Of a stretch of DNA of 64,000 bases, positions 1-64,000 are shown one piece after another. Source of the DNA: Marmoricola sp. Leaf446 (GTDB lineage Bacteria > Actinomycetota > Actinomycetes > Propionibacteriales > Nocardioidaceae); assembly GCF_001424755.1 (NCBI RefSeq), contig NZ_LMRF01000001.1, positions 331,294-395,293 of the forward strand. Direction: 5' to 3'. Both the position numbers and the translations under genes were made by a program. The stretch's first letter is position 1; each line of letters starts with the position of its first letter. The notes under the pieces were generated by a model. That model was not told the DNA's origin, made no database searches, and saw only the letters and a list, made by a program, of their open reading frames with translations.

Positions 1-657
1 GGCGTCCCAGGGCATCGCGGGGTGGGACCACTGCACCCAGGCCAGTCGGCCGCCGTCGGGGGAGAGGACCGGGTCGGAGACGAAGTCGGGACGGGTCGGG
101 TCGCCCGCGTCGTCGGCGTCGGGACGCGGGAGCGGCCGGCGTCGGCCGGCCACCACGACGTCGCCGAACCCGGGCTCGCCCTCGGGCTCGAGCGGCAGCC
201 GCACCAGCTCGTTGAGCGGCTCGGCGTCGGCGTCGCGGTGGTCCTCGCGGACCACGACCACGGTGCCGCGGTCGAGGTCGACGAGCGGCGCACCCCAGCG
301 CACGGCCGCCCCCGTCGTCTCCCCGCTGAGGGGGCGGGGGGTGCCGTCGAGGCGCCACAGCCGCTGGGTGGCGAAGTCGACGGCGACCACGACGCCGCGG
401 GCCACGGCGTACGCCCCGCCGCCGTACTCGTGCACGCGCGAGCGCACCGACATCCAGTCCGGCGAGACCTCGGTGACCTCGCCGGCCGCGTCGCGGCGGT
501 GGAGCACGACGCGCGAGCCGCCGTCGGTCGTGGTGGCCAGCCAGTAGACGTCGTCGCCGTCGGCGCGGGGCTCGGCCGGGACGCCACCGCCGGCGACCAG
601 GTCGCGGGCGGCGACGGGGGAGGGCCAGGAGCCGTGGGGCAGCACGTCGGAGCTCAT
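1..657 (-). CDS. S9-family serine peptidase (prolyl oligopeptidase / acylaminoacyl-peptidase type), 3' part cut by window edge
   Basis: The visible 219 residues are the N-terminal beta-propeller part of a cytoplasmic S9 peptidase that would release short or N-acylated peptides. The frame is open from the ATG at 657 to the window edge. Two stretches are typical of this family: RVHEYGGGAYAV near residue 80, and SPDGGRLAWVQWSHPAMPWD at the end of the visible part. The catalytic alpha/beta-hydrolase domain with Ser-Asp-His lies outside the window, so activity cannot be judged. A possible -10 box (CACCAT) sits 6 nt before the ATG. The gene is divergent from the pirin gene. Confidence 0.85.
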   Translation of the reverse strand, partial: MSSDVLPHGSWPSPVAARDLVAGGGVPAEPRADGDDVYWLATTTDGGSRVVLHRRDAAGEVTEVSPDWMSVRSRVHEYGGGAYAVARGVVVAVDFATQRLWRLDGTPRPLSGETTGAAVRWGAPLVDLDRGTVVVVREDHRDADAEPLNELVRLPLEPEGEPGFGDVVVAGRRRPLPRPDADDAGDPTRPDFVSDPVLSPDGGRLAWVQWSHPAMPWDA

Positions 658-737
658 CCCCCCATGGTGCTCGCGCGCCGCCACGGGTCGGTCGCGGGGT
701 CGGTCGCAGCGTGGGTCGTGGGGGTGGACGCGGGTGG

Positions 738-743
738 CAGGCT
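738..743 (+). promoter_or_regulatory. Candidate leaderless -10 box of the pirin gene
   Basis: CAGGCT ends 6 nt before the ATG at 750. It matches TANNNT except at the first base, at the spacing repeated for many genes in this window. Confidence 0.4.
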
Positions 744-749
744 GGGGCC

Positions 750-1655
750 ATGGAGGTCCTGACACCCCGTGACGTGCCGCTCGGCGGGCTCCGGGCGATG
801 ACCGTGCGGCGTACCCTCCCGCAGCGGCAGCGCAGCCTGATCGGAGCCTGGTGCTTCGTCGACCACTACGGTCCCGACGCCGTCGACGACTCCGGCGGCA
901 TGGTCGTGCCGCCGCACCCGCACACCGGCCTGCAGACCGTGAGCTGGTTGTTCACCGGCGAGATCGAGCACCGCGACTCCGCGGGCCACCACGCCACCGT
1001 GCGTCCCGGCGAGGTCAACCTGATGACCGCCGGGCGGGGCATCAGCCACAGCGAGTACTCCACGCCCGGCACCACCACCCTGCACGGCGCGCAGCTCTGG
1101 CTGGCGCTGCCCGACGGACGGCGCGAGACCGACCCGGCCTTCGAGCACCACGCGCCCGAGCCGGTCGCCGGCGACGGCTGGGAGGCGCGGGTCTTCCTGG
1201 GCTCGCTGCTGGGCTCCACCTCGCCCGTGCGCACGCACACGCCGCTGCTGGGCGCCGAGCTGCTCCTGGACGCCGGCGCGTCCCTCGAGATCGCCGTCGA
1301 CCCGGCCCACGAGCTGGGGCTGCTGGTGGACACCGGCGCGGTGCGCGTCGACGGGGAGCCGCTGGCCAAGGACGAGCTGGCGTACGTCGCCCCCGGCTCC
1401 GCCACGCTCGCGCTGGCCACCGACGAGCCCACCCGGCTGCTGCTCCTGGGCGGTGAGCCGTTCGGCGAGAAGATCGTGATGTGGTGGAACTTCATCGGCC
1501 GCGACCACGACGAGGTGGTCGCCCACCGCGACGCGTGGGAGGCCCGGCTGGAGGTCGGCGACACCTCGCGCTTCGAGCTCCCGGCCGACGACCCGATGGA
1601 GCCGCTGCACGCGCCGCCGCTGCCCGGCGTACGCCTCCGGACCCGTGGGCCGTGA
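750..1655 (+). CDS. Pirin family cupin protein
   Basis: A 301-residue bicupin of normal pirin length. The metal-site residues of the first cupin are all present: His56 and His58 in PHPHTG, His100 and Glu102 in ISHSE. The family signature TVSWLFTGEIEHRDS follows. Pirins are iron-binding cytoplasmic proteins; some act as quercetin dioxygenases and others as redox-sensing regulators. The exact role here is unknown. I chose the ATG at 750 over the in-frame start at 711 because homology begins there and a -10-like CAGGCT lies 6 nt upstream. Confidence 0.9.
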   Translation: MEVLTPRDVPLGGLRAMTVRRTLPQRQRSLIGAWCFVDHYGPDAVDDSGGMVVPPHPHTGLQTVSWLFTGEIEHRDSAGHHATVRPGEVNLMTAGRGISHSEYSTPGTTTLHGAQLWLALPDGRRETDPAFEHHAPEPVAGDGWEARVFLGSLLGSTSPVRTHTPLLGAELLLDAGASLEIAVDPAHELGLLVDTGAVRVDGEPLAKDELAYVAPGSATLALATDEPTRLLLLGGEPFGEKIVMWWNFIGRDHDEVVAHRDAWEARLEVGDTSRFELPADDPMEPLHAPPLPGVRLRTRGP

Positions 1656-1684
1656 CGCCCCTCGCCGCGCGCCCGCGGGCGACC

Positions 1685-1690
1685 TAGGCT
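1685..1690 (+). promoter_or_regulatory. Leaderless -10 box of the homocysteine S-methyltransferase gene
   Basis: TAGGCT ends 7 nt before the GTG at 1698 and there is no Shine-Dalgarno sequence, suggesting transcription starts at or next to the start codon. Confidence 0.6.
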
Positions 1691-1697
1691 CGGGCAG

Positions 1698-2600
1698 GTG
1701 ACCACTGCCGCGACCCCGTCCCCGTCCCGCTCGCTGTCCGACCTCGCCGCCTCGGGCGTCGTGCTCGTCGACGGGGGCATGGGCACCCTGCTCCAGGACA
1801 TGGGGCTGGACGACGGTGGCTCGGGCGAGCTGTGGAACCTCGACCGCCCCGACGCCGTCCGCGACGCCCACCGGGCCTACGCCGAGGCCGGCGCCCGCGT
1901 GCTGACCACCAACACCTTCGGCGGCACCCGGCCGCGCCTGGAGATGCACGGCCTCGGCGACCGCGTCCACGAGGTCAACGAGGCCGGCGCCCGGCTGGCG
2001 CGCAAGGAGGCCGACCGCGTCGGCGCGCTCGTGGCCGGCGACGTCGGCCCCACCGGCGAGCTGATGGCCCCGCTCGGCACCCTCGAGCCCGCGGAGGTGC
2101 AGGAGCTGTTCGCCCAGCAGCTGCGCGGCCTGGTGGCCGGTGGCATCGACCTGGTGCTGGTCGAGACGATGAGCGACGCCGCCGAGGCCGAGGCCGCGCT
2201 GGCCGCGGCGCGCGAGGTCGCGCCCGAGCTGCCCGTCGTCGTGACGTTCAGCTTCGACACCAACCTGCACACGATGATGGGCCTGGACCCCGCCGAGGCC
2301 GTGCGCCGCCTGGCCGCCGCCGGCGCGGACGCCGTCGGCGCCAACTGCGGCCGCGGCCCCGAGGAGATGGCAGCGATCGCCGCGGCGATGGTCGCGGTGC
2401 GTCCCGACGGGCTGCTGCTCGTCGCGCAGTCCAACGCCGGGCTGCCGCAGGTCGTCGGCGACCACTTCGAGTACGACGCCACCCCCGACGACATGGCCGC
2501 CCACGCCGTCGCGCTGCGCGACGCCGGCATCGACCTCGTCGGGGCCTGCTGCGGCTCCACCCCGGCCCACCTGGCCGCCATGGCCGACGCCCTGCGGTGA
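1698..2600 (+). CDS. mmuM: Homocysteine S-methyltransferase family protein
   Basis: 300 residues of the Pfam S-methyl_trans TIM-barrel family, which moves a methyl group from S-methylmethionine, betaine or a similar donor to homocysteine, giving methionine. The three zinc-binding cysteines are present: Cys217 in GANCG and Cys284-Cys285 in GACCG. The N-terminal DGGMGTLLQ strand is also conserved. The donor cannot be told from sequence, so the symbol is a best guess. GTG start preceded by TAGGCT. The stop overlaps the start of the next gene by GTGA, implying translational coupling with tag. Confidence 0.85.
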   Translation: MTTAATPSPSRSLSDLAASGVVLVDGGMGTLLQDMGLDDGGSGELWNLDRPDAVRDAHRAYAEAGARVLTTNTFGGTRPRLEMHGLGDRVHEVNEAGARLARKEADRVGALVAGDVGPTGELMAPLGTLEPAEVQELFAQQLRGLVAGGIDLVLVETMSDAAEAEAALAAAREVAPELPVVVTFSFDTNLHTMMGLDPAEAVRRLAAAGADAVGANCGRGPEEMAAIAAAMVAVRPDGLLLVAQSNAGLPQVVGDHFEYDATPDDMAAHAVALRDAGIDLVGACCGSTPAHLAAMADALR

Positions 2601-3259
2601 GCTCCGGCCCGGACCCCTCGGACCCCTCGGACCCCTCGGACCCCTCGGGCCCCTCCGGCCCCTCGGACTCCTCCGGCCCCGACGGCTCGGTGCCGGGGGA
2701 GGACGGCGTACGCCGCTGCCCGTGGGCCGGCACGCCCGGCACCATGCGCGACTACCACGACACCGAGTGGGGGCTGCCGGTCACCGACGAGCGCGGCCTG
2801 TTCGAGCGGCTGTCGCTCGAGGGCTTCCAGGCGGGTCTCTCCTGGCGCACCATCCTGGACAAGCGCGAGCGCTTCCGCGAGGTCTTCCACGGCTTCGACC
2901 CCGACGCGGTCGCCGCGATGGGCCCCGACGACGTCGAGCGCCTGCTCACCGACACCGGCATCGTGCGCAACCGCGCCAAGGTCGAGGCCACGCTGCGCAA
3001 CGCCCGGGCGACCCTGGCGCTGCGCGAGGCGGAGGGCCTGGTGGCGCTGGTCGCGGGCTTCGCCCCCGCCTCCGACCCCGAGCCGCGCGCGCCGGCCGAG
3101 GTGCCCACGACCTCCCCGGAGTCGGTCGCGCTCTCGAAGGAGCTGCGCCGCCGCGGCTTCGGCTTCGTCGGCCCCACCACCATGCACGCCCTCATGGAGG
3201 CGACCGGCCTCGTCGACACCCACCTCCTCGGCTGCCACCGGCGCGGCTGCGCCCGCTGA
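2597..3259 (+). CDS. tag: DNA-3-methyladenine glycosylase I
   Basis: Cytosolic base-excision-repair enzyme that removes N3-methyladenine from alkylated DNA. From the GTG at 2597 (overlapping the preceding stop as GTGA) it is 220 residues. The Tag zinc ligands are all visible: Cys41 in RRCPW, His54 in YHDTEWG, His209 and Cys213 in THLLGC. The first 38 residues are a low-complexity extension rich in Asp-Pro-Ser, encoded by a 9-bp tandem DNA repeat and not found in ordinary Tag. A later start is possible, but I see no convincing ribosome-binding site for one. Confidence 0.88.
   Translation: MSSGPDPSDPSDPSDPSGPSGPSDSSGPDGSVPGEDGVRRCPWAGTPGTMRDYHDTEWGLPVTDERGLFERLSLEGFQAGLSWRTILDKRERFREVFHGFDPDAVAAMGPDDVERLLTDTGIVRNRAKVEATLRNARATLALREAEGLVALVAGFAPASDPEPRAPAEVPTTSPESVALSKELRRRGFGFVGPTTMHALMEATGLVDTHLLGCHRRGCAR
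2608..2672 (+). repeat. 9-bp tandem repeat inside the 5' end of tag
   Basis: Four near-perfect copies of the unit cggacccct, followed by degenerate copies (cgggcccct, ccggcccct, cggactcct). In the tag frame they encode repeated Asp-Pro-Ser, then Gly-Pro-Ser. Unit length is a multiple of three, so slippage would change length without breaking the frame. Confidence 0.85.
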
Positions 3260-3370
3260 GCCCGGTGCCCGGCGGCGGCCGGGGCGGGCGGCGTACGACG
3301 GGGATGGTCGTGTCGATGTCAGGTCCCGGTCGTCAGGAGGGTGCTGTCACGACGCTGGTCTGACACCGAG

Positions 3371-3404
3371 GTGCTGATTCACCGGACGTCCGGTGAATCA
3401 GCAC
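3371..3404. repeat. Perfect 34-bp palindrome 1 (core TTCACCGG-acgt-CCGGTGAA)
   Basis: Left arm gtgctgattcaccgg, centre acgt, right arm ccggtgaatcagcac: the whole element equals its own reverse complement. It shares the TTCACCGG/CCGGTGAA core and its length with the element at 3564-3597. It lies 112 nt after the tag stop codon. Confidence 0.85.
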
Positions 3405-3563
3405 GACTGCCACACCAGCGTCGCGGAACGACCCGTCGTACGACCCTGGTGTGGCACTCGACCCCCACCTCGTCGTACGCCGGGCCACGTGACCCGCAAC
3501 CGGACGAACCGGGCACCCGGTCGGCCTTTCCTGCCCTCCGACGCCCGGGATGTCCGATCCGAC

Positions 3564-3597
3564 GGGCAGTTTCACCGGCTGGCCGGTGAAACTGCCC
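3564..3597. terminator. 34-bp palindrome 2, likely terminator of the MFS gene
   Basis: 16-bp perfect arms gggcagtttcaccggc and gccggtgaaactgccc around a 2-nt centre. It begins 6 nt beyond the stop codon of the leftward MFS gene, a position that fits transcription termination. There is no T-run, which is common in actinobacteria. It is also a member of the same repeat pair as 3371-3404. Confidence 0.6.
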
Positions 3598-3602
3598 CCG
3601 GC

Positions 3603-5378
3603 CTACCCGGCCACGTGCCGCCCGCCACCCGGACCGGACGCACCGTCGACGGGGGTGTCGGCCCGGTGGGAACCACCCGCGGCGGGGGCGTTGTCCGCCC
3701 GGTTCTCCGCCCGGGCGGCGGCACTGGCCGAGGTGCTGCGCAGCTCGACGGCGGGGAGCAGGGTGAGGATCGCGAAGGCGAGCAGCATCACGACGCCGCC
3801 GCCGAGCAGGACGAGGCTCATCGAGTCGGCGAACCCGACCTGGAAGGGGTGGGCGACGAGGTCGCTCATCCGGCCGATGATCGAGGAGTCGTCCTGCACC
3901 TGCCCGAAGACGCCGCTGCCCTGCGAGGGGTCCTGCAGGGCGGAGAGCACCTGCTCGTCGACCCGGCCCTGCGGGATGCGGCCGTCGGAGGCGGCGCGCT
4001 CCAGCTCGGGACCGGCGGCGCGGAAGGCCTTCTGGATGTTCTCGCCGAGCGTGCTGAACAGCAGCGAGAGGAAGATCGCGACGCCGAGCGTGCCGCCGAG
4101 CTGACGGAAGAAGGTGGCCGAGCTCGTGGCGACGCCGATCTCGCGCGGCGGCACGGCGTTCTGGACGATGATCGTCAGCGGCTGCATGCACTGGCCCAGG
4201 CCCAGGCCGAGGAAGACCATCCCGCCCATCACCCACAGCAGGCTGGTGTCGGCGGAGACGAACGACAGCGCGATCATCGCCAGGCCCGCCATGCCGGAGC
4301 CGACGATCGGGAAGATCCGGATCGCGCCGGTGCGGGAGGTGATCTGCCCGGTCACGATGCCGGCGCTCATCATGCCCAGCACCATCGGCAGCATCATCAG
4401 GCCGGCCTCGGTGGGGGAGGCGCCGTGGACGATCTGCATGTACTGCGGCAGCACCGTGATCGCGCCGAACATCGCAGCGCCCACGATGACGCTCGCACCG
4501 ATCACGACCGCGGCGGCGCGCAGCCTGAAGATCCGCAGCGGGATCAGGGCGTCGTCGCCCATCCGTCGCTCGGCGAGCAGGAAGGCGGCGATGCCGACCA
4601 GCCCCACGGCGTACGCCGCCAGCGAGCGCCCGGAGGTCCAGCCCCACTCGCGACCCTGCTCGGCGACGGTGAGCAGCGGCACCAGCGCGACGACCAGCGA
4701 GGTGGCGCCCCTCCAGTCGATGCGGGCCTCGCGGCGCACGTGGTGCAGGTGCAGGTTGCGGGTGACGACGAACAGCGCCGCTATCCCGATCGGCACGTTG
4801 ATGAGGAACACCCAGCGCCAGCCGGTGACGCCGAAGATGGTGTCCTGCCCGGCGAACAGGCCGCCCGCGACCGGCCCGAGCACGCTCGAGGTGGCGAACA
4901 CGGCCATGAAGTAGCCGGTGTACTTCGCCCGCTCCCGGGGGCTGACGATGTCGCCGATGATGGCGAGCACGAGCGTGAACAGCCCGCCGGCGCCGAGCCC
5001 CTGGACCGCCCGCAGCGCGGCGAGGTTCCACATCGAGGTGGCGAACGAGCAGGCCGCCGAGCCGATGATGAACAGCGTGATCGCGAACAGGAACAGCTTC
5101 TTGCGGCCGTAGAGGTCGCCGAGCTTGCCGTAGATCGGCGTCGTGATCGTCGAGGTGATGAGGTACGCCGTGGTGACCCATGCCTGGGCGGACAGTCCCT
5201 GCAGGTCGTCGGCGATGGTGCGGATGGACGTGCTGACGATCGACTGGTCCAGCGCGGCCAGGAACATGCCCAGCAGCAGCCCCGACAGGATGGTGAGGAT
5301 CTGGGCGTGGGTGTAGTCGCCGTGCTCCTCGGGGGCGTCGGGCGCGGTGTCGGCGGCGCGGGGCGAGGTGGCGGTCAC
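3603..5378 (-). CDS. MFS transporter, DHA2 (EmrB/QacA-type) family
   Basis: A 591-residue inner-membrane protein with about 14 hydrophobic segments, the usual size of proton-driven multidrug exporters of the DHA2 family. It shows the DHA2 start LAALDQSIVSTSIRTIADDL, motif A GKLGDLYGRKK and motif C GPVAGGLFAG. The substrate is unknown; export of toxic compounds is the family role. An inverted repeat (TTGCG-TCG-CGCAA) next to the likely -10 suggests repressor control, but no regulator gene is adjacent. Confidence 0.9.
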   Translation of the reverse strand: MTATSPRAADTAPDAPEEHGDYTHAQILTILSGLLLGMFLAALDQSIVSTSIRTIADDLQGLSAQAWVTTAYLITSTITTPIYGKLGDLYGRKKLFLFAITLFIIGSAACSFATSMWNLAALRAVQGLGAGGLFTLVLAIIGDIVSPRERAKYTGYFMAVFATSSVLGPVAGGLFAGQDTIFGVTGWRWVFLINVPIGIAALFVVTRNLHLHHVRREARIDWRGATSLVVALVPLLTVAEQGREWGWTSGRSLAAYAVGLVGIAAFLLAERRMGDDALIPLRIFRLRAAAVVIGASVIVGAAMFGAITVLPQYMQIVHGASPTEAGLMMLPMVLGMMSAGIVTGQITSRTGAIRIFPIVGSGMAGLAMIALSFVSADTSLLWVMGGMVFLGLGLGQCMQPLTIIVQNAVPPREIGVATSSATFFRQLGGTLGVAIFLSLLFSTLGENIQKAFRAAGPELERAASDGRIPQGRVDEQVLSALQDPSQGSGVFGQVQDDSSIIGRMSDLVAHPFQVGFADSMSLVLLGGGVVMLLAFAILTLLPAVELRSTSASAAARAENRADNAPAAGGSHRADTPVDGASGPGGGRHVAG

Positions 5379-5471
5379 GGGCGGGCTCCTGCGCGGGACG
5401 AGGACGGGAGGACGACGGGGACGGGTGCGGGCGGCGCCGGTCGTGACCGCCCGGGGAGAACGGCCCCACCC

Positions 5472-5491
5472 AGGCTAGTTGCGTCGCGCAA
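5472..5491 (-). promoter_or_regulatory. Promoter and candidate operator of the MFS gene
   Basis: Read leftward, the -10-like TAGCCT (5477-5472) is preceded directly by the 13-bp inverted repeat ttgcgtcgcgcaa (5479-5491). A repressor bound there would block the promoter. This leaves a leader of about 90 nt. Confidence 0.45.
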
Positions 5492-5519
5492 GGACCGGCG
5501 TGCGAACCGGGCGACGGCC

Positions 5520-5525
5520 TAGGCT
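5520..5525 (+). promoter_or_regulatory. Leaderless -10 box of the amidase gene
   Basis: TAGGCT ends 7 nt before the ATG at 5533; no Shine-Dalgarno sequence is seen. Confidence 0.6.
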
Positions 5526-5532
5526 CCGGGGC

Positions 5533-6969
5533 ATGTCGTCGTCGCCCGCCGGTGCTGCGCCCGGTCCGACCCGCGTCCACGCGTTCGGCGACGACGCCCT
5601 GGGCGAGCACGACGCCGTCGGGCTGGTCGAGGAGCTCCGGGCGCGGCGGGTCTCGCGCGCCGAGCTGGTGCGGGCGGCGGTCGCGCGCACGCGGCGGCTC
5701 GACGAGGCGGTGGCCGGCCTGGCCGCCGAGCGGTTCGACGCCGCGGAGGCCGAGGCGGTCGAGGAGCACCCCGGGTTCTTCGCCGGCGTCCCGTCGTACG
5801 TCAAGGACAACAGCGACGTGCAGGGCCTGCCCACCCAGCACGGCACCCGGGCCTTCGAGGCGCGGCCGGCCGCGGCCGACGGCGACGTGGCGCGGGTCTT
5901 CGGGCTGCTCGGGCTGGGCGTGCTCGGCAAGACCCGGCTCTCGGAGTACGGCCTGTCGGCCAGCGCCGAGCCGGTCGGGGAGCCCCCGGTGCGCTCGCCG
6001 TGGCACACCGGCCACACCGCGGGGGCGTCGTCGTCGGGGTCCGCGGCCTTCGTCGCGGGCGGCGCGGTGCCGCTCGCGCACGCCAACGACGGTGGCGGGT
6101 CGATCAGGATCCCGGCCGCCGTCAACGGCCTGGTGGGCCTCAAGCCCACCCGGGGACGGGTGCCCTCGGACCGGATGAACCGCGACATGCCGGTGAGGAT
6201 CGTCGCCGACGGCGTCCTCAGCCGCAGCGTGCGCGACACCGCGGCCTTCCTGCGCGAGGCCGAGCGGGCCTACCACGACCCGGGCCTGCCGCCCGTGGGC
6301 GACGTCACGCGGCCGGGTCGCAAGCGGTTGCGCGTCGCGCTGGTGACCGAGTCCGTCGGCGGCGGACCGGTCGCGCCGGAGGTGGTCGCCGCCACCGAGG
6401 ACGTCGGGCGGCTGCTGGAGTCGCTGGGCCACCACGTCGAGCGGGCCTCGGTGCCGGCCCCGGCGTCGCTGGCCGAGGACTTCCTCGACTACTGGGCCTT
6501 CCTGGCCCTGGCCATCAGCACGGGCGGTCGACGCACCTGGGGCCGCGGCTACGACCGGTCCCGCAACGACGTCCTCACCCGGGGGCTGGCCGCCCGGGGA
6601 CGGTCCCGGCTGTGGCGGGTGCCCCCGGCCGTCGTACGCCTGCAGCGCTCGCACCGTCACACCGCGCGCCTGTTCGCCCGCCACGACCTGCTGCTGTGCC
6701 CGACCGTGGCCGGCACCACGCCCGAGCTGGGCTGGCTGAGCCCGTCGCAGCCCTACGACACGGTGCTGGAGCGGCTGCTCGAGTGGGTGGCCTTCACCCC
6801 GGTGCAGAACGTCACCGGCGACCCGGCCGTGTCGCTGCCGCTCGCGACCTCGGCCGCCGGGCTGCCGATCGGGGTGCAGCTCTCCGCGCCGCGGGGCCGC
6901 GACCGGCGGCTGCTGGAGGTGGCCTACGAGCTCGAGGCCGCCCGTCCGTTCGGCCGCATCCAGGACTGA
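5533..6969 (+). CDS. Amidase (amidase-signature family)
   Basis: A 478-residue cytoplasmic hydrolase of amide bonds with the Ser-cisSer-Lys triad of the family: Lys91 in YVKDN, the Ser166-168 loop in GASSSGS, and the nucleophile Ser190 in DGGGSIRIPA. The long C-terminal part is typical of stand-alone amidases rather than GatA, and no gatB or gatC is nearby. The substrate cannot be assigned. The ATG at 5533 sits right after a TAGGCT box. Divergent from the MFS exporter, convergent with the ComB-like gene (6 nt between stops). Confidence 0.87.
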   Translation: MSSSPAGAAPGPTRVHAFGDDALGEHDAVGLVEELRARRVSRAELVRAAVARTRRLDEAVAGLAAERFDAAEAEAVEEHPGFFAGVPSYVKDNSDVQGLPTQHGTRAFEARPAAADGDVARVFGLLGLGVLGKTRLSEYGLSASAEPVGEPPVRSPWHTGHTAGASSSGSAAFVAGGAVPLAHANDGGGSIRIPAAVNGLVGLKPTRGRVPSDRMNRDMPVRIVADGVLSRSVRDTAAFLREAERAYHDPGLPPVGDVTRPGRKRLRVALVTESVGGGPVAPEVVAATEDVGRLLESLGHHVERASVPAPASLAEDFLDYWAFLALAISTGGRRTWGRGYDRSRNDVLTRGLAARGRSRLWRVPPAVVRLQRSHRHTARLFARHDLLLCPTVAGTTPELGWLSPSQPYDTVLERLLEWVAFTPVQNVTGDPAVSLPLATSAAGLPIGVQLSAPRGRDRRLLEVAYELEAARPFGRIQD

Positions 6970-6975
6970 CCGGCG

Positions 6976-7704
6976 TTAGGCCGGGAGGAACCCCTCGGCC
7001 TCGAGCACCGGCACGTGCGGCGACGCGTCCAGCTCGAGCGCCACCTCGACGTCGGCGCCGAACCCCGAGCCGCTCAGCTCCAGCCCGCTGGCGCAGCCCC
7101 GCACCCGCGCGGCCAGGTCGTCCCGCGCCTCGTCGTACGCCGCCACCGCCGCGCGGGCGTCCGCGTCGAGGACCGCCCCCGCCGCCGCGGCGGCGACCAG
7201 CACCGCCCCGGCCCCGAGCAGGTCCTCCAGCGCCGGTCGCAGGCTGCCGTCGGCCCAGCGCTCGCCCGCGGCCACGACGACCGCGGGGCCCCCGGACGCG
7301 GCCAGCCAGCGTCCTGCCGCGGCGGCGTTGCGCAGGCACCCGACGGCCACCTCGACCTCCTCCTCGGCCAGGGCCGCACAGATGGTCGACCCGTTGGGGG
7401 AGGGCAGCACCAGCCGGTGCAGGCCGGCGGCCAGGCGCAGGCTCACCGGCGACAGGCTGACCTCGCCGGGGCCGGCCTGGTGACGTCCGCGGGCCAGCGT
7501 CGCACCGTGCGCCAGGGCGTACGCCGCTGCGGACGACGTCCACGCGTGGGGGAGCACCTCCACGCCGAGGTCGGCGGCCACGGTGACGGTGGTGCTGAAG
7601 CTCAGCACGTCGACGACGACGGCCGTCCCGACACCCGCGGCGGCCGCGTGCGCGGCCCCGCCCACCCCCCACGCCAGGGTCGTCCGACCGCTCCTCGTCA
7701 CGCT
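6976..7704 (-). CDS. ComB-like 2-phosphosulfolactate phosphatase family protein
   Basis: 242 residues of the 2-phosphosulfolactate phosphatase (ComB) family, with VVVDVLSFSTTVT near the N-terminus, the LPSPNGSTIC motif, and GERWADGSLRPALEDLLGAG. In methanogens ComB makes sulfolactate for coenzyme M. No other sulfolactate gene is nearby, so the actinobacterial substrate is open. I use the GTG at 7704, which has a good GGGAG ribosome-binding site. An upstream in-frame ATG at 7767 would run into the tRNA-Thr promoter region and add residues unlike the family. Confidence 0.8.
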   Translation of the reverse strand, partial: SVTRSGRTTLAWGVGGAAHAAAAGVGTAVVVDVLSFSTTVTVAADLGVEVLPHAWTSSAAAYALAHGATLARGRHQAGPGEVSLSPVSLRLAAGLHRLVLPSPNGSTICAALAEEEVEVAVGCLRNAAAAGRWLAASGGPAVVVAAGERWADGSLRPALEDLLGAGAVLVAAAAAGAVLDADARAAVAAYDEARDDLAARVRGCASGLELSGSGFGADVEVALELDASPHVPVLEAEGFLPA

Positions 7705-7762
7705 CGGCTCCCGCCCTCGGTGCTGCTCCCACCAGGCCTGTCGGGGCCCGGTCCGGCCCGAT

Positions 7763-7792
7763 TTCATCTATCGCCCCGGGCCTGTGTATTCT
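7763..7792 (+). promoter_or_regulatory. Candidate promoter of the tRNA-Thr/tRNA-Met/rpmG unit
   Basis: TATTCT at 7787-7792 is a good -10 box 23 nt before the tRNA-Thr. A weak -35 (TTCATC, 7763-7768) lies 18 bp upstream. Confidence 0.5.
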
Positions 7793-7814
7793 GCTCGTCG
7801 GCCCGAGAGGTCGC

Positions 7815-7887
7815 GCCCCTTTAGCTCAGTCGGCAGAGCGTCTCCATGGTAAGGAGAAGGTCTACGGTTCGATTCCGTAAAGGGGCT
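7815..7887 (+). tRNA. tRNA-Thr (anticodon GGT)
   Basis: A 73-nt cloverleaf: acceptor GCCCCTT pairs with AAGGGGC, the D arm is GCTC...GAGC, and the anticodon stem TCTCC/GGAGA holds the loop ATGGTAA (anticodon GGT, reading ACC/ACT). The T arm contains GGTTCGATTCC. No CCA is encoded. Confidence 0.97.
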
Positions 7888-7922
7888 CTGGGAATGACCG
7901 CGTCGACGCGGTGGTTGCCCGG

Positions 7923-7996
7923 GGCGGGGTAGCTCAGCTGGTTAGAGCGCACGACTCATAATCGTGAGGTCGCGGGATCGAGTCCCGCCCCCGCTA
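7923..7996 (+). tRNA. tRNA-Met (anticodon CAT)
   Basis: A 74-nt cloverleaf with acceptor GGCGGGG/CCCCGCT, anticodon stem CACGA/TCGTG and loop CTCATAA (CAT). The T arm is GCGGG-ATCGAGT-CCCGC. The acceptor and D arm suggest the elongator tRNA rather than the initiator. It sits 35 nt after tRNA-Thr and 44 nt before rpmG, the usual actinobacterial order. Confidence 0.95.
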
Positions 7997-8040
7997 CTCA
8001 CTCGTCATCCGAAGCATCAAGCAGGGAAGAAGGCACGCGC

Positions 8041-8211
8041 GTGGCCAGCAAGAGCTCCGACGTCCGCCCCAAGATCACCTTGGCGTGCGTGGACTGCAAG
8101 GAACGCAACTACATCACCAAGAAGAACCGCCGCAACGATCCCGACCGCATGGAGCTGAAGAAGTTCTGCCCCCGTTGCCGCACCCACACCGCTCACCGCG
8201 AGACCCGCTGA
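8041..8211 (+). CDS. rpmG: Large ribosomal subunit protein bL33
   Basis: A 56-residue ribosomal protein of the 50S subunit. It is the zinc-ribbon form, with the Cys pairs CVDC and CPRC. The GTG start at 8041 is preceded by a GGGAAGAAGG ribosome-binding site. It ends with the typical HTAHRETR tail. It follows two tRNA genes, probably in one transcript, and is closed by a strong hairpin. Confidence 0.97.
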
Positions 8212-8247
8212 GCCCCAGGCTCGACGGGCTCCTCCGAGCCTCACGTC

Positions 8248-8280
8248 GCAAGCGGCCCCGGCCTCGCCGGGGCCGCTTGC
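8248..8280 (+). terminator. Hairpin terminator after rpmG
   Basis: Perfect 15-bp stem gcaagcggccccggc / gccggggccgcttgc with a 3-nt loop, 36 nt after the rpmG stop. No clear T-run. Confidence 0.8.
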
Positions 8281-8315
8281 TGCGTTCCCGGCACCACGCC
8301 GCCCCCGGACCGCAC

Positions 8316-8321
8316 TAGCCT
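8316..8321 (+). promoter_or_regulatory. Leaderless -10 box of murB
   Basis: TAGCCT ends 8 nt before the ATG at 8330. Confidence 0.55.
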
Positions 8322-8329
8322 TGCGAGCG

Positions 8330-9388
8330 ATGACCGTGACCGAACCCACCCGAGAGCCCGGCGGCGCCCCCGCGGCGCCCCGGCTGGCCGACCTGACGAC
8401 GGTGCGTCTAGGCGGCCCGGCGGCCGAGCTCGTCGTGGCCACGACCGAGGTCGAGCTGGTCGACGCGGTCCGTGAGGCCGACGAGCAGGGCACGCCCGTG
8501 CTCGTCGTCGGCGGCGGCAGCAACCTCGTCGTGGCCGACGAGGGGTACGCCGGTCGCGTGGTGCTCGTCCGCACCCGCGGCGTGGCGGCCGAGGCCGACC
8601 TGTGCGGTGGCGCCTTCGTCGAGGTCGCCGCGGGCGAGCCGTGGGACGACCTCGTCGCCACCGCGGTGGAGCGTCGCTGGATCGGGCTCGAGGCCCTCTC
8701 CGGCATCCCCGGCACCACCGGCGCCACCCCGATCCAGAACGTCGGCGCCTACGGCCAGGAGGTCAGCCAGACCGTCGCGCGGGTCCGCACCTGGGACCGG
8801 CAGCGGGGCGCGGTGCGCACCTTCGCCGCCGCCGACTGCGGGTTCGGCTACCGCACCTCGCGGTTCAAGGCCGACCCGGGCCGGTTCGTGGTGCTGGCGG
8901 TGACCTTCCAGCTCGGGCTGGGCGACCACGGCTCGCCCGTGCAGTACGCCGAGCTGGCCCGCGCCCTCGACGTCGAGCCCGGCCGCCGCGCGCCCTCGGC
9001 GCAGGTCCGCGAGGCCGTGCTGGCGCTGCGGCGCGGCAAGGCGATGGTGCTCGACGCCGCCGACCACGACACCTGGAGCACGGGGTCGTTCTTCACCAAC
9101 CCGATGGTCGACCCCGGCCTCCTGCCCGAGGGCGCCCCGTCGTGGCCCGCGGACGGCTCCCGGGTCAAGACCAGCGCGGCCTGGCTGATCGAGCACGCGG
9201 GCTTCCACAAGGGTCACGGCAACGAGCTGGCGCGGCTCTCCAGCCGGCACACGCTCGCGCTGACCAACCGTGGCGGCGCCACCACGGCCGACCTCCTGGC
9301 GCTGGCGCGCGAGGTGCGCGACGGCGTGCGCGACCGGTTCGGCATCACGCTGGTCAACGAGCCGGTGCTGGTCGGCTGCGAGCTCTGA
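8330..9388 (+). CDS. murB: UDP-N-acetylmuramate dehydrogenase
   Basis: A 352-residue cytoplasmic flavoenzyme that reduces UDP-N-acetylenolpyruvylglucosamine with NADPH, the second step of peptidoglycan precursor synthesis. FAD-binding loop VVGGGSNLVV, GTTGATPIQNVGAYGQE, the type I feature GYRTSRFK, the catalytic-serine stretch STGSFFTNP and the C-terminal glutamate in NEPVL are all visible. The ATG at 8330 fits the homology start; the TTG at 8321 lies inside the -10 box. In Streptomyces, MaoC-like genes stand between rpmG and murB; here there are none. Confidence 0.95.
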   Translation: MTVTEPTREPGGAPAAPRLADLTTVRLGGPAAELVVATTEVELVDAVREADEQGTPVLVVGGGSNLVVADEGYAGRVVLVRTRGVAAEADLCGGAFVEVAAGEPWDDLVATAVERRWIGLEALSGIPGTTGATPIQNVGAYGQEVSQTVARVRTWDRQRGAVRTFAAADCGFGYRTSRFKADPGRFVVLAVTFQLGLGDHGSPVQYAELARALDVEPGRRAPSAQVREAVLALRRGKAMVLDAADHDTWSTGSFFTNPMVDPGLLPEGAPSWPADGSRVKTSAAWLIEHAGFHKGHGNELARLSSRHTLALTNRGGATTADLLALAREVRDGVRDRFGITLVNEPVLVGCEL

Positions 9389-9403
9389 CCAGGACGACCG
9401 GGG

Positions 9404-10054
9404 TCAGACGTCGCCGTACTCGTAGGTCGAGCTGGTCTCGCCCGCGTTGACCGCGAGCACGACGAACGCCACGAGCGCCACGAGGCCGAGCACGAGCAGC
9501 ACCGTGCCGATCACGCCCATGATGTATCCCGCCTTGGCCTGTCCCTCGCCGCCGTAGCGACCTCCCGAGGCGCGGATGGCGCGCAGGCTGCTGCGGCCGA
9601 TCACCCACGCGAACGGCGAGACGACGAGGCCCACGCCGCACAGGATCGGGATGCTGGCGAGACCGACGATGCCCAGCACCATGGCGGTGGTGGCCTGCCC
9701 GTGGTTGGGCGCGGTCGTGCCGTACGGCGACCCGGGGCCGTGGCCGCCGTAGCCCGGCGCCGGGGTGCCGTACGCCGGCTGCCCGTACGCCGGCTGCCCG
9801 TAGCCGCCCTGCTGGTCCTGGCCGTAGGGCTGCTGCCCGTACGACGCCTGCTGCCCGTACTGCTGGCCGTACTGCTGGCCGGACGACGGCTGGTCGTAGG
9901 ACTGCTGCGGGGCCGCCCCCCACTGGTCGACGGGCCGCTGCCCGGACTCCTCGGTGGGCCGGTAGCCGTAGGGCTGGGTGTGCTCGACGTCCTGGGCCGC
10001 GTCGTCGGGCCGCTCCTCGCGGCGCGGCTCCTCCCCGGGATAGCTGCTGCTCAT
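9404..10054 (-). CDS. DUF4190-type membrane protein with Gln/Tyr/Gly-rich N-terminus
   Basis: A 216-residue protein with about 115 residues of low-complexity Gln-Tyr-Gly-Pro repeats (YGQQ, YGQPA units), then two hydrophobic segments (about residues 122-150 and 177-203) around a short loop, as in the DUF4190 family of small actinobacterial membrane proteins. Function unknown; the disordered cytoplasmic tail may mediate protein contacts. The ATG lies 4 nt after the add stop, so it is the last gene of the aminotransferase-add operon. Confidence 0.8.
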   Translation of the reverse strand: MSSSYPGEEPRREERPDDAAQDVEHTQPYGYRPTEESGQRPVDQWGAAPQQSYDQPSSGQQYGQQYGQQASYGQQPYGQDQQGGYGQPAYGQPAYGTPAPGYGGHGPGSPYGTTAPNHGQATTAMVLGIVGLASIPILCGVGLVVSPFAWVIGRSSLRAIRASGGRYGGEGQAKAGYIMGVIGTVLLVLGLVALVAFVVLAVNAGETSSTYEYGDV

Positions 10055-10058
10055 GGGG

Positions 10059-11117
10059 TCATCCTCCCAGCCAGGCGTCGATCTGGCCCAGCCAACCCGA
10101 CTTCTGCGCCTCCGACGCGGCGCTGGCCCGCACCGAGCCGCGGGCCAGCTCGGCGAGCTGGGCGTCGGTGAGCTCGTGGGCGGCGCGCATCGAGGCGTAC
10201 TGCCCGGCCAGCCGGGAGCCGAACAGCAGCGGGTCGTCGGCCCCGAGGGCGACCGTGGCCCCGGCCGCCAACAGCTCGGGCAGCGGCACCGAGGTGGGGT
10301 CGCTGTAGACGCCCAGGGCGACGTTGGAGACCGGGCAGACCTCCAGGGCCACGCCCCGCTCCACGATCCGCTCCAGCAGCCGGGGGTCCTCCACCGAGCG
10401 GACGCCGTGGCCGAGCCGGTCGGCGTGCAGGGCGTCCAGGCAGGTCCGTGCCGACGGGGCGCCCAGCAGCTCGCCCCCGTGGGGGACCAGCAGCAGGCCG
10501 GCCCGCTCGGCGATGGTGAACGCCGGCGCGAAGTCCTCGGTGCGTCCCCGGCGCTCGTCGTTGGACAGCCCGAAGCCCACCACCCCCTGCCCGGCGTACT
10601 GCGCCGCCAGCCGGGCCAGGGTGCGCGCGTCGAGCGGGTGCCGGGTGCGGTTGGCCGCGATCACCACCGCCATGCCGATGCCGACGTCGCGGGAGGCGGT
10701 CGCCACGGCGTCGAGGACGAGGTCGGTGAAGGCGGTGATCCCGCCGAAGCGGGCGGCGTACCCGCTGGGGTCCACCTGGATCTCCAGCCACACCCCGCCG
10801 TCGCGCGCGTCGTCCTCGGCGGCCTCGCGGACCAGGCGGCGCACGTCGTCCTCGGTGCGCAGCACCGACCGCGCCACGTCGTAGAGCCGCTGGAAGCGGA
10901 ACCAGCCCTTCTCGTCGGCCGCGGAGAGCCGCGGGGGCCAGTCCTCGACCAGGGCGTCGGGCAGGTGCAGCCCGTCGCGCTCGGCCAGCTCGAGCAGCGT
11001 CGCGTGCCGCATCGAGCCGGTGAAGTGCAGATGGAGATGGGCCTTCGGAAGCTGTTCCAGCTTCCTCAGGGCGGGCTCTCGGGCTCCGCCCTCGTCGTGG
11101 TCACCGCGGTGCGCCAC
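10059..11117 (-). CDS. add: Adenosine deaminase family protein
   Basis: A 352-residue amidohydrolase-fold enzyme expected to deaminate adenosine or a related purine nucleoside in the cytoplasm. Metal and catalytic residues are present: His29 and His31 in HLHLHFTG, the PHGGE His/Glu, RLGHGVR, and the Asp pair in ALGADDPLLF. The Asp usually found in HLDG is replaced by Thr (HFTG), so the substrate may differ from plain adenosine. GTG start at 11117, 8 nt after the stop of the aminotransferase gene, fits translational coupling. Confidence 0.85.
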   Translation of the reverse strand: MAHRGDHDEGGAREPALRKLEQLPKAHLHLHFTGSMRHATLLELAERDGLHLPDALVEDWPPRLSAADEKGWFRFQRLYDVARSVLRTEDDVRRLVREAAEDDARDGGVWLEIQVDPSGYAARFGGITAFTDLVLDAVATASRDVGIGMAVVIAANRTRHPLDARTLARLAAQYAGQGVVGFGLSNDERRGRTEDFAPAFTIAERAGLLLVPHGGELLGAPSARTCLDALHADRLGHGVRSVEDPRLLERIVERGVALEVCPVSNVALGVYSDPTSVPLPELLAAGATVALGADDPLLFGSRLAGQYASMRAAHELTDAQLAELARGSVRASAASEAQKSGWLGQIDAWLGG

Positions 11118-11125
11118 CCGACGCC

Positions 11126-12427
11126 CTAGGCTCGGTCGGCGACGAGCTTCTCGGCGGCGGCGAGCCGGACGCAGGTCGCGACCGCCTCCATCGCCGCGGT
11201 GACGTCGGCCGGCTGCGGGAAGGTCGGCGCCAGGCGGATGTTGCGGTCGCGCGGGTCGTGGCTGCCGGGGAAGGCCGACCCCGCCGGGGTGAGCGCGACA
11301 CCGGCCTCCTTGGCCAGCGCGATCACCCGGCTGGCGGTGCCGTCCATCACGTCGAGGCTGACGAAGTAGCCGCCGCTGGGGCGGGTCCAGGACGCGACCT
11401 CGAGCCCGCCGAGCTGCTCCTCGAGCACGCGGTCGACCTCGGCGAACTTGGGCGCGATGATCTCGCGGTGGCGGGCCATGTGGTCCCGCACGCCCTGGGC
11501 GGAGCCGAAGAACTGCACGTGGCGCAGGTGGTTGACCTTGTCGGGGCCGATCGAGCCCTTGCCGAGGTGGGCGAGGTACCAGCGGACCGTCTCCACCGAG
11601 CCGCCGAGGAAGGCCACGCCGGCGCCGGCGAAGGTGATCTTGGAGGTCGAGGCGAACACGACCGGTCGGTGCGGGTGCCCCGCGGCCGAGGCGAGGGAGA
11701 CGATGTCGGCGCTCTTGGCCTCGGCGGTGGTGAGGTGGTGCAGGGCGTAGGCGTTGTCCCAGAAGATCTTGAAGTCGGGCGCCGCGGTCGGCATCGAGGC
11801 CAGCCGCTCGGCGACCTCCTGCGTCACCACCGACCCGGTCGGGTTGGCGTACGTCGGGACCAGCCACATCCCCTTGATGCTCGGGTCGGCGGCCGCCAGC
11901 CGGGCCACCTCCTCGACGTCGGGGCCGTCCTCGTGCATCTCCACGGTGACGGTCCCGATGCCCAGCCACTCCAGCAGCGTGAAGTGACGGTCGTAGCCGG
12001 GCACGGGGCAGATGAAGGTGATCTTCTCCTCCTGGGCCCACGGGCGCTCGGAGTCGACACCGCCGTGCAGCAGCAGGTCGACGAGCACCTCGCGCATCAT
12101 CACCAGGCTGGCGTTGCCGCCCGCGACGAGCTGCCCGGGCTCCAGGCCCAGCAGCTCGGCGAACATCTCGCGCAGCTCGGGCAGGCCCTCCAGGCCGCCG
12201 TAGTTGCGGGTGTCGACGCCGTCGCGGGAGGTGTGGCCGTCGGGCAGGTCCAGCAGCCGGGCGGACAGGTCGAGCTGCGCCGGGGCCGGCTTGCCCCGGG
12301 TGAGGTCGAGGGTGAGGCCGGCGGAGCGGAGGGCGTCGTACGACTCCTGCGCGGTGGCGAGGAAGGCGTCGACCTCCTCGGCGGGACGCTGGGCGAGGGG
12401 GCGGGGCTGCTCGGTCTGCGCGGTCAC
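11126..12427 (-). CDS. Aminotransferase class I, aspartate-aminotransferase-like (Aminotran_MocR type)
   Basis: A 433-residue PLP enzyme of the group that includes the Corynebacterium aspartate aminotransferase AspT, which links aspartate/oxaloacetate and glutamate/2-oxoglutarate. Key residues: Asn195 in YANPTG, Asp224 in WDNAY, the Schiff-base Lys263 in STSKITFAG, and an IRLAPTFP stretch with the carboxylate-binding arginine. The TRGKPAPAQLDLS start is characteristic of this subgroup. GTG at 12427 matches the homology start; the longer in-frame reading upstream has no family similarity. First gene of an operon with add and the DUF4190 gene. Confidence 0.87.
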   Translation of the reverse strand: MTAQTEQPRPLAQRPAEEVDAFLATAQESYDALRSAGLTLDLTRGKPAPAQLDLSARLLDLPDGHTSRDGVDTRNYGGLEGLPELREMFAELLGLEPGQLVAGGNASLVMMREVLVDLLLHGGVDSERPWAQEEKITFICPVPGYDRHFTLLEWLGIGTVTVEMHEDGPDVEEVARLAAADPSIKGMWLVPTYANPTGSVVTQEVAERLASMPTAAPDFKIFWDNAYALHHLTTAEAKSADIVSLASAAGHPHRPVVFASTSKITFAGAGVAFLGGSVETVRWYLAHLGKGSIGPDKVNHLRHVQFFGSAQGVRDHMARHREIIAPKFAEVDRVLEEQLGGLEVASWTRPSGGYFVSLDVMDGTASRVIALAKEAGVALTPAGSAFPGSHDPRDRNIRLAPTFPQPADVTAAMEAVATCVRLAAAEKLVADRA

Positions 12428-12508
12428 GCCACCATGCTCCCAGAGCCGGTGCGCGACGCCACCTCCTGCTCGCGCGCCGGCGCCCGGACCACCCCCGGCG
12501 GCCACCGG

Positions 12509-12538
12509 TTCGACTTGTCCGGGCCGCCCCCGTAGACT
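12509..12538 (+). promoter_or_regulatory. Candidate promoter of tRNA-Trp/secE/nusG
   Basis: TTCGAC (12509-12514) and TAGACT (12533-12538) are spaced by 18 bp, about 50 nt before tRNA-Trp. Confidence 0.5.
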
Positions 12539-12589
12539 CCGTGACTGGTGATTCCGGCCCATGGTTTAACCATGCCCGGAGATCGCCGT

Positions 12590-12662
12590 AGGGCACTAGC
12601 TCAACTGGCAGAGCATCGGTCTCCAAAACCGAAGGTTGGGGGTTCAAGTCCCTCGTGCCCTG
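12590..12662 (+). tRNA. tRNA-Trp (anticodon CCA)
   Basis: A 73-nt cloverleaf: acceptor AGGGCAC/GTGCCCT, D arm GCTC...GAGC, anticodon stem TCGGT/ACCGA with loop CTCCAAA (CCA), T arm with GGTTCAAGTCC. Position just before secE is conserved in actinobacteria. Confidence 0.97.
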
Positions 12663-12730
12663 CGAGACCCCTCGGAAGCCTCGGGGGATCCCCAACGCAG
12701 ACCAGGTCGGCGACCGGAATGAGGAAGCAC

Positions 12731-12958
12731 GTGACGGAGAAGGCAGTCCGCTCGGAGAAGGACTCTCGCGAGCGCACCGGCCCGCTCACGTTCTACCGCC
12801 AGGTGGTCGCCGAGCTCCGCAAGGTGGTGTGGCCCACCCAGCAGCAGCTGGTGACCTACTTCCTGGTGGTCCTGGTCTTCGTGCTCGTGATGATCGCGTA
12901 CGTCTCCCTGCTCGACGTCGCGTTCGGCAAGGCGGTCTTCGCCCTGTTCGGCGGCTAG
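12731..12958 (+). CDS. secE: Preprotein translocase subunit SecE
   Basis: A 75-residue, single-span membrane subunit that clamps the SecY channel in the cytoplasmic membrane. The conserved amphipathic stretch [15 protein letters not shown] is followed by one hydrophobic helix (about residues 42-65). I chose the GTG at 12731 with GAGGAAG just upstream; the ATG at 12719 would add four residues and contains part of that site. Order tRNA-Trp, secE, nusG, rplK is conserved. Confidence 0.95.
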
Positions 12959-13052
12959 CCCCGCCGAGGGCGCCCGACCAGCAGCCCGCCCGGGAGGCCG
13001 GGCAGCCGAGGACCACAGTGAGCAGGACCCTGACCCAGATGACGGAGTGATC

Positions 13053-13901
13053 GTGTCGCAGCGTGAAGACGAGCAGCCCACCGAGGCCGGCTCGACCGGT
13101 GCCGAGCCGGTCGAGGCGACCGAGGAGGCCGTCCTGACCGACCCCGAGACCGGGCAGACCACCGAGGTCGTCTCCCCGGCCGAGGAGGAGGTCGTCGACC
13201 CCGACTCGCCCGTGGACGAGGCCGGCGAGGTCGACGAGGCCACCGAGCTGCCCGACGTCGACGCCGCCCCGGCCGACCCGCTCGAGGAGTTCCGTCAGGC
13301 GCTGCGGGAGAAGGAGGGCGACTGGTTCGTCGTCCACACCTACTCCGGCATGGAGAACCGGGTGAAGGCCAACCTGGAGAACCGCATCACCTCGCTCAAC
13401 ATGGAGTTCTACATCCACGAGGTCGTCGTGCCGACCGAGGAGGTGGCCGAGATCAAGAACGGCCAGCGCAAGATGGTCAAGCGCACCGTCCTCCCCGGCT
13501 ACGTCCTGGTCCGGATGGACCTCACCGACGAGTCGTGGGCCGCCGTACGCCACACGCCCTCGGTGACCGGCTTCGTCGGGCACAGCCACCAGCCGGTGCC
13601 GCTGAGCCTGCAGGAGGTCGAGAACATGCTCGCCCCGGCCATCGCCGCGCAGGCGGCGGCCGCCGCGCCGGCCGAGTCCAGCAGCGGCGGCGGCTCGAGC
13701 ACCAGCGCCCCGCGCCAGCAGGTGGCCGTGGCCGACTTCGACGTCTCCGACTCCGTCATGGTCGTCGACGGCCCGTTCGCCACGCTGCACGCGACCATCA
13801 CCGAGATCAACGCCGAGGCGCAGCGCGTCAAGGCGCTGGTCGAGATCTTCGGCCGGGAGACCCCGGTCGAGCTGAGCTTCACCCAGATCCAGCGCGTCTG
13901 A
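13053..13901 (+). CDS. nusG: Transcription termination/antitermination factor NusG
   Basis: A 282-residue transcription elongation factor that binds RNA polymerase and couples it to Rho or the ribosome. An acidic, Glu/Asp-rich N-terminal extension of about 75 residues, normal in actinobacteria, precedes the NGN domain ([19 protein letters not shown]). The C-terminal KOW domain has [17 protein letters not shown]. An Ala- and Ser/Gly-rich linker of about 30 residues separates the two. Start GTG at 13053 has GGAG five nt upstream; the GTG at 13047 is part of that site. Confidence 0.95.
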
Positions 13902-13905
13902 GCGA

Positions 13906-13929
13906 CCGGACCGCCTGAAGCCGGTCCGG
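13906..13929 (+). promoter_or_regulatory. Hairpin in the nusG-rplK spacer
   Basis: ccggacc (13906-13912) pairs with ggtccgg (13923-13929) across a 10-nt loop, 5 nt after the nusG stop. It may attenuate or partly terminate transcription between nusG and rplK. A second short stem, ggggcc/ggcccc, lies near 13966-13980. An L1-binding leader site is known for rplK operons, but I cannot identify it with confidence. Confidence 0.35.
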
Positions 13930-14009
13930 CGCCAGCCGGGACGGCACGAAACACACCTGTGGCAGGGGCCGTCGGCCCCGTCATGACCACGTAGAGAGAG
14001 AAGAGAGCA

Positions 14010-14438
14010 ATGCCCCCCAAGAAGAAGATCGCTGCCCTGGTCAAGGTGCAGCTCAACGCCGGCGCCGCGACCCCGGCCCCGCCCGTCGGTACCGCCCTCG
14101 GTCCCCACGGCGTGAACATCATGGAGTTCTGCAAGGCCTACAACGCCCAGACCGAGGCCATGCGCGGCAACGTGATCCCCGTCGAGATCACCATCTACGA
14201 GGACCGCTCGTTCACCTTCATCACCAAGACCCCGCCGGCCGCGGAGCTCATCAAGAAGGCCGCCGGCGTCGCCAAGGGCTCGGGCGTCCCGCAGAAGGAC
14301 AAGGTCGGCAAGCTGTCGAAGGACCAGGTCCGCGAGATCGCGACGACCAAGCTCCCCGACCTCAACGCCAACGACCTCGACGCCGCCGTCAAGATCGTCG
14401 AGGGCACCGCCCGCTCGATGGGCATCGTCACCGAGTGA
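14010..14438 (+). CDS. rplK: Large ribosomal subunit protein uL11
   Basis: A 142-residue protein at the base of the 50S stalk that contacts 23S rRNA and the GTPase factors. N-terminal [20 protein letters not shown] and the C-terminal rRNA-binding region with [12 protein letters not shown] are typical. Full length. Preceded by a purine-rich agagagaagagagca ribosome-binding stretch; followed by rplA after 109 nt. Confidence 0.98.
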
Positions 14439-14547
14439 CCGACCCGCCGGCGCACCCCGGGGCACGACCCCGACGACGCCGGCACCACCGTGGCAGAGCC
14501 GCGCTGGCTCATCGCGACCACACCTTCCGAGAAACAGAGGAACAACC

Positions 14548-15261
14548 ATGCAGCGCAGCAAGACCTACCGCGCGGTGGCGGAGACGTTCGACCAGGACGA
14601 GCTCCACGCCCCGCTGACCGCCATCAAGATCGCCAAGGGCGGCGCCAAGAAGAAGTTCGACGAGACCCTCGACGTGGCCATGCGCCTCGGCGTCGACCCC
14701 CGCAAGGCCGATCAGATGGTCCGCGGCACCGTCAACCTGCCGCACGGCACCGGCAAGACCGCCAAGGTCCTCGTGTTCGCCAACGGTGACAAGGCCGAGG
14801 CCGCCCGTGAGGCCGGCGCCGACGTCGTCGGCGGCGACGAGCTGATCGAGAAGGTCAACGGCGGCTGGCTCGACTTCGACGCCGTCGTCGCGACCCCCGA
14901 CATGATGGGCAAGGTCGGCCGCCTCGGCCGCGTGCTCGGCCCCCGCGGCCTCATGCCCAACCCCAAGACCGGCACCGTGACGCCCGACGTCGCGAAGGCC
15001 GTGACGGACATCAAGGGCGGCAAGATCGAGTTCCGCGTCGACCGCCACGCCAACCTGCACTTCATCATCGGCAAGGCGTCGTTCTCCGAGGCCCAGCTGG
15101 CCGAGAACTACGCCGCGGCGCTCGAGGAGGTGCTGCGGCTCAAGCCCGCCAGCTCCAAGGGCCGCTACATCCGCAAGGTCACGGTCTCCACGACCATGGG
15201 CCCGGGCGTGCAGGTCGACCCCAACCGGACGCGCAACGTCGCCTCCGAGGACGAGGCCTGA
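14548..15261 (+). CDS. rplA: Large ribosomal subunit protein uL1
   Basis: A 237-residue 50S protein of the L1 stalk, which moves with deacylated tRNA and in many bacteria represses its own operon by binding mRNA. The conserved [20 protein letters not shown] and [10 protein letters not shown] are present. Strong AGAGGAAC ribosome-binding site. The rplK-rplA unit ends at a hairpin starting 33 nt after the stop. Confidence 0.98.
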
Positions 15262-15293
15262 CGAGGACCCGTCACCTCACCCGTAGCACCCCG

Positions 15294-15328
15294 CCGAGGC
15301 GGCCGTCCTGACAGGATGGCCGCCTCGG
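15294..15328 (+). terminator. Hairpin terminator after rplA
   Basis: ccgaggcggcc (15294-15304) pairs with ggccgcctcgg (15318-15328), extended inward by gtcct/aggat. A short T-containing stretch (tcgtttctcc) follows. Confidence 0.75.
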
Positions 15329-15374
15329 TCGTTTCTCCACCCTCGTCGACCGCCCCGTCCTCGGAAGGTGCCCC

Positions 15375-16211
15375 ATGCGTCGTACGTCCCTCGTCCGTCT
15401 CGCCGTCGTGCCCGTCGTCAGCCTCGTCGTCCTCACCGGGTGCGGCTCGGAGGAAGGGTCCTCCTCCGGTGGGTCGTCCTCCGGGTCGAGCAGCTCGAGC
15501 AGCTCCGGCTCCGAGGACAGCGGGAGCAGCGAGGGCGCCGAGGCCGCCGCGCCGCTGACCAAGGGCGACTTCGGTGACCGCATCTACGCGGCCTTCAAGG
15601 ACGCGGGCACCCTGTCGTTCGAGATCACCCAGACCGGTACCGCCTCCAGCAAGGGCTCGGGCGAGGCCGACATCAGTGGCGACCAGGTCGCCTCCAGGGT
15701 CACCCAGGAGGTGCAGGGTGCCGGCACGGTGGAGGCGATCGTCCTCGACGGCCTCTTCTACATCAAGTCGGCCCAGATCAGCGGCGAGAAGTGGCTCAAG
15801 GTCGACCCCCAGGCCAAGGACGGTCTGGGTGCGCTGGTGGGGTCGCTCGGCGGCAACAGCGACCCGGCCAAGCTGCTCCAGGTCATGAACAAGGCCTCCG
15901 CGGTGACCGACGAGGGCACCGAGGAGGTCGGGGGGGTCGAGACGACGAAGTACCACGTCGTGCTCCCGCGCGAGGCCTTCGCCGAGACGCTCGGCGACAA
16001 CCCGCAGATCACCCAGCTGCTCCCGGAGAACGTCGAGTTCGACATGTGGGTCGACGCCGACGACCTGGTGCGCAAGCAGGTCTCCGAGCTGACCGTGGGT
16101 GGGCAGAAGACCGCCAGCACGATCACCTACAGCGGCTTCGGCGACCCGGTCGACATCGAGGCGCCGCCCGCGTCGGAGACCACGACCAAGGCCCCCGGGC
16201 TCGGCGGCTGA
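15375..16211 (+). CDS. LppX/LprAFG-like lipoprotein
   Basis: A 278-residue secreted lipoprotein: signal peptide with a hydrophobic core and lipobox LTGC (acylated Cys near residue 23), then a Ser/Gly-rich linker (about residues 25-55), then a domain like LppX and LprG of mycobacteria. Those proteins hold lipids in a hydrophobic pocket and carry them between membrane and cell wall. LFYIKSAQISGEKWLKVD and FDMWVDADDLVRK fit the family. The gene stands alone between the rplKA and rplJL units, with its own GGAAGG ribosome-binding site and a strong terminator. Confidence 0.82.
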   Translation: MRRTSLVRLAVVPVVSLVVLTGCGSEEGSSSGGSSSGSSSSSSSGSEDSGSSEGAEAAAPLTKGDFGDRIYAAFKDAGTLSFEITQTGTASSKGSGEADISGDQVASRVTQEVQGAGTVEAIVLDGLFYIKSAQISGEKWLKVDPQAKDGLGALVGSLGGNSDPAKLLQVMNKASAVTDEGTEEVGGVETTKYHVVLPREAFAETLGDNPQITQLLPENVEFDMWVDADDLVRKQVSELTVGGQKTASTITYSGFGDPVDIEAPPASETTTKAPGLGG

Positions 16212-16235
16212 CCCGCACCCGGCTCGTCCGGCTCC

Positions 16236-16264
16236 CGGCCCGCGACCGATTTGGTCGCGGGCCG
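16236..16264 (+). terminator. Hairpin terminator of the lipoprotein gene
   Basis: Stem ggcccgcgacc/ggtcgcgggcc with a 5-nt loop (gattt), extended by one outer C-G pair. Its loop and right arm overlap the likely -35 of the rplJ promoter. Confidence 0.8.
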
Positions 16265-16279
16265 TGGTGCGTCTATCGT
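16251..16279 (+). promoter_or_regulatory. Promoter of rplJ-rplL
   Basis: TTGGTC (16251-16256), 17-bp spacer, TATCGT (16274-16279). The predicted start, about 16286, lies at the head of the L10 leader. Confidence 0.6.
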
Positions 16280-16280
16280 T

Positions 16281-16370
16281 CTGCGTCGTAGCCGAAGACC
16301 GTCGGTCGGCCACTCCTCGGAGTGGTCCGAAGGGCCCGCACCGCGGGCGACCTGCGCAGGTGACACCGAG
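16281..16370 (+). promoter_or_regulatory. L10-type ribosomal protein leader of rplJ-rplL
   Basis: The 5' leader holds gccgaagaccgtcggtcggc followed by paired arms actcc/ggagt, gcccgc/gcgggc and cctgcgcagg. This order resembles the actinobacterial L10 leader, where excess L10(L7/L12)4 binds a kink-turn-like site and lowers translation. Recognised by pattern only; no covariance-model score was available. Confidence 0.65.
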
Positions 16371-16517
16371 TGGCTCGCGGAATCCCGCGACGTACGCCCT
16401 GTGCACCTGCACGGGGCGTCTTGCATGTAGCCCTCCTCGTCGGTCCCGGTTGCGGGACGCCGGTCAATCCGTCCGGCTCCCTGCACACACCAGTGCACCG
16501 ACGTTGGAAGGAGACCC

Positions 16518-17183
16518 ATGGCGCGGCCAGACAAGGCAGCAGCCGTCGCGGAGATCGTCGACGCGTTCAACGACTCCACGGGCGCTGTACTGACCGAGTA
16601 CCGCGGGCTCACCGTGAAGCAGCTGCAGGACCTGCGGCGAGTTCTCGGCGAGAACGCCCACTACGCCGTGGTCAAGAACACGCTGACCAAGATCGCTGCC
16701 ACGGAGGCGGGCGTCGACGGTGTCGACTCCCTGCTCACCGGCCCGACCGCCATCGCCTTCATCAGCGGTGACGTGGTCGAGGCAGCCAAGGGTCTGCGTG
16801 ACTTTGCCAAGGCCAACCCCGCCCTCGTCATCAAGGGTGGTTACGTCGACGGTGCCTCGATGGAGGCCTCCGAGATCGCCAAGCTGGCCGATCTGGAGTC
16901 CCGCGAGGTCCTGCTGGGCAAGATGGCGGGCGCCATGCTCGCCAGCCTGAGCCAGGCCGTCTACCTCCTCAACGCCCCCGTCGCGCAGGTGGCCCGGCTC
17001 GCCGGTGCCCTGCAGGCGAAGGCCGAGGAGGACCCCACGATCCTCAAGGGTGGGGCCGGTACGCCGGCCGCCCCGGCCGAGGACACCGCAGCGGAGGAGG
17101 CCCCCGCGGCCGAGCCTGCTGCAGCCGACGAGGCGCCCGCCTCCGAGGACAGCACCGAGGCCACCGAGAGCACCGAGGCCTGA
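16518..17183 (+). CDS. rplJ: Large ribosomal subunit protein uL10
   Basis: A 221-residue 50S stalk protein that anchors L7/L12 dimers. Conserved N-terminal domain ([39 protein letters not shown]) and a C-terminal Ala/Glu-rich tail longer than in E. coli, as usual for actinobacteria. GGAAGGAG ribosome-binding site. Preceded by the L10-type leader, followed by rplL after 48 nt. Confidence 0.98.
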
Positions 17184-17231
17184 CATCCCCGCCCGCGGCA
17201 ACCCGCGGGCACCACTGAAAGGAACGCCACC

Positions 17232-17621
17232 ATGGCGAAGCTCAGCACCGACGAGCTGCTCGACGCTTTCAAGGAGATGACCCTCCTGGAGCTCAGCGAG
17301 TTCGTGAAGCAGTTCGAGGACACCTTCGGCGTCACCGCCGCCGCCCCCGTCGTCGCGGCCGCCCCCGGCGCCGGCGCCGGTGCCGGCGCTGCCGAGGCCG
17401 TCGAGGAGCAGGACGAGTTCGACGTCATCCTCGAGGGTGCCGGCGAGAAGAAGATCAACGTCATCAAGGAGGTGCGTGCGCTCACGAGCCTGGGCCTGAA
17501 GGAGGCCAAGGACCTCGTCGAGTCCGCCCCCAAGGCCGTCCTCGAGAAGGTCAACAAGGAGACCGCCGAGAAGGCGAAGGAGTCCCTCGAGGGCGCCGGC
17601 GCCTCGGTCTCCCTCAAGTGA
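17232..17621 (+). CDS. rplL: Large ribosomal subunit protein bL12 (L7/L12)
   Basis: A 129-residue, multi-copy stalk protein that recruits translation GTPases. N-terminal dimerisation region ([26 protein letters not shown]), Ala/Gly-rich hinge (about residues 36-57), C-terminal factor-binding domain with [20 protein letters not shown]. Two hairpins follow its stop. Confidence 0.98.
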
Positions 17622-17625
17622 GACC

Positions 17626-17655
17626 GTCCCGGTCGGCCCCAGGGCCGACCGGGAC
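17626..17655 (+). terminator. Terminator hairpin 1 after rplL
   Basis: Perfect 13-bp stem gtcccggtcggcc / ggccgaccgggac with loop ccag, 4 nt after the stop. Confidence 0.8.
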
Positions 17656-17687
17656 CCCGCACCACGACGATCGCCTCGCGATCGATG

Positions 17688-17714
17688 CACCCCGGACCGT
17701 CATGGTCCGGGGTG
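17688..17714 (+). terminator. Terminator hairpin 2 after rplL
   Basis: Perfect 11-bp stem caccccggacc / ggtccggggtg with loop gtcat, then ttcgtcgtctcc. Confidence 0.7.
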
Positions 17715-17972
17715 TTCGTCGTCTCCCGGGGGACCGGGCGATCGACGGGGTGCGCAGCCGGCCCCGTCGGTGTACACATGGTCACCGGATCGTCCGTTTT
17801 GTTTTGAGACGAGTGGTCCATCCGCAAGACGTCCCCGCAATGCTGCCGTAACTTAGCCCCGGGCTACTCGTTGGTACGCGAAGCAGGGGGGCTGCACGTC
17901 GCGTACGCGTGTCGCGGCGACGGATCACCGTCGCAGGGGCCGCACCAGACGAGAAAGGGAGAGGGAGACCGC

Positions 17973-18926
17973 ATGGGTGTCGAGATCGAGATCAAGGATC
18001 TGACGAAGAGCTTCGGCAACCAGCTGATCTGGGGCGACGTCACCCTGACCGTGCCCGCGGGCGAGATCTGCGTGATGCTCGGTCCCTCCGGCACCGGCAA
18101 GTCCGTGCTCCTGAAGACCATCATCGGCCTGCTCAAGCCCGACCGGGGCAGCGTGGTGATCGAGGGCGTCGACATCGCCTCGTGCCCCGAGAAGGACCTC
18201 TACGAGATCCGCAAGCTCTTCGGCGTGCTGTTCCAGGACGGCGCGATGTTCGGGTCGATGAACCTCTACGACAACATCGCCTTCCCGCTGCGCGAGCACA
18301 CCAAGAAGTCCGAGTCCGAGATCCGCGACATCGTCATGGAGAAGCTCGACCTCACCGGACTGCTCGGCACCGAGGACAAGCTGCCCGGCGAGATCTCCGG
18401 CGGCATGCGCAAGCGCGCCGGCCTGGCCCGCGCCCTCGTGCTCGACCCCGAGATCGTGCTCTTCGACGAGCCGGACTCCGGCCTGGACCCCGTGCGCACC
18501 TCGTTCCTCAACCAGCTCATCGTCGACCTCAACGCCCAGATCGACGCGACGTTCCTCATCGTCACGCACGACATCAACACCGCCCGCACCGTCCCGGACA
18601 ACATCGGCCTGCTCTACCACAAGCACCTGGCCATGTTCGGTCCCCGCGAGATGCTGCTGTCCTCGGAGGAGCCGGTGGTCCGGCAGTTCCTCAACGCGCA
18701 GGTGGTCGGCCCCATCGGCATGTCGGAGGAGAAGGACGCCGACGAGCTCGAGGCCGAGAAGGACATGGACCTCCCGCCGCTGCCGCCCATCCCGATGCAG
18801 CTCGAGCCCAGCAACGGCCAGCCGCGGCGCAGCCAGCGCGACCCCGGTGCGTGGTGCAAGGAGAACGGCGTCGAGCCCCCGCCCGGGTCGTTCGAGGAGA
18901 ACATGACGATGACGACGGGCAGCTGA
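17973..18926 (+). CDS. mceG: Mce-system ABC transporter ATPase (Mkl/MceG)
   Basis: A 317-residue ATPase that powers MCE lipid import together with YrbE permeases. Walker A GPSGTGKSVLLK, Q-loop region LFQDGAMFGS, signature ISGGMRKRAG, Walker B IVLFDEPDSGLDP and the switch His in THD are present. The C-terminal extension of about 60 residues after the ATPase core is characteristic of MceG. ATG at 17973 follows a GGGAGAGGGAG site. It leads the operon; in M. tuberculosis the gene (mkl) also lies between rplL and rpoB but is apart from the mce operons. Confidence 0.93.
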   Translation: MGVEIEIKDLTKSFGNQLIWGDVTLTVPAGEICVMLGPSGTGKSVLLKTIIGLLKPDRGSVVIEGVDIASCPEKDLYEIRKLFGVLFQDGAMFGSMNLYDNIAFPLREHTKKSESEIRDIVMEKLDLTGLLGTEDKLPGEISGGMRKRAGLARALVLDPEIVLFDEPDSGLDPVRTSFLNQLIVDLNAQIDATFLIVTHDINTARTVPDNIGLLYHKHLAMFGPREMLLSSEEPVVRQFLNAQVVGPIGMSEEKDADELEAEKDMDLPPLPPIPMQLEPSNGQPRRSQRDPGAWCKENGVEPPPGSFEENMTMTTGS

Positions 18927-18933
18927 GGCACGG

Positions 18934-19719
18934 ATGGCCTCACTCACCGCGAGCAAGGTCCTGAAGCCGATCGGGGCCTCGGGCAAGCTGTTCGCCTTCG
19001 CCCTCGACACCTTCCGGCAGCTGTTCCGGCGTCCGTTCCAGACGCGCGAGTTCATCCAGCAGGCCTGGTTCCTGGCCTCGGTCACGATCGTGCCGACCGC
19101 GCTGGTCGCCATCCCCTTCGGCGCGGTCATCGCGCTCCAGGTCGGCGGGCTGATCAAGCAGTTCGGTGCGCAGTCGTTCACGGGATCGGCCTCCGTCCTC
19201 GCCGTGGTCCAGCAGGCAGCGCCGATCGGCACCGCCCTGCTGATCGCCGGTGCCGGCGGCAGCGCGATCGCCGCCGACCTGGGCGCCCGCAAGATCCGCG
19301 AGGAGCTCGACGCCATGATGGTGCTGGGCATCGACCCGATCCAACGGCTCGTCGTCCCACGCGTCCTAGCCTGCATGATGGTCGCGGTCTTCCTCAACGG
19401 CATGGTGAGCGTCGTCGGCGTGGCCGGCGGCTACGTCTTCAACGTCGGTCTCCAGGGAGGCACCCCCGGTGCCTACCTCGCCAGCTTCACCGCGCTCGCG
19501 CAGCTCCCCGACCTGTGGGTCGGTCTGGTGAAGGCGCTGATCTTCGGGCTGCTCGCGGCCGTGGTGGCCGCCTACAAGGGCGTCAACGCAGGCGGTGGGC
19601 CCAAGGGCGTGGGCGACGCGGTGAACGAGTCGGTGGTCATCACCTTCGTGCTGCTGTTCATCGTGAACTTCGTCGTCAGCGCGATCTACCTCCAGATCGT
19701 CCCACCGAAGACGGGCTGA
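18934..19719 (+). CDS. yrbEA: MlaE/YrbE-family ABC permease, first subunit
   Basis: A 261-residue inner-membrane permease (Pfam MlaE) with about five hydrophobic segments. It forms the transmembrane core of the MCE importer with the second YrbE protein. Family stretches: RQLFRRPFQTREFIQQAWFL near the N-terminus, SAIAADLGARKIREELDAMM, and the GIDPIQRLVVPRVLA loop thought to contact the ATPase. Starts 7 nt after mceG. Confidence 0.93.
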   Translation: MASLTASKVLKPIGASGKLFAFALDTFRQLFRRPFQTREFIQQAWFLASVTIVPTALVAIPFGAVIALQVGGLIKQFGAQSFTGSASVLAVVQQAAPIGTALLIAGAGGSAIAADLGARKIREELDAMMVLGIDPIQRLVVPRVLACMMVAVFLNGMVSVVGVAGGYVFNVGLQGGTPGAYLASFTALAQLPDLWVGLVKALIFGLLAAVVAAYKGVNAGGGPKGVGDAVNESVVITFVLLFIVNFVVSAIYLQIVPPKTG

Positions 19720-19723
19720 GCAG

Positions 19724-20551
19724 ATGGTCAACGTCAAGGACGTCGCCGGCAGGCCGCTGGGGGCCGTCGACAGGATGGGCGAGGAGCTCGCCTTCTACCT
19801 GCGCGCCCTCGCGGTCACGCCGCGCTCGGTCAAGCGCTACCCCAAGGAGATCCTGCGGCTGCTGGCCGAGGTCACCCTGGGCTCCGGTGCGCTCGCCGTC
19901 ATCGGCGGCACCGTCGGGGTCATCCTGGCGATGACCTTCTTCACCGGTGCGCAGGTCGGCCTCTCGGGCTACGCCGCCCTCGACCAGATCGGCACCGCAC
20001 CGTTCGCCGGCTTCGTGTCGGCCTACTTCAACACCCGTGAGATCGCGCCGCTGGTGGCAGGCATCGCCCTGGCGGCGACCGTCGGCTGCGGCTTCACCGC
20101 GCAGCTCGGCGCCATGCGGATCTCCGAGGAGGTCGACGCCCTCGAGGTGATGGCGATCCCCTCGATGCCGTTCCTCGTCACCACCCGCATCGTCGCCGGC
20201 CTCGTCGCGATCATCCCGCTCTACGTCGTGGGCCTGATGTCGTCCTACCTCGCGACCCGGCTGACGGTGACCCTGTTCTACGGGCAGAGCGCGGGCACCT
20301 ACGACCACTACTTCAACCTGTTCCTGCCGCCGGGCGACGTGCTGTGGTCCTTCGGCAAGGTGCTGGTGTTCTCGGTCGTGGTGATCCTCATCCACTGCTA
20401 CCACGGCTACACCGCCGGCGGCGGCCCCGCCGGCGTGGGCGTCGCGGTGGGACGTGCGGTCCGCACCTCGATCGTCGCGGTCAACGTGATCGACCTGTTC
20501 CTGTCCATGGCGATCTGGGGATCCGCCACCACCGTGAGACTGGCCGGGTGA
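19724..20551 (+). CDS. yrbEB: MlaE/YrbE-family ABC permease, second subunit
   Basis: A 275-residue MlaE-family permease with about five hydrophobic segments, paired with the preceding subunit. Conserved: GCGFTAQLGAMRISEEVDAL followed by EVMAIPSMPFLVTTRIVAG. Starts 4 nt after the first permease, ends 4 nt before the first MCE protein; SDs are weak, so translation is probably coupled. Confidence 0.93.
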   Translation: MVNVKDVAGRPLGAVDRMGEELAFYLRALAVTPRSVKRYPKEILRLLAEVTLGSGALAVIGGTVGVILAMTFFTGAQVGLSGYAALDQIGTAPFAGFVSAYFNTREIAPLVAGIALAATVGCGFTAQLGAMRISEEVDALEVMAIPSMPFLVTTRIVAGLVAIIPLYVVGLMSSYLATRLTVTLFYGQSAGTYDHYFNLFLPPGDVLWSFGKVLVFSVVVILIHCYHGYTAGGGPAGVGVAVGRAVRTSIVAVNVIDLFLSMAIWGSATTVRLAG

Positions 20552-20555
20552 GGGC

Positions 20556-21881
20556 ATGAGCAAGTTCTTGATGAACCACCGGTTCCTCGGCATCGTCTTC
20601 ATCGGTTCGCTGGTGCTGGCCGTGTGGCTCGTGAGCGCGATCTTCGGGCAGAAGTTCACCGACTTCGACCGGGTCGCGCTGACGACCAGCAACGCCGGGC
20701 TCAACCTGCCCGAGAAGGCCGACGTCAAGATCCGCGGCGTCATCGTGGGGCAGGTGATGAGCGCGGAGTCCGAGGGCGACGGCGCCGAGCTCGAGCTCGG
20801 CATCAAGCCCGACTCGATCGGACAGATCCCGCGCAACGTCAGCGCGGCGATCCTGCCCAAGACCCTGTTCGGCGAGAAGTACGTCGACCTCACCGTGCCG
20901 GATCAGCCGTCCTCCCAGCCCCTGCAGGCCGGCGACGCGATCAAGCAGACCGAGCTCCCGGTCGAGGTGGAGAAGGTCCTCAACGACCTCTACCCGCTGT
21001 TGCGCGCGGTGCAGCCGGCCGAGCTCAACTACACCCTCAACGCACTGGCCGAGGCCCTCGAGGGTCGCGGCGAGAAGCTCGGTGAGGGCCTGGTGACCCT
21101 CGACGGCTACCTGAAGCGGATGAACCCCGAGCTCCCGGCGCTGCTCGACGACCTGCGGCTGCTGGCCAGCGTGACCGACACCTACGCCGACGTCTTCCCG
21201 CAGCTGGCCGACACCCTGCGCAACACCACCAAGACCGGCAACACCCTGGTGACGAAGGAGGAGAAGCTGAACGCGTTCCTGGTCGACCTGACGTCGTTCT
21301 CCGACACCACGACCGGGTTCCTCAACGACAACGGCAACAACCTGATCCGGCTCAGCCAGCTCAGCGAGCCGATCGTGGCCCTGCTGGCGCGCTACTCCTC
21401 GACCTTCCCGTGCATGCTCGAGGGCCTGGTCAAGCAGGTTCCCCGCCTCGCCTCGACGTTCCGCGGCTTCATCTTCCACATCGACCTCAAGCTGCTGCCC
21501 AAGCAGCCGCGGGGCTACACCCAGGGCGACACCCCGGTCTACGGCGCCTCCAACGCGCCCAACTGCGCCGGCCTGCCCAACCCGCCCATCCCCTATCCCA
21601 AGTTCCCCAACCTCGACGACGGGGTGAACGGCATCAACAAGGGTGGACAGCGCACCACCCCCGGGTTCGCCGCCGGCGCGGACGCGTCCGGCGCCGCAGG
21701 CACGATCGGGCAGCCCGCCCGGTCGCGGATGAGCGTCGGGCCGTCGGGCACGCCGTCGCAGAAGGCGCTGGTCAACTCGCTCCTGGCTCCCTCGCTGGGC
21801 GTCCCGGTCGACGAGATGTCCGACGTCTCGACGCTGCTGTTCGCCCCGGCGTTCTCGGGCACGGAGGTGAGCGTGCGATGA
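20556..21881 (+). CDS. mceA: MCE-family protein, first of six (MceA position)
   Basis: A 441-residue cell-envelope protein: one N-terminal membrane anchor (about residues 9-30), an MCE domain (about 38-118, with ADVKIRGVIVGQV and FGEKYVDLTVP), then a long helical region and a Pro/Gly-rich C-terminus ending in a MceA-like tail. Six such proteins probably form the periplasmic tunnel that delivers lipid to the YrbE permeases. ATGA overlap with the next gene. Confidence 0.9.
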   Translation: MSKFLMNHRFLGIVFIGSLVLAVWLVSAIFGQKFTDFDRVALTTSNAGLNLPEKADVKIRGVIVGQVMSAESEGDGAELELGIKPDSIGQIPRNVSAAILPKTLFGEKYVDLTVPDQPSSQPLQAGDAIKQTELPVEVEKVLNDLYPLLRAVQPAELNYTLNALAEALEGRGEKLGEGLVTLDGYLKRMNPELPALLDDLRLLASVTDTYADVFPQLADTLRNTTKTGNTLVTKEEKLNAFLVDLTSFSDTTTGFLNDNGNNLIRLSQLSEPIVALLARYSSTFPCMLEGLVKQVPRLASTFRGFIFHIDLKLLPKQPRGYTQGDTPVYGASNAPNCAGLPNPPIPYPKFPNLDDGVNGINKGGQRTTPGFAAGADASGAAGTIGQPARSRMSVGPSGTPSQKALVNSLLAPSLGVPVDEMSDVSTLLFAPAFSGTEVSVR

Positions 21882-22915
21882 GCATCCTCGACAAGAAGAC
21901 CAGCGGCGACCTCGTCAAGCTGATGGCCTTCATCCTGGTCACCTCGCTCGCGACCGGGGTGCTGGTCGTGCTGATCGGCAACTTCACCTTCGAGTCCAGC
22001 CGCAACTACAAGGCGATCTTCTCCGACGCCACGGGCGTGGTGAAGGGCGACGACATCCGCATCGCCGGGGTCAAGGTCGGGAGCGTCAAGGAGGTCAAGG
22101 TCGTCGACCGCGAGCGGGCGCAGGTGACCTTCAGCGTCGCCAAGAGCTCCACCGTGACGCAGTCCTCGACCGCCCGCATCCGCTACCGCAACCTCGTCGG
22201 CCAGCGCTACATCGCGCTGACCCAGGGGGTCGGCGAGCTCGACCCGCTGCGCGAGGACGCCACCATCCCGATGGACCGCACCGAGCCGGCCCTGGACCTG
22301 ACCGTGCTGTTCAACGGCTTCAAGCCGCTCTTCGCCGCGCTCTCGCCCTCCGACATCAACAAGCTCTCCGCCGAGGTCATCTCGGTCTTCCAGGGCGAGG
22401 GCGGCAACCTGACTGCGCTGCTGCAGAGCACGGCCTCGCTGACCAACACCCTGGCCGACCGCGACCAGGTCATCGGTGAGGTGATCGACAACCTCAACTC
22501 GGTGCTGGCCACGCTCGCCGGCCGCGACCGCGAGCTCAACCGGTTGATCACCGACTTCCAGACCCTCATGGCCGGCCTGGTGCAGGACCGCGAGGCCATC
22601 CTCGGCTCGCTCGACTCGGTCTCGGTGCTCGCCAACGAGACCTCCGACCTGGCCGTCGGCATCCGGCCGTCGCTGGTCCGCGACGTCAAGGGCCTGCGCA
22701 AGACGGCCGGCAACCTCAACAAGGACCGCGCGGAGATCGACCGGGCACTGCAGGTGCTGCCGATCAAGCTCCGCAAGATCGGCCGCACGGCGGTCAACGG
22801 GTCGTTCTTCAACTTCTACCTGTGCACGTTCAACGCCAACGTCACCGGCCTGGGGCTCAACATCAAGTACGACACCAGCGTCGTCGGCAAGGACGAGAGG
22901 TGCGACCTCGGATGA
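21878..22915 (+). CDS. mceB: MCE-family protein, second (MceB position)
   Basis: 345 residues: N-terminal anchor (about residues 14-35), MCE domain (about 40-122: DDIRIAGVKVGSVKEV, NLVGQRYIALTQG), then a helical region with heptad-like spacing, consistent with the needle-forming part seen in mycobacterial MCE complexes. Start ATG overlaps the mceA stop by 4 nt (ATGA). No lipobox. Confidence 0.9.
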   Translation: MSILDKKTSGDLVKLMAFILVTSLATGVLVVLIGNFTFESSRNYKAIFSDATGVVKGDDIRIAGVKVGSVKEVKVVDRERAQVTFSVAKSSTVTQSSTARIRYRNLVGQRYIALTQGVGELDPLREDATIPMDRTEPALDLTVLFNGFKPLFAALSPSDINKLSAEVISVFQGEGGNLTALLQSTASLTNTLADRDQVIGEVIDNLNSVLATLAGRDRELNRLITDFQTLMAGLVQDREAILGSLDSVSVLANETSDLAVGIRPSLVRDVKGLRKTAGNLNKDRAEIDRALQVLPIKLRKIGRTAVNGSFFNFYLCTFNANVTGLGLNIKYDTSVVGKDERCDLG

Positions 22916-23892
22916 GTGTTCCGTTCCGGGAGAGAAACCCCGTCATCATCGGTGCCATCAGCATCGCGGTCCTGGCTGCGCTGATGCTGGCCGCGTTCCG
23001 TGCGGGCGACCTGCCGCTCATCGGTGGCGGCAACTCCTACAAGGCCGCCTTCTCCGAGGCCAGCGGGCTCAAGGCCAACGACGAGGTCCGCATCGCCGGG
23101 GTCCGCGTCGGCAAGGTCGACTCGGTCGAGCTGGCCGGGGACGAGGTCCAGGTCAGCTTCAAGGTCGACACGCCGTCGAAGTTCGGCACCCAGACCAAGG
23201 CCCAGATCAAGGTCAAGACGCTGCTGGGCGACATGTACCTCGCGCTGCTGCCCGAGGGCGAGGGCCAGCTCCAGGAGGACGCGACCATCCCGCGCAGCCG
23301 GACCCAGTCGGCCTTCGACGTGGTCTCGGCCTTCGAGGGCCTGGCCGACAAGGCCGCGAAGATCGACGTCGACCAGCTCGGCCAGTCCTTCGACGTGCTG
23401 GCCGACCTCACCCAGGACACTCCCGAGGGGTTCCAGGGCACGCTGCGCGGGCTGTCCCGCCTCTCCGAGACGGTCGCGAGCCGCAACCAGCAGATCGGCG
23501 AGCTGCTCCAGAACCTCGACACGGTCTCCGGCACGCTCGCGAAGCGTGACGAGGACATCGTCGAGCTGATGAAGAACAGCGACATCCTGCTGCGGGCCCT
23601 CGTGGCGCGACGCGAGGCGGTGCACACCCTGCTCGTCTCGACCGACCGGCTGGCACGCGAGCTCACCACGCTGGTCCGCCAGACCCGCGCCGACCTCAAG
23701 CCGGCCCTGGACAACCTGCAGGGCGTGGTCAACGTGCTGATCAAGAACCAGAACAACCTCGACGAGTCGCTGCGGCTGCTGGCGCCCTTCTACCGCGTCT
23801 TCGCCAACGTGCTGGGCAACGGTCCCTGGTTCGACACGTTCATCGCCAACCTGCCGCCGGCGCCGGCGCTGCCGACGGGAGGCAACGGATGA
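22912..23892 (+). CDS. mceC: MCE-family protein, third (MceC position)
   Basis: 326 residues: anchor (about residues 10-30), MCE domain (about 36-118: NDEVRIAGVRVGKVDSVEL, LLGDMYLALLPEG), long helical C-terminal part without a Pro-rich tail. ATGA overlap with mceB and with mceD, so the six MCE genes are read as one coupled unit. Confidence 0.9.
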   Translation: MSVPFRERNPVIIGAISIAVLAALMLAAFRAGDLPLIGGGNSYKAAFSEASGLKANDEVRIAGVRVGKVDSVELAGDEVQVSFKVDTPSKFGTQTKAQIKVKTLLGDMYLALLPEGEGQLQEDATIPRSRTQSAFDVVSAFEGLADKAAKIDVDQLGQSFDVLADLTQDTPEGFQGTLRGLSRLSETVASRNQQIGELLQNLDTVSGTLAKRDEDIVELMKNSDILLRALVARREAVHTLLVSTDRLARELTTLVRQTRADLKPALDNLQGVVNVLIKNQNNLDESLRLLAPFYRVFANVLGNGPWFDTFIANLPPAPALPTGGNG

Positions 23893-25094
23893 AGACCCTG
23901 GGCAAGCTCAACCCGATCATCGCGGTGATCCTGGTCGTGGCCCTGGTGGCCGCAGCGCTGGCGCTGTTCTGGCCCGGCTCGGACAAGCGCACCGTCACCG
24001 CCGACTTCCCGCGCACGGTGTCCCTCTACGAGGGCTCCGACGTCCGCATCCTCGGCGTGCCCGTGGGCAAGGTCGAGAAGGTCACGCCGGTCGGCGAGGC
24101 CGTGCGGGTGAAGCTGCAGTACGACGCGAAGTACAAGCTGCCCGCCGACGCGAAGGCCGTCGTGGTCGCGCCGTCGATCGTCGGCGACCGCTACGTGCAG
24201 CTCACCCCGGCCTACACCGGCGGCGACCAGCTGCCCGACGACGCCAAGCTGGGGCTGGACCGGACCGCCACCCCGCTGGAGCTCGACGAGATCTTCTCGA
24301 GCATCAACGACCTGACCGTGGCCCTGGGCCCCGAGCAGTCCAACCGGCCGCGCGACAACGGCGTGGGCCCGCTCACGCGGCTGCTCGACTCGACCGCCCG
24401 CAACCTCGGCGGCCAGGGCGTGGAGTTCAACAAGACCCTGAAGAACGTCGGCGAGCTCACCCAGACGCTCTCGGACAACAAGGACGAGCTGTTCGGCTCG
24501 CTCGCGCAGGTGCAGGACTTCACCAGCACGCTCGCGGCCAACGACCAGACCGTGCGTCAGTTCAACGACTCGCTCGCGGGCGGGGCCAACCTGCTGGCCG
24601 ACGAGCGGCAGGAGCTGGCCGCGGTGCTGAAGAGCCTGGGCATCGCGATGGCCGAGGTGCGGACCTTCATCCGCGAGAACAAGGGCGCGCTCTCGCGCAA
24701 CATCGCCGGTCTCAACCGCATCACCAAGACGTTGGTCAAGCGTCGGGCAGCGCTCGACGAGACGTTGCAGTACGCCCCGGGTGCGCTCAACAACCTCTTC
24801 CTGGCCGGCAACACCGACACCGGGACCCTCGACGTGCGCGACAACGTGGGCGAGATCTTCGACCTGCTCTCCACCCAGCCGGCCACGGCGATCTGTGCCC
24901 TCATCGGTGGGGGAGACGCGCAGAAGCAGGCGTGCGACGCGCTCAAGGGCGTGCTCGAGCCGGCGACCGGCGCGGCCGCCACCAGTGCCGCGGCTCCCCG
25001 TGCGACGCCCTTCGAGGGCGATCCCTCGACGGCGCCGCGGATCATCGAACCGGTCGACCGCAGCCTCGGCGGACTCGTGGAGGTGCAGCGATGA
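23889..25094 (+). CDS. mceD: MCE-family protein, fourth (MceD position)
   Basis: 401 residues: anchor (about residues 8-30), MCE domain (about 36-115: SDVRILGVPVGKVEKV, IVGDRYVQLTPAY), then a helical region and an Ala/Pro-rich C-terminal stretch. Starts and ends with 4-nt ATGA overlaps. Confidence 0.9.
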   Translation: MKTLGKLNPIIAVILVVALVAAALALFWPGSDKRTVTADFPRTVSLYEGSDVRILGVPVGKVEKVTPVGEAVRVKLQYDAKYKLPADAKAVVVAPSIVGDRYVQLTPAYTGGDQLPDDAKLGLDRTATPLELDEIFSSINDLTVALGPEQSNRPRDNGVGPLTRLLDSTARNLGGQGVEFNKTLKNVGELTQTLSDNKDELFGSLAQVQDFTSTLAANDQTVRQFNDSLAGGANLLADERQELAAVLKSLGIAMAEVRTFIRENKGALSRNIAGLNRITKTLVKRRAALDETLQYAPGALNNLFLAGNTDTGTLDVRDNVGEIFDLLSTQPATAICALIGGGDAQKQACDALKGVLEPATGAAATSAAAPRATPFEGDPSTAPRIIEPVDRSLGGLVEVQR

Positions 25095-26674
25095 GGACCC
25101 CACGCACGCTCACGCAGCTGGTGACCGGCCTGGTGGCCGGCGGACTGCTCCTCTCCGGGTGCTCGGTCTACGACGCCCCGCTGCCGGGCGGACCCGACAC
25201 CGGCGACAAGCCGATCGAGGTCACCGCCCGGTTCCGCGACGTGCTCGACCTGGTGCCGCAGTCGACGGTGAAGATCGACGACGTCTCGGTCGGCAAGGTC
25301 ACCGCGGTCAAGCTCAAGGGCTACGTCGCCGAGGTGACGCTCCGCCTGCCCGAGGACGTCGCGCTGCCCGACAACGCCCGGGCCCAGATCCGGCAGACCA
25401 GCCTGCTCGGCGAGAAGTTCGTCTCCCTCGCGCCGCCGGAGGAGCCCAGCGACGCCCGGCTCTCCGACGGCGACGTCATCGGCCTGGACCGCACCGGTCG
25501 CAACCCGGAGATCGAGGAGGTCTTCAGCGCCCTCGCGCTGCTGCTCAACGGCGGCGGCGTGGGTCAGCTGAAGACGATCGTCTCGGAGCTGAACAACACC
25601 TTCGAGGGGCGCGAGGACGAGGTCCGCTCGGTGCTGACCCAGCTGCGCTCCTTCACCGGCCAGCTCGACGAGCGCCGCGCCGACATCGTCGCGGCGATCG
25701 AGAACACCAACCGGCTCGCCGCTGCGGCGCGCGAGCAGAGCGGCACCATCGAGAACGCCCTCGACGACATCCCCGGCGCGCTTCGCTCGCTGAACCGCCA
25801 GCGCGACGACCTGGTCAAGCTGCTCAAGGCCCTCAACCGCCTCTCCGACGTCGGCGTCCGGGTCATCCGCGCGTCCAAGGAGTCCACGATCAACACCCTG
25901 CGCGACCTCGGACCGGTGCTGGACAACCTGGCCGCGGCGGGGGAGAACCTGCCGAAGTCGTTCCAGGTCTTCCTCACCTACCCCTTCATCGACGAGGCCG
26001 TCGGTCGCAGCCCCGTCGTGGCCAACCGGCTGCGCATGGGCGACTACACCAACCTCGAGGTCAACCTCGACCTCGACCTCGACCTGCTTCCGGACCTCGA
26101 CCTCGGTGCGGTCTGCGACACGGCGGCCGAGGTCGCCGCCGCAGCCAAGGAGAACGCCAAGCGCATCGACGAAGCGCTGAGCAGCGCGGGAACTACCGGG
26201 CAGATCCGCAAGCTGCTGTCGGGCATCCCCGTAGCCAGGCTGCCGCAGGACGAGGTCGGCGACGCTGTGGACGCGGTGCGCGACGAGCTCCGCAAGCGCC
26301 TGCAGGCGCTGCTGGACGGCGTGGAGGGCACCTGCGACTTGCTGACGGCCGGGCAGATCAACGACGCGATCGCCGAGGTCATCAAGGACGCGCAGATCTT
26401 GGACGCTGCGGGAATCCTCAGCAGCGGCGAGCTGCGCCGGCTCCTTGACGGCACCCTCGGTGAGATCACCAAGCAGCTCCCCGGGGCGTCGTCCGGGTCC
26501 GGCTCCGGCGGCGGGATCCTGGGTGGGCTGACCGGCCCCGCCGGACGCGCGGCTCCCAACGCGGCGTTCCGGATCGACGACGACAAGCAGATCGACCCCT
26601 TCGGGCTGGCCCGTCACGGGTTCGACCCCGGGGTCGGGACGCTCCTGCTGCAAGGGGTGGCGACGCAGCGATGA
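25091..26674 (+). CDS. mceE: MCE-family lipoprotein, fifth (MceE position), with long C-terminal extension
   Basis: 527 residues. The N-terminus is a lipoprotein signal with lipobox LSGC (Cys near 24), as in MceE/LprK of mycobacteria. The MCE domain (about 40-120) has STVKIDDVSVGKVTAV and LLGEKFVSLAPP. It is over 100 residues longer than typical MceE: after a repeat-like NLDLDLDLLPDLDLG stretch near residue 320-340 come Ala-rich helices and a Ser/Gly-rich linker. The role of this extension is unknown. Confidence 0.88.
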   Translation: MRTPRTLTQLVTGLVAGGLLLSGCSVYDAPLPGGPDTGDKPIEVTARFRDVLDLVPQSTVKIDDVSVGKVTAVKLKGYVAEVTLRLPEDVALPDNARAQIRQTSLLGEKFVSLAPPEEPSDARLSDGDVIGLDRTGRNPEIEEVFSALALLLNGGGVGQLKTIVSELNNTFEGREDEVRSVLTQLRSFTGQLDERRADIVAAIENTNRLAAAAREQSGTIENALDDIPGALRSLNRQRDDLVKLLKALNRLSDVGVRVIRASKESTINTLRDLGPVLDNLAAAGENLPKSFQVFLTYPFIDEAVGRSPVVANRLRMGDYTNLEVNLDLDLDLLPDLDLGAVCDTAAEVAAAAKENAKRIDEALSSAGTTGQIRKLLSGIPVARLPQDEVGDAVDAVRDELRKRLQALLDGVEGTCDLLTAGQINDAIAEVIKDAQILDAAGILSSGELRRLLDGTLGEITKQLPGASSGSGSGGGILGGLTGPAGRAAPNAAFRIDDDKQIDPFGLARHGFDPGVGTLLLQGVATQR

Positions 26675-27945
26675 TCACCGCACGCACGAAACGACAGCTG
26701 CTCATCTTCCTGGTCATCACCGTGGTCGGGGTGACCTACGTCGGCGCGCGCTACGCCCGCCTCGACCGGTTGTTCTACGACTCCTCCTACAGCGTCACCG
26801 CGCACTTCAAGGAGTCCGGCGGCATCTTCACCGACGCCGAGGTGACCTACCGCGGTGTCCAGGTCGGACGGGTCCAGGAGCTCAAGCTCACCGACGCCGG
26901 GGTCGACGTCGTCCTGTCGATCGAGAAGGACCACGACGACATCCCCGCCGACAGCCTGGCCCTGGTCGGCAACAAGTCGGCCGTGGGTGAGCAGTACGTC
27001 GAGCTGCAGCCCCAGAGCGACCAGAAGCCCTACCTGAAGGAGAAGTCGGAGATCGCGGCCGACAAGACCTCAGTGCCGGTCTCCACGACCGAGATCCTCA
27101 CCAACCTCGACAACTTCGTGCAGTCGGTCCCGCAGTCCGACCTGCGCACGGTCGTCGCGGAGTCGGGCGCGGCCTTCAAGGGCGCCGGTCCCGACCTCGC
27201 CCGCATCATCGACACCTCCACGTCGTTCATCGACACGGCCAACGCCAACTTCGAGACCACCCAGAAGCTGATCCGCGACTCGCGGGTGCTGCTGCAGACC
27301 CAGGTCGACAAGGAGTCGGCCATCCGCGGCTTCTCCCGCGACCTCTCCCTGTTCACCGGGACCCTCGCCGACTCCGACCGCGACCTGCGCCGGCTGATCG
27401 ACGAGGGGTCCGCGACCGCCAACGAGCTGCGCACCTTCCTCGAGCGCAACCAGGTCAACCTCGGTGAGCTGATCAGCCAGCTGGTGACCACCAACGAGGT
27501 CGTGGTCAAGCACCTCGACGGCATCCGTCAGGTGCTGATCATCTACCCCTACGTCGTCGCGGGCGGCTACACCGTGGCCGAGAAGAAGGGCAAGTTCTAC
27601 AACGCGCGCTTCGGTCTCGTGCTGCAGCAGCAGAGCCCGACCTGCAGCGCCGGCTACCTGCCCAAGCGTTCGCCGCAGGACCGCGACGACCGGCCGCTGC
27701 CCGAGGACGTCGGTTGCCGCGAGAGCGGCACCAACCTGCGCGGCGCCGAGAAGACCCCGAGCAACCGCACCGGCACCGCCTACCGCTCACCGGTGGCGAC
27801 GTACGATGCCGGGACCGGCGACGTGAGCTGGTCCGACCCGGCCCAGGGCCAGGTCGCGTACGACGGGGGAGCGGCCAAGCTCTTCGGCGACGACTCGTGG
27901 AAGTGGACGCTGCTCCAGCCGGCACTGCCCGACGACCAGGAGTAG
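26671..27945 (+). CDS. mceF: MCE-family protein, sixth (MceF position)
   Basis: 424 residues: anchor (about residues 9-28), MCE domain (about 40-118: AEVTYRGVQVGRVQEL, SAVGEQYVELQPQ), helical part, and a C-terminal region with four cysteines (TCSAGYLP, VGCRESG and others) that may form disulfides outside the membrane. ATGA overlap with mceE; followed by the Mce-associated genes after 3 nt. Confidence 0.9.
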   Translation: MITARTKRQLLIFLVITVVGVTYVGARYARLDRLFYDSSYSVTAHFKESGGIFTDAEVTYRGVQVGRVQELKLTDAGVDVVLSIEKDHDDIPADSLALVGNKSAVGEQYVELQPQSDQKPYLKEKSEIAADKTSVPVSTTEILTNLDNFVQSVPQSDLRTVVAESGAAFKGAGPDLARIIDTSTSFIDTANANFETTQKLIRDSRVLLQTQVDKESAIRGFSRDLSLFTGTLADSDRDLRRLIDEGSATANELRTFLERNQVNLGELISQLVTTNEVVVKHLDGIRQVLIIYPYVVAGGYTVAEKKGKFYNARFGLVLQQQSPTCSAGYLPKRSPQDRDDRPLPEDVGCRESGTNLRGAEKTPSNRTGTAYRSPVATYDAGTGDVSWSDPAQGQVAYDGGAAKLFGDDSWKWTLLQPALPDDQE

Positions 27946-27948
27946 ACG

Positions 27949-28524
27949 TTGTCCGATCCTGACACCGGCGCGACCACGGGTCCCGCCACGGAGACCGTCG
28001 CGCGCCCGCCCGCGCGCTGGCGCGTCGTGCTCACCGCCGTGCTGGGCACGGTCCTGGTGCTCGGGCTCGTCGCCGTCGGCTACCTCACCTACCGGCTGCA
28101 GCACCCGACCACCGAGCCGTTCCGGCCCACCGCCGGCTCCTCGGTCCCGGTGGACTCCGAGCGACGCGACGCCCTCGACGTCGCCGAGCAGTTCGCGTTG
28201 CGCATGGACACCGTCGACGGCACCGACCTCGACGGCTACGTCAAGGGCATCAACGCCATGCTGACCACCAAGGCGAGGACCGAGAACGTCAAGACGTTCG
28301 ACGCGATGAAGCAGTCCTACGCCGCCGCCAAGGTCAAGGGCAAGGGCGAGGTGCTGCAGCGGGGCATCGCCGACATCGACGCCGACTCGGCCACCGTGCT
28401 CGTGGCCCACGACGCCGACGTGACGACCACCCAGGGCGACATCGAGCACCACTACCGCTGGTCGGTCGACCTGGTGAAGGTCGACGGCGAGTGGCGCGTC
28501 GACGACTTCACCCCGGTCAACTAG
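27949..28524 (+). CDS. Mce-associated membrane protein
   Basis: 191 residues with one transmembrane helix (about residues 26-48) and an extracytoplasmic domain of about 140 residues resembling mycobacterial Mce-associated (Mam) proteins, which are thought to stabilise MCE complexes. The C-terminus HYRWSVDLVKVDGEWRVDDF is typical. Start is TTG at 27949 with AGGAG six nt upstream; no ATG or GTG alternative gives a full-length protein. Confidence 0.8.
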   Translation: MSDPDTGATTGPATETVARPPARWRVVLTAVLGTVLVLGLVAVGYLTYRLQHPTTEPFRPTAGSSVPVDSERRDALDVAEQFALRMDTVDGTDLDGYVKGINAMLTTKARTENVKTFDAMKQSYAAAKVKGKGEVLQRGIADIDADSATVLVAHDADVTTTQGDIEHHYRWSVDLVKVDGEWRVDDFTPVN

Positions 28525-28532
28525 GAGCCGTG

Positions 28533-29441
28533 GTGACCTCCTCGCTCTCCGGACCCAGCGCCGGTCCCGGCACCAGCCCCACGTGGTACGACGTCCTCGG
28601 CGTCCCGCGCGACGCCTCCGCGGTGGCCATCAAGCAGGCGTGGCGTGAGGCGACCGACAAGTTCGAGCCCGGCAGCGGCGCGGGCCAGTTCCGCATGTTC
28701 AACGACGCGGCCGACGTGCTGCTCGACCCCGAGCGGCGGGCGGCGTACGACGCCACGCTCGACGGCGGCCCCGACGCCGCGGTGGGGACGGGGACGACGC
28801 CCGCACCCGTGACCGACCGGACCTCGGAGCCGGCCCCGGCGCCGCGCGGCCCGCGCAGGCCGGCCCGGCGACGCGGGACCGCAGCCACGACGGCCGCCGA
28901 GCCGCGCAGGTCCCGCGTCCCGGGGTTCCTCGCCGCCCCGGCCCGCAGCACGGCTGTCCTCGTCGTCCTGGCGCTGCTCGCGGTCGCGGCCGTCACGGCC
29001 GCGGTGCTGGTGGGGCTGCGGGTCCAGGACGCCGCGGTCGCCCAGGACGCGCGGGCGGAGGCGCCGGCGTCCGCCGAGCGCGCGGCCGCGGCGATGCTCT
29101 CCTACGACTACCGCACGCTCCCGGAGGACCGGCAGCGCGCCTCGCGCTACCTCACGGGCGGCTTCAAGAAGCAGTACCTCGACAACTTCACGCTGCTGGA
29201 GAAGCAGCCCGACGGCACCGCCGGGCCGGCCGTGCAGAGCAAGGCCGTGGTCAAGGCCAGCGTCGAGAGCTCGGGCGTGGTCGACATCAGCTCCTCGGGC
29301 CGCACCGCGCGGGTCCTGGTCTTCGTCAACCAGGTCTCGGAGAAGGAGGGGGCGGACCCCCAGATCTTCCAGAACCGGGTGCAGATGACGATGCAGGACG
29401 TCGACGGCCGCTGGCTGGTCAGCAACCTCCGCAGCTACTGA
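28533..29441 (+). CDS. Mce-associated protein fused to a J-like domain lacking HPD
   Basis: 302 residues in three parts. Residues about 12-72 are clearly J-domain-like (TWYDVLGVPRDASAVAIKQA, then FNDAADVLLDPERRAAYDA), but the HPD triad needed to stimulate DnaK is replaced by EPG. A Pro/Arg/Ala-rich linker follows, then one transmembrane helix (about 136-158), then an outer domain of the Mce-associated type (AMLSYDYRTLPEDRQRAS, ending GRWLVSNLRSY). The GTG at 28533 has AGGAG upstream; a GTG one codon earlier is possible. Last gene of the mce operon. The J-like part faces the cytoplasm, near MceG. Confidence 0.85.
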   Translation: MTSSLSGPSAGPGTSPTWYDVLGVPRDASAVAIKQAWREATDKFEPGSGAGQFRMFNDAADVLLDPERRAAYDATLDGGPDAAVGTGTTPAPVTDRTSEPAPAPRGPRRPARRRGTAATTAAEPRRSRVPGFLAAPARSTAVLVVLALLAVAAVTAAVLVGLRVQDAAVAQDARAEAPASAERAAAAMLSYDYRTLPEDRQRASRYLTGGFKKQYLDNFTLLEKQPDGTAGPAVQSKAVVKASVESSGVVDISSSGRTARVLVFVNQVSEKEGADPQIFQNRVQMTMQDVDGRWLVSNLRSY

Positions 29442-29453
29442 CTCTCCACCGAT

Positions 29454-29477
29454 CGGACGGGGAGTGCTCCCCATCCG
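29454..29477 (+). terminator. Hairpin terminator after the mce operon
   Basis: cggacggggag (29454-29464) and ctccccatccg (29467-29477) pair with one mismatch around a 2-nt centre, 12 nt after the stop. Confidence 0.65.
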
Positions 29478-29562
29478 GGCGGGGACGGGGTAGCGTGTCG
29501 CCACCGCGTCGCGCGAGCGTCGTGGTGGACGGGTCCCGAGCCGAGCGCGAGGGCACCCGAGG

Positions 29563-29592
29563 TTGAGGGTGCCTGGGTCCGTGTTGTAGCCT
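29563..29592 (+). promoter_or_regulatory. Promoter of rpoB-rpoC
   Basis: TTGAGG (29563-29568), 18-bp spacer, TAGCCT (29587-29592) preceded by TG. The predicted leader is about 90 nt. An upstream TAGCGT at 29491 is a weaker second candidate. Confidence 0.6.
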
Positions 29593-29690
29593 GACTCTTT
29601 GCGCCCTCCCTCAGATGCGTCCTGCCTGTCCGGTGGCCGGCTCGTGGGGGGACTGGGCGCCACTCATTCGTGAGCCCGGAAGGACCCCTC

Positions 29691-33191
<3,501 letters not shown>

Positions 33192-33288
33192 GGGTCGGGG
33201 GTCGGCGCGCCCGCGAGGTCGCGCCGCCCCCGCCTCCGACCCCCGTCACGATCCAAATAGTTCTTCCTAACGAGGGAAAGCAGCCACT

Positions 33289-37173
<3,885 letters not shown>

Positions 37174-37195
37174 GGCGAGACCGGACCTGCTCCAC

Positions 37196-37232
37196 CCGAA
37201 CGGCCCCCGGCACACCGCCGGGGGCCGTTCGG
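37196..37232 (+). terminator. Terminator hairpin after rpoC
   Basis: Perfect 16-bp stem ccgaacggcccccggc / gccgggggccgttcgg, loop acacc, 23 nt after the stop. Confidence 0.85.
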
Positions 37233-37262
37233 CGTACCCGGGGGCGGGCGGCGCGGCGGTCC

Positions 37263-37268
37263 TAGGCT
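37263..37268 (+). promoter_or_regulatory. Leaderless -10 box of the GrpB-family gene
   Basis: TAGGCT ends 6 nt before the GTG at 37275. Confidence 0.6.
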
Positions 37269-37274
37269 GGGCCT

Positions 37275-37889
37275 GTGCCGAGCGCCGAGGAGATCACCGC
37301 CCACCACGACGTCGTGGCGCCGCCGGGACGCGACCCCTACCTCGCGGGGACGGGACCGGCGCCCGACGTCGAGGTGGTGGCCGCCGACCCCTCCTGGCCC
37401 GAGGTGTTCCAGGGGCTGCGCACGCGCCTGGTGGGCGCCCTGGGTGACCGGGCGCTGCGCGTGGAGCACGTGGGCTCCACGGCGGTGCCCGGCCTCGCGG
37501 CCAAGCCGGTCATCGACGTCGACCTGGTCGTGGCCGACCCGGCCGACGAGGCGGCCTGGCTGCCCGACCTCGAGCGCACCGGTCTCGTGCTGGTCGTGCG
37601 CGAGCCCTGGTGGCAGGAGCACCGGTGCCTGCGCGGGGCGGAGCCCGCCTGCCACGTCCACGTCTTCGGGCCCGACGCGGTGGAGCCGGTGCGGCACCGG
37701 ATCTTCCGGGACCGGCTGCGCGAGGTCCCCGAGGAGCGGGCGCTCTACGAAGCGGCCAAGCAGCAGGCGTCCCGCGACACCGCGGCGGTCGGCGGACACT
37801 CGATGGACTACAACGCCCGCAAGCAGGCCGTGGTCCGCGACATCTACGACCGCGCCTTCGTCGCGCTCGGCCTGCTCCCGGCCCCCTGA
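37275..37889 (+). CDS. GrpB family protein (UPF0157)
   Basis: 204 residues of the GrpB/UPF0157 family, related to nucleotidyltransferases; in some proteins this domain is fused to dephospho-CoA kinase. Typical stretches: VEHVGSTAVPGLAAKPVIDVD, then HRCLRGAEPACHVHVF and a C-terminal YNARKQAVVRDIYDRA. The biochemical activity is not established. GTG start behind a TAGGCT box. A 14-bp palindrome (gcggcgtacgccgc, 37899-37912) after the stop may be a weak terminator. Confidence 0.85.
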   Translation: MPSAEEITAHHDVVAPPGRDPYLAGTGPAPDVEVVAADPSWPEVFQGLRTRLVGALGDRALRVEHVGSTAVPGLAAKPVIDVDLVVADPADEAAWLPDLERTGLVLVVREPWWQEHRCLRGAEPACHVHVFGPDAVEPVRHRIFRDRLREVPEERALYEAAKQQASRDTAAVGGHSMDYNARKQAVVRDIYDRAFVALGLLPAP

Positions 37890-37944
37890 GCCCCCGCAGC
37901 GGCGTACGCCGCATCCCCGTGGCGCCTCCTCACCAGCAGGTTGC

Positions 37945-37950
37945 GAGAAT
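37945..37950 (+). promoter_or_regulatory. Leaderless -10 box of the reductase gene
   Basis: GAGAAT ends 6 nt before the GTG at 37957; the same hexamer precedes the gene at 43400. Confidence 0.5.
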
Positions 37951-37956
37951 GGAGGG

Positions 37957-39219
37957 GTGAGCCTCGCCCCCGTCCCCGCCGAGACCGACGTCCTCGTGGT
38001 GGGGGCCGGACCCGCGGGATCGGCGGCCGCGGCCTGGGCCGCCCGGGCCGGGCTCGACGTCGTCCTGGTCGACGCGGCCGTCTTCCCCCGCGACAAGACC
38101 TGCGGCGACGGACTGACGCCGCGCGCGATCGGCGAGCTGGAGCGGCTCGGGCTCGGTGAGTGGGTGCGCTCGCACACCGTCAACCACGGCCTGCGCGCCC
38201 ACGGCTTCGGTCAGACGCTGCTGCTGCCGTGGCCGGGCGGCACGCTGCCGGCCTACGGCTCGGCCGTGGCCCGCACCGAGCTCGACGACCACCTCCGGAC
38301 CACCGCGATCAAGGCCGGTGCGCACGGCCTCGACGGTCTCCGGGCCGTGGACGTGCGGCGCGAGGGCGGCCGCGTCACGGGGGTGGTGCTCGAGCGCGCC
38401 CGCGGCACCGAGGGGGCGGGGGAGCGGGTCGAGATCGGCTGCCGCCGGCTCGTGGTCGCCGACGGCGTGCGCTCCCCGCTGGGCAAGCTGCTGGGGCGCG
38501 AGTGGCACCGCGACACCGTCTACGGCGTCGCCGCGAGGGCGTACGTCGACTCGACGGCCTCCGAGGACCCGTGGATCTCCAGCCACCTCGAGCTGCGGGG
38601 CGTCGACGGCGAGATCCTCTCCGGCTACGGCTGGATCTTCCCGCTGGGCGACGGCCAGATCAACGTCGGCGTCGGCACCCTGGCGACCTCCAAGCGGCCG
38701 GCCGACGTGGCGCTGCGGCCGCTGATGCAGTTCTACGCCGACGAGCGGCGCGAGGAGTTCGGCATCACCGGCGAGCTGCGCGCCCCCACCTCGGCGCTGC
38801 TGCCGATGGGGGGCGCGGTCTCGCGCGTCGCCGGGCCCAACTGGGCGCTGGTCGGCGACGCCGCCGGCTGCGTGAACCCGCTCAACGGCGAGGGCATCGA
38901 CTACGGCCTCGAGGGTGGCCGACTGGTGGTCGACCTGCTTGTCGAGGGCGCCGACCTCGAGCAGGCGTGGCCCGACCTGCTGCGCGAGCACTACGGCGAG
39001 GCGTTCTCCATCGCCCGCCGGCTGGCCGGGCTGGTGACCGTGCCGCGGGTCCTGCCCACCTTCGGTCCGGCCGGGATGCGCTCGGACTGGCTGATGACGC
39101 TGGCGCTGCGGTGGATGGGCAACCTGGTCACCGACGAGGACCGCGACCGCGCCGCCCGGGTGTGGCGCTGGGCGGGGCGCCGCTCGGTGGCGCTCGACCA
39201 CCGGCCGCCCTTCAGCTGA
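37957..39219 (+). CDS. Geranylgeranyl reductase family flavoprotein (possible menaquinone reductase)
   Basis: A 420-residue FAD enzyme that would saturate isoprenoid double bonds. FAD motif VVGAGPAGSAAAAWAARAG near residues 14-32, the family signature PRDKTCGDGLTPRAI, and the second FAD region LVGDAAGCVNPLNGEGIDYG are present. In actinobacteria close relatives (MenJ in mycobacteria) reduce one double bond of the menaquinone side chain; polar-lipid reduction is the alternative. The PlsC-like gene follows after 10 nt. Confidence 0.87.
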   Translation: MSLAPVPAETDVLVVGAGPAGSAAAAWAARAGLDVVLVDAAVFPRDKTCGDGLTPRAIGELERLGLGEWVRSHTVNHGLRAHGFGQTLLLPWPGGTLPAYGSAVARTELDDHLRTTAIKAGAHGLDGLRAVDVRREGGRVTGVVLERARGTEGAGERVEIGCRRLVVADGVRSPLGKLLGREWHRDTVYGVAARAYVDSTASEDPWISSHLELRGVDGEILSGYGWIFPLGDGQINVGVGTLATSKRPADVALRPLMQFYADERREEFGITGELRAPTSALLPMGGAVSRVAGPNWALVGDAAGCVNPLNGEGIDYGLEGGRLVVDLLVEGADLEQAWPDLLREHYGEAFSIARRLAGLVTVPRVLPTFGPAGMRSDWLMTLALRWMGNLVTDEDRDRAARVWRWAGRRSVALDHRPPFS

Positions 39220-39229
39220 GGTCGCGGAC

Positions 39230-40054
39230 GTGGCCGACGCGGCGTACCGCTTCGTCAACGCGGTGGGTCGCACCGCCCTGCGGGGGCTGCGTGTCGACGT
39301 GCGGTGGACCGGCGCCGAGCACGTGCCGCGCACCGGCCCGGTGCTGCTGGCGGCCACCCACGTCGCCTTCCCCGACTTCCTGTTCGTGGAGCGGGCGGCG
39401 GTGACGCGCGGTCGGCTGGTGCGGTTCCTGACCCGGCACGACGTCTGGGAGGTGCCCGGCGCCGGCTGGTGGATGGACCGGATGGGGCACGTGCCGGTGG
39501 ACCGGCGGGTGCCGGCGCACGCCTACGTGCGGGCCCGCGCGCTGCTGTGCCGCGGCGAGGCGGTGTGCGGCTTCCCCGAGGCGGGGATCTCCTACTCCTA
39601 CACCGTGCGCCCGCTGATGCGCGGCCTGGTGGCGCTGGCGCGCGAGACCGGCGTGCCGCTCGTGCCGGTGGGGGTGTGGGGGACCCAGCGGTTCCTCTCC
39701 GTCGGCGACCCCGCGCCGCCCCCGGACTGGTCGCGCGGCCGCCGGGTCGACCTGGCCTTCGGCAGGCCGCTCGCGGTGGCGCCCGACGACGACCTCACCG
39801 CCCGCACCCACGACCTCGGCCACGCCCTGACCGGTCTGCTCGAGGGGCTCCAGCTGCTGCCGCACCACCGTCCGGAGCCCGGGGTGCCGGCGGTGTGGCA
39901 CCCGCACCACCTGGGGGGCGACGCCCCCACCCGGCAGCGCGCGGTGCACCTGGACGAGGTGCCCTTCGCGGCGGTCAGGCCGAGCTGGGGTCCCGATCTC
40001 GACGCCTACGACGTGCCCGCTGCCACGACCCCACCGGGTCCACCAGCAGGTTGA
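39230..40054 (+). CDS. 1-acylglycerol-3-phosphate acyltransferase-like protein (PlsC family)
   Basis: 274 residues with the acyltransferase motif H-x4-D (His44, Asp49 in THVAFPD) and a second block GFPEAGIS in place of the usual FPEGTRS, so substrate or activity may differ from standard PlsC. Expected to act at the inner face of the membrane on lipid precursors. GTG start 10 nt after the reductase stop, likely the same transcript. Its last 80 bp overlap the 3' end of the oppositely oriented acyltransferase-3 gene. Confidence 0.82.
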   Translation: MADAAYRFVNAVGRTALRGLRVDVRWTGAEHVPRTGPVLLAATHVAFPDFLFVERAAVTRGRLVRFLTRHDVWEVPGAGWWMDRMGHVPVDRRVPAHAYVRARALLCRGEAVCGFPEAGISYSYTVRPLMRGLVALARETGVPLVPVGVWGTQRFLSVGDPAPPPDWSRGRRVDLAFGRPLAVAPDDDLTARTHDLGHALTGLLEGLQLLPHHRPEPGVPAVWHPHHLGGDAPTRQRAVHLDEVPFAAVRPSWGPDLDAYDVPAATTPPGPPAG

Positions 40055-41075
40055 GCCGGCTCGAGACCGGCCCCCAGGCGAGCAGCACCGCGAGGCCGAC
40101 GGCGACGACGGTGGTGAGCAGCAGCGACAGCGGCCAGTGGCCGGCGGCCCAGCCCTTGTAGCCGAGGAACTCCGCGCCGAGCACGACGAAGCCGTGGTAG
40201 AGGTACACCACCAGCGTGGCTCCGCCCAGGGCCGAGAACCACGTGCGGGTCCGCGGCACCACGGCGAAGAACGCGAAGGCGCCGACGAGGCCGCTGAGCA
40301 GCATCGACATCCGGATCACGAAGGCGCGGACGTTGTCGGGGTCGAGGGCGTCGTAGCGGGTGCGGTAGTAGAACCACTCGGTCTCCAGCAGCCCACCGGC
40401 CCAGCGGGCGGCCACCGCCATCAGCAGCAGCACCGCGACGCCGTACCAGCGGGCCCGGCGGGTGCGCAGCAGGTTCCAGTGGCCCTCGTGCATCTTCAGG
40501 CCCAGCACGAAGAAGGGCAGCAGGCCCAGGATGCGGGCGTTGTCGAGCACGTCGGTGGCGAACAGGCCGGCGGCGAGGCTGATCGCCGTGGCGACGACCA
40601 CCTTGGCGGGCAGGCGCTGGAAGAGCGGCACCGAGAGCCGCCAGAAGAACAGCGCCGAGAGGTACCACATCGGCCAGTGCGGGTTGGCCCAGATGCGCTC
40701 GAACTCCACGCCCCCGAACTCGTGCCGGAACCACACCAGCAGCCCCTCGAAGACCACGTAGGGCAGGGCGACGGTGGTGACCAGCGACCACATCCGGGCC
40801 CGCGTCCAGGCGAACGACCGCGACAGGTAGCCGGTGACGATCACGAACGCCGGGATGTGCCAGGCGTAGAGGAAGTGGTAGGTCCAGCTGTCGTAGAACT
40901 TCGCCGTGTCGCTGCCCGCGTCGCCGTCGAAGAGGGGCAGCAGCGTCCACGCGTGGCCCACCACGACCAGCACGACCAGCAGCATCTTGGCGTTGTCGAA
41001 CCAGGGGTCGCGCTGCTTCGTGGCCGCCGGGGGCGGGGTGGGGCGCGTCTGGGTCTGGGGTCCGGCGTCGTGCAC
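39975..41075 (-). CDS. Acyltransferase-3 family integral membrane protein
   Basis: 366 residues with about ten hydrophobic segments, of the acyltransferase-3 (Pfam Acyl_transf_3) type that O-acylates sugars, cell-wall polymers or lipids at the membrane. Opening FDNAKMLLVVLVVVGHAW with the conserved His, and YAWHIPAFVIVTGYLS, are characteristic. The acceptor is unknown. The C-terminus is a basic tail (RRRRRDRD). A TACCGT box lies 6 nt before the GTG start. Converges on and overlaps the PlsC-like gene by 80 bp. Confidence 0.85.
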   Translation of the reverse strand: MHDAGPQTQTRPTPPPAATKQRDPWFDNAKMLLVVLVVVGHAWTLLPLFDGDAGSDTAKFYDSWTYHFLYAWHIPAFVIVTGYLSRSFAWTRARMWSLVTTVALPYVVFEGLLVWFRHEFGGVEFERIWANPHWPMWYLSALFFWRLSVPLFQRLPAKVVVATAISLAAGLFATDVLDNARILGLLPFFVLGLKMHEGHWNLLRTRRARWYGVAVLLLMAVAARWAGGLLETEWFYYRTRYDALDPDNVRAFVIRMSMLLSGLVGAFAFFAVVPRTRTWFSALGGATLVVYLYHGFVVLGAEFLGYKGWAAGHWPLSLLLTTVVAVGLAVLLAWGPVSSRLNLLVDPVGSWQRARRRRRDRDPSSA

Positions 41076-41081
41076 GCGCCG

Positions 41082-41087
41082 ACGGTA
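41082..41087 (-). promoter_or_regulatory. Leaderless -10 box of the acyltransferase-3 gene
   Basis: Read leftward, TACCGT ends 6 nt before the GTG at 41075. Confidence 0.55.
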
Positions 41088-41117
41088 CCGGTTTCATGAG
41101 GGTCCCATCGCCTTGTC

Positions 41118-41123
41118 TACACT
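41118..41123 (+). promoter_or_regulatory. Leaderless -10 box of the tandem Nudix gene
   Basis: TACACT ends 6 nt before the GTG at 41130. Confidence 0.6.
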
Positions 41124-41129
41124 CCGAAC

Positions 41130-42029
41130 GTGTCCGACCCCACGGCCCGCGGCCCTGCCCCGGTGCAGCGACAGCGCGTCGCGGCGTACGCCGTGGTGGT
41201 GCGCGACGGCGACGTGCTGCTCTCCCGGCTGGCCCCCTACCTGGCCCCGACCGAGCGGTGGACCCTGCCCGGTGGCGGCATCGACTTCGGCGAGCACCCG
41301 CGCGACGCGGTGGTGCGCGAGGTCCACGAGGAGACCGGCCTCGACGTCACCGTCTCGGCCGAGGCCCTCGTCGACTCCGCGCTGCGGGGGCTGAAGGACC
41401 CCGGTGAGCCGGCGGCCGAGCTGCACTCGGTCCGCATCGTCTACGAGGGCTGGGTGGCGCCCGACGCGCCCGAGCCCCGGGTCGTCGAGGTCGACGGCTC
41501 GACCGTCGACGCCCGGTGGCACCCGCTCGCCGACGTCGAGTCGGGTGCGGTGGCGACGGTGCCGATGGTGCGCTGGGCACTGGCCCAGCACCGCGCGGCG
41601 CGACGCCAGCGCCTGGCGGCGTACGCCCTGGTGGTGCGCGACGGCGAGGTGCTGCTGACGCGCAACTCCCCGCTCGGCCCGCGGCCCGGGGCGTGGACGC
41701 TGCCCGGGGGCGGCGTCGAGCACGGCGAGTCCCCGGCCGACGCGGTGGTGCGCGAGGTCGCCGAGGAGACCGGGCTGGCCGCCGAGGTGGGCCGGCTGCT
41801 GGGCCTGCACGACGAGCACTTCACCGGCACCGCGCCCTCGGGGCGCGAGGAGGACTTCCACGGGGTGCACGTGCTCTTCGAGGCCACTGTGACCGGAGGT
41901 GACGGGGCTCCTGCGGTGCGGGACCCGGACGGCACCACCGACGCCGTGGCGTGGGTGTCCCTGGAACGCCTGGTCGACGGCTCGCTCGACGTGCGGCCGC
42001 TGGTGCACGAGGCGCTCGGCCTGCGCTGA
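41130..42029 (+). CDS. Tandem Nudix hydrolase (two Nudix domains)
   Basis: 299 residues with two complete Nudix domains (about 16-150 and 152-290). Both Nudix boxes fit GX5EX7REUXEEXGU: first GGIDFGEHPRDAVV then REVHEETGLD, second GGVEHGESPADAVV then REVAEETGLA. Nudix enzymes cleave nucleoside diphosphates linked to another group; the substrate here is unknown. The halves share long near-identical DNA stretches (for example around 41182-41220 and 41618-41656), pointing to a fairly recent internal duplication. Both sites look catalytically intact. Confidence 0.9.
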   Translation: MSDPTARGPAPVQRQRVAAYAVVVRDGDVLLSRLAPYLAPTERWTLPGGGIDFGEHPRDAVVREVHEETGLDVTVSAEALVDSALRGLKDPGEPAAELHSVRIVYEGWVAPDAPEPRVVEVDGSTVDARWHPLADVESGAVATVPMVRWALAQHRAARRQRLAAYALVVRDGEVLLTRNSPLGPRPGAWTLPGGGVEHGESPADAVVREVAEETGLAAEVGRLLGLHDEHFTGTAPSGREEDFHGVHVLFEATVTGGDGAPAVRDPDGTTDAVAWVSLERLVDGSLDVRPLVHEALGLR

Positions 42030-42067
42030 GGGCCATCGAGGGGCAGCCCCGGGCCGCCTGCGTCACA

Positions 42068-42073
42068 TAGGTT
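42068..42073 (+). promoter_or_regulatory. Leaderless -10 box of the transhydrogenase-like gene
   Basis: TAGGTT ends 7 nt before the ATG at 42081. Confidence 0.6.
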
Positions 42074-42080
42074 GACCGGC

Positions 42081-43349
42081 ATGAGCGCTGAGTCGATCTT
42101 CACCTACGGAGCACCCGGTCTGAAGTTCGGTGAGGGGGCGTCCGACGAGATCGGTCACGACCTCTCCCAGTACGACGTGAAGCGGGTGCTCGTCATCACC
42201 GACGCGGGCGTGGCCGCCACCGGCCACCCGCAGCGGGTGGCCGACCAGATGGCGCAGTACGGCATCGAGGCGGCCGTCTTCGACGGCGTCCACGTCGAGC
42301 CGACCGACGCCAGCCTCGAGCTCGCCATCGCCCACGCGAGGGACACCGGGCCGTGGGACGCCTTCGTCGCCGTCGGGGGCGGCTCGGCGATCGACACCGC
42401 CAAGGCCGTCAACCTGCTCACCACCAACGAGGGCGAGCTGATGGACTACGTCAACGCCCCGGTCGGCCGGGCGCGTGCGCCGCGGCACGCCCTCAAGCCG
42501 CTGGTGGCCGTGCCCACGACGACGGGCACCGGTGCGGAGTCGACCACCATCTGCGTCCTCGACGTGCTCGACCAGCACGTCAAGACCGGCATCAGCCACC
42601 CGCGGCTGCGTCCGACCCTCGCGGTGGTCGACCCCGAGCTGACCCGCACCCAGCCGGCGGGGGTCACCTCGGCGGCGGGGATGGACATCCTGTGCCACGC
42701 GCTGGAGAGCTACACCGCCCGCGCCTACACCTCCTACGAGCGCAAGCAGCCCGACCAGCGGGTGCCCTACTGCGGGTCCAACCCGATGTCCGACCTGTGG
42801 TCGGAGAAGGCGATGTCGCTGCTGGCGACCTCGTTCCGGAGGGCGGTGCAGCACGGCGAGGACGACGAGGCCCGCCACGACATGGCGCTCGCCGCGACCT
42901 TCGCCGGCATCGGGTTCGGCAACGCCGGCGTCCACATCCCGCACGCCAACGCCTACCCGATCGCGGGCCGGGTCCGGGACTTCCGACCCGAGGGCTACCC
43001 CCAGGACGAGGCGATGGTGCCGCACGGCATGGCCGTGTCGCTCACCGCGCCCGCGGCGTTCCGGTGGACCTTCGAGGCGTCCCCCGAGCGTCACCTGCGG
43101 GCGGCGGAGCTGCTGGCCCCGGGCCACTCCTACGACCGCGGCCCCGAGGCGCTTCCCTCGGTGCTGGCCGACCTGATGCGCGACATCACCATCCCCAACG
43201 GCCTGGCCGCGGTGGGCTACGGCGAGGCCGACGTCGACGCCCTGGTCGAGGGCACCCTGAAGCAGCAGCGGCTGCTGGCCACCGCGCCCCGCGAGGTCAC
43301 CGAGGACGACGCGGCCGCCATCTTGCGGGGGTCGCTCGAGAACTGGTGA
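42081..43349 (+). CDS. Iron-containing alcohol dehydrogenase, hydroxyacid-oxoacid transhydrogenase (ADHFE1) type
   Basis: 422 residues. Group III alcohol dehydrogenase with nucleotide loop VGGGSAIDTAKAVNLL, PTTTGTGAE, and the metal-binding His residues in ILCHALES and NAGVHIPHANAYP. The insert with RVPYCGSNPMSDLWSEKAM is typical of the ADHFE1 (HOT) branch. That enzyme moves hydride from 4-hydroxybutyrate to 2-oxoglutarate, giving succinic semialdehyde and D-2-hydroxyglutarate. The next gene is an FAD/Fe-S hydroxyacid dehydrogenase that could reoxidise the second product. ATG at 42081 behind TAGGTT. Confidence 0.85.
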   Translation: MSAESIFTYGAPGLKFGEGASDEIGHDLSQYDVKRVLVITDAGVAATGHPQRVADQMAQYGIEAAVFDGVHVEPTDASLELAIAHARDTGPWDAFVAVGGGSAIDTAKAVNLLTTNEGELMDYVNAPVGRARAPRHALKPLVAVPTTTGTGAESTTICVLDVLDQHVKTGISHPRLRPTLAVVDPELTRTQPAGVTSAAGMDILCHALESYTARAYTSYERKQPDQRVPYCGSNPMSDLWSEKAMSLLATSFRRAVQHGEDDEARHDMALAATFAGIGFGNAGVHIPHANAYPIAGRVRDFRPEGYPQDEAMVPHGMAVSLTAPAAFRWTFEASPERHLRAAELLAPGHSYDRGPEALPSVLADLMRDITIPNGLAAVGYGEADVDALVEGTLKQQRLLATAPREVTEDDAAAILRGSLENW

Positions 43350-43386
43350 GGCCGCGGCCCGAGGGGGTCGGCGTGGCGGCGGGTGC

Positions 43387-43392
43387 GAGAAT
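43387..43392 (+). promoter_or_regulatory. Leaderless -10 box of the FAD/Fe-S dehydrogenase gene
   Basis: GAGAAT ends 7 nt before the GTG at 43400. Confidence 0.5.
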
Positions 43393-43399
43393 CGGGCAC

Positions 43400-46189
43400 G
43401 TGCCGACCAGCGACCTCCTCCTCGCGCTGCGGGCCGCCGGGGTCACCGACGCCGACGACTCCGACCTGACCCGCACCCTCTACGCCAGCGACGCCGGCCT
43501 CTACCGGATCCCGCCCCGGGTGGTGGTCCGGCCGCGCCACACCGACGAGGTCGTGGCGACGCTCGCGGTCGCGCGGGAGAGCGGCGTACCCCTGACGATG
43601 CGGGGGGCGGGCACCTCGATCGCCGGCAACGCGATCGGCGCCGGCATCGTGCTCGACACCACCCGGCACCTCAACCGGGTGCTCGACATCGACCGCGAGG
43701 CCGGGGTGGCCCACGTCCAGCCCGGCACCGTGCACGCCATCCTGCAGAAGCAGGCGGTGCCGCTCGGGCTGCGCTTCGGGCCCGACCCCTCGACCCACAC
43801 CCGTTGCACGATCGGCGGGATGATCGGCAACAACGCCTGCGGCTCCCGGGCGCTCGGCTACGGCCGCACCGTCGACAACGTCGAGGGCCTGACCGTGCTG
43901 CTGGCCGACGGGAGCGTCGTACGGGCCGACACGACGGGGGGCGCGCCCGCCGCGCTGACCGACCTCGTCGACGCGCAGCTGGCCACCGTCCGCACCGAGT
44001 TCGGTCGCTTCGGCCGTCAGGTCTCGGGCTACTCGATGGAGCACCTGCTGCCCGAGCGGGGCCGCCGCTTCGACCGCTTCCTGGCCGGCACCGAGGGCAC
44101 CCTCGGGGTCGTGCTCGACGCCCACGTGCGACTGGTGCGCGACGCCCCCCACCGCGCCCTGGCCGTGCTGGCCTACACCGACATGGCCGAGGCCGCCGAC
44201 GCCGTCCCGGCCCTGCTCGAGCACGACCTGGTGGCGTGCGAGGGCCTCGGCGAGCGGATCGTCGCCATGGTCACCGGCCACCCCGAGCTCCCCGTCGGCG
44301 GCGGCTGGCTGTTCGCCGAGGTCGTCGGCGAGACGGTGGCCGAGGTGGAGGCCGCGGCCCTCGCCGTCGCCCGGACCGCCGGGGTGCCGTTCCGCGTGGT
44401 CAGCGACGCCGCCGAGCAGGCCGCGCTGTGGAAGATCCGCGAGGACGGTGCCGGGCTCGCCGCCCGCTCGCTGAGCCGACCGGCCCAGGCCGGCTGGGAG
44501 GACGCCGCGGTGCCCCCGGCGAAGCTCGGCGCCTACCTGCGCGAGTTCGAGGCGCTGCTGCGCGAGAGCCGTCTCGACGGCGTGCCCTACGGCCACTTCG
44601 GCGACGGCTGCGTGCACGTGCGCATCGACTTCGAGCTGGAGGACGCCGGCGGCCGCGACCGCTACCGCGCGTTCGTCGAGCAGGCCGCCGACCTGGTCGC
44701 GGGCTACGGCGGGTCGATGTCGGGCGAGCACGGCGACGGCCGTGCGCGCTCGGAGCTGCTGCCCAAGATGTACTCCCCGCAGGCGATGGCGCTCATGGAG
44801 CAGGCCAAGCGGGTGCTCGACCCCACCGGACTGCTCAACCCCGGCGTGCTGGTCGACCCGGCCCCCTTCGACGCCGACCTGCGGCTCGCCCAGCCGCTGC
44901 CCGGGCTGCGGACCACCCTGCGGCTCACCCACGACGGCGGGTCGCTGACCGACGCCGTGCACCGCTGCACGGGCGTGGGCAAGTGCGTCGCGGACAACAC
45001 GGCCGGAGGCGGGGTGATGTGCCCGTCGTACCTCGCCACCCGGGAGGAGAAGGACTCCACCCGCGGCCGCGCCCACGTCCTGCAGGACGTCGTCAACGGC
45101 ACCCTCGACGTGCGCAGCGACGCCGTCGCCGACGCCCTCGACCTGTGCCTGTCCTGCAAGGGGTGCGCCCGCGACTGCCCCACGGGCGTCGACATGGCGA
45201 CCTACAAGTCCGAGGTGCTGTCCCAGAAGTACGCCGGGCGGCTGCGCCCCCGCTCCCACTACGCCCTGGGGCAGCTGCCGCGCTGGGCCCGGATGACACC
45301 GCCGCGGCTGGCCAACGCGATGCTGCGCAGCCGGACCGTCGCCCGGGTCGCGAAGGCCGCCGCCGGGGTCGACCAGCGCCGCTCGCTGCCGTACTTCTCC
45401 GAGCGGCCGCTGCGCGCGCCGGCCGGACGCCGGGCCGACCGCCCCGCCGAGGACGCCCACGGCGTGGACCCGACCGTCGACGTGTGGGTCTGGGCCGACT
45501 CCTTCACCGACCGGTTCGCCGCCGACACCGGCCGCGCCGCCCTCGAGCTGCTCCGCTCCACCGGGCTGCGTGTCGAGGTCGTCCCCGACCCGGCCTGCTG
45601 CGGGCTGACGTGGATCACCACCGGCCAGCTCTCCGCGGCCCGCCGGATCGTGTCCGGAGCGGTGGCCACGCTGCACCGCTACGTCGCCTCCGGTGCCCAG
45701 GTCGTCGCCCTGGAGCCCAGCTGCCTGGCCGCGATGCGCGAGGACGCCGTCCAGCTCGTCGACGACCCCCGCGCGGCCGAGGTCGCGGCCGGGCTGCGCT
45801 CGCTCGCCGAGCTGCTGGCCGGGCTCGTGGCCGAGGGCCGCTGGACCCCGCCCGACCTGACCGGGGTCGAGGTCGTCGCGCAGCCCCACTGCCACCACCA
45901 CGCCGTGGTCGGTTGGGCCACCGACGCCGCGCTGCTCGCGCAGACCGGCGCGACGGTCACGCGGGTGGGCGGTTGCTGCGGGCTGGCGGGCAACTTCGGC
46001 GTGGAGGTCGGGCACTACGAGACGAGCGTCGCCGTGGCCGAGCACGACCTGCTGCCCGCCGTACGGGCTGCGGGGCCGGACGCCCTCGTGCTCGCCGACG
46101 GCTTCTCCTGCCGCACCCAGCTCGACGACCTCGCCGACCGCCCCGCCCTCCACCTCGCCGAGCTGCTCCTCCGCGGCACCCCGCGCTGA
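43400..46189 (+). CDS. FAD-linked oxidase fused to Fe-S and CCG domains (D-2-hydroxyacid dehydrogenase)
   Basis: 929 residues combining what GlcD and GlcF do as separate chains. Order: FAD-binding domain (about 35-215, MRGAGTSIAGNAIG, GMIGNNACGSRALGYGR), FAD-oxidase C-terminal domain (about 250-495, with YGGSMSGEHGDGRARSELLP), two 4Fe-4S motifs (CTGVGKCVAD...CPS and CLSCKGCARDCPTG, about 520-600), then two CCG blocks (PACCGLTW, GGCCGLAGNFG). Architecture matches E. coli YdiJ and D-lactate dehydrogenases of this type, which pass electrons to the respiratory chain. Substrate is inferred only: D-lactate or D-2-hydroxyglutarate. GTG start at 43400. Confidence 0.88.
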   Translation: MPTSDLLLALRAAGVTDADDSDLTRTLYASDAGLYRIPPRVVVRPRHTDEVVATLAVARESGVPLTMRGAGTSIAGNAIGAGIVLDTTRHLNRVLDIDREAGVAHVQPGTVHAILQKQAVPLGLRFGPDPSTHTRCTIGGMIGNNACGSRALGYGRTVDNVEGLTVLLADGSVVRADTTGGAPAALTDLVDAQLATVRTEFGRFGRQVSGYSMEHLLPERGRRFDRFLAGTEGTLGVVLDAHVRLVRDAPHRALAVLAYTDMAEAADAVPALLEHDLVACEGLGERIVAMVTGHPELPVGGGWLFAEVVGETVAEVEAAALAVARTAGVPFRVVSDAAEQAALWKIREDGAGLAARSLSRPAQAGWEDAAVPPAKLGAYLREFEALLRESRLDGVPYGHFGDGCVHVRIDFELEDAGGRDRYRAFVEQAADLVAGYGGSMSGEHGDGRARSELLPKMYSPQAMALMEQAKRVLDPTGLLNPGVLVDPAPFDADLRLAQPLPGLRTTLRLTHDGGSLTDAVHRCTGVGKCVADNTAGGGVMCPSYLATREEKDSTRGRAHVLQDVVNGTLDVRSDAVADALDLCLSCKGCARDCPTGVDMATYKSEVLSQKYAGRLRPRSHYALGQLPRWARMTPPRLANAMLRSRTVARVAKAAAGVDQRRSLPYFSERPLRAPAGRRADRPAEDAHGVDPTVDVWVWADSFTDRFAADTGRAALELLRSTGLRVEVVPDPACCGLTWITTGQLSAARRIVSGAVATLHRYVASGAQVVALEPSCLAAMREDAVQLVDDPRAAEVAAGLRSLAELLAGLVAEGRWTPPDLTGVEVVAQPHCHHHAVVGWATDAALLAQTGATVTRVGGCCGLAGNFGVEVGHYETSVAVAEHDLLPAVRAAGPDALVLADGFSCRTQLDDLADRPALHLAELLLRGTPR

Positions 46190-46217
46190 CGGCCAGCGGG
46201 CGGGCGGCGCGCCGGAT

Positions 46218-47492
46218 CTAGGTGCGGGCTCGCGGCTCACCGGGGGAGCGGAGGCGCTCGACGGTCGACATGACGTGGAAGACGACGATGGCGGCGACGG
46301 TGCCCAGCGCGATGCCGTTGAGGCTGATGTCGCCGGAGGTGAAGGTGTAGTTGGCGATGCCGACGACCAGGGCGGTGGCGGCGGTGAACTGGTTGACCGG
46401 GCGGGAGAAGTCGACGCGGTTGTCGATCCAGATCTTCACGCCGATGACGCCGATCAGGCCGTAGAGGGCGGTGGTGACGCCGCCGAGCACGCCCGGCGGG
46501 ACGGTGTTGACCAGGGCGCCGACCTTGGGCAGGAAGCCCAGGGCGATCGCGAAGGCGCCGGCCACCCAGTACGCCGCGGTGGAGTAGACCTTGGTCGCAG
46601 CCATCACCCCGATGTTCTCGCCGTACGTCGTGGTGCCGGACCCGCCGCCCAGGCCGGCGACCGTGGTCGCCAGGCCGTCGGCGAGCAGCGCCCGCCCGGT
46701 CTCCGCGTTCAGGGACTCGTCGGCGAGGTGGGCGACGCTGCGCACGTGGCCGACGTTCTCGGCGACGAGCACCAGCACGACCGGCAGGAACGCCGGCAGC
46801 ACCGACCACGCCACGGTGGGGGAGCCGAAGTCGGGCAGGCCCACCCAGGCGGCCTCGCCGACCGGGGCGAAGTCGACCTGGCCGGCGAGCACCGCGGCGA
46901 CGTAGCCCACGACGACGCCGAAGAAGATCGAGAGCCGGGCGACCAACCCGCGGAAGGCCACGGTCCACAGCAGCACCGCGGCCAGGGTCAGCACCGCCAC
47001 CCACGGGGCCTGCACGAAGTTGTCACGGGCGGCCGGCGCCAGGTTGAGGCCGATCAGCGCGACGATCGCGCCGGCGACGACCGGCGGCATCAGCACGTCG
47101 ATCCAGCCGGTGCCGGTCACGGTGACGACCAGCCCGACCAGGGCCAGCACGATGCCCACCACGACGATGCCGAACAGCGCTGCGCCCTGGCCGCCGGACG
47201 CGGTGGCCGCGCCGATCGGGGCGAGGAAGGCGAACGAGGAGCCGAGGTAGCTGGGCAGCCGGTTGCGGGTGACCAGCAGGAACAGGATGGTGCCGACGCC
47301 GGAGAAGAACAGCGTCGTGGTGGGCGGGAAGCCGGTGAGCACCGGCACCAGGAAGGTCGCCCCGAACATCGCCACCACGTGCTGCAGCCCGAGCCCGATC
47401 GTCGCGGGCCACGCGAGCCGCTCGTCGGGTCGGACGATCTCGCCCTCGGTGATGGTGGTGCCGTCGCCGTGCAGCTTCCAGGTCAGTGCCAT
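46218..47492 (-). CDS. Uracil/xanthine permease (NCS2 family, UraA-like)
   Basis: A 424-residue membrane transporter with about 14 hydrophobic segments for proton-coupled nucleobase uptake. LQHVVAMFGATFLVPVLTG near the N-terminus, VAENVGHVRSV, and the NCS2 signature region GGSGTTTYGENIGVMAATKV fit uracil permeases; xanthine is the alternative. I chose the ATG at 47492 rather than GTG at 47501; a -10-like CAGAGT lies 7 nt upstream. Divergent from the str operon, convergent with the FAD/Fe-S gene. Confidence 0.87.
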   Translation of the reverse strand: MALTWKLHGDGTTITEGEIVRPDERLAWPATIGLGLQHVVAMFGATFLVPVLTGFPPTTTLFFSGVGTILFLLVTRNRLPSYLGSSFAFLAPIGAATASGGQGAALFGIVVVGIVLALVGLVVTVTGTGWIDVLMPPVVAGAIVALIGLNLAPAARDNFVQAPWVAVLTLAAVLLWTVAFRGLVARLSIFFGVVVGYVAAVLAGQVDFAPVGEAAWVGLPDFGSPTVAWSVLPAFLPVVLVLVAENVGHVRSVAHLADESLNAETGRALLADGLATTVAGLGGGSGTTTYGENIGVMAATKVYSTAAYWVAGAFAIALGFLPKVGALVNTVPPGVLGGVTTALYGLIGVIGVKIWIDNRVDFSRPVNQFTAATALVVGIANYTFTSGDISLNGIALGTVAAIVVFHVMSTVERLRSPGEPRART

Positions 47493-47584
47493 GGGCGGCA
47501 CTCTGACGCATCGGTGTGACGGCCGCGTGACGAGGGTCCGCCCGCCGTGCGCCGGGGCCGCGTGCCCGGCCGACCGGGCTCGTT

Positions 47585-47613
47585 TTGACCCTCGTGGGGC
47601 CGGCCGGTAATCT
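47585..47613 (+). promoter_or_regulatory. Strong promoter of the str operon (rpsL-rpsG-fusA-tuf)
   Basis: TTGACC (47585-47590), exactly 17 bp, TAATCT (47608-47613): the closest match to the housekeeping-sigma consensus seen in the window. It lies about 140 nt before rpsL. Confidence 0.8.
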
Positions 47614-47752
47614 CATCCCTTGTGTCTGGTAACGCCAGGCCCGTCCGCGTGCCCTGAATCCAGCGCAGCGCGTCACCGCACCATCACACGCAACACCGTC
47701 GTGCCCGGCAGAGCGCCGCGTACTGAGAGTCGACAAGAGAGGGAACCACCAG

Positions 47753-48127
47753 GTGCCCACGATCAACCAGCTGGTCCGCAAGGGCCGACAGGACAAGGTG
47801 TCCAAGAACAAGACGCCTGCCCTGAAGGGTTCGCCCCAGCGACGCGGTGTCTGCACCCGCGTCTACACCACCACCCCGAAGAAGCCGAACTCTGCCCTCC
47901 GCAAGGTCGCCCGCGTGCGCCTGTCGAGCGGCATCGAGGTCACGGCCTACATCCCGGGCGTGGGCCACAACCTCCAGGAGCACTCCATCGTGCTCGTCCG
48001 CGGCGGCCGGGTGAAGGACCTCCCCGGCGTCCGCTACAAGATCATCCGCGGCTCGCTGGACACGCAGGGCGTGAAGAACCGCAAGCAGGCCCGCAGCCGC
48101 TACGGCGCGAAGAAGGAGAAGAGCTAA
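47753..48127 (+). CDS. rpsL: Small ribosomal subunit protein uS12
   Basis: A 124-residue decoding-centre protein of the 30S subunit. The streptomycin-resistance positions are wild type: Lys43 in [12 protein letters not shown] and Lys88 in [12 protein letters not shown] start at 47753 with AGAGGGAA upstream. Its stop overlaps the rpsG start by one base (TAATG). Confidence 0.98.
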
Positions 48128-48597
48128 TGCCCCGCAAGGGTCCCGCCCCGAAGCGGCCGATCGTCACCGACCCGGTCTACGGCTCGCAGCTGGTCTCGCA
48201 GCTCGTCTCCAAGATCCTGCAGGACGGCAAGAAGCAGGTCGCCCAGCGCATCGTCTACAACGCCCTCGAGGGCACCCGCGAGAAGACCGGCACCGACCCG
48301 GTCGTCACGCTCAAGCGCGCGCTCGACAACGTCAAGCCCTCCATCGAGGTCAAGTCCCGCCGCGTCGGCGGTGCGACCTACCAGGTGCCGATCGAGGTCA
48401 AGCCCAACCGGAGCACGACCCTGGCCCTGCGCTGGCTCGTCGGCTACTCCGCGGCCCGCCGCGAGAAGACCATGTCCGAGCGACTGATGAACGAGATCCT
48501 CGACGCGTCCAACGGCCTCGGCGCCGCTGTGAAGAAGCGTGAGGACACCCACAAGATGGCCGAGTCCAACAAGGCCTTCGCGCACTACCGCTGGTGA
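48127..48597 (+). CDS. rpsG: Small ribosomal subunit protein uS7
   Basis: A 156-residue protein that nucleates assembly of the 30S head and borders the E site. Full length, with [36 protein letters not shown] and the C-terminal NKAFAHYRW. In E. coli S7 also represses the str operon; whether it does so here is unknown. Confidence 0.98.
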
Positions 48598-48677
48598 TCT
48601 CCCGGTACGCCGCCGCGACCTGCGGCGGCGTGCCGATCACCTGACACACCGACAACCGAGGGGATCGAAGACCTACC

Positions 48678-50789
<2,112 letters not shown>

Positions 50790-50856
50790 TCGCGCGGCCT
50801 GCTGCACCACCCCGTAGTTCACCCACGAGTCAAGAACAACAACAGGAGGAGCCCCC

Positions 50857-52050
50857 GTGGCTAAGGCGAAGTTCGAGCGGACCAAGCCGCACGTCAACAT
50901 CGGAACCATCGGTCACATCGACCACGGCAAGACGACGTTGACCGCAGCGATCACCAAGGTCCTGCACAACAAGTACCCCGACCTCAACGCCGCCTCGGCC
51001 TTCGACGAGATCGACAAGGCCCCCGAGGAGCGTCAGCGCGGCATCACCATCTCGATCGCGCACGTCGAGTACCAGACCGAGAACCGGCACTACGCGCACG
51101 TCGACTGCCCCGGTCACGCGGACTACATCAAGAACATGATCACCGGTGCCGCGCAGATGGACGGCGCGATCCTGGTCGTGGCCGCCACCGACGGCCCGAT
51201 GCCGCAGACCCGCGAGCACGTGCTGCTCGCCCGCCAGGTCGGCGTCCCCGCCCTGGTCGTCGCGCTGAACAAGTGCGACATGGTCGACGACGAGGAGCTC
51301 ATCGAGCTCGTCGAGATGGAGGTGCGCGAGCTCCTCTCCGAGTACGAGTACGACGGCGACGACATCCCCGTCGTCCAGGTCGCTGCCTTCCCGGCGCTCC
51401 AGGGCGACGAGAAGTGGGGCGAGTCGATCCTCAAGCTCATGGACGCGGTGGACGAGTACATCCCGCAGCCCGTGCGTGAGACCGAGAAGCCCTTCCTCAT
51501 GCCCGTCGAGGACGTCTTCACGATCACCGGTCGTGGCACCGTCATCACCGGTCGCATCGAGCGCGGCATCGTCAAGGTCAACGAGACCGTCGACATCATC
51601 GGCATCCGCGAGGGCAAGCAGTCCTCGACGGTCACCGGCATCGAGATGTTCCGCAAGCTGCTCGACACCGGCGAGGCCGGCGAGAACGTCGGGCTGCTGC
51701 TCCGCGGCACCAAGCGCGAGGACGTCGAGCGCGGCATGGTCGTGATCAAGCCCGGCACGACCACCCCGCACACCAACTTCGAGGCCTCGGTCTACATCCT
51801 CTCGAAGGAGGAGGGCGGCCGTCACACGCCGTTCTTCAACAACTACCGTCCGCAGTTCTACTTCCGGACCACGGACGTGACCGGCGTGGTGACCCTCCCC
51901 GAGGGTCGCGAGATGGTCATGCCCGGCGACAACACCGACATGTCGGTCGAGCTGATCCAGCCGATCGCCATGGAGGACGGCCTCCGCTTCGCGATCCGCG
52001 AGGGTGGCCGCACCGTCGGCGCCGGCCGCGTCACCAAGATCACCAAGTGA
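50857..52050 (+). CDS. tuf: Elongation factor Tu
   Basis: A 397-residue GTPase that brings aminoacyl-tRNA to the ribosome. G1 GHIDHGKTT, switch [15 protein letters not shown]4 NKCD. GTG start with a strong ACAGGAGGAG site. It ends with [10 protein letters not shown], the normal end. Closed by a perfect hairpin. Confidence 0.98.
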
Positions 52051-52066
52051 TCTAGCTCGACCTCTC

Positions 52067-52098
52067 GAAGGCCCCGGACCTGCTGGTCCGGGGCCTTC
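52067..52098 (+). terminator. Terminator hairpin after tuf
   Basis: Perfect 14-bp stem gaaggccccggacc / ggtccggggccttc with loop tgct, 16 nt after the stop. Confidence 0.85.
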
Positions 52099-52209
52099 GT
52101 GCGTCCCGGGCCCTGGACGCCGAGGTGGGCCGGTCGGCCGCCTCCGCGCACGGGGCCGCCGCGAGCCACCACGGCCCGGGTGCGGTGCCGTCAACCCCGG
52201 GAGGGGAGG

Positions 52210-52965
52210 ATGTCGGCCGTGGAACAGCGCTCACCTGCGACCCGGGACCAGCTGCCGCCGGCCCGACCGCACCAGAAGTACACCGAGGACGGCCAGCGGA
52301 TGCGGGAGGTCCTCACCTACTCCCGACGCGGCAGCCGGTTCACGCCCTCGCAGCAGGAGTCGTGGGACGCCCACCACGAGCGTTGGGTCGTCCCCGACCA
52401 CCGGGTCGACCAGCCCGGCTTCGACTGGGACGCGCTGTTCGGCCGGTCGGCCCCCCGCATCGTCGAGATCGGGTCGGGCGTGGGCGAGGCCACCGCCGTG
52501 CTGGCGGCCGCGCGGCCGGCGTACGACGTGGTGGCGCTGGAGGTCTGGCGTCCCGGGGTCGCCCACACCCTCGGGCTGCTCGCGGACGCGGGGGCCGACA
52601 ACGTGCGGCTGCTCTCCGTCGACGCGGTGTGGTGCCTGGAGCACCTGTTCGCCCCGGGCTCGGTCAGCGCGCTGTGGACGTTCTTCCCCGACCCCTGGCC
52701 CAAGAAGCGGCACCACAAGCGTCGGCTGGTGACGCCTGAGTTCGCCGCGCTGGTGGCCTCGCGGCTGCGGCCGGGCGGGGAGTGGCGGCTGGCCACCGAT
52801 TGGAGCGAGTACGCCGCCCAGATGGCCTCGGTGATCGACGCGACCGACGGGCTGACCGGCGGCGTCGTCGAGCGCTGGGCCGAGCGACCGGTGACGAAGT
52901 TCGAGCGCAAGGGCGTCGAGGCGGGGCGCCCGATCACGGACCTGCGCTACACCCGCGACTCCTGA
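52210..52965 (+). CDS. trmB: tRNA (guanine-N7-)-methyltransferase
   Basis: A 251-residue SAM-dependent enzyme that methylates G46 in the variable loop of tRNAs. SAM site [12 protein letters not shown], and the TrmB hallmark [23 protein letters not shown]-terminal TKFERKG fits. ATG at 52210 is preceded by a purine-rich gggaggggagg stretch. Ends 10 nt from the stop of the convergent small membrane gene. Confidence 0.93.
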
Positions 52966-52975
52966 CCCGCGACGA

Positions 52976-53422
52976 CTACTGCGGGAGGTCCTGCCCGGGT
53001 GACGGGCGTGGCTGCCAGACCAGGCCCGCCGCGGTGAGGGCGTGCTCGAGGCGCATCCGCTCCGCCTCGCGCTCCAGGCCGTAGAGCGGCAGCGAGAGCA
53101 GGCTGGTGGGCACCTCGAGCGCGGTCCCGGCGGCGGCCAGCCGCTCGTCGTACGCCAGCTGGACGCCCTGCTGCTTGGCCATCCGCGTGCCCGGTCGGGG
53201 GTGGTGCACGTCGGGGTGCAGCCGCCGCAGGTCGGCGGCGAGCTTTTCCAGCGGCGGCCCCGTGGGTGCCTCGGGACGGCGGCGGCGGGGGAGACGGGGG
53301 CCGACGACCCGCGCGCACCACGCCCAGGCGCGGGGCGCCCGCCCCAGCCCGACCAGCAGCGCGACGGGGACCAGGGAGATCCCCACCACCTGCAGCAGGC
53401 CCACGAGGACGGTGCGGTCCAT
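52976..53422 (-). CDS. Hypothetical membrane-anchored protein
   Basis: 148 residues with one N-terminal hydrophobic segment (about residues 5-25), a basic patch (RLPRRRRPEAP), then a soluble part containing LRRLHPDVHHPRPGTRMAKQ and LPLYGLEREAERMRLEHAL. I do not recognise the family. TAGCGT ends 6 nt before the ATG, in the leaderless pattern, supporting that it is expressed. Confidence 0.7.
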   Translation of the reverse strand: MDRTVLVGLLQVVGISLVPVALLVGLGRAPRAWAWCARVVGPRLPRRRRPEAPTGPPLEKLAADLRRLHPDVHHPRPGTRMAKQQGVQLAYDERLAAAGTALEVPTSLLSLPLYGLEREAERMRLEHALTAAGLVWQPRPSPGQDLPQ

Positions 53423-53428
53423 CTCTCG

Positions 53429-53434
53429 ACGCTA
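53429..53434 (-). promoter_or_regulatory. Leaderless -10 box of the small membrane gene
   Basis: Read leftward, TAGCGT ends 6 nt before the ATG at 53422. Confidence 0.55.
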
Positions 53435-53545
53435 GGTCCGTCGGCGCGCCGGGACAAGGCCGCGGGTGCCGGTGGTCTCGCCCGGTGGCGGGATCACGGC
53501 GGTCCACGACCGTCGGCGGCCCGGCGGCGCGGGGACCGGGCGGCC

Positions 53546-53551
53546 TAGGAT
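53546..53551 (+). promoter_or_regulatory. Leaderless -10 box of the second MFS gene
   Basis: TAGGAT ends 6 nt before the GTG at 53558. Confidence 0.6.
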
Positions 53552-53557
53552 CCGCGG

Positions 53558-54889
53558 GTGTCCACCACCCCGGCCCGCCGCGCCGACGCGGCCCGTGCGC
53601 TCGGCTCCTCCCGGGCCTGGTGGGTGGCGCTGGCGACCATGGCGGCCCTGGTGGCCACCGCCGGTTTCCGCAGCTCCACCGGCGCGCTGCTGGAGCCGCT
53701 GGAGGCGGAGTTCGGCTGGTCGCGGACCACCACCTCGGGCGCGGTCACCCTCAACCTCGTGGTCTACGGGCTCACCGCCCCCTTCGCGGCCGCGCTGATG
53801 GAGCGCCTGGGCGTACGCCGCGTGGCCGCCGGCGGGCTGCTGCTGGTGGCCGCCGGGTCCGGGCTGACCCTGGTGATGACCCAGGCGTGGCAGCTGTGGC
53901 TGCTGTGGGGGATCCCGGTCGGGGTCGGCACCGGCTCGATGGCGCTCGTCTTCGGTGCGGTCGTGGCCAACCGGTGGTTCGTGGCGCGTCGTGGCCTGGT
54001 GACCGGGCTGTTCTCGGCCGCCAGCTCGGCCGGGCAGCTGGTCTTCCTCCCGACCATCGCGCGGCTGGCCGCGGAGCCGGGCTGGCGGTGGGCGGCCGGG
54101 CTGGTCGCCGCGGCCGCGCTGCTGCTCGTGCCCGTGGTCGCGCTGGTGCTGCGCGACCGCCCCTCCGACGTGGGCCAGGTGCCCCACGGCGCCCCTGCGT
54201 CGTACGTCGACCCGCCGCTCGACCACGACGGCCCCGGTGCCGCCCGCACCACGCTGCTGACGCTGCGCCAGGTCGCTCGCAGCCGGGTGTTCTGGGCGCT
54301 GTTCGCCAGCTTCTGGATCTGCGGCTGGTCGACCAACGGCCTGGTCGGCACCCACTTCATCCCGGCGGCCCACGACCACGGCATGCCGGCCACCACCTCG
54401 GCCTCGCTGCTGGCGCTGATCGGGGTCTTCGACATCGTCGGCACGATCGCCTCGGGGTGGCTCACCGACCGGGTCGACCCCCGCCTGCTGCTGGTCGTCT
54501 ACTACACGCTGCGGGGGCTCTCGCTGCTCGTGGTCCCCTCGCTGCTGGGCCCCGACGTGGCGCCCAGCCTGTTCCTGTTCGTGGTCTTCTACGGCCTCGA
54601 CTGGGTGGCCACGGTGCCGCCGACGGTCGCGCTGTGCCGCGTGCACTTCGGGCTCGCACGGTCCGGCGTGGTCTTCGGCTGGGTGTTCGCGGCCCACATG
54701 GTCGGCGCCGGCGTCGCGGCGACGTACGCCGGCTGGGTGCGGGAGGCGACCGGCGACTACCAGGGCGCCTGGCTGACGGCGGGCGGTCTGTGCGTGGCGG
54801 CCGCCGTGATGTGCGCGACCGTCCCGCGCGCGCCGCGGGAGGCGGTCGAGCCCGCCGCGGCCGGGCCCGAGGACACCGCCCAGATCTAG
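53558..54889 (+). CDS. MFS transporter, monocarboxylate/OFA-like
   Basis: A 443-residue inner-membrane carrier with about 12 hydrophobic segments. The N-terminal FRSSTGALLEPLEAEFGWSR and the ANRWFVARRGLVTGL loop are typical of the oxalate/formate-antiporter and monocarboxylate-transporter branch. The C-terminal half has FDIVGTIASGWLTDRVD. The substrate is unknown. Only one nucleotide separates its stop from that of the convergent RDD gene. Confidence 0.85.
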   Translation: MSTTPARRADAARALGSSRAWWVALATMAALVATAGFRSSTGALLEPLEAEFGWSRTTTSGAVTLNLVVYGLTAPFAAALMERLGVRRVAAGGLLLVAAGSGLTLVMTQAWQLWLLWGIPVGVGTGSMALVFGAVVANRWFVARRGLVTGLFSAASSAGQLVFLPTIARLAAEPGWRWAAGLVAAAALLLVPVVALVLRDRPSDVGQVPHGAPASYVDPPLDHDGPGAARTTLLTLRQVARSRVFWALFASFWICGWSTNGLVGTHFIPAAHDHGMPATTSASLLALIGVFDIVGTIASGWLTDRVDPRLLLVVYYTLRGLSLLVVPSLLGPDVAPSLFLFVVFYGLDWVATVPPTVALCRVHFGLARSGVVFGWVFAAHMVGAGVAATYAGWVREATGDYQGAWLTAGGLCVAAAVMCATVPRAPREAVEPAAAGPEDTAQI

Positions 54890-54890
54890 G

Positions 54891-55724
54891 TCAGTGGCGC
54901 CGGGCGAGCCGCTGCCGCTGGGCGACCTCGCCGCGCAGCCGGCGCTCGTCGCGGGCGCGCCGCTCGGCGCTGACGGCGGCGAGGAAGGCCCCCGGCGGGG
55001 TGCCGGGCGGTGGGGCCGGGGCGACGTGGCGCGACACCTCGGCCGCGGTGCGCAGCAGCAGCCGCTCGTGGGCCCGGGGGTCCAGGCCCTCGCCGCGGCC
55101 GAGCAGTCGGTGCACGGTGAGCGCGAGGGCGTCGGGGAGCGGGGCGATGTCGGCCCGTGCGGCCCAGGCCGCCAGCGGCGGCGGCATCGTCACCGGCCAC
55201 GGGAGGCGCAGCGCGAAGCGGTCGCGCACGACGTAGGTCCCGGCCACGAGGTCGCCCAGGCGCTTGCCCCGGCGGCTGAGCAGCGCCGAGACGAGGGCGG
55301 GCACGCCCGCCATCACCCAGATCTCGACCACGCTCAGCAGGTGGCGCACGACGCAGTGGTGGAACGACGGCGGACCGGCGTCGTCGCGGACGGTGCGCAG
55401 CCCCAGCACCAGCTTGCCGAGCGAGCGCCCCGACGTCAGCGTCTCCACCACGGCCGGGCCGAGCACGAGCGTCGCCGCGGTCACCACCACCGAGCCCGCG
55501 GCGGCGAGCGCCTCGTCGGGCGCGGCGATCGCCACCAGCACGAGCCCGAGCACGAGCAGCACGCCCTGGGCCACCAGGTCGACGAGGCCCGACAGCACGC
55601 GTACGCCGAGCGACGCGGCCGGCAGGTCCAGCGCGACCGCCTCCCCGGTGACCAGGAGGTCGCCCGCACCCCAGGCGCCGGCGTCACCGTCCTCGGACCC
55701 CCAGTCGGGCGCGGCAGCACTCAC
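54891..55724 (-). CDS. RDD family membrane protein
   Basis: 277 residues with three to four hydrophobic segments and the RDD pattern: SLGVRVLSGLVDLVAQGVLL, then SGRSLGKLVLGLRTV, then RRGKRLGDLVAGTYVV. A soluble Arg/Ala-rich C-terminus of about 90 residues follows. RDD proteins are often linked to MoxR/DUF58 clusters; a transport role has been suggested. I chose the GTG at 55724 because a TACGCT box lies 6 nt upstream; upstream codons have no similarity. Divergent from the SpoIIM gene. Confidence 0.87.
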   Translation of the reverse strand: MSAAAPDWGSEDGDAGAWGAGDLLVTGEAVALDLPAASLGVRVLSGLVDLVAQGVLLVLGLVLVAIAAPDEALAAAGSVVVTAATLVLGPAVVETLTSGRSLGKLVLGLRTVRDDAGPPSFHHCVVRHLLSVVEIWVMAGVPALVSALLSRRGKRLGDLVAGTYVVRDRFALRLPWPVTMPPPLAAWAARADIAPLPDALALTVHRLLGRGEGLDPRAHERLLLRTAAEVSRHVAPAPPPGTPPGAFLAAVSAERRARDERRLRGEVAQRQRLARRH

Positions 55725-55759
55725 CGGGCCAGCGTAGGGCGCCCTACCCTGGCCCGGTG
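55722..55759. promoter_or_regulatory. Palindromic divergent leaderless promoter of the RDD and SpoIIM genes
   Basis: Left arm caccgggccagcgtagggc (55722-55740) and right arm gccctaccctggcccggtg (55741-55759) are reverse complements except for one base. Each arm holds a start codon (CAC read as GTG at 55724; GTG at 55757), a 6-nt spacer and a -10 box (TACGCT at 55736-55731; TACCCT at 55745-55750). The -10 boxes are 8 bp apart. Confidence 0.75.
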
Positions 55760-56752
55760 GACATCGACGCCTTCGTGGGGGTGCACCAGCCGACCTGGCA
55801 GCGGCTGGAGGACCTGACGCGCCGGGCGCCACGCACCGGGGCGGAGGCCGACGAGCTGGTCGAGCTCTACCAGGAGGTCGCCACCCACCTGAGCGCCATC
55901 CGCTCCAGCTCGCCCGAGCCGCAGGTGGTGGCCTACCTCAGCGGGCTGCTCGCCCGGGCGCGGGTCCGGGCCGGCGGCACCCGGACGCCCGCCTGGTCGG
56001 GCGTCGCCGACTTCTTCTGCCGCCGGTTCCCGGCCGCGCTCTACCGCACCCGCCGGTGGTGGATGACGACGATGTTGGCCAGCTACGCCGTCGCCGCGGT
56101 GATGGTCTGGTGGCTGCTGGAGCACCCCCAGGTCGAGCAGTCGCTGCTGGACCCGGCGCAGGTGAGGCAGCTGGTCGAGAACGACTTCGAGGGCTACTAC
56201 TCCGAGTCGGCCGCGGGCAGCTTCTCGGCGCAGGTGTGGACCAACAACGCCTGGGTGGCCGCGCTCTGCATCGCCCTCGGGGTGCTCGGCGCACCCGTGC
56301 TGTGGGTGCTGCTGCAGAACCTGCTCAACCTGGCCGTGGTCGCCTCACTCATGATCCGCTACGACCGCACCGCGCTCTTCTTCGGACTGATCACGCCCCA
56401 CGGCCTGCTGGAGCTCACGGCCGTCTTCGTCGCCGCGGGGACCGGGCTGCGGCTGTTCTGGTCGTGGGTGGTGCCCGGCGACCGCACCCGCGGCCAGTCG
56501 CTCGCCGCGGAGGGTCGCAGCGCGGGCGGGGTGGCGCTGGGGCTGGTGGTGGTGCTGCTGGTCTCGGGGGTGATCGAGGGCTTCGTGACGCCGTCCGGGC
56601 TGCCGACGTGGGCGCGGGTGGGGATCGGGGTCGTGGCCGAGGTGCTGTTCCTGGCCTACGTGTGGGTGCTGGGCCGGCGCGCCGTACGGGCGGGGCACAC
56701 CGGGGACGTCGACGACTCGCTGCTGGAGGACCGGGTGGCCACGGCCGGGTAG
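55757..56752 (+). CDS. Stage II sporulation protein M family membrane protein
   Basis: 331 residues with a cytoplasmic N-terminus (about 105 residues, DAFVGVHQPTWQRLEDLTRR) and about five hydrophobic segments, of the SpoIIM family. In Bacillus SpoIIM takes part in engulfment; in non-sporulating actinobacteria the family sits next to MoxR, DUF58 and RDD genes with unknown function. GTG start in the palindromic promoter. Convergent with the DUF58 gene (10 nt between stops). Confidence 0.87.
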   Translation: MDIDAFVGVHQPTWQRLEDLTRRAPRTGAEADELVELYQEVATHLSAIRSSSPEPQVVAYLSGLLARARVRAGGTRTPAWSGVADFFCRRFPAALYRTRRWWMTTMLASYAVAAVMVWWLLEHPQVEQSLLDPAQVRQLVENDFEGYYSESAAGSFSAQVWTNNAWVAALCIALGVLGAPVLWVLLQNLLNLAVVASLMIRYDRTALFFGLITPHGLLELTAVFVAAGTGLRLFWSWVVPGDRTRGQSLAAEGRSAGGVALGLVVVLLVSGVIEGFVTPSGLPTWARVGIGVVAEVLFLAYVWVLGRRAVRAGHTGDVDDSLLEDRVATAG

Positions 56753-56762
56753 CCGGGCCGGC

Positions 56763-58049
56763 TCACAGCTGCCCGCGCGCCTTGAGGTCGAGGTAGTGGT
56801 CGGCCAGGCGCACCGCGAGCTGGTCGGCGTCGACGTCGAGCACGTCCACGCCCAGCGTCGCGAGCAGCCGGCCGGTGCGCTCCCGTCCGGTCGAGGCCTG
56901 CTCGGCGGCCGCGGCGGCGTACGTCGTGGCGGGGTCGTCACGGACCCGGGCGAGCCGGTCGATCTCGGGGTCGCGCACCGAGGCCAGGACGACGCGGTGC
57001 CGTGCGACCAGCGGGGCCACGAGCGGCAGCAGGCCGTTCTCGACGGCGGCGGGCTCGAGCGGGCTCAGCAGCACCACCAGCGAGCGCTGGCGGGTGAGGC
57101 CGTCCACGGCGCCGACCAGCCGTCGCCAGTCGGTCTCGGCGAGCACGGGCTGCAGCCCCGCCATCGCCTCCTGCACCGTCTCGACCTGGCCGGGTCCGCC
57201 GCGGATCCGGGAGCGGACCGCGAGGTCGCCCGCCACGAAGTGCACCCGGTCGCCGGCGCGACCCGCGAGCGTGGCGAGCAGCAGTGCGGCGTCCATCGCG
57301 GCGTCCAGGCGCGGCACGTCGTCGACGCGGCCGGCCGAGGTGCGTCCGGTGTCGAGCACGAGCACCACCCGGCGGTCGCGCTCGGGCTGCCAGGTGCGGA
57401 CCACCACCGAGCGGCTCCGGGCACTGGCCCGCCAATCGACGCTGCGGACGTCGTCGCCGAGGACGTACTCCCGCAGCGAGTCGAACTCCGTGCCCTGCCC
57501 GCGCACCCGCACCGACGCCCGTCCGTCGAGCTCGCGCAGCCGCGCCAGCCGGCCGGGGAGGTGGCGCAGCGAGGGGAACGCCGGCAGCGCCCGCACCGTC
57601 CCGGCGACCTCCCGGGTGTGCTGCCGGGCGGCGAGCCGCAGCGGGCCGAGCGAGCGGACGGTGACGTGGTCGGCGCGGAGGTCGCCGCGCCGCCCGGGCC
57701 GCAGACCGGTGGTCAGCGTCCGGCTCCCGCCCGGCGCCAGGTCGAGCGGGTGCCGCGTCCCCGTCGCTCCGGCGGAGGGCTGCCAGGCGTCGCGCAGCGC
57801 TCCTCGGAAGCGGCGGCGGCCCGGGTGGGTCACCACGAGCGTGGTGGCGGTGGGCTCGCCGACGCGCACCCGCGCCGAGGTGCGGCGGCGTACGTCCAGG
57901 GCCGCGGGGCGCGCGGCCAGCGCGAGGTCGAGCGCGACGACCAGCGCGGTGGCGAGCAGCCACAGGCCCGCCGTGCTCGTGGTCGGGCGCAGCACCACGA
58001 CCGGCACCCCGAGCAGCAGCAGGGCCGGGACCCGCCAGGTCAGTGCCAC
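56763..58049 (-). CDS. DUF58 domain-containing protein
   Basis: 428 residues: two N-terminal hydrophobic segments (about 8-45), then a soluble part with the DUF58 signature (REYVLGDDVRSVDWRASAR), then a von Willebrand-A-like region (VVLVLDTGRTSAGRVDDV). DUF58 proteins partner MoxR ATPases, which are thought to act as chaperones that load metal or remodel VWA proteins. Starts 6 nt after the moxR stop. Last gene of the leftward five-gene operon. Confidence 0.9.
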   Translation of the reverse strand: MALTWRVPALLLLGVPVVVLRPTTSTAGLWLLATALVVALDLALAARPAALDVRRRTSARVRVGEPTATTLVVTHPGRRRFRGALRDAWQPSAGATGTRHPLDLAPGGSRTLTTGLRPGRRGDLRADHVTVRSLGPLRLAARQHTREVAGTVRALPAFPSLRHLPGRLARLRELDGRASVRVRGQGTEFDSLREYVLGDDVRSVDWRASARSRSVVVRTWQPERDRRVVLVLDTGRTSAGRVDDVPRLDAAMDAALLLATLAGRAGDRVHFVAGDLAVRSRIRGGPGQVETVQEAMAGLQPVLAETDWRRLVGAVDGLTRQRSLVVLLSPLEPAAVENGLLPLVAPLVARHRVVLASVRDPEIDRLARVRDDPATTYAAAAAEQASTGRERTGRLLATLGVDVLDVDADQLAVRLADHYLDLKARGQL

Positions 58050-58055
58050 GCCGGC

Positions 58056-59035
<980 letters not shown>

Positions 59036-59039
<4 letters not shown>

Positions 59040-60172
59040 GCTCGGTGCACCTCGTCCTCCAGGTCGTGCAGACGCTGGCCGAGGTCGACCAGCTGGGTGT
59101 CGTCGGTGGGGCTGGGGGGCCGCAGCAGCGCCGTGACCTCGTCGGTGCGGCGTCCGGTGCGGGCGGCGACCGCGGCGACGAGCGCCTCGAGCGGCGCGTC
59201 GGTCGGGAGCCGCAGCCGGGCGTGCAGCCGGCGTCGGGTGGCGGTCACCAGCGCGGTCGCCGCGTGGGCGCGGTCACCGGCGCGCCGGTAGAGCCGTCCG
59301 CGGCTGTGGGTCGACTCCGCCGCCCGGACCACCACCGGGAGCGGCTCGGTCGCCAGCGGCCCGAAGCGCCGCCCCCGCCACAGCACCAGGGCCACGGTGG
59401 CCGCCCCGAGCAGCAGCAGCGAGGGGAGCAGCGCCGGCGGCAGCAGCGCCCCCAGCGCAGAGCCCTCGTCGACGGGGGCGTCGGCGAGGTCGGGGACGTA
59501 CCAGACGACGCGGTCGCCCTGCCCGAGCAGGCGCAGCCCGAGCGCGGCGGCACCGGCCCGCGTCACGTGCTCGTTGGCCAGGACCGAGCCCCCGGCCAGG
59601 CCCCAGGTGGTGCCGTCGCGGGTCAGCGCCACGGTGCCGTCCACGCCGAAGCAGCCGGGCGCCTCGAGGCCGAGGCCCCCGCGGACCCGCAGCGCCAGGT
59701 CGCCGGCCAGCGGGTCGGCGCAGCGGGCCGGCCGGGTGCCGTCGCGCAGCGGTGCGGTGTCGAGGTCCAGCCGCTCCGCCACGGCGTCGGCCTCCCCGGC
59801 GTACACCAGGGCCGCGGCGCGGGCCGCGTGACGCTCGAGCCGGCGCTGGGTGGTGGGCACGAGGTCCTCCGGCGCCGTGACGACGACCGTGTCCTGCTCC
59901 CCGACCCGGCGCTCCAGCAGTGCCTCCTGCCCGCGCACCACCGCGACCTCGACCCCCTCGCGCTCCAGCACCCGCGCCAGGGCACGGGCGCCGTCGGGGC
60001 CGGGGTTGTCGGGGTCCAGCGGGGTGCCGGTGGCGGCCCCGTCCCGGCCCAGCACCGTCACCACGACGAGCACCAGCAGCACCAGGGCGCCCAACAGCCA
60101 GGGGGTGCGGGAGCGTCGGGGTCGGTCCAGGCCGTCGGGGGCGAGGGCGGCCGTCGCGGCGGCGTACGTCAC
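59036..60172 (-). CDS. DUF4350 domain-containing membrane protein
   Basis: 378 residues: a transmembrane segment near residues 27-44, a DUF4350 domain (PDGARALARVLEREGVEVAV, VVTAPEDLVPT), a second hydrophobic segment near 242-262, and a cytoplasmic tail. Found in actinobacteria beside DUF4129, MoxR and DUF58 genes; function unknown. GTG start at 60172 overlaps the DUF4129 stop (GTGA), and its stop overlaps the moxR start (ATGA). The longer upstream reading frame is not coding. Confidence 0.85.
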
Positions 60173-60819
60173 CGAGGCACCGCGCCCACGGTGCCGGTCA
60201 CCGCGGTGCCGGGCGTCGCCGCGGCGACCCGGCCCTCGAGGTCGAGCGCCGACCGCGCCGCCGGCTCGTCGGCCGGTCGGTCGCCGTAGCGGACCTCGTC
60301 GAAGCGCCGGCCCAGGCCGTCGAGCGGCTCGCGCTCCCCGGCGAACCGTCGTCCCGCCGCCGTCACGACCTCGTGGACGGTCAGCCCGGGCTGCTCGTCG
60401 AGGAGGCCCCGGTCGACGAGCCCGACGGCCAGGGCACGCACCGCCTCGACCACGGCGTCGTCCCACCGCCCCGCGTCGTACGCCGCGCGGGCGGAGGCCC
60501 GGTGCTCGGCCGCCTCCAGCCGGACCTCGCCGAACACCGTGGGGGCCGGGGTGGCCCGCGCCGGGTCCCGACGGAGACGGGACAGGGCGAGCACCGCGGC
60601 CCCGAGCAGGAGGAGCAGCAGCCCCACGGACGCGGCCCGACCGAGACCGTCCCCACCCTGCGCCGCCGCCCCGACCAGGTCCGAGACCCACCCGAGCACG
60701 CGCTGCAGGAAGGGCTCGCGGTACTCCGAACCCTCCAGCTCGCGCTGCAGCAGCCGCCGCGCCTCGTCCGGGCCGGGGTCGAGCAGCAGAGCTGCTGTCG
60801 CCGGGGTCACGGGCGTCAC
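60169..60819 (-). CDS. DUF4129 domain-containing membrane protein
   Basis: 216 residues: soluble N-terminus (LLLDPGPDEARRLLQREL), one transmembrane helix (about 60-83), C-terminal DUF4129 region (AAYDAGRWDDAVVEAVRALA, LDEQPGLTVHEVVTAA). In transglutaminase-like proteins DUF4129 is a C-terminal module; the single-domain form is common in this cluster. GTG at 60819 overlaps the preceding stop (GTGA); a second GTG at 60810 is possible. Confidence 0.85.
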   Translation of the reverse strand: MTPVTPATAALLLDPGPDEARRLLQRELEGSEYREPFLQRVLGWVSDLVGAAAQGGDGLGRAASVGLLLLLLGAAVLALSRLRRDPARATPAPTVFGEVRLEAAEHRASARAAYDAGRWDDAVVEAVRALAVGLVDRGLLDEQPGLTVHEVVTAAGRRFAGEREPLDGLGRRFDEVRYGDRPADEPAARSALDLEGRVAAATPGTAVTGTVGAVPR

Positions 60820-61898
60820 CGCCGCAGGGTCTCGTCGAGCAGCGTGATGTCGAGCCCCTCCTTGCGGAACCGCTGGTCGACGTACTGCAGACCGGTGACG
60901 CCGGCCGTGAACGGCCCGACCAGCGCCCCGGTAAGGACGGAGCCGACGTTGGAGGCCAGCAGCAGGCCCGGCAGGCCCCAGGCGGGTGGCAGCACGAACG
61001 CCAGCACCGCCCCCAGCACGCCGAACGGGACAGCGACCACCTGGCTCGCCACCCCGGCGACGAGGCTGGCCAGCAGGGCGATGCCGAACAGCCGCCAGAA
61101 CTGCCCCCGGCTCAGCGCGCCGGCGCGCCGCAGCGAGGCCACCACCCCGAGCTCCTCGAGGACCAGCGCAGGGGCGGCGAGCAGCAGGAAGCGCGTCCAG
61201 AGCCAGACCGTCGCCACCACGGCGGCGAGTCCCAGCAGGATCCCGAGCACGACGCCGAGCGCCACGCTGTCGGTCACGGCCCAGGCCAGCACCCCGAGCG
61301 CGAGGGGCACTGCGAGCAGCACCACCGAGACCAGGCCGCCGAGCAGGCTGAGGCCGACGAGCGCGAGCAACCGGCCCCGGGTGCGTCGCCAGGCCTCGCC
61401 GGCGCGCATCGGCCGACCGACGACGGCGGCACCGACCACCCGCACGATCAGGCCGGCGATGACGACGGTCGCGAGCGCGCTGAAGACCGTGCTCACCCCG
61501 AGCAGGCCGTAGTAGGAGGCGCCACCCGCACCGGCGAACGGGTCCTCGGAGGCGGCGACGTCGAAGCCGGGCGAGGTCCCGGCGAGGCCGACCGCGACGG
61601 ACGCGACCGCGGGGAGCAGCATGAACAGCGCCGAGACGAGCAGGGCGAGGCCGATGGTCGCGCGGGGGTTGCGCTGGATGGTCTGCACCGCCCCGCCGAG
61701 CAGGTCGCCCAGGGTCAGGGGCCGCAGCGGCACCACTCCGGGACGCGCCACGGGCGGCCCCCACGGCCCTACGGGGCTCGTGGGCGGCAGCGGCGCCCGG
61801 CCCTGGTGGTGCGGGCCCGGTGCTCCGGGCGGGGGCGCCGACCCCGGAGGTGGGTACGACGGGGGAGGCTGTGCCCGTCCCCACGGATCGTGCGTCAT
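60816..61898 (-). CDS. Integral membrane protein with Pro-rich N-terminus (GPDPase-membrane-domain-like)
   Basis: 360 residues: Pro/Gly-rich cytoplasmic N-terminus (about 65 residues), then RPLTLGDLLGGAVQTIQRNP, a conserved lead-in of actinobacterial membrane proteins related to the glycerophosphoryl-diester-phosphodiesterase membrane domain, then six or more hydrophobic segments. Ends LQYVDQRFRKEGLDITLLDE, also typical. No enzymatic residues are recognisable. First gene of the leftward operon. ATG at 61898 has a GGGGGGAG site. Confidence 0.8.
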   Translation of the reverse strand: MTHDPWGRAQPPPSYPPPGSAPPPGAPGPHHQGRAPLPPTSPVGPWGPPVARPGVVPLRPLTLGDLLGGAVQTIQRNPRATIGLALLVSALFMLLPAVASVAVGLAGTSPGFDVAASEDPFAGAGGASYYGLLGVSTVFSALATVVIAGLIVRVVGAAVVGRPMRAGEAWRRTRGRLLALVGLSLLGGLVSVVLLAVPLALGVLAWAVTDSVALGVVLGILLGLAAVVATVWLWTRFLLLAAPALVLEELGVVASLRRAGALSRGQFWRLFGIALLASLVAGVASQVVAVPFGVLGAVLAFVLPPAWGLPGLLLASNVGSVLTGALVGPFTAGVTGLQYVDQRFRKEGLDITLLDETLRR

Positions 61899-62324
61899 CT
61901 GGCTCCCCCCGGACGGGCCGTGACGGCCGGACCGCAGCGCCGACCTGCGCTCATCCTGCCAGCAGGGCGCCGGCGCGCCCCCGATTTGGCGGTCCGCGGG
62001 CCTCTCTGTCAAGATAGTCCGGTTGCTCCGGCGGGGTCGCCGGGGCGCGGACATTGACTTCTGAACAGGTTCTCCTGAGCCGTCCTTCGACGGTGTTCGT
62101 GGTCGTGCGTCCGCGCCGCACCAGGAGACCCCGTTCAGCCCGGCCCCCCGGGCTTCACCGGAAGTCTTCGACCCGCACTGCGACTGGCATGGTCGCGCGT
62201 TCTGGAAAGCGCGCGACACGCCCGACCGCGGGGGTCGGAGGAAGCCGATGAGGACACAGGGCGGACCGCCTCACCGAGGAGGTCCGAGACCATCGCAGGA
62301 CTACGAAGCGAAGGACGTCGTTTG
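61899..62324 (+). other. Spacer and S10-operon leader
   Basis: 426 bp between divergent genes with no credible coding sequence. A candidate promoter lies at 61986-62015, so the rpsJ leader would be about 300 nt. It holds hairpins including gtcgcgcg/cgcgcgac (62192-62199 with 62210-62217) and gaccgcctc/gaggaggtc near 62264-62288. The length and structure suggest control of the operon by a ribosomal protein, but no known leader class could be assigned by eye. Confidence 0.55.
61986..62015 (+). promoter_or_regulatory. Candidate promoter of the S10 operon
   Basis: TTGGCG (61986-61991), 18-bp spacer, CAAGAT (62010-62015); an overlapping alternative -10 is GATAGT at 62013-62018. Confidence 0.5.
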
Positions 62325-62633
62325 ATGGCGGGACAGAAGATCCGCATCAGGCTCAAGGCCTATGACCACGAGGTGATCGACACCTCGGCGCGGAAGATCG
62401 TCGACACCGTGACCCGGACGGGCGCGAAGGTGGCCGGCCCCGTGCCGCTGCCGACGGAGAAGAACGTCTACTGCGTCATCCGCTCGCCCCACAAGTACAA
62501 GGACTCCCGCGAGCACTTCGAGATGCGCACGCACAAGCGCCTCATCGACATCATTGACCCCACGCCGAAGACGGTCGACTCGCTCATGCGACTCGACCTG
62601 CCTGCCGGCGTCGACATCGAGATCAAGCTCTGA
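62325..62633 (+). CDS. rpsJ: Small ribosomal subunit protein uS10
   Basis: A 102-residue protein of the 30S head that also serves as NusE in antitermination. Complete: [37 protein letters not shown], ending GVDIEIKL. The ATG at 62325 is preferred over the adjacent TTG at 62322. First gene of the S10 operon; rplC follows after 10 nt. Confidence 0.98.
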
Positions 62634-62643
62634 GGTCGTCATC

Positions 62644-63315
62644 ATGGCTAGTACTTTCGAACGCAACCTGAAGGGGCTGCTGGGCACCAAGCTCGGCATG
62701 ACCCAGGCGTGGGACGAGAACAACCGCATCGTCCCCCTCACCGTCATCGCGGCCGGGACCAACGTGGTCACCCAGGTCCGCACGCCCGACAAGGACGGCT
62801 ACAACGCCGTCCAGATCGGCTTCGGCGAGATCGAGGGCCGCAAGGTGGGCAAGCCCGCCGCCGGCCACTTCGACAAGGCCGGGGTCACGCCTCGCCGCCA
62901 CGTCGCCGAGATCCGCACCAGCGACGCCGCCAGCTACGAGGTCGGCCAGGAGCTGACCACCGAGCTGTTCGCCGCCGGCGAGGTCATCGACGTCACCGCG
63001 ACCAGCAAGGGCAAGGGCTTCGCCGGCACCATGAAGCGTCACGGCTTCTCCGGCGTGGGCGCCTCGCACGGTGCGCACCGCAACCACCGCAAGCCCGGCT
63101 CGATCGGCGCCTGCGCCACCCCGGGTCGCGTGTTCCGCGGCACGCGGATGTCGGGCCGGATGGGCACCGACACCGTCACCACGCAGAACGTCACCGTGCA
63201 CGCGGTCGACGTGGAGAAGGGCCTGATCCTGATCCAGGGCGCCGTCCCCGGCCCCAAGGGCGGGCTCGTCCTGATCCGCTCGGCCGCCAAGAAGACCCAG
63301 GAGGCCGGAGCATGA
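62644..63315 (+). CDS. rplC: Large ribosomal subunit protein uL3
   Basis: A 223-residue early-assembly protein near the peptidyl-transferase centre. [20 protein letters not shown] at the N-terminus and the long loop with [20 protein letters not shown] fit L3. The stop overlaps the rplD start (ATGA). Confidence 0.98.
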
Positions 63316-63992
63316 GCACCGTCAACGTCGACCTCCCCGCCGAGATCTTCGGCGTCGAGACCAACGTCCCGCTGATCCACCAGGTCGTCGTGGCCCAGCA
63401 GGCTGCGGCCCGCCAGGGCACGCACGCGACCAAGACCCGCGGCGAGGTCCGCGGCGGTGGTCGCAAGCCCTACAAGCAGAAGGGCACCGGCCGCGCCCGT
63501 CAGGGCTCGACCCGCGCGCCCCAGTTCGCCGGCGGTGGCACCGTCCACGGCCCGCAGCCGCGTGACTACGACCAGCGCACCCCCAAGAAGATGAAGGCCG
63601 CCGCGCTCCGCGGTGCCCTCTCCGACCGGGCGCGCGCCGGCCGCATCCACGTGGTCGACCAGCTGGTCGAGGGCTCCGTGCCCACGACCAAGGCCGCGGT
63701 CAAGGCGCTTAAGGGCCTGTCCGACCGTCGCCGCCAGCTGGTCGTGCTGGAGCGCGACGACGCCGTCACGTGGCTCTCGCTGCGCAACGTCGCGTCGGTG
63801 CACCTGATCGCCGTGGACCAGCTCAACACCTACGACGTGCTCCTCGCCGACGACGTCGTCTTCTCCAAGGGCGCCTACGACGCGTTCGTCAGCGGTGCCG
63901 CCGCGGCGAGCTCGCGCCGGGCGACCGTGGTCGAGGCCCCGGCGCACGACGAGCAGCCCACCGCCACGACCGACGAGGAGGCCACCAAGTGA
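63312..63992 (+). CDS. rplD: Large ribosomal subunit protein uL4
   Basis: A 226-residue protein lining the peptide exit tunnel; in E. coli it also represses the S10 operon. [20 protein letters not shown] and [20 protein letters not shown] form the tunnel loop. Has an Ala/Glu-rich C-terminal tail. ATGA overlap with rplC, and GTGA overlap with rplW. Confidence 0.98.
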
Positions 63993-64000
63993 GCACCCTG
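63989..64000 (+). CDS. rplW: Large ribosomal subunit protein uL23, first four codons only
   Basis: GTG at 63989 overlaps the rplD stop and reads M-S-T-L before the window ends. Identity rests on gene order (rplW follows rplD in the S10 operon) and the coupled start. Confidence 0.7.

Follow-up and report, generated by a model that had tools for sequence, protein, structure and literature searches.

Short palindromes scattered between bacterial genes are known from REP/REPIN sequences and from the related arrangements termed REPtrons and TIRtrons. The known partner enzymes of REP-like palindromes are the RAYTs, and one survey describes its CGTC class as having no dedicated transposase (PMC3733652). 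Other described systems that have to be considered here are MITEs with an autonomous partner, homing endonucleases of the EDxHD/Vsr-like type and the AbiE type IV toxin-antitoxin modules. We describe a family of palindromes of Marmoricola sp. Leaf446 and its relatives, together with a gene found between inverted copies of them, which will be referred to as Y. No such element was found in a literature search, subscription papers being mostly outside its reach.

The palindromes of a convergent spacer and their copies

The window, i.e., the whole stretch of 64,000 nucleotides that was analyzed, contains two palindromes (P1 and P2; Table 1) in a spacer of 343 bp (3260-3602), where a + strand gene ends at 3259 and a - strand gene ends at 3603. 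The first-pass annotation had described them as equal in length (34 bp), sharing the core TTCACCGG-N4-CCGGTGAA within one convergent spacer, with further outer arms stretching the inverted repeat of P1 imperfectly. All of this was borne out, and the outer arms (3350-3359 and 3414-3423) pair in the predicted RNA fold. We take the left neighbor to encode a DNA-3-methyladenine glycosylase I-like protein, and the right one presumably encodes an MFS transporter-like protein. Allowing gaps of 0-30 bases, the core occurs twice in the window and in none of 100 shuffles; the 34-nt hairpins of P1 and P2 have folding z values of -9.0 and -8.6 against shuffles, with predicted energies of -27.9 and -29.4 kcal/mol, respectively. 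Rfam gave nothing above threshold: around P1 it listed microRNA families (E 0.007-0.69), and there was a single weak match to an sRNA, all taken as chance.

P1 and P2 do not match each other as a pair. The layout of P2, with its half-box, is that seen at the ends of a full element located elsewhere in the genome (the Y1 element, Table 1), and P1 has a B box, as do the ends of X, a gene related to Y. The half-box of P2 reads GGGCAG on the - strand (3531-3536) and is degenerate beyond those bases; the distal box GCCCGGTTCGTCCG is similar, by eye, to CCCGAGTTGTCCG or CCCGATCTGTCCG beyond the half-box of other copies. Judged from its sequence, P2, which ends 5 bases short of the stop of the gene at 3603, has the layout of a solo Y1 end. 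The B box TGCCACACCAGCG of P1 is seen again at other copies and beside gene X.

Table 1. Coordinates of the features in the window and of the Y1 element (G000, Marmoricola sp. Leaf446; C, contig).
Feature	Position	Strand	Description
P1	3371..3404	.	perfect 34-bp palindrome, 17+17, core TTCACCGG-ACGT-CCGGTGAA
P2	3564..3597	.	34-bp palindrome, 16-2-16, core TTCACCGG-CTGG-CCGGTGAA
P1 imperfect inverted-repeat extension	3350..3423	.	outer arms 3350-3359 and 3414-3423
B-type hairpin adjoining P1	3404..3460	+	arms 3404-3423 and 3441-3460, 90% complementary
B box TGCCACACCAGCG	3408-3420	+	within the hairpin adjoining P1
P2 half-box and 27-base spacer	3531..3563	-	Y1-type layout
Distal box GCCCGGTTCGTCCG	3501..3514	-	beyond the P2 half-box
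Left neighbor gene	2597..3259	+	220 aa, codon-model gene call
Right neighbor ORF	3603..5378	-	591 aa
Full Y1 element	G000:C5:308974-310248		~1.27 kb, not in the window; one ORF between two inverted palindromic ends
Gene Y of the Y1 element	G000:C5:309075-310022		316 aa

In the genome (3.81 Mb, nine contigs), the exact core is present at 28 places, all of which were inspected; its gap always measures 4 bases (0-12 allowed), and the reversed control gave no match. All 28 copies are intergenic (17 in convergent, 10 in tandem and one in divergent gaps, with genes called by a codon model for which the window served as training set), so that the dispersed, REP-like palindromic family with differing arms suspected in the first-pass annotation is supported. 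Twenty-seven copies adjoin the 3' end of a gene; as a small baseline, convergent and divergent gaps hold 19% and 46%, respectively, of the intergenic bases in the 24 gaps of the window. In 17/28 copies the sequence GGCAG, a half-copy of the arm, starts 28-29 nt beyond the nominal palindrome end, vs. 2.4% expected per copy. The palindrome overlaps the gene stop, or is situated within 40 bases of it, in 16 of these 17 half-box copies, and the half-box faces away from it; only the right end of the Y1 element departs from this. The B box was counted nine times, in 5 of 27 own-genome loci. Besides these copies, three GGGCAGTTT palindromes with non-exact cores (G000:C1:1013242, 1013469 and 1013697) form a tandem triplication with spacings of 227-228 bp, and runs of N lie near the palindrome at two loci of this genome (L007 and L013).

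Gene Y, its inverted ends and their distribution

Core copies about 1.2 kb apart enclose a single gene. One of these genes is Y; at the loci examined, no other ORF, and thus no AbiEii toxin gene, was called between its ends. Neither Y nor X homologs were detected in the 64-kb window. Searching Y in 24 genomes of the genus provided 30 loci at 21 distinct sites, and most of the closer homologs sit between inverted palindromic ends that differ in sequence. The flanks were compared through the longest exact inverted match between the 400 bp at either side, with a threshold of 15 bp. Such matches measured 15-48 bp for 19/22 closer homologs of the genus and reached the threshold for 1/8 more distant ones; in the control, none of 47 window genes did so (maximum, 14 bp). 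In a wider sample the threshold was reached at 17/24 loci of the same family, 8/9 of family f23 and 6/11 of other families, leaving 3/22 genus loci and 13/44 wider loci without such a match. Y adjoins TTTCACCGG palindromes, or lies between them, at 4 of 108 named loci. Of 148 genomes sampled from the whole class, 120 had matches to a Y profile, many of these matches being distant relatives and perhaps not such elements. There is good support for the ends and Y being inserted as one unit. Short units of about 11-30 bp, in tandem or otherwise repeated and differing in sequence from case to case, flank several more distant Y-like genes and also some gene ends that lack Y (L208, L209, L211, L213, L065 and L072); they may represent another repeat type tied to the Y protein superfamily.

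Gene X is shorter than Y and also lies between inverted palindromes, with exact matches of 32-33 bp in G000 and G009; its homologs at L040 and L007 have an inverted match of only 11 bp, one of them having a cut flank. PADLOC placed X near AbiEi. P1 probably derives from a sister element carrying X, a link that rests on few loci.

The core distribution within the family is patchy. Exact cores were found in 12 of 58 relatives, some of them being, by eye, single matches inside coding sequence, and of the 245 family genomes, 28 contain TTTCACCGG-N4-CCGGTGAAA, with as many as 48 places in one genome, and the other 217 have none. Among the matches listed, several genomes show one dominant loop (CTAG, CCGG, GTAC or TGCA), and the named species genomes (at least 80) are all Nocardioides, Marmoricola, Pimelobacter or Nocardioidaceae. 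A looser pattern applied to the 24 genus genomes gave 55 places in G000, 52 in G006, 46 in G003 and 33 in G009, with lower counts in G023 (18), G010 (13), G002 (11) and G017 (11), and none for the reversed control; the places of G003 among the matches listed are TTCCCCGG-N4 or TTACCCGG-ACGT.

The scattered copies match the ends of the resident Y in eight genomes of the family: in G000, G002, G003, G009 and G010, where Y lies between two copies of the sequence scattered in that same genome, and also in G247, G197 and G224. In G003, Y1 occupies the site orthologous to that of G000, with its own TTCCCCGG ends; 6/7 of the TTCCCCGG-type copies examined there carry the half-box (46 being the looser-pattern total), and 0/7 stand at the G000 copy loci compared. 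The fetched Y copies of G028, G085, G182, G211, G123 and G230 have no full TTCACCGG core in their flanks, these genomes holding 48, 6, 25, 17, 19 and 27 core copies, respectively; this mismatch covers the fetched copies only, and each of the six genomes has further Y-like genes. The best Y of G023 has other ends, and the second Y of this genome is truncated where its contig stops. A named MAG contig (L101) carries a Y next to TTCACCGG-GTAC that may be at the same place as this second Y.

Short, MITE-like derivatives were found in f23, another actinobacterial family, in which the ends read AATGATCACGTTCA. This sequence is present at 29 sites in G337, 27 in G322, 26 in G305, 11 in G400, 6 in G382, 2 in G372 and 1 in G351, and is absent from the other 8 of the 15 f23 genomes (reversed control, 0). 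The 27 sites of G322 resolve into ten inverted pairs enclosing 86-210 bp, five singles, and one inverted pair that encloses 1242 bp with Y and whose ends match the scattered copies. No target-site duplication was recognized by eye in the flanks of the ten short elements; some autonomous elements make none. More inverted segments, of the CATGATCATG type, occur beside single AATGATCACGTTCA ends in G322 (L321, L322 and L323) and may form another family of MITEs.

Comparison of orthologous gene pairs provides one empty site for the whole element. Between a hydrolase and an AlkB gene, G002 has about 100 bp and no Y, and the Y element is present in G000, G009 and G003; its right boundary in G000 and G009, the side where the boundary could be placed, is the palindrome end. 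This comparison rests on four genomes, the other 20 being uninformative, with neither an AlkB-like gene nor Y beside the hydrolase. In G000 and G009 (L221 and L222), the hydrolase frame enters the inserted palindrome and its TAG stop lies in the palindrome loop. For a solo copy, the M16 peptidase-dapB pair is informative: the copy directly follows the stop codon in G000 and G009, and a short spacer without it is found in G003 (whose peptidase is 87% identical), G017, G012, G001, G005 and G013. Of 23 copies in G009, 17 are at loci common to G000, one is a one-sided match and five match no compared locus; much of the set has therefore been inherited, which speaks against recent movement. Some places recur with different contents, such as the gene pair (L014 and L046) that encloses an X-type copy in G000 and the complete Y element in G002. 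The site after a gene ending in AELGLVA, which we assume to be alpha-glucan phosphorylase-like, holds Y in G018, G019, G007 and G011 (L201, L202, L203 and L206), and a similar-ended gene has X alongside in G000 and G002 (L007 and L040); this site is a possible hot spot.

Neither Pfam nor NCBIfam identified the Y protein as a known transposase, and a PDB sequence search with it returned nothing below E 0.8. AbiEi_4 matches 19 of 22 Y proteins, and E205, D237, E248-F-D250-G and K254 are invariant in all 22. An initial reading as a DUF559 protein was dropped as Pfam gave no confirmation, and the nuclease assignment therefore rests on the fold. In the model of one homolog (L139, Nocardioides sp. 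URHA0020), built from four sequences (pLDDT 83.9 for the best model, 53-65 for the other four), residues 202-315 align to I-Bth0305I (3r3p; Z 12.3, rmsd 2.3 over 95 residues) and to Vsr (1cw0; Z 10.5), and residues 1-199 to the AbiEi structure 6y8q (Z 11.6, rmsd 5.8); Foldseek alone gave E <0.001 to AbiEi only (Vsr, E 0.13; I-Bth0305I, E 0.34). Y is thus predicted to join an AbiEi-like winged-helix half to a Vsr/I-Bth0305I-like nuclease half. Y is under constraint: between G000 and G009, Y1 has a dN of 0.046 and a dS of 0.26, compared to 0.015 and 0.216 for the M16 peptidase used as yardstick. A second Y at a shared site is more divergent (dN 0.26, dS 0.75), and this dS would fit replacement in place, without proving it.

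Origin of the palindromes

The palindromes are best explained as solo, gene-less ends of small mobile elements, the predicted nuclease Y of the element being the proposed agent of their spread. We consider this explanation likely, and grade it no higher since six genomes lack a matched end. The most economical inference is that Y is the enzyme that moves the ends. Y would bind its own palindrome through the AbiEi-like half and the nuclease half would cut at or beside it, after which repair or strand transfer would place a copy of the end, or of the complete element, at another site. Persistence of the copies right after stop codons may reflect either minimal harm at such positions or a preference for them. 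A more ambitious claim, toward which the balance tips only slightly, is that these elements form a new class of bacterial transposable element that occurs in several Actinomycetia families. Its sole mobilizing enzyme would be a fused AbiEi-like/Vsr-like nuclease that recognizes the palindromic ends and co-evolves with them, and REP-like solo ends and MITEs would be left behind downstream of stop codons.

Alternatively, an unrelated enzyme could move the ends in trans, Y being a passenger such as a stabilizing antitoxin-like or homing gene. The nuclease activity of Y is a prediction, and the fetched Y copies of six genomes mismatch the abundant core, both of which speak for a passenger; nevertheless, Y is the sole ORF between the ends and is found again and again between inverted ends that differ widely in sequence. 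With Y1_Tnp as the one alternative enzyme family searched, we judge such a trans-acting enzyme rather unlikely. If that enzyme were a Y1 transposase of the IS200/IS605 type, the repeats would be of the REP/RAYT kind, with which dispersed intergenic palindromes and a cognate gene between copies do agree, as in the REPtrons (PMC3733652). The search for a REP-associated Y1 transposase, suggested in the first-pass annotation, found no Y1_Tnp (PF01797) match in any of 16 genomes, five of them with 11-53 core copies, whereas the positive control gave matches in 5 of 14 control genomes; moreover, GTAG or CTAC occurs within 10 bases beside the core arms in just one of the 28 copies, and a REP/RAYT origin is hardly credible.

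Two further explanations dispense with mobility. Ordinary transcription terminators, or mRNA 3' hairpins under selection at gene ends, would agree with the strong hairpins (see above) and with the position of 27/28 copies beside a gene 3' end, but a scan for intrinsic terminators found no stem with a T run in 3200-3720, and selection for hairpins leaves unexplained the shared sequence, the half-box at a fixed offset, the inverted pairs around one gene family and the empty sites; as a full account this is improbable. The predicted hairpins of mobile ends may also stop transcription or protect mRNA, and a terminator role is possible as a side effect. As for operators through which Y or another regulator controls the neighboring genes, AbiEi antitoxins bind inverted repeats and the N-terminal half of Y resembles AbiEi. 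The twin operators offered as an option in the first-pass annotation are, however, not supported: the copies lie at gene 3' ends, mostly convergent (17/28) or tandem (10/28) and only once (1/28) between divergent genes, and operators leave empty sites and short derivatives unexplained; we regard them as very improbable.

Comparison with known systems

Should Y indeed mobilize its ends, this would be a second, unrelated pairing of repeat and nuclease, and such a way of life would have arisen more than once; a function would also be suggested for a multi-copy protein family, and recurrent hairpins at gene ends would be explained. If the elements form a new class, many apparent lone AbiEi antitoxins would be transposase-like or homing-like proteins. 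Y elements would thus point to an unrecognized route for the spread of bacterial repeats.

Each of the known systems shares some of these features. The N-terminal half of Y is similar, by fold and by AbiEi_4 matches, to the AbiEi antitoxin of AbiE type IV toxin-antitoxin systems; unlike these, Y is a single gene with an added nuclease-like half and no second gene between the ends. The modeled Vsr-like nuclease fold is shared with the EDxHD/Vsr-like homing endonuclease I-Bth0305I, but Y is found outside introns or inteins, in intergenic positions between inverted palindromic ends, with solo copies elsewhere. The short elements of G322 share their inverted ends with a longer, gene-bearing element, as MITEs do with an autonomous partner (cf. 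PMC10969869); on the other hand, the gene is no known transposase by Pfam or NCBIfam, and no target-site duplication was recognized. Lastly, as in REP/REPIN with RAYT (TnpA-REP), REPtrons and TIRtrons, there are many short intergenic palindromes, the cognate gene lies between copies of the repeat or between inverted repeats, and the sequence types vary by genome (PMC3733652; PMC8266576; PMC3116915). RAYT enzymes are HUH/Y1 transposases, none of which was found here (16 genomes), whereas Y has an AbiEi-like half and a predicted Vsr-like nuclease fold, and the GTAG tag is missing (1/28 near). In its working the system resembles REP/RAYT, or MITEs and their partner element, but the Y1 transposase of REP/RAYT was absent from the 16 genomes searched.
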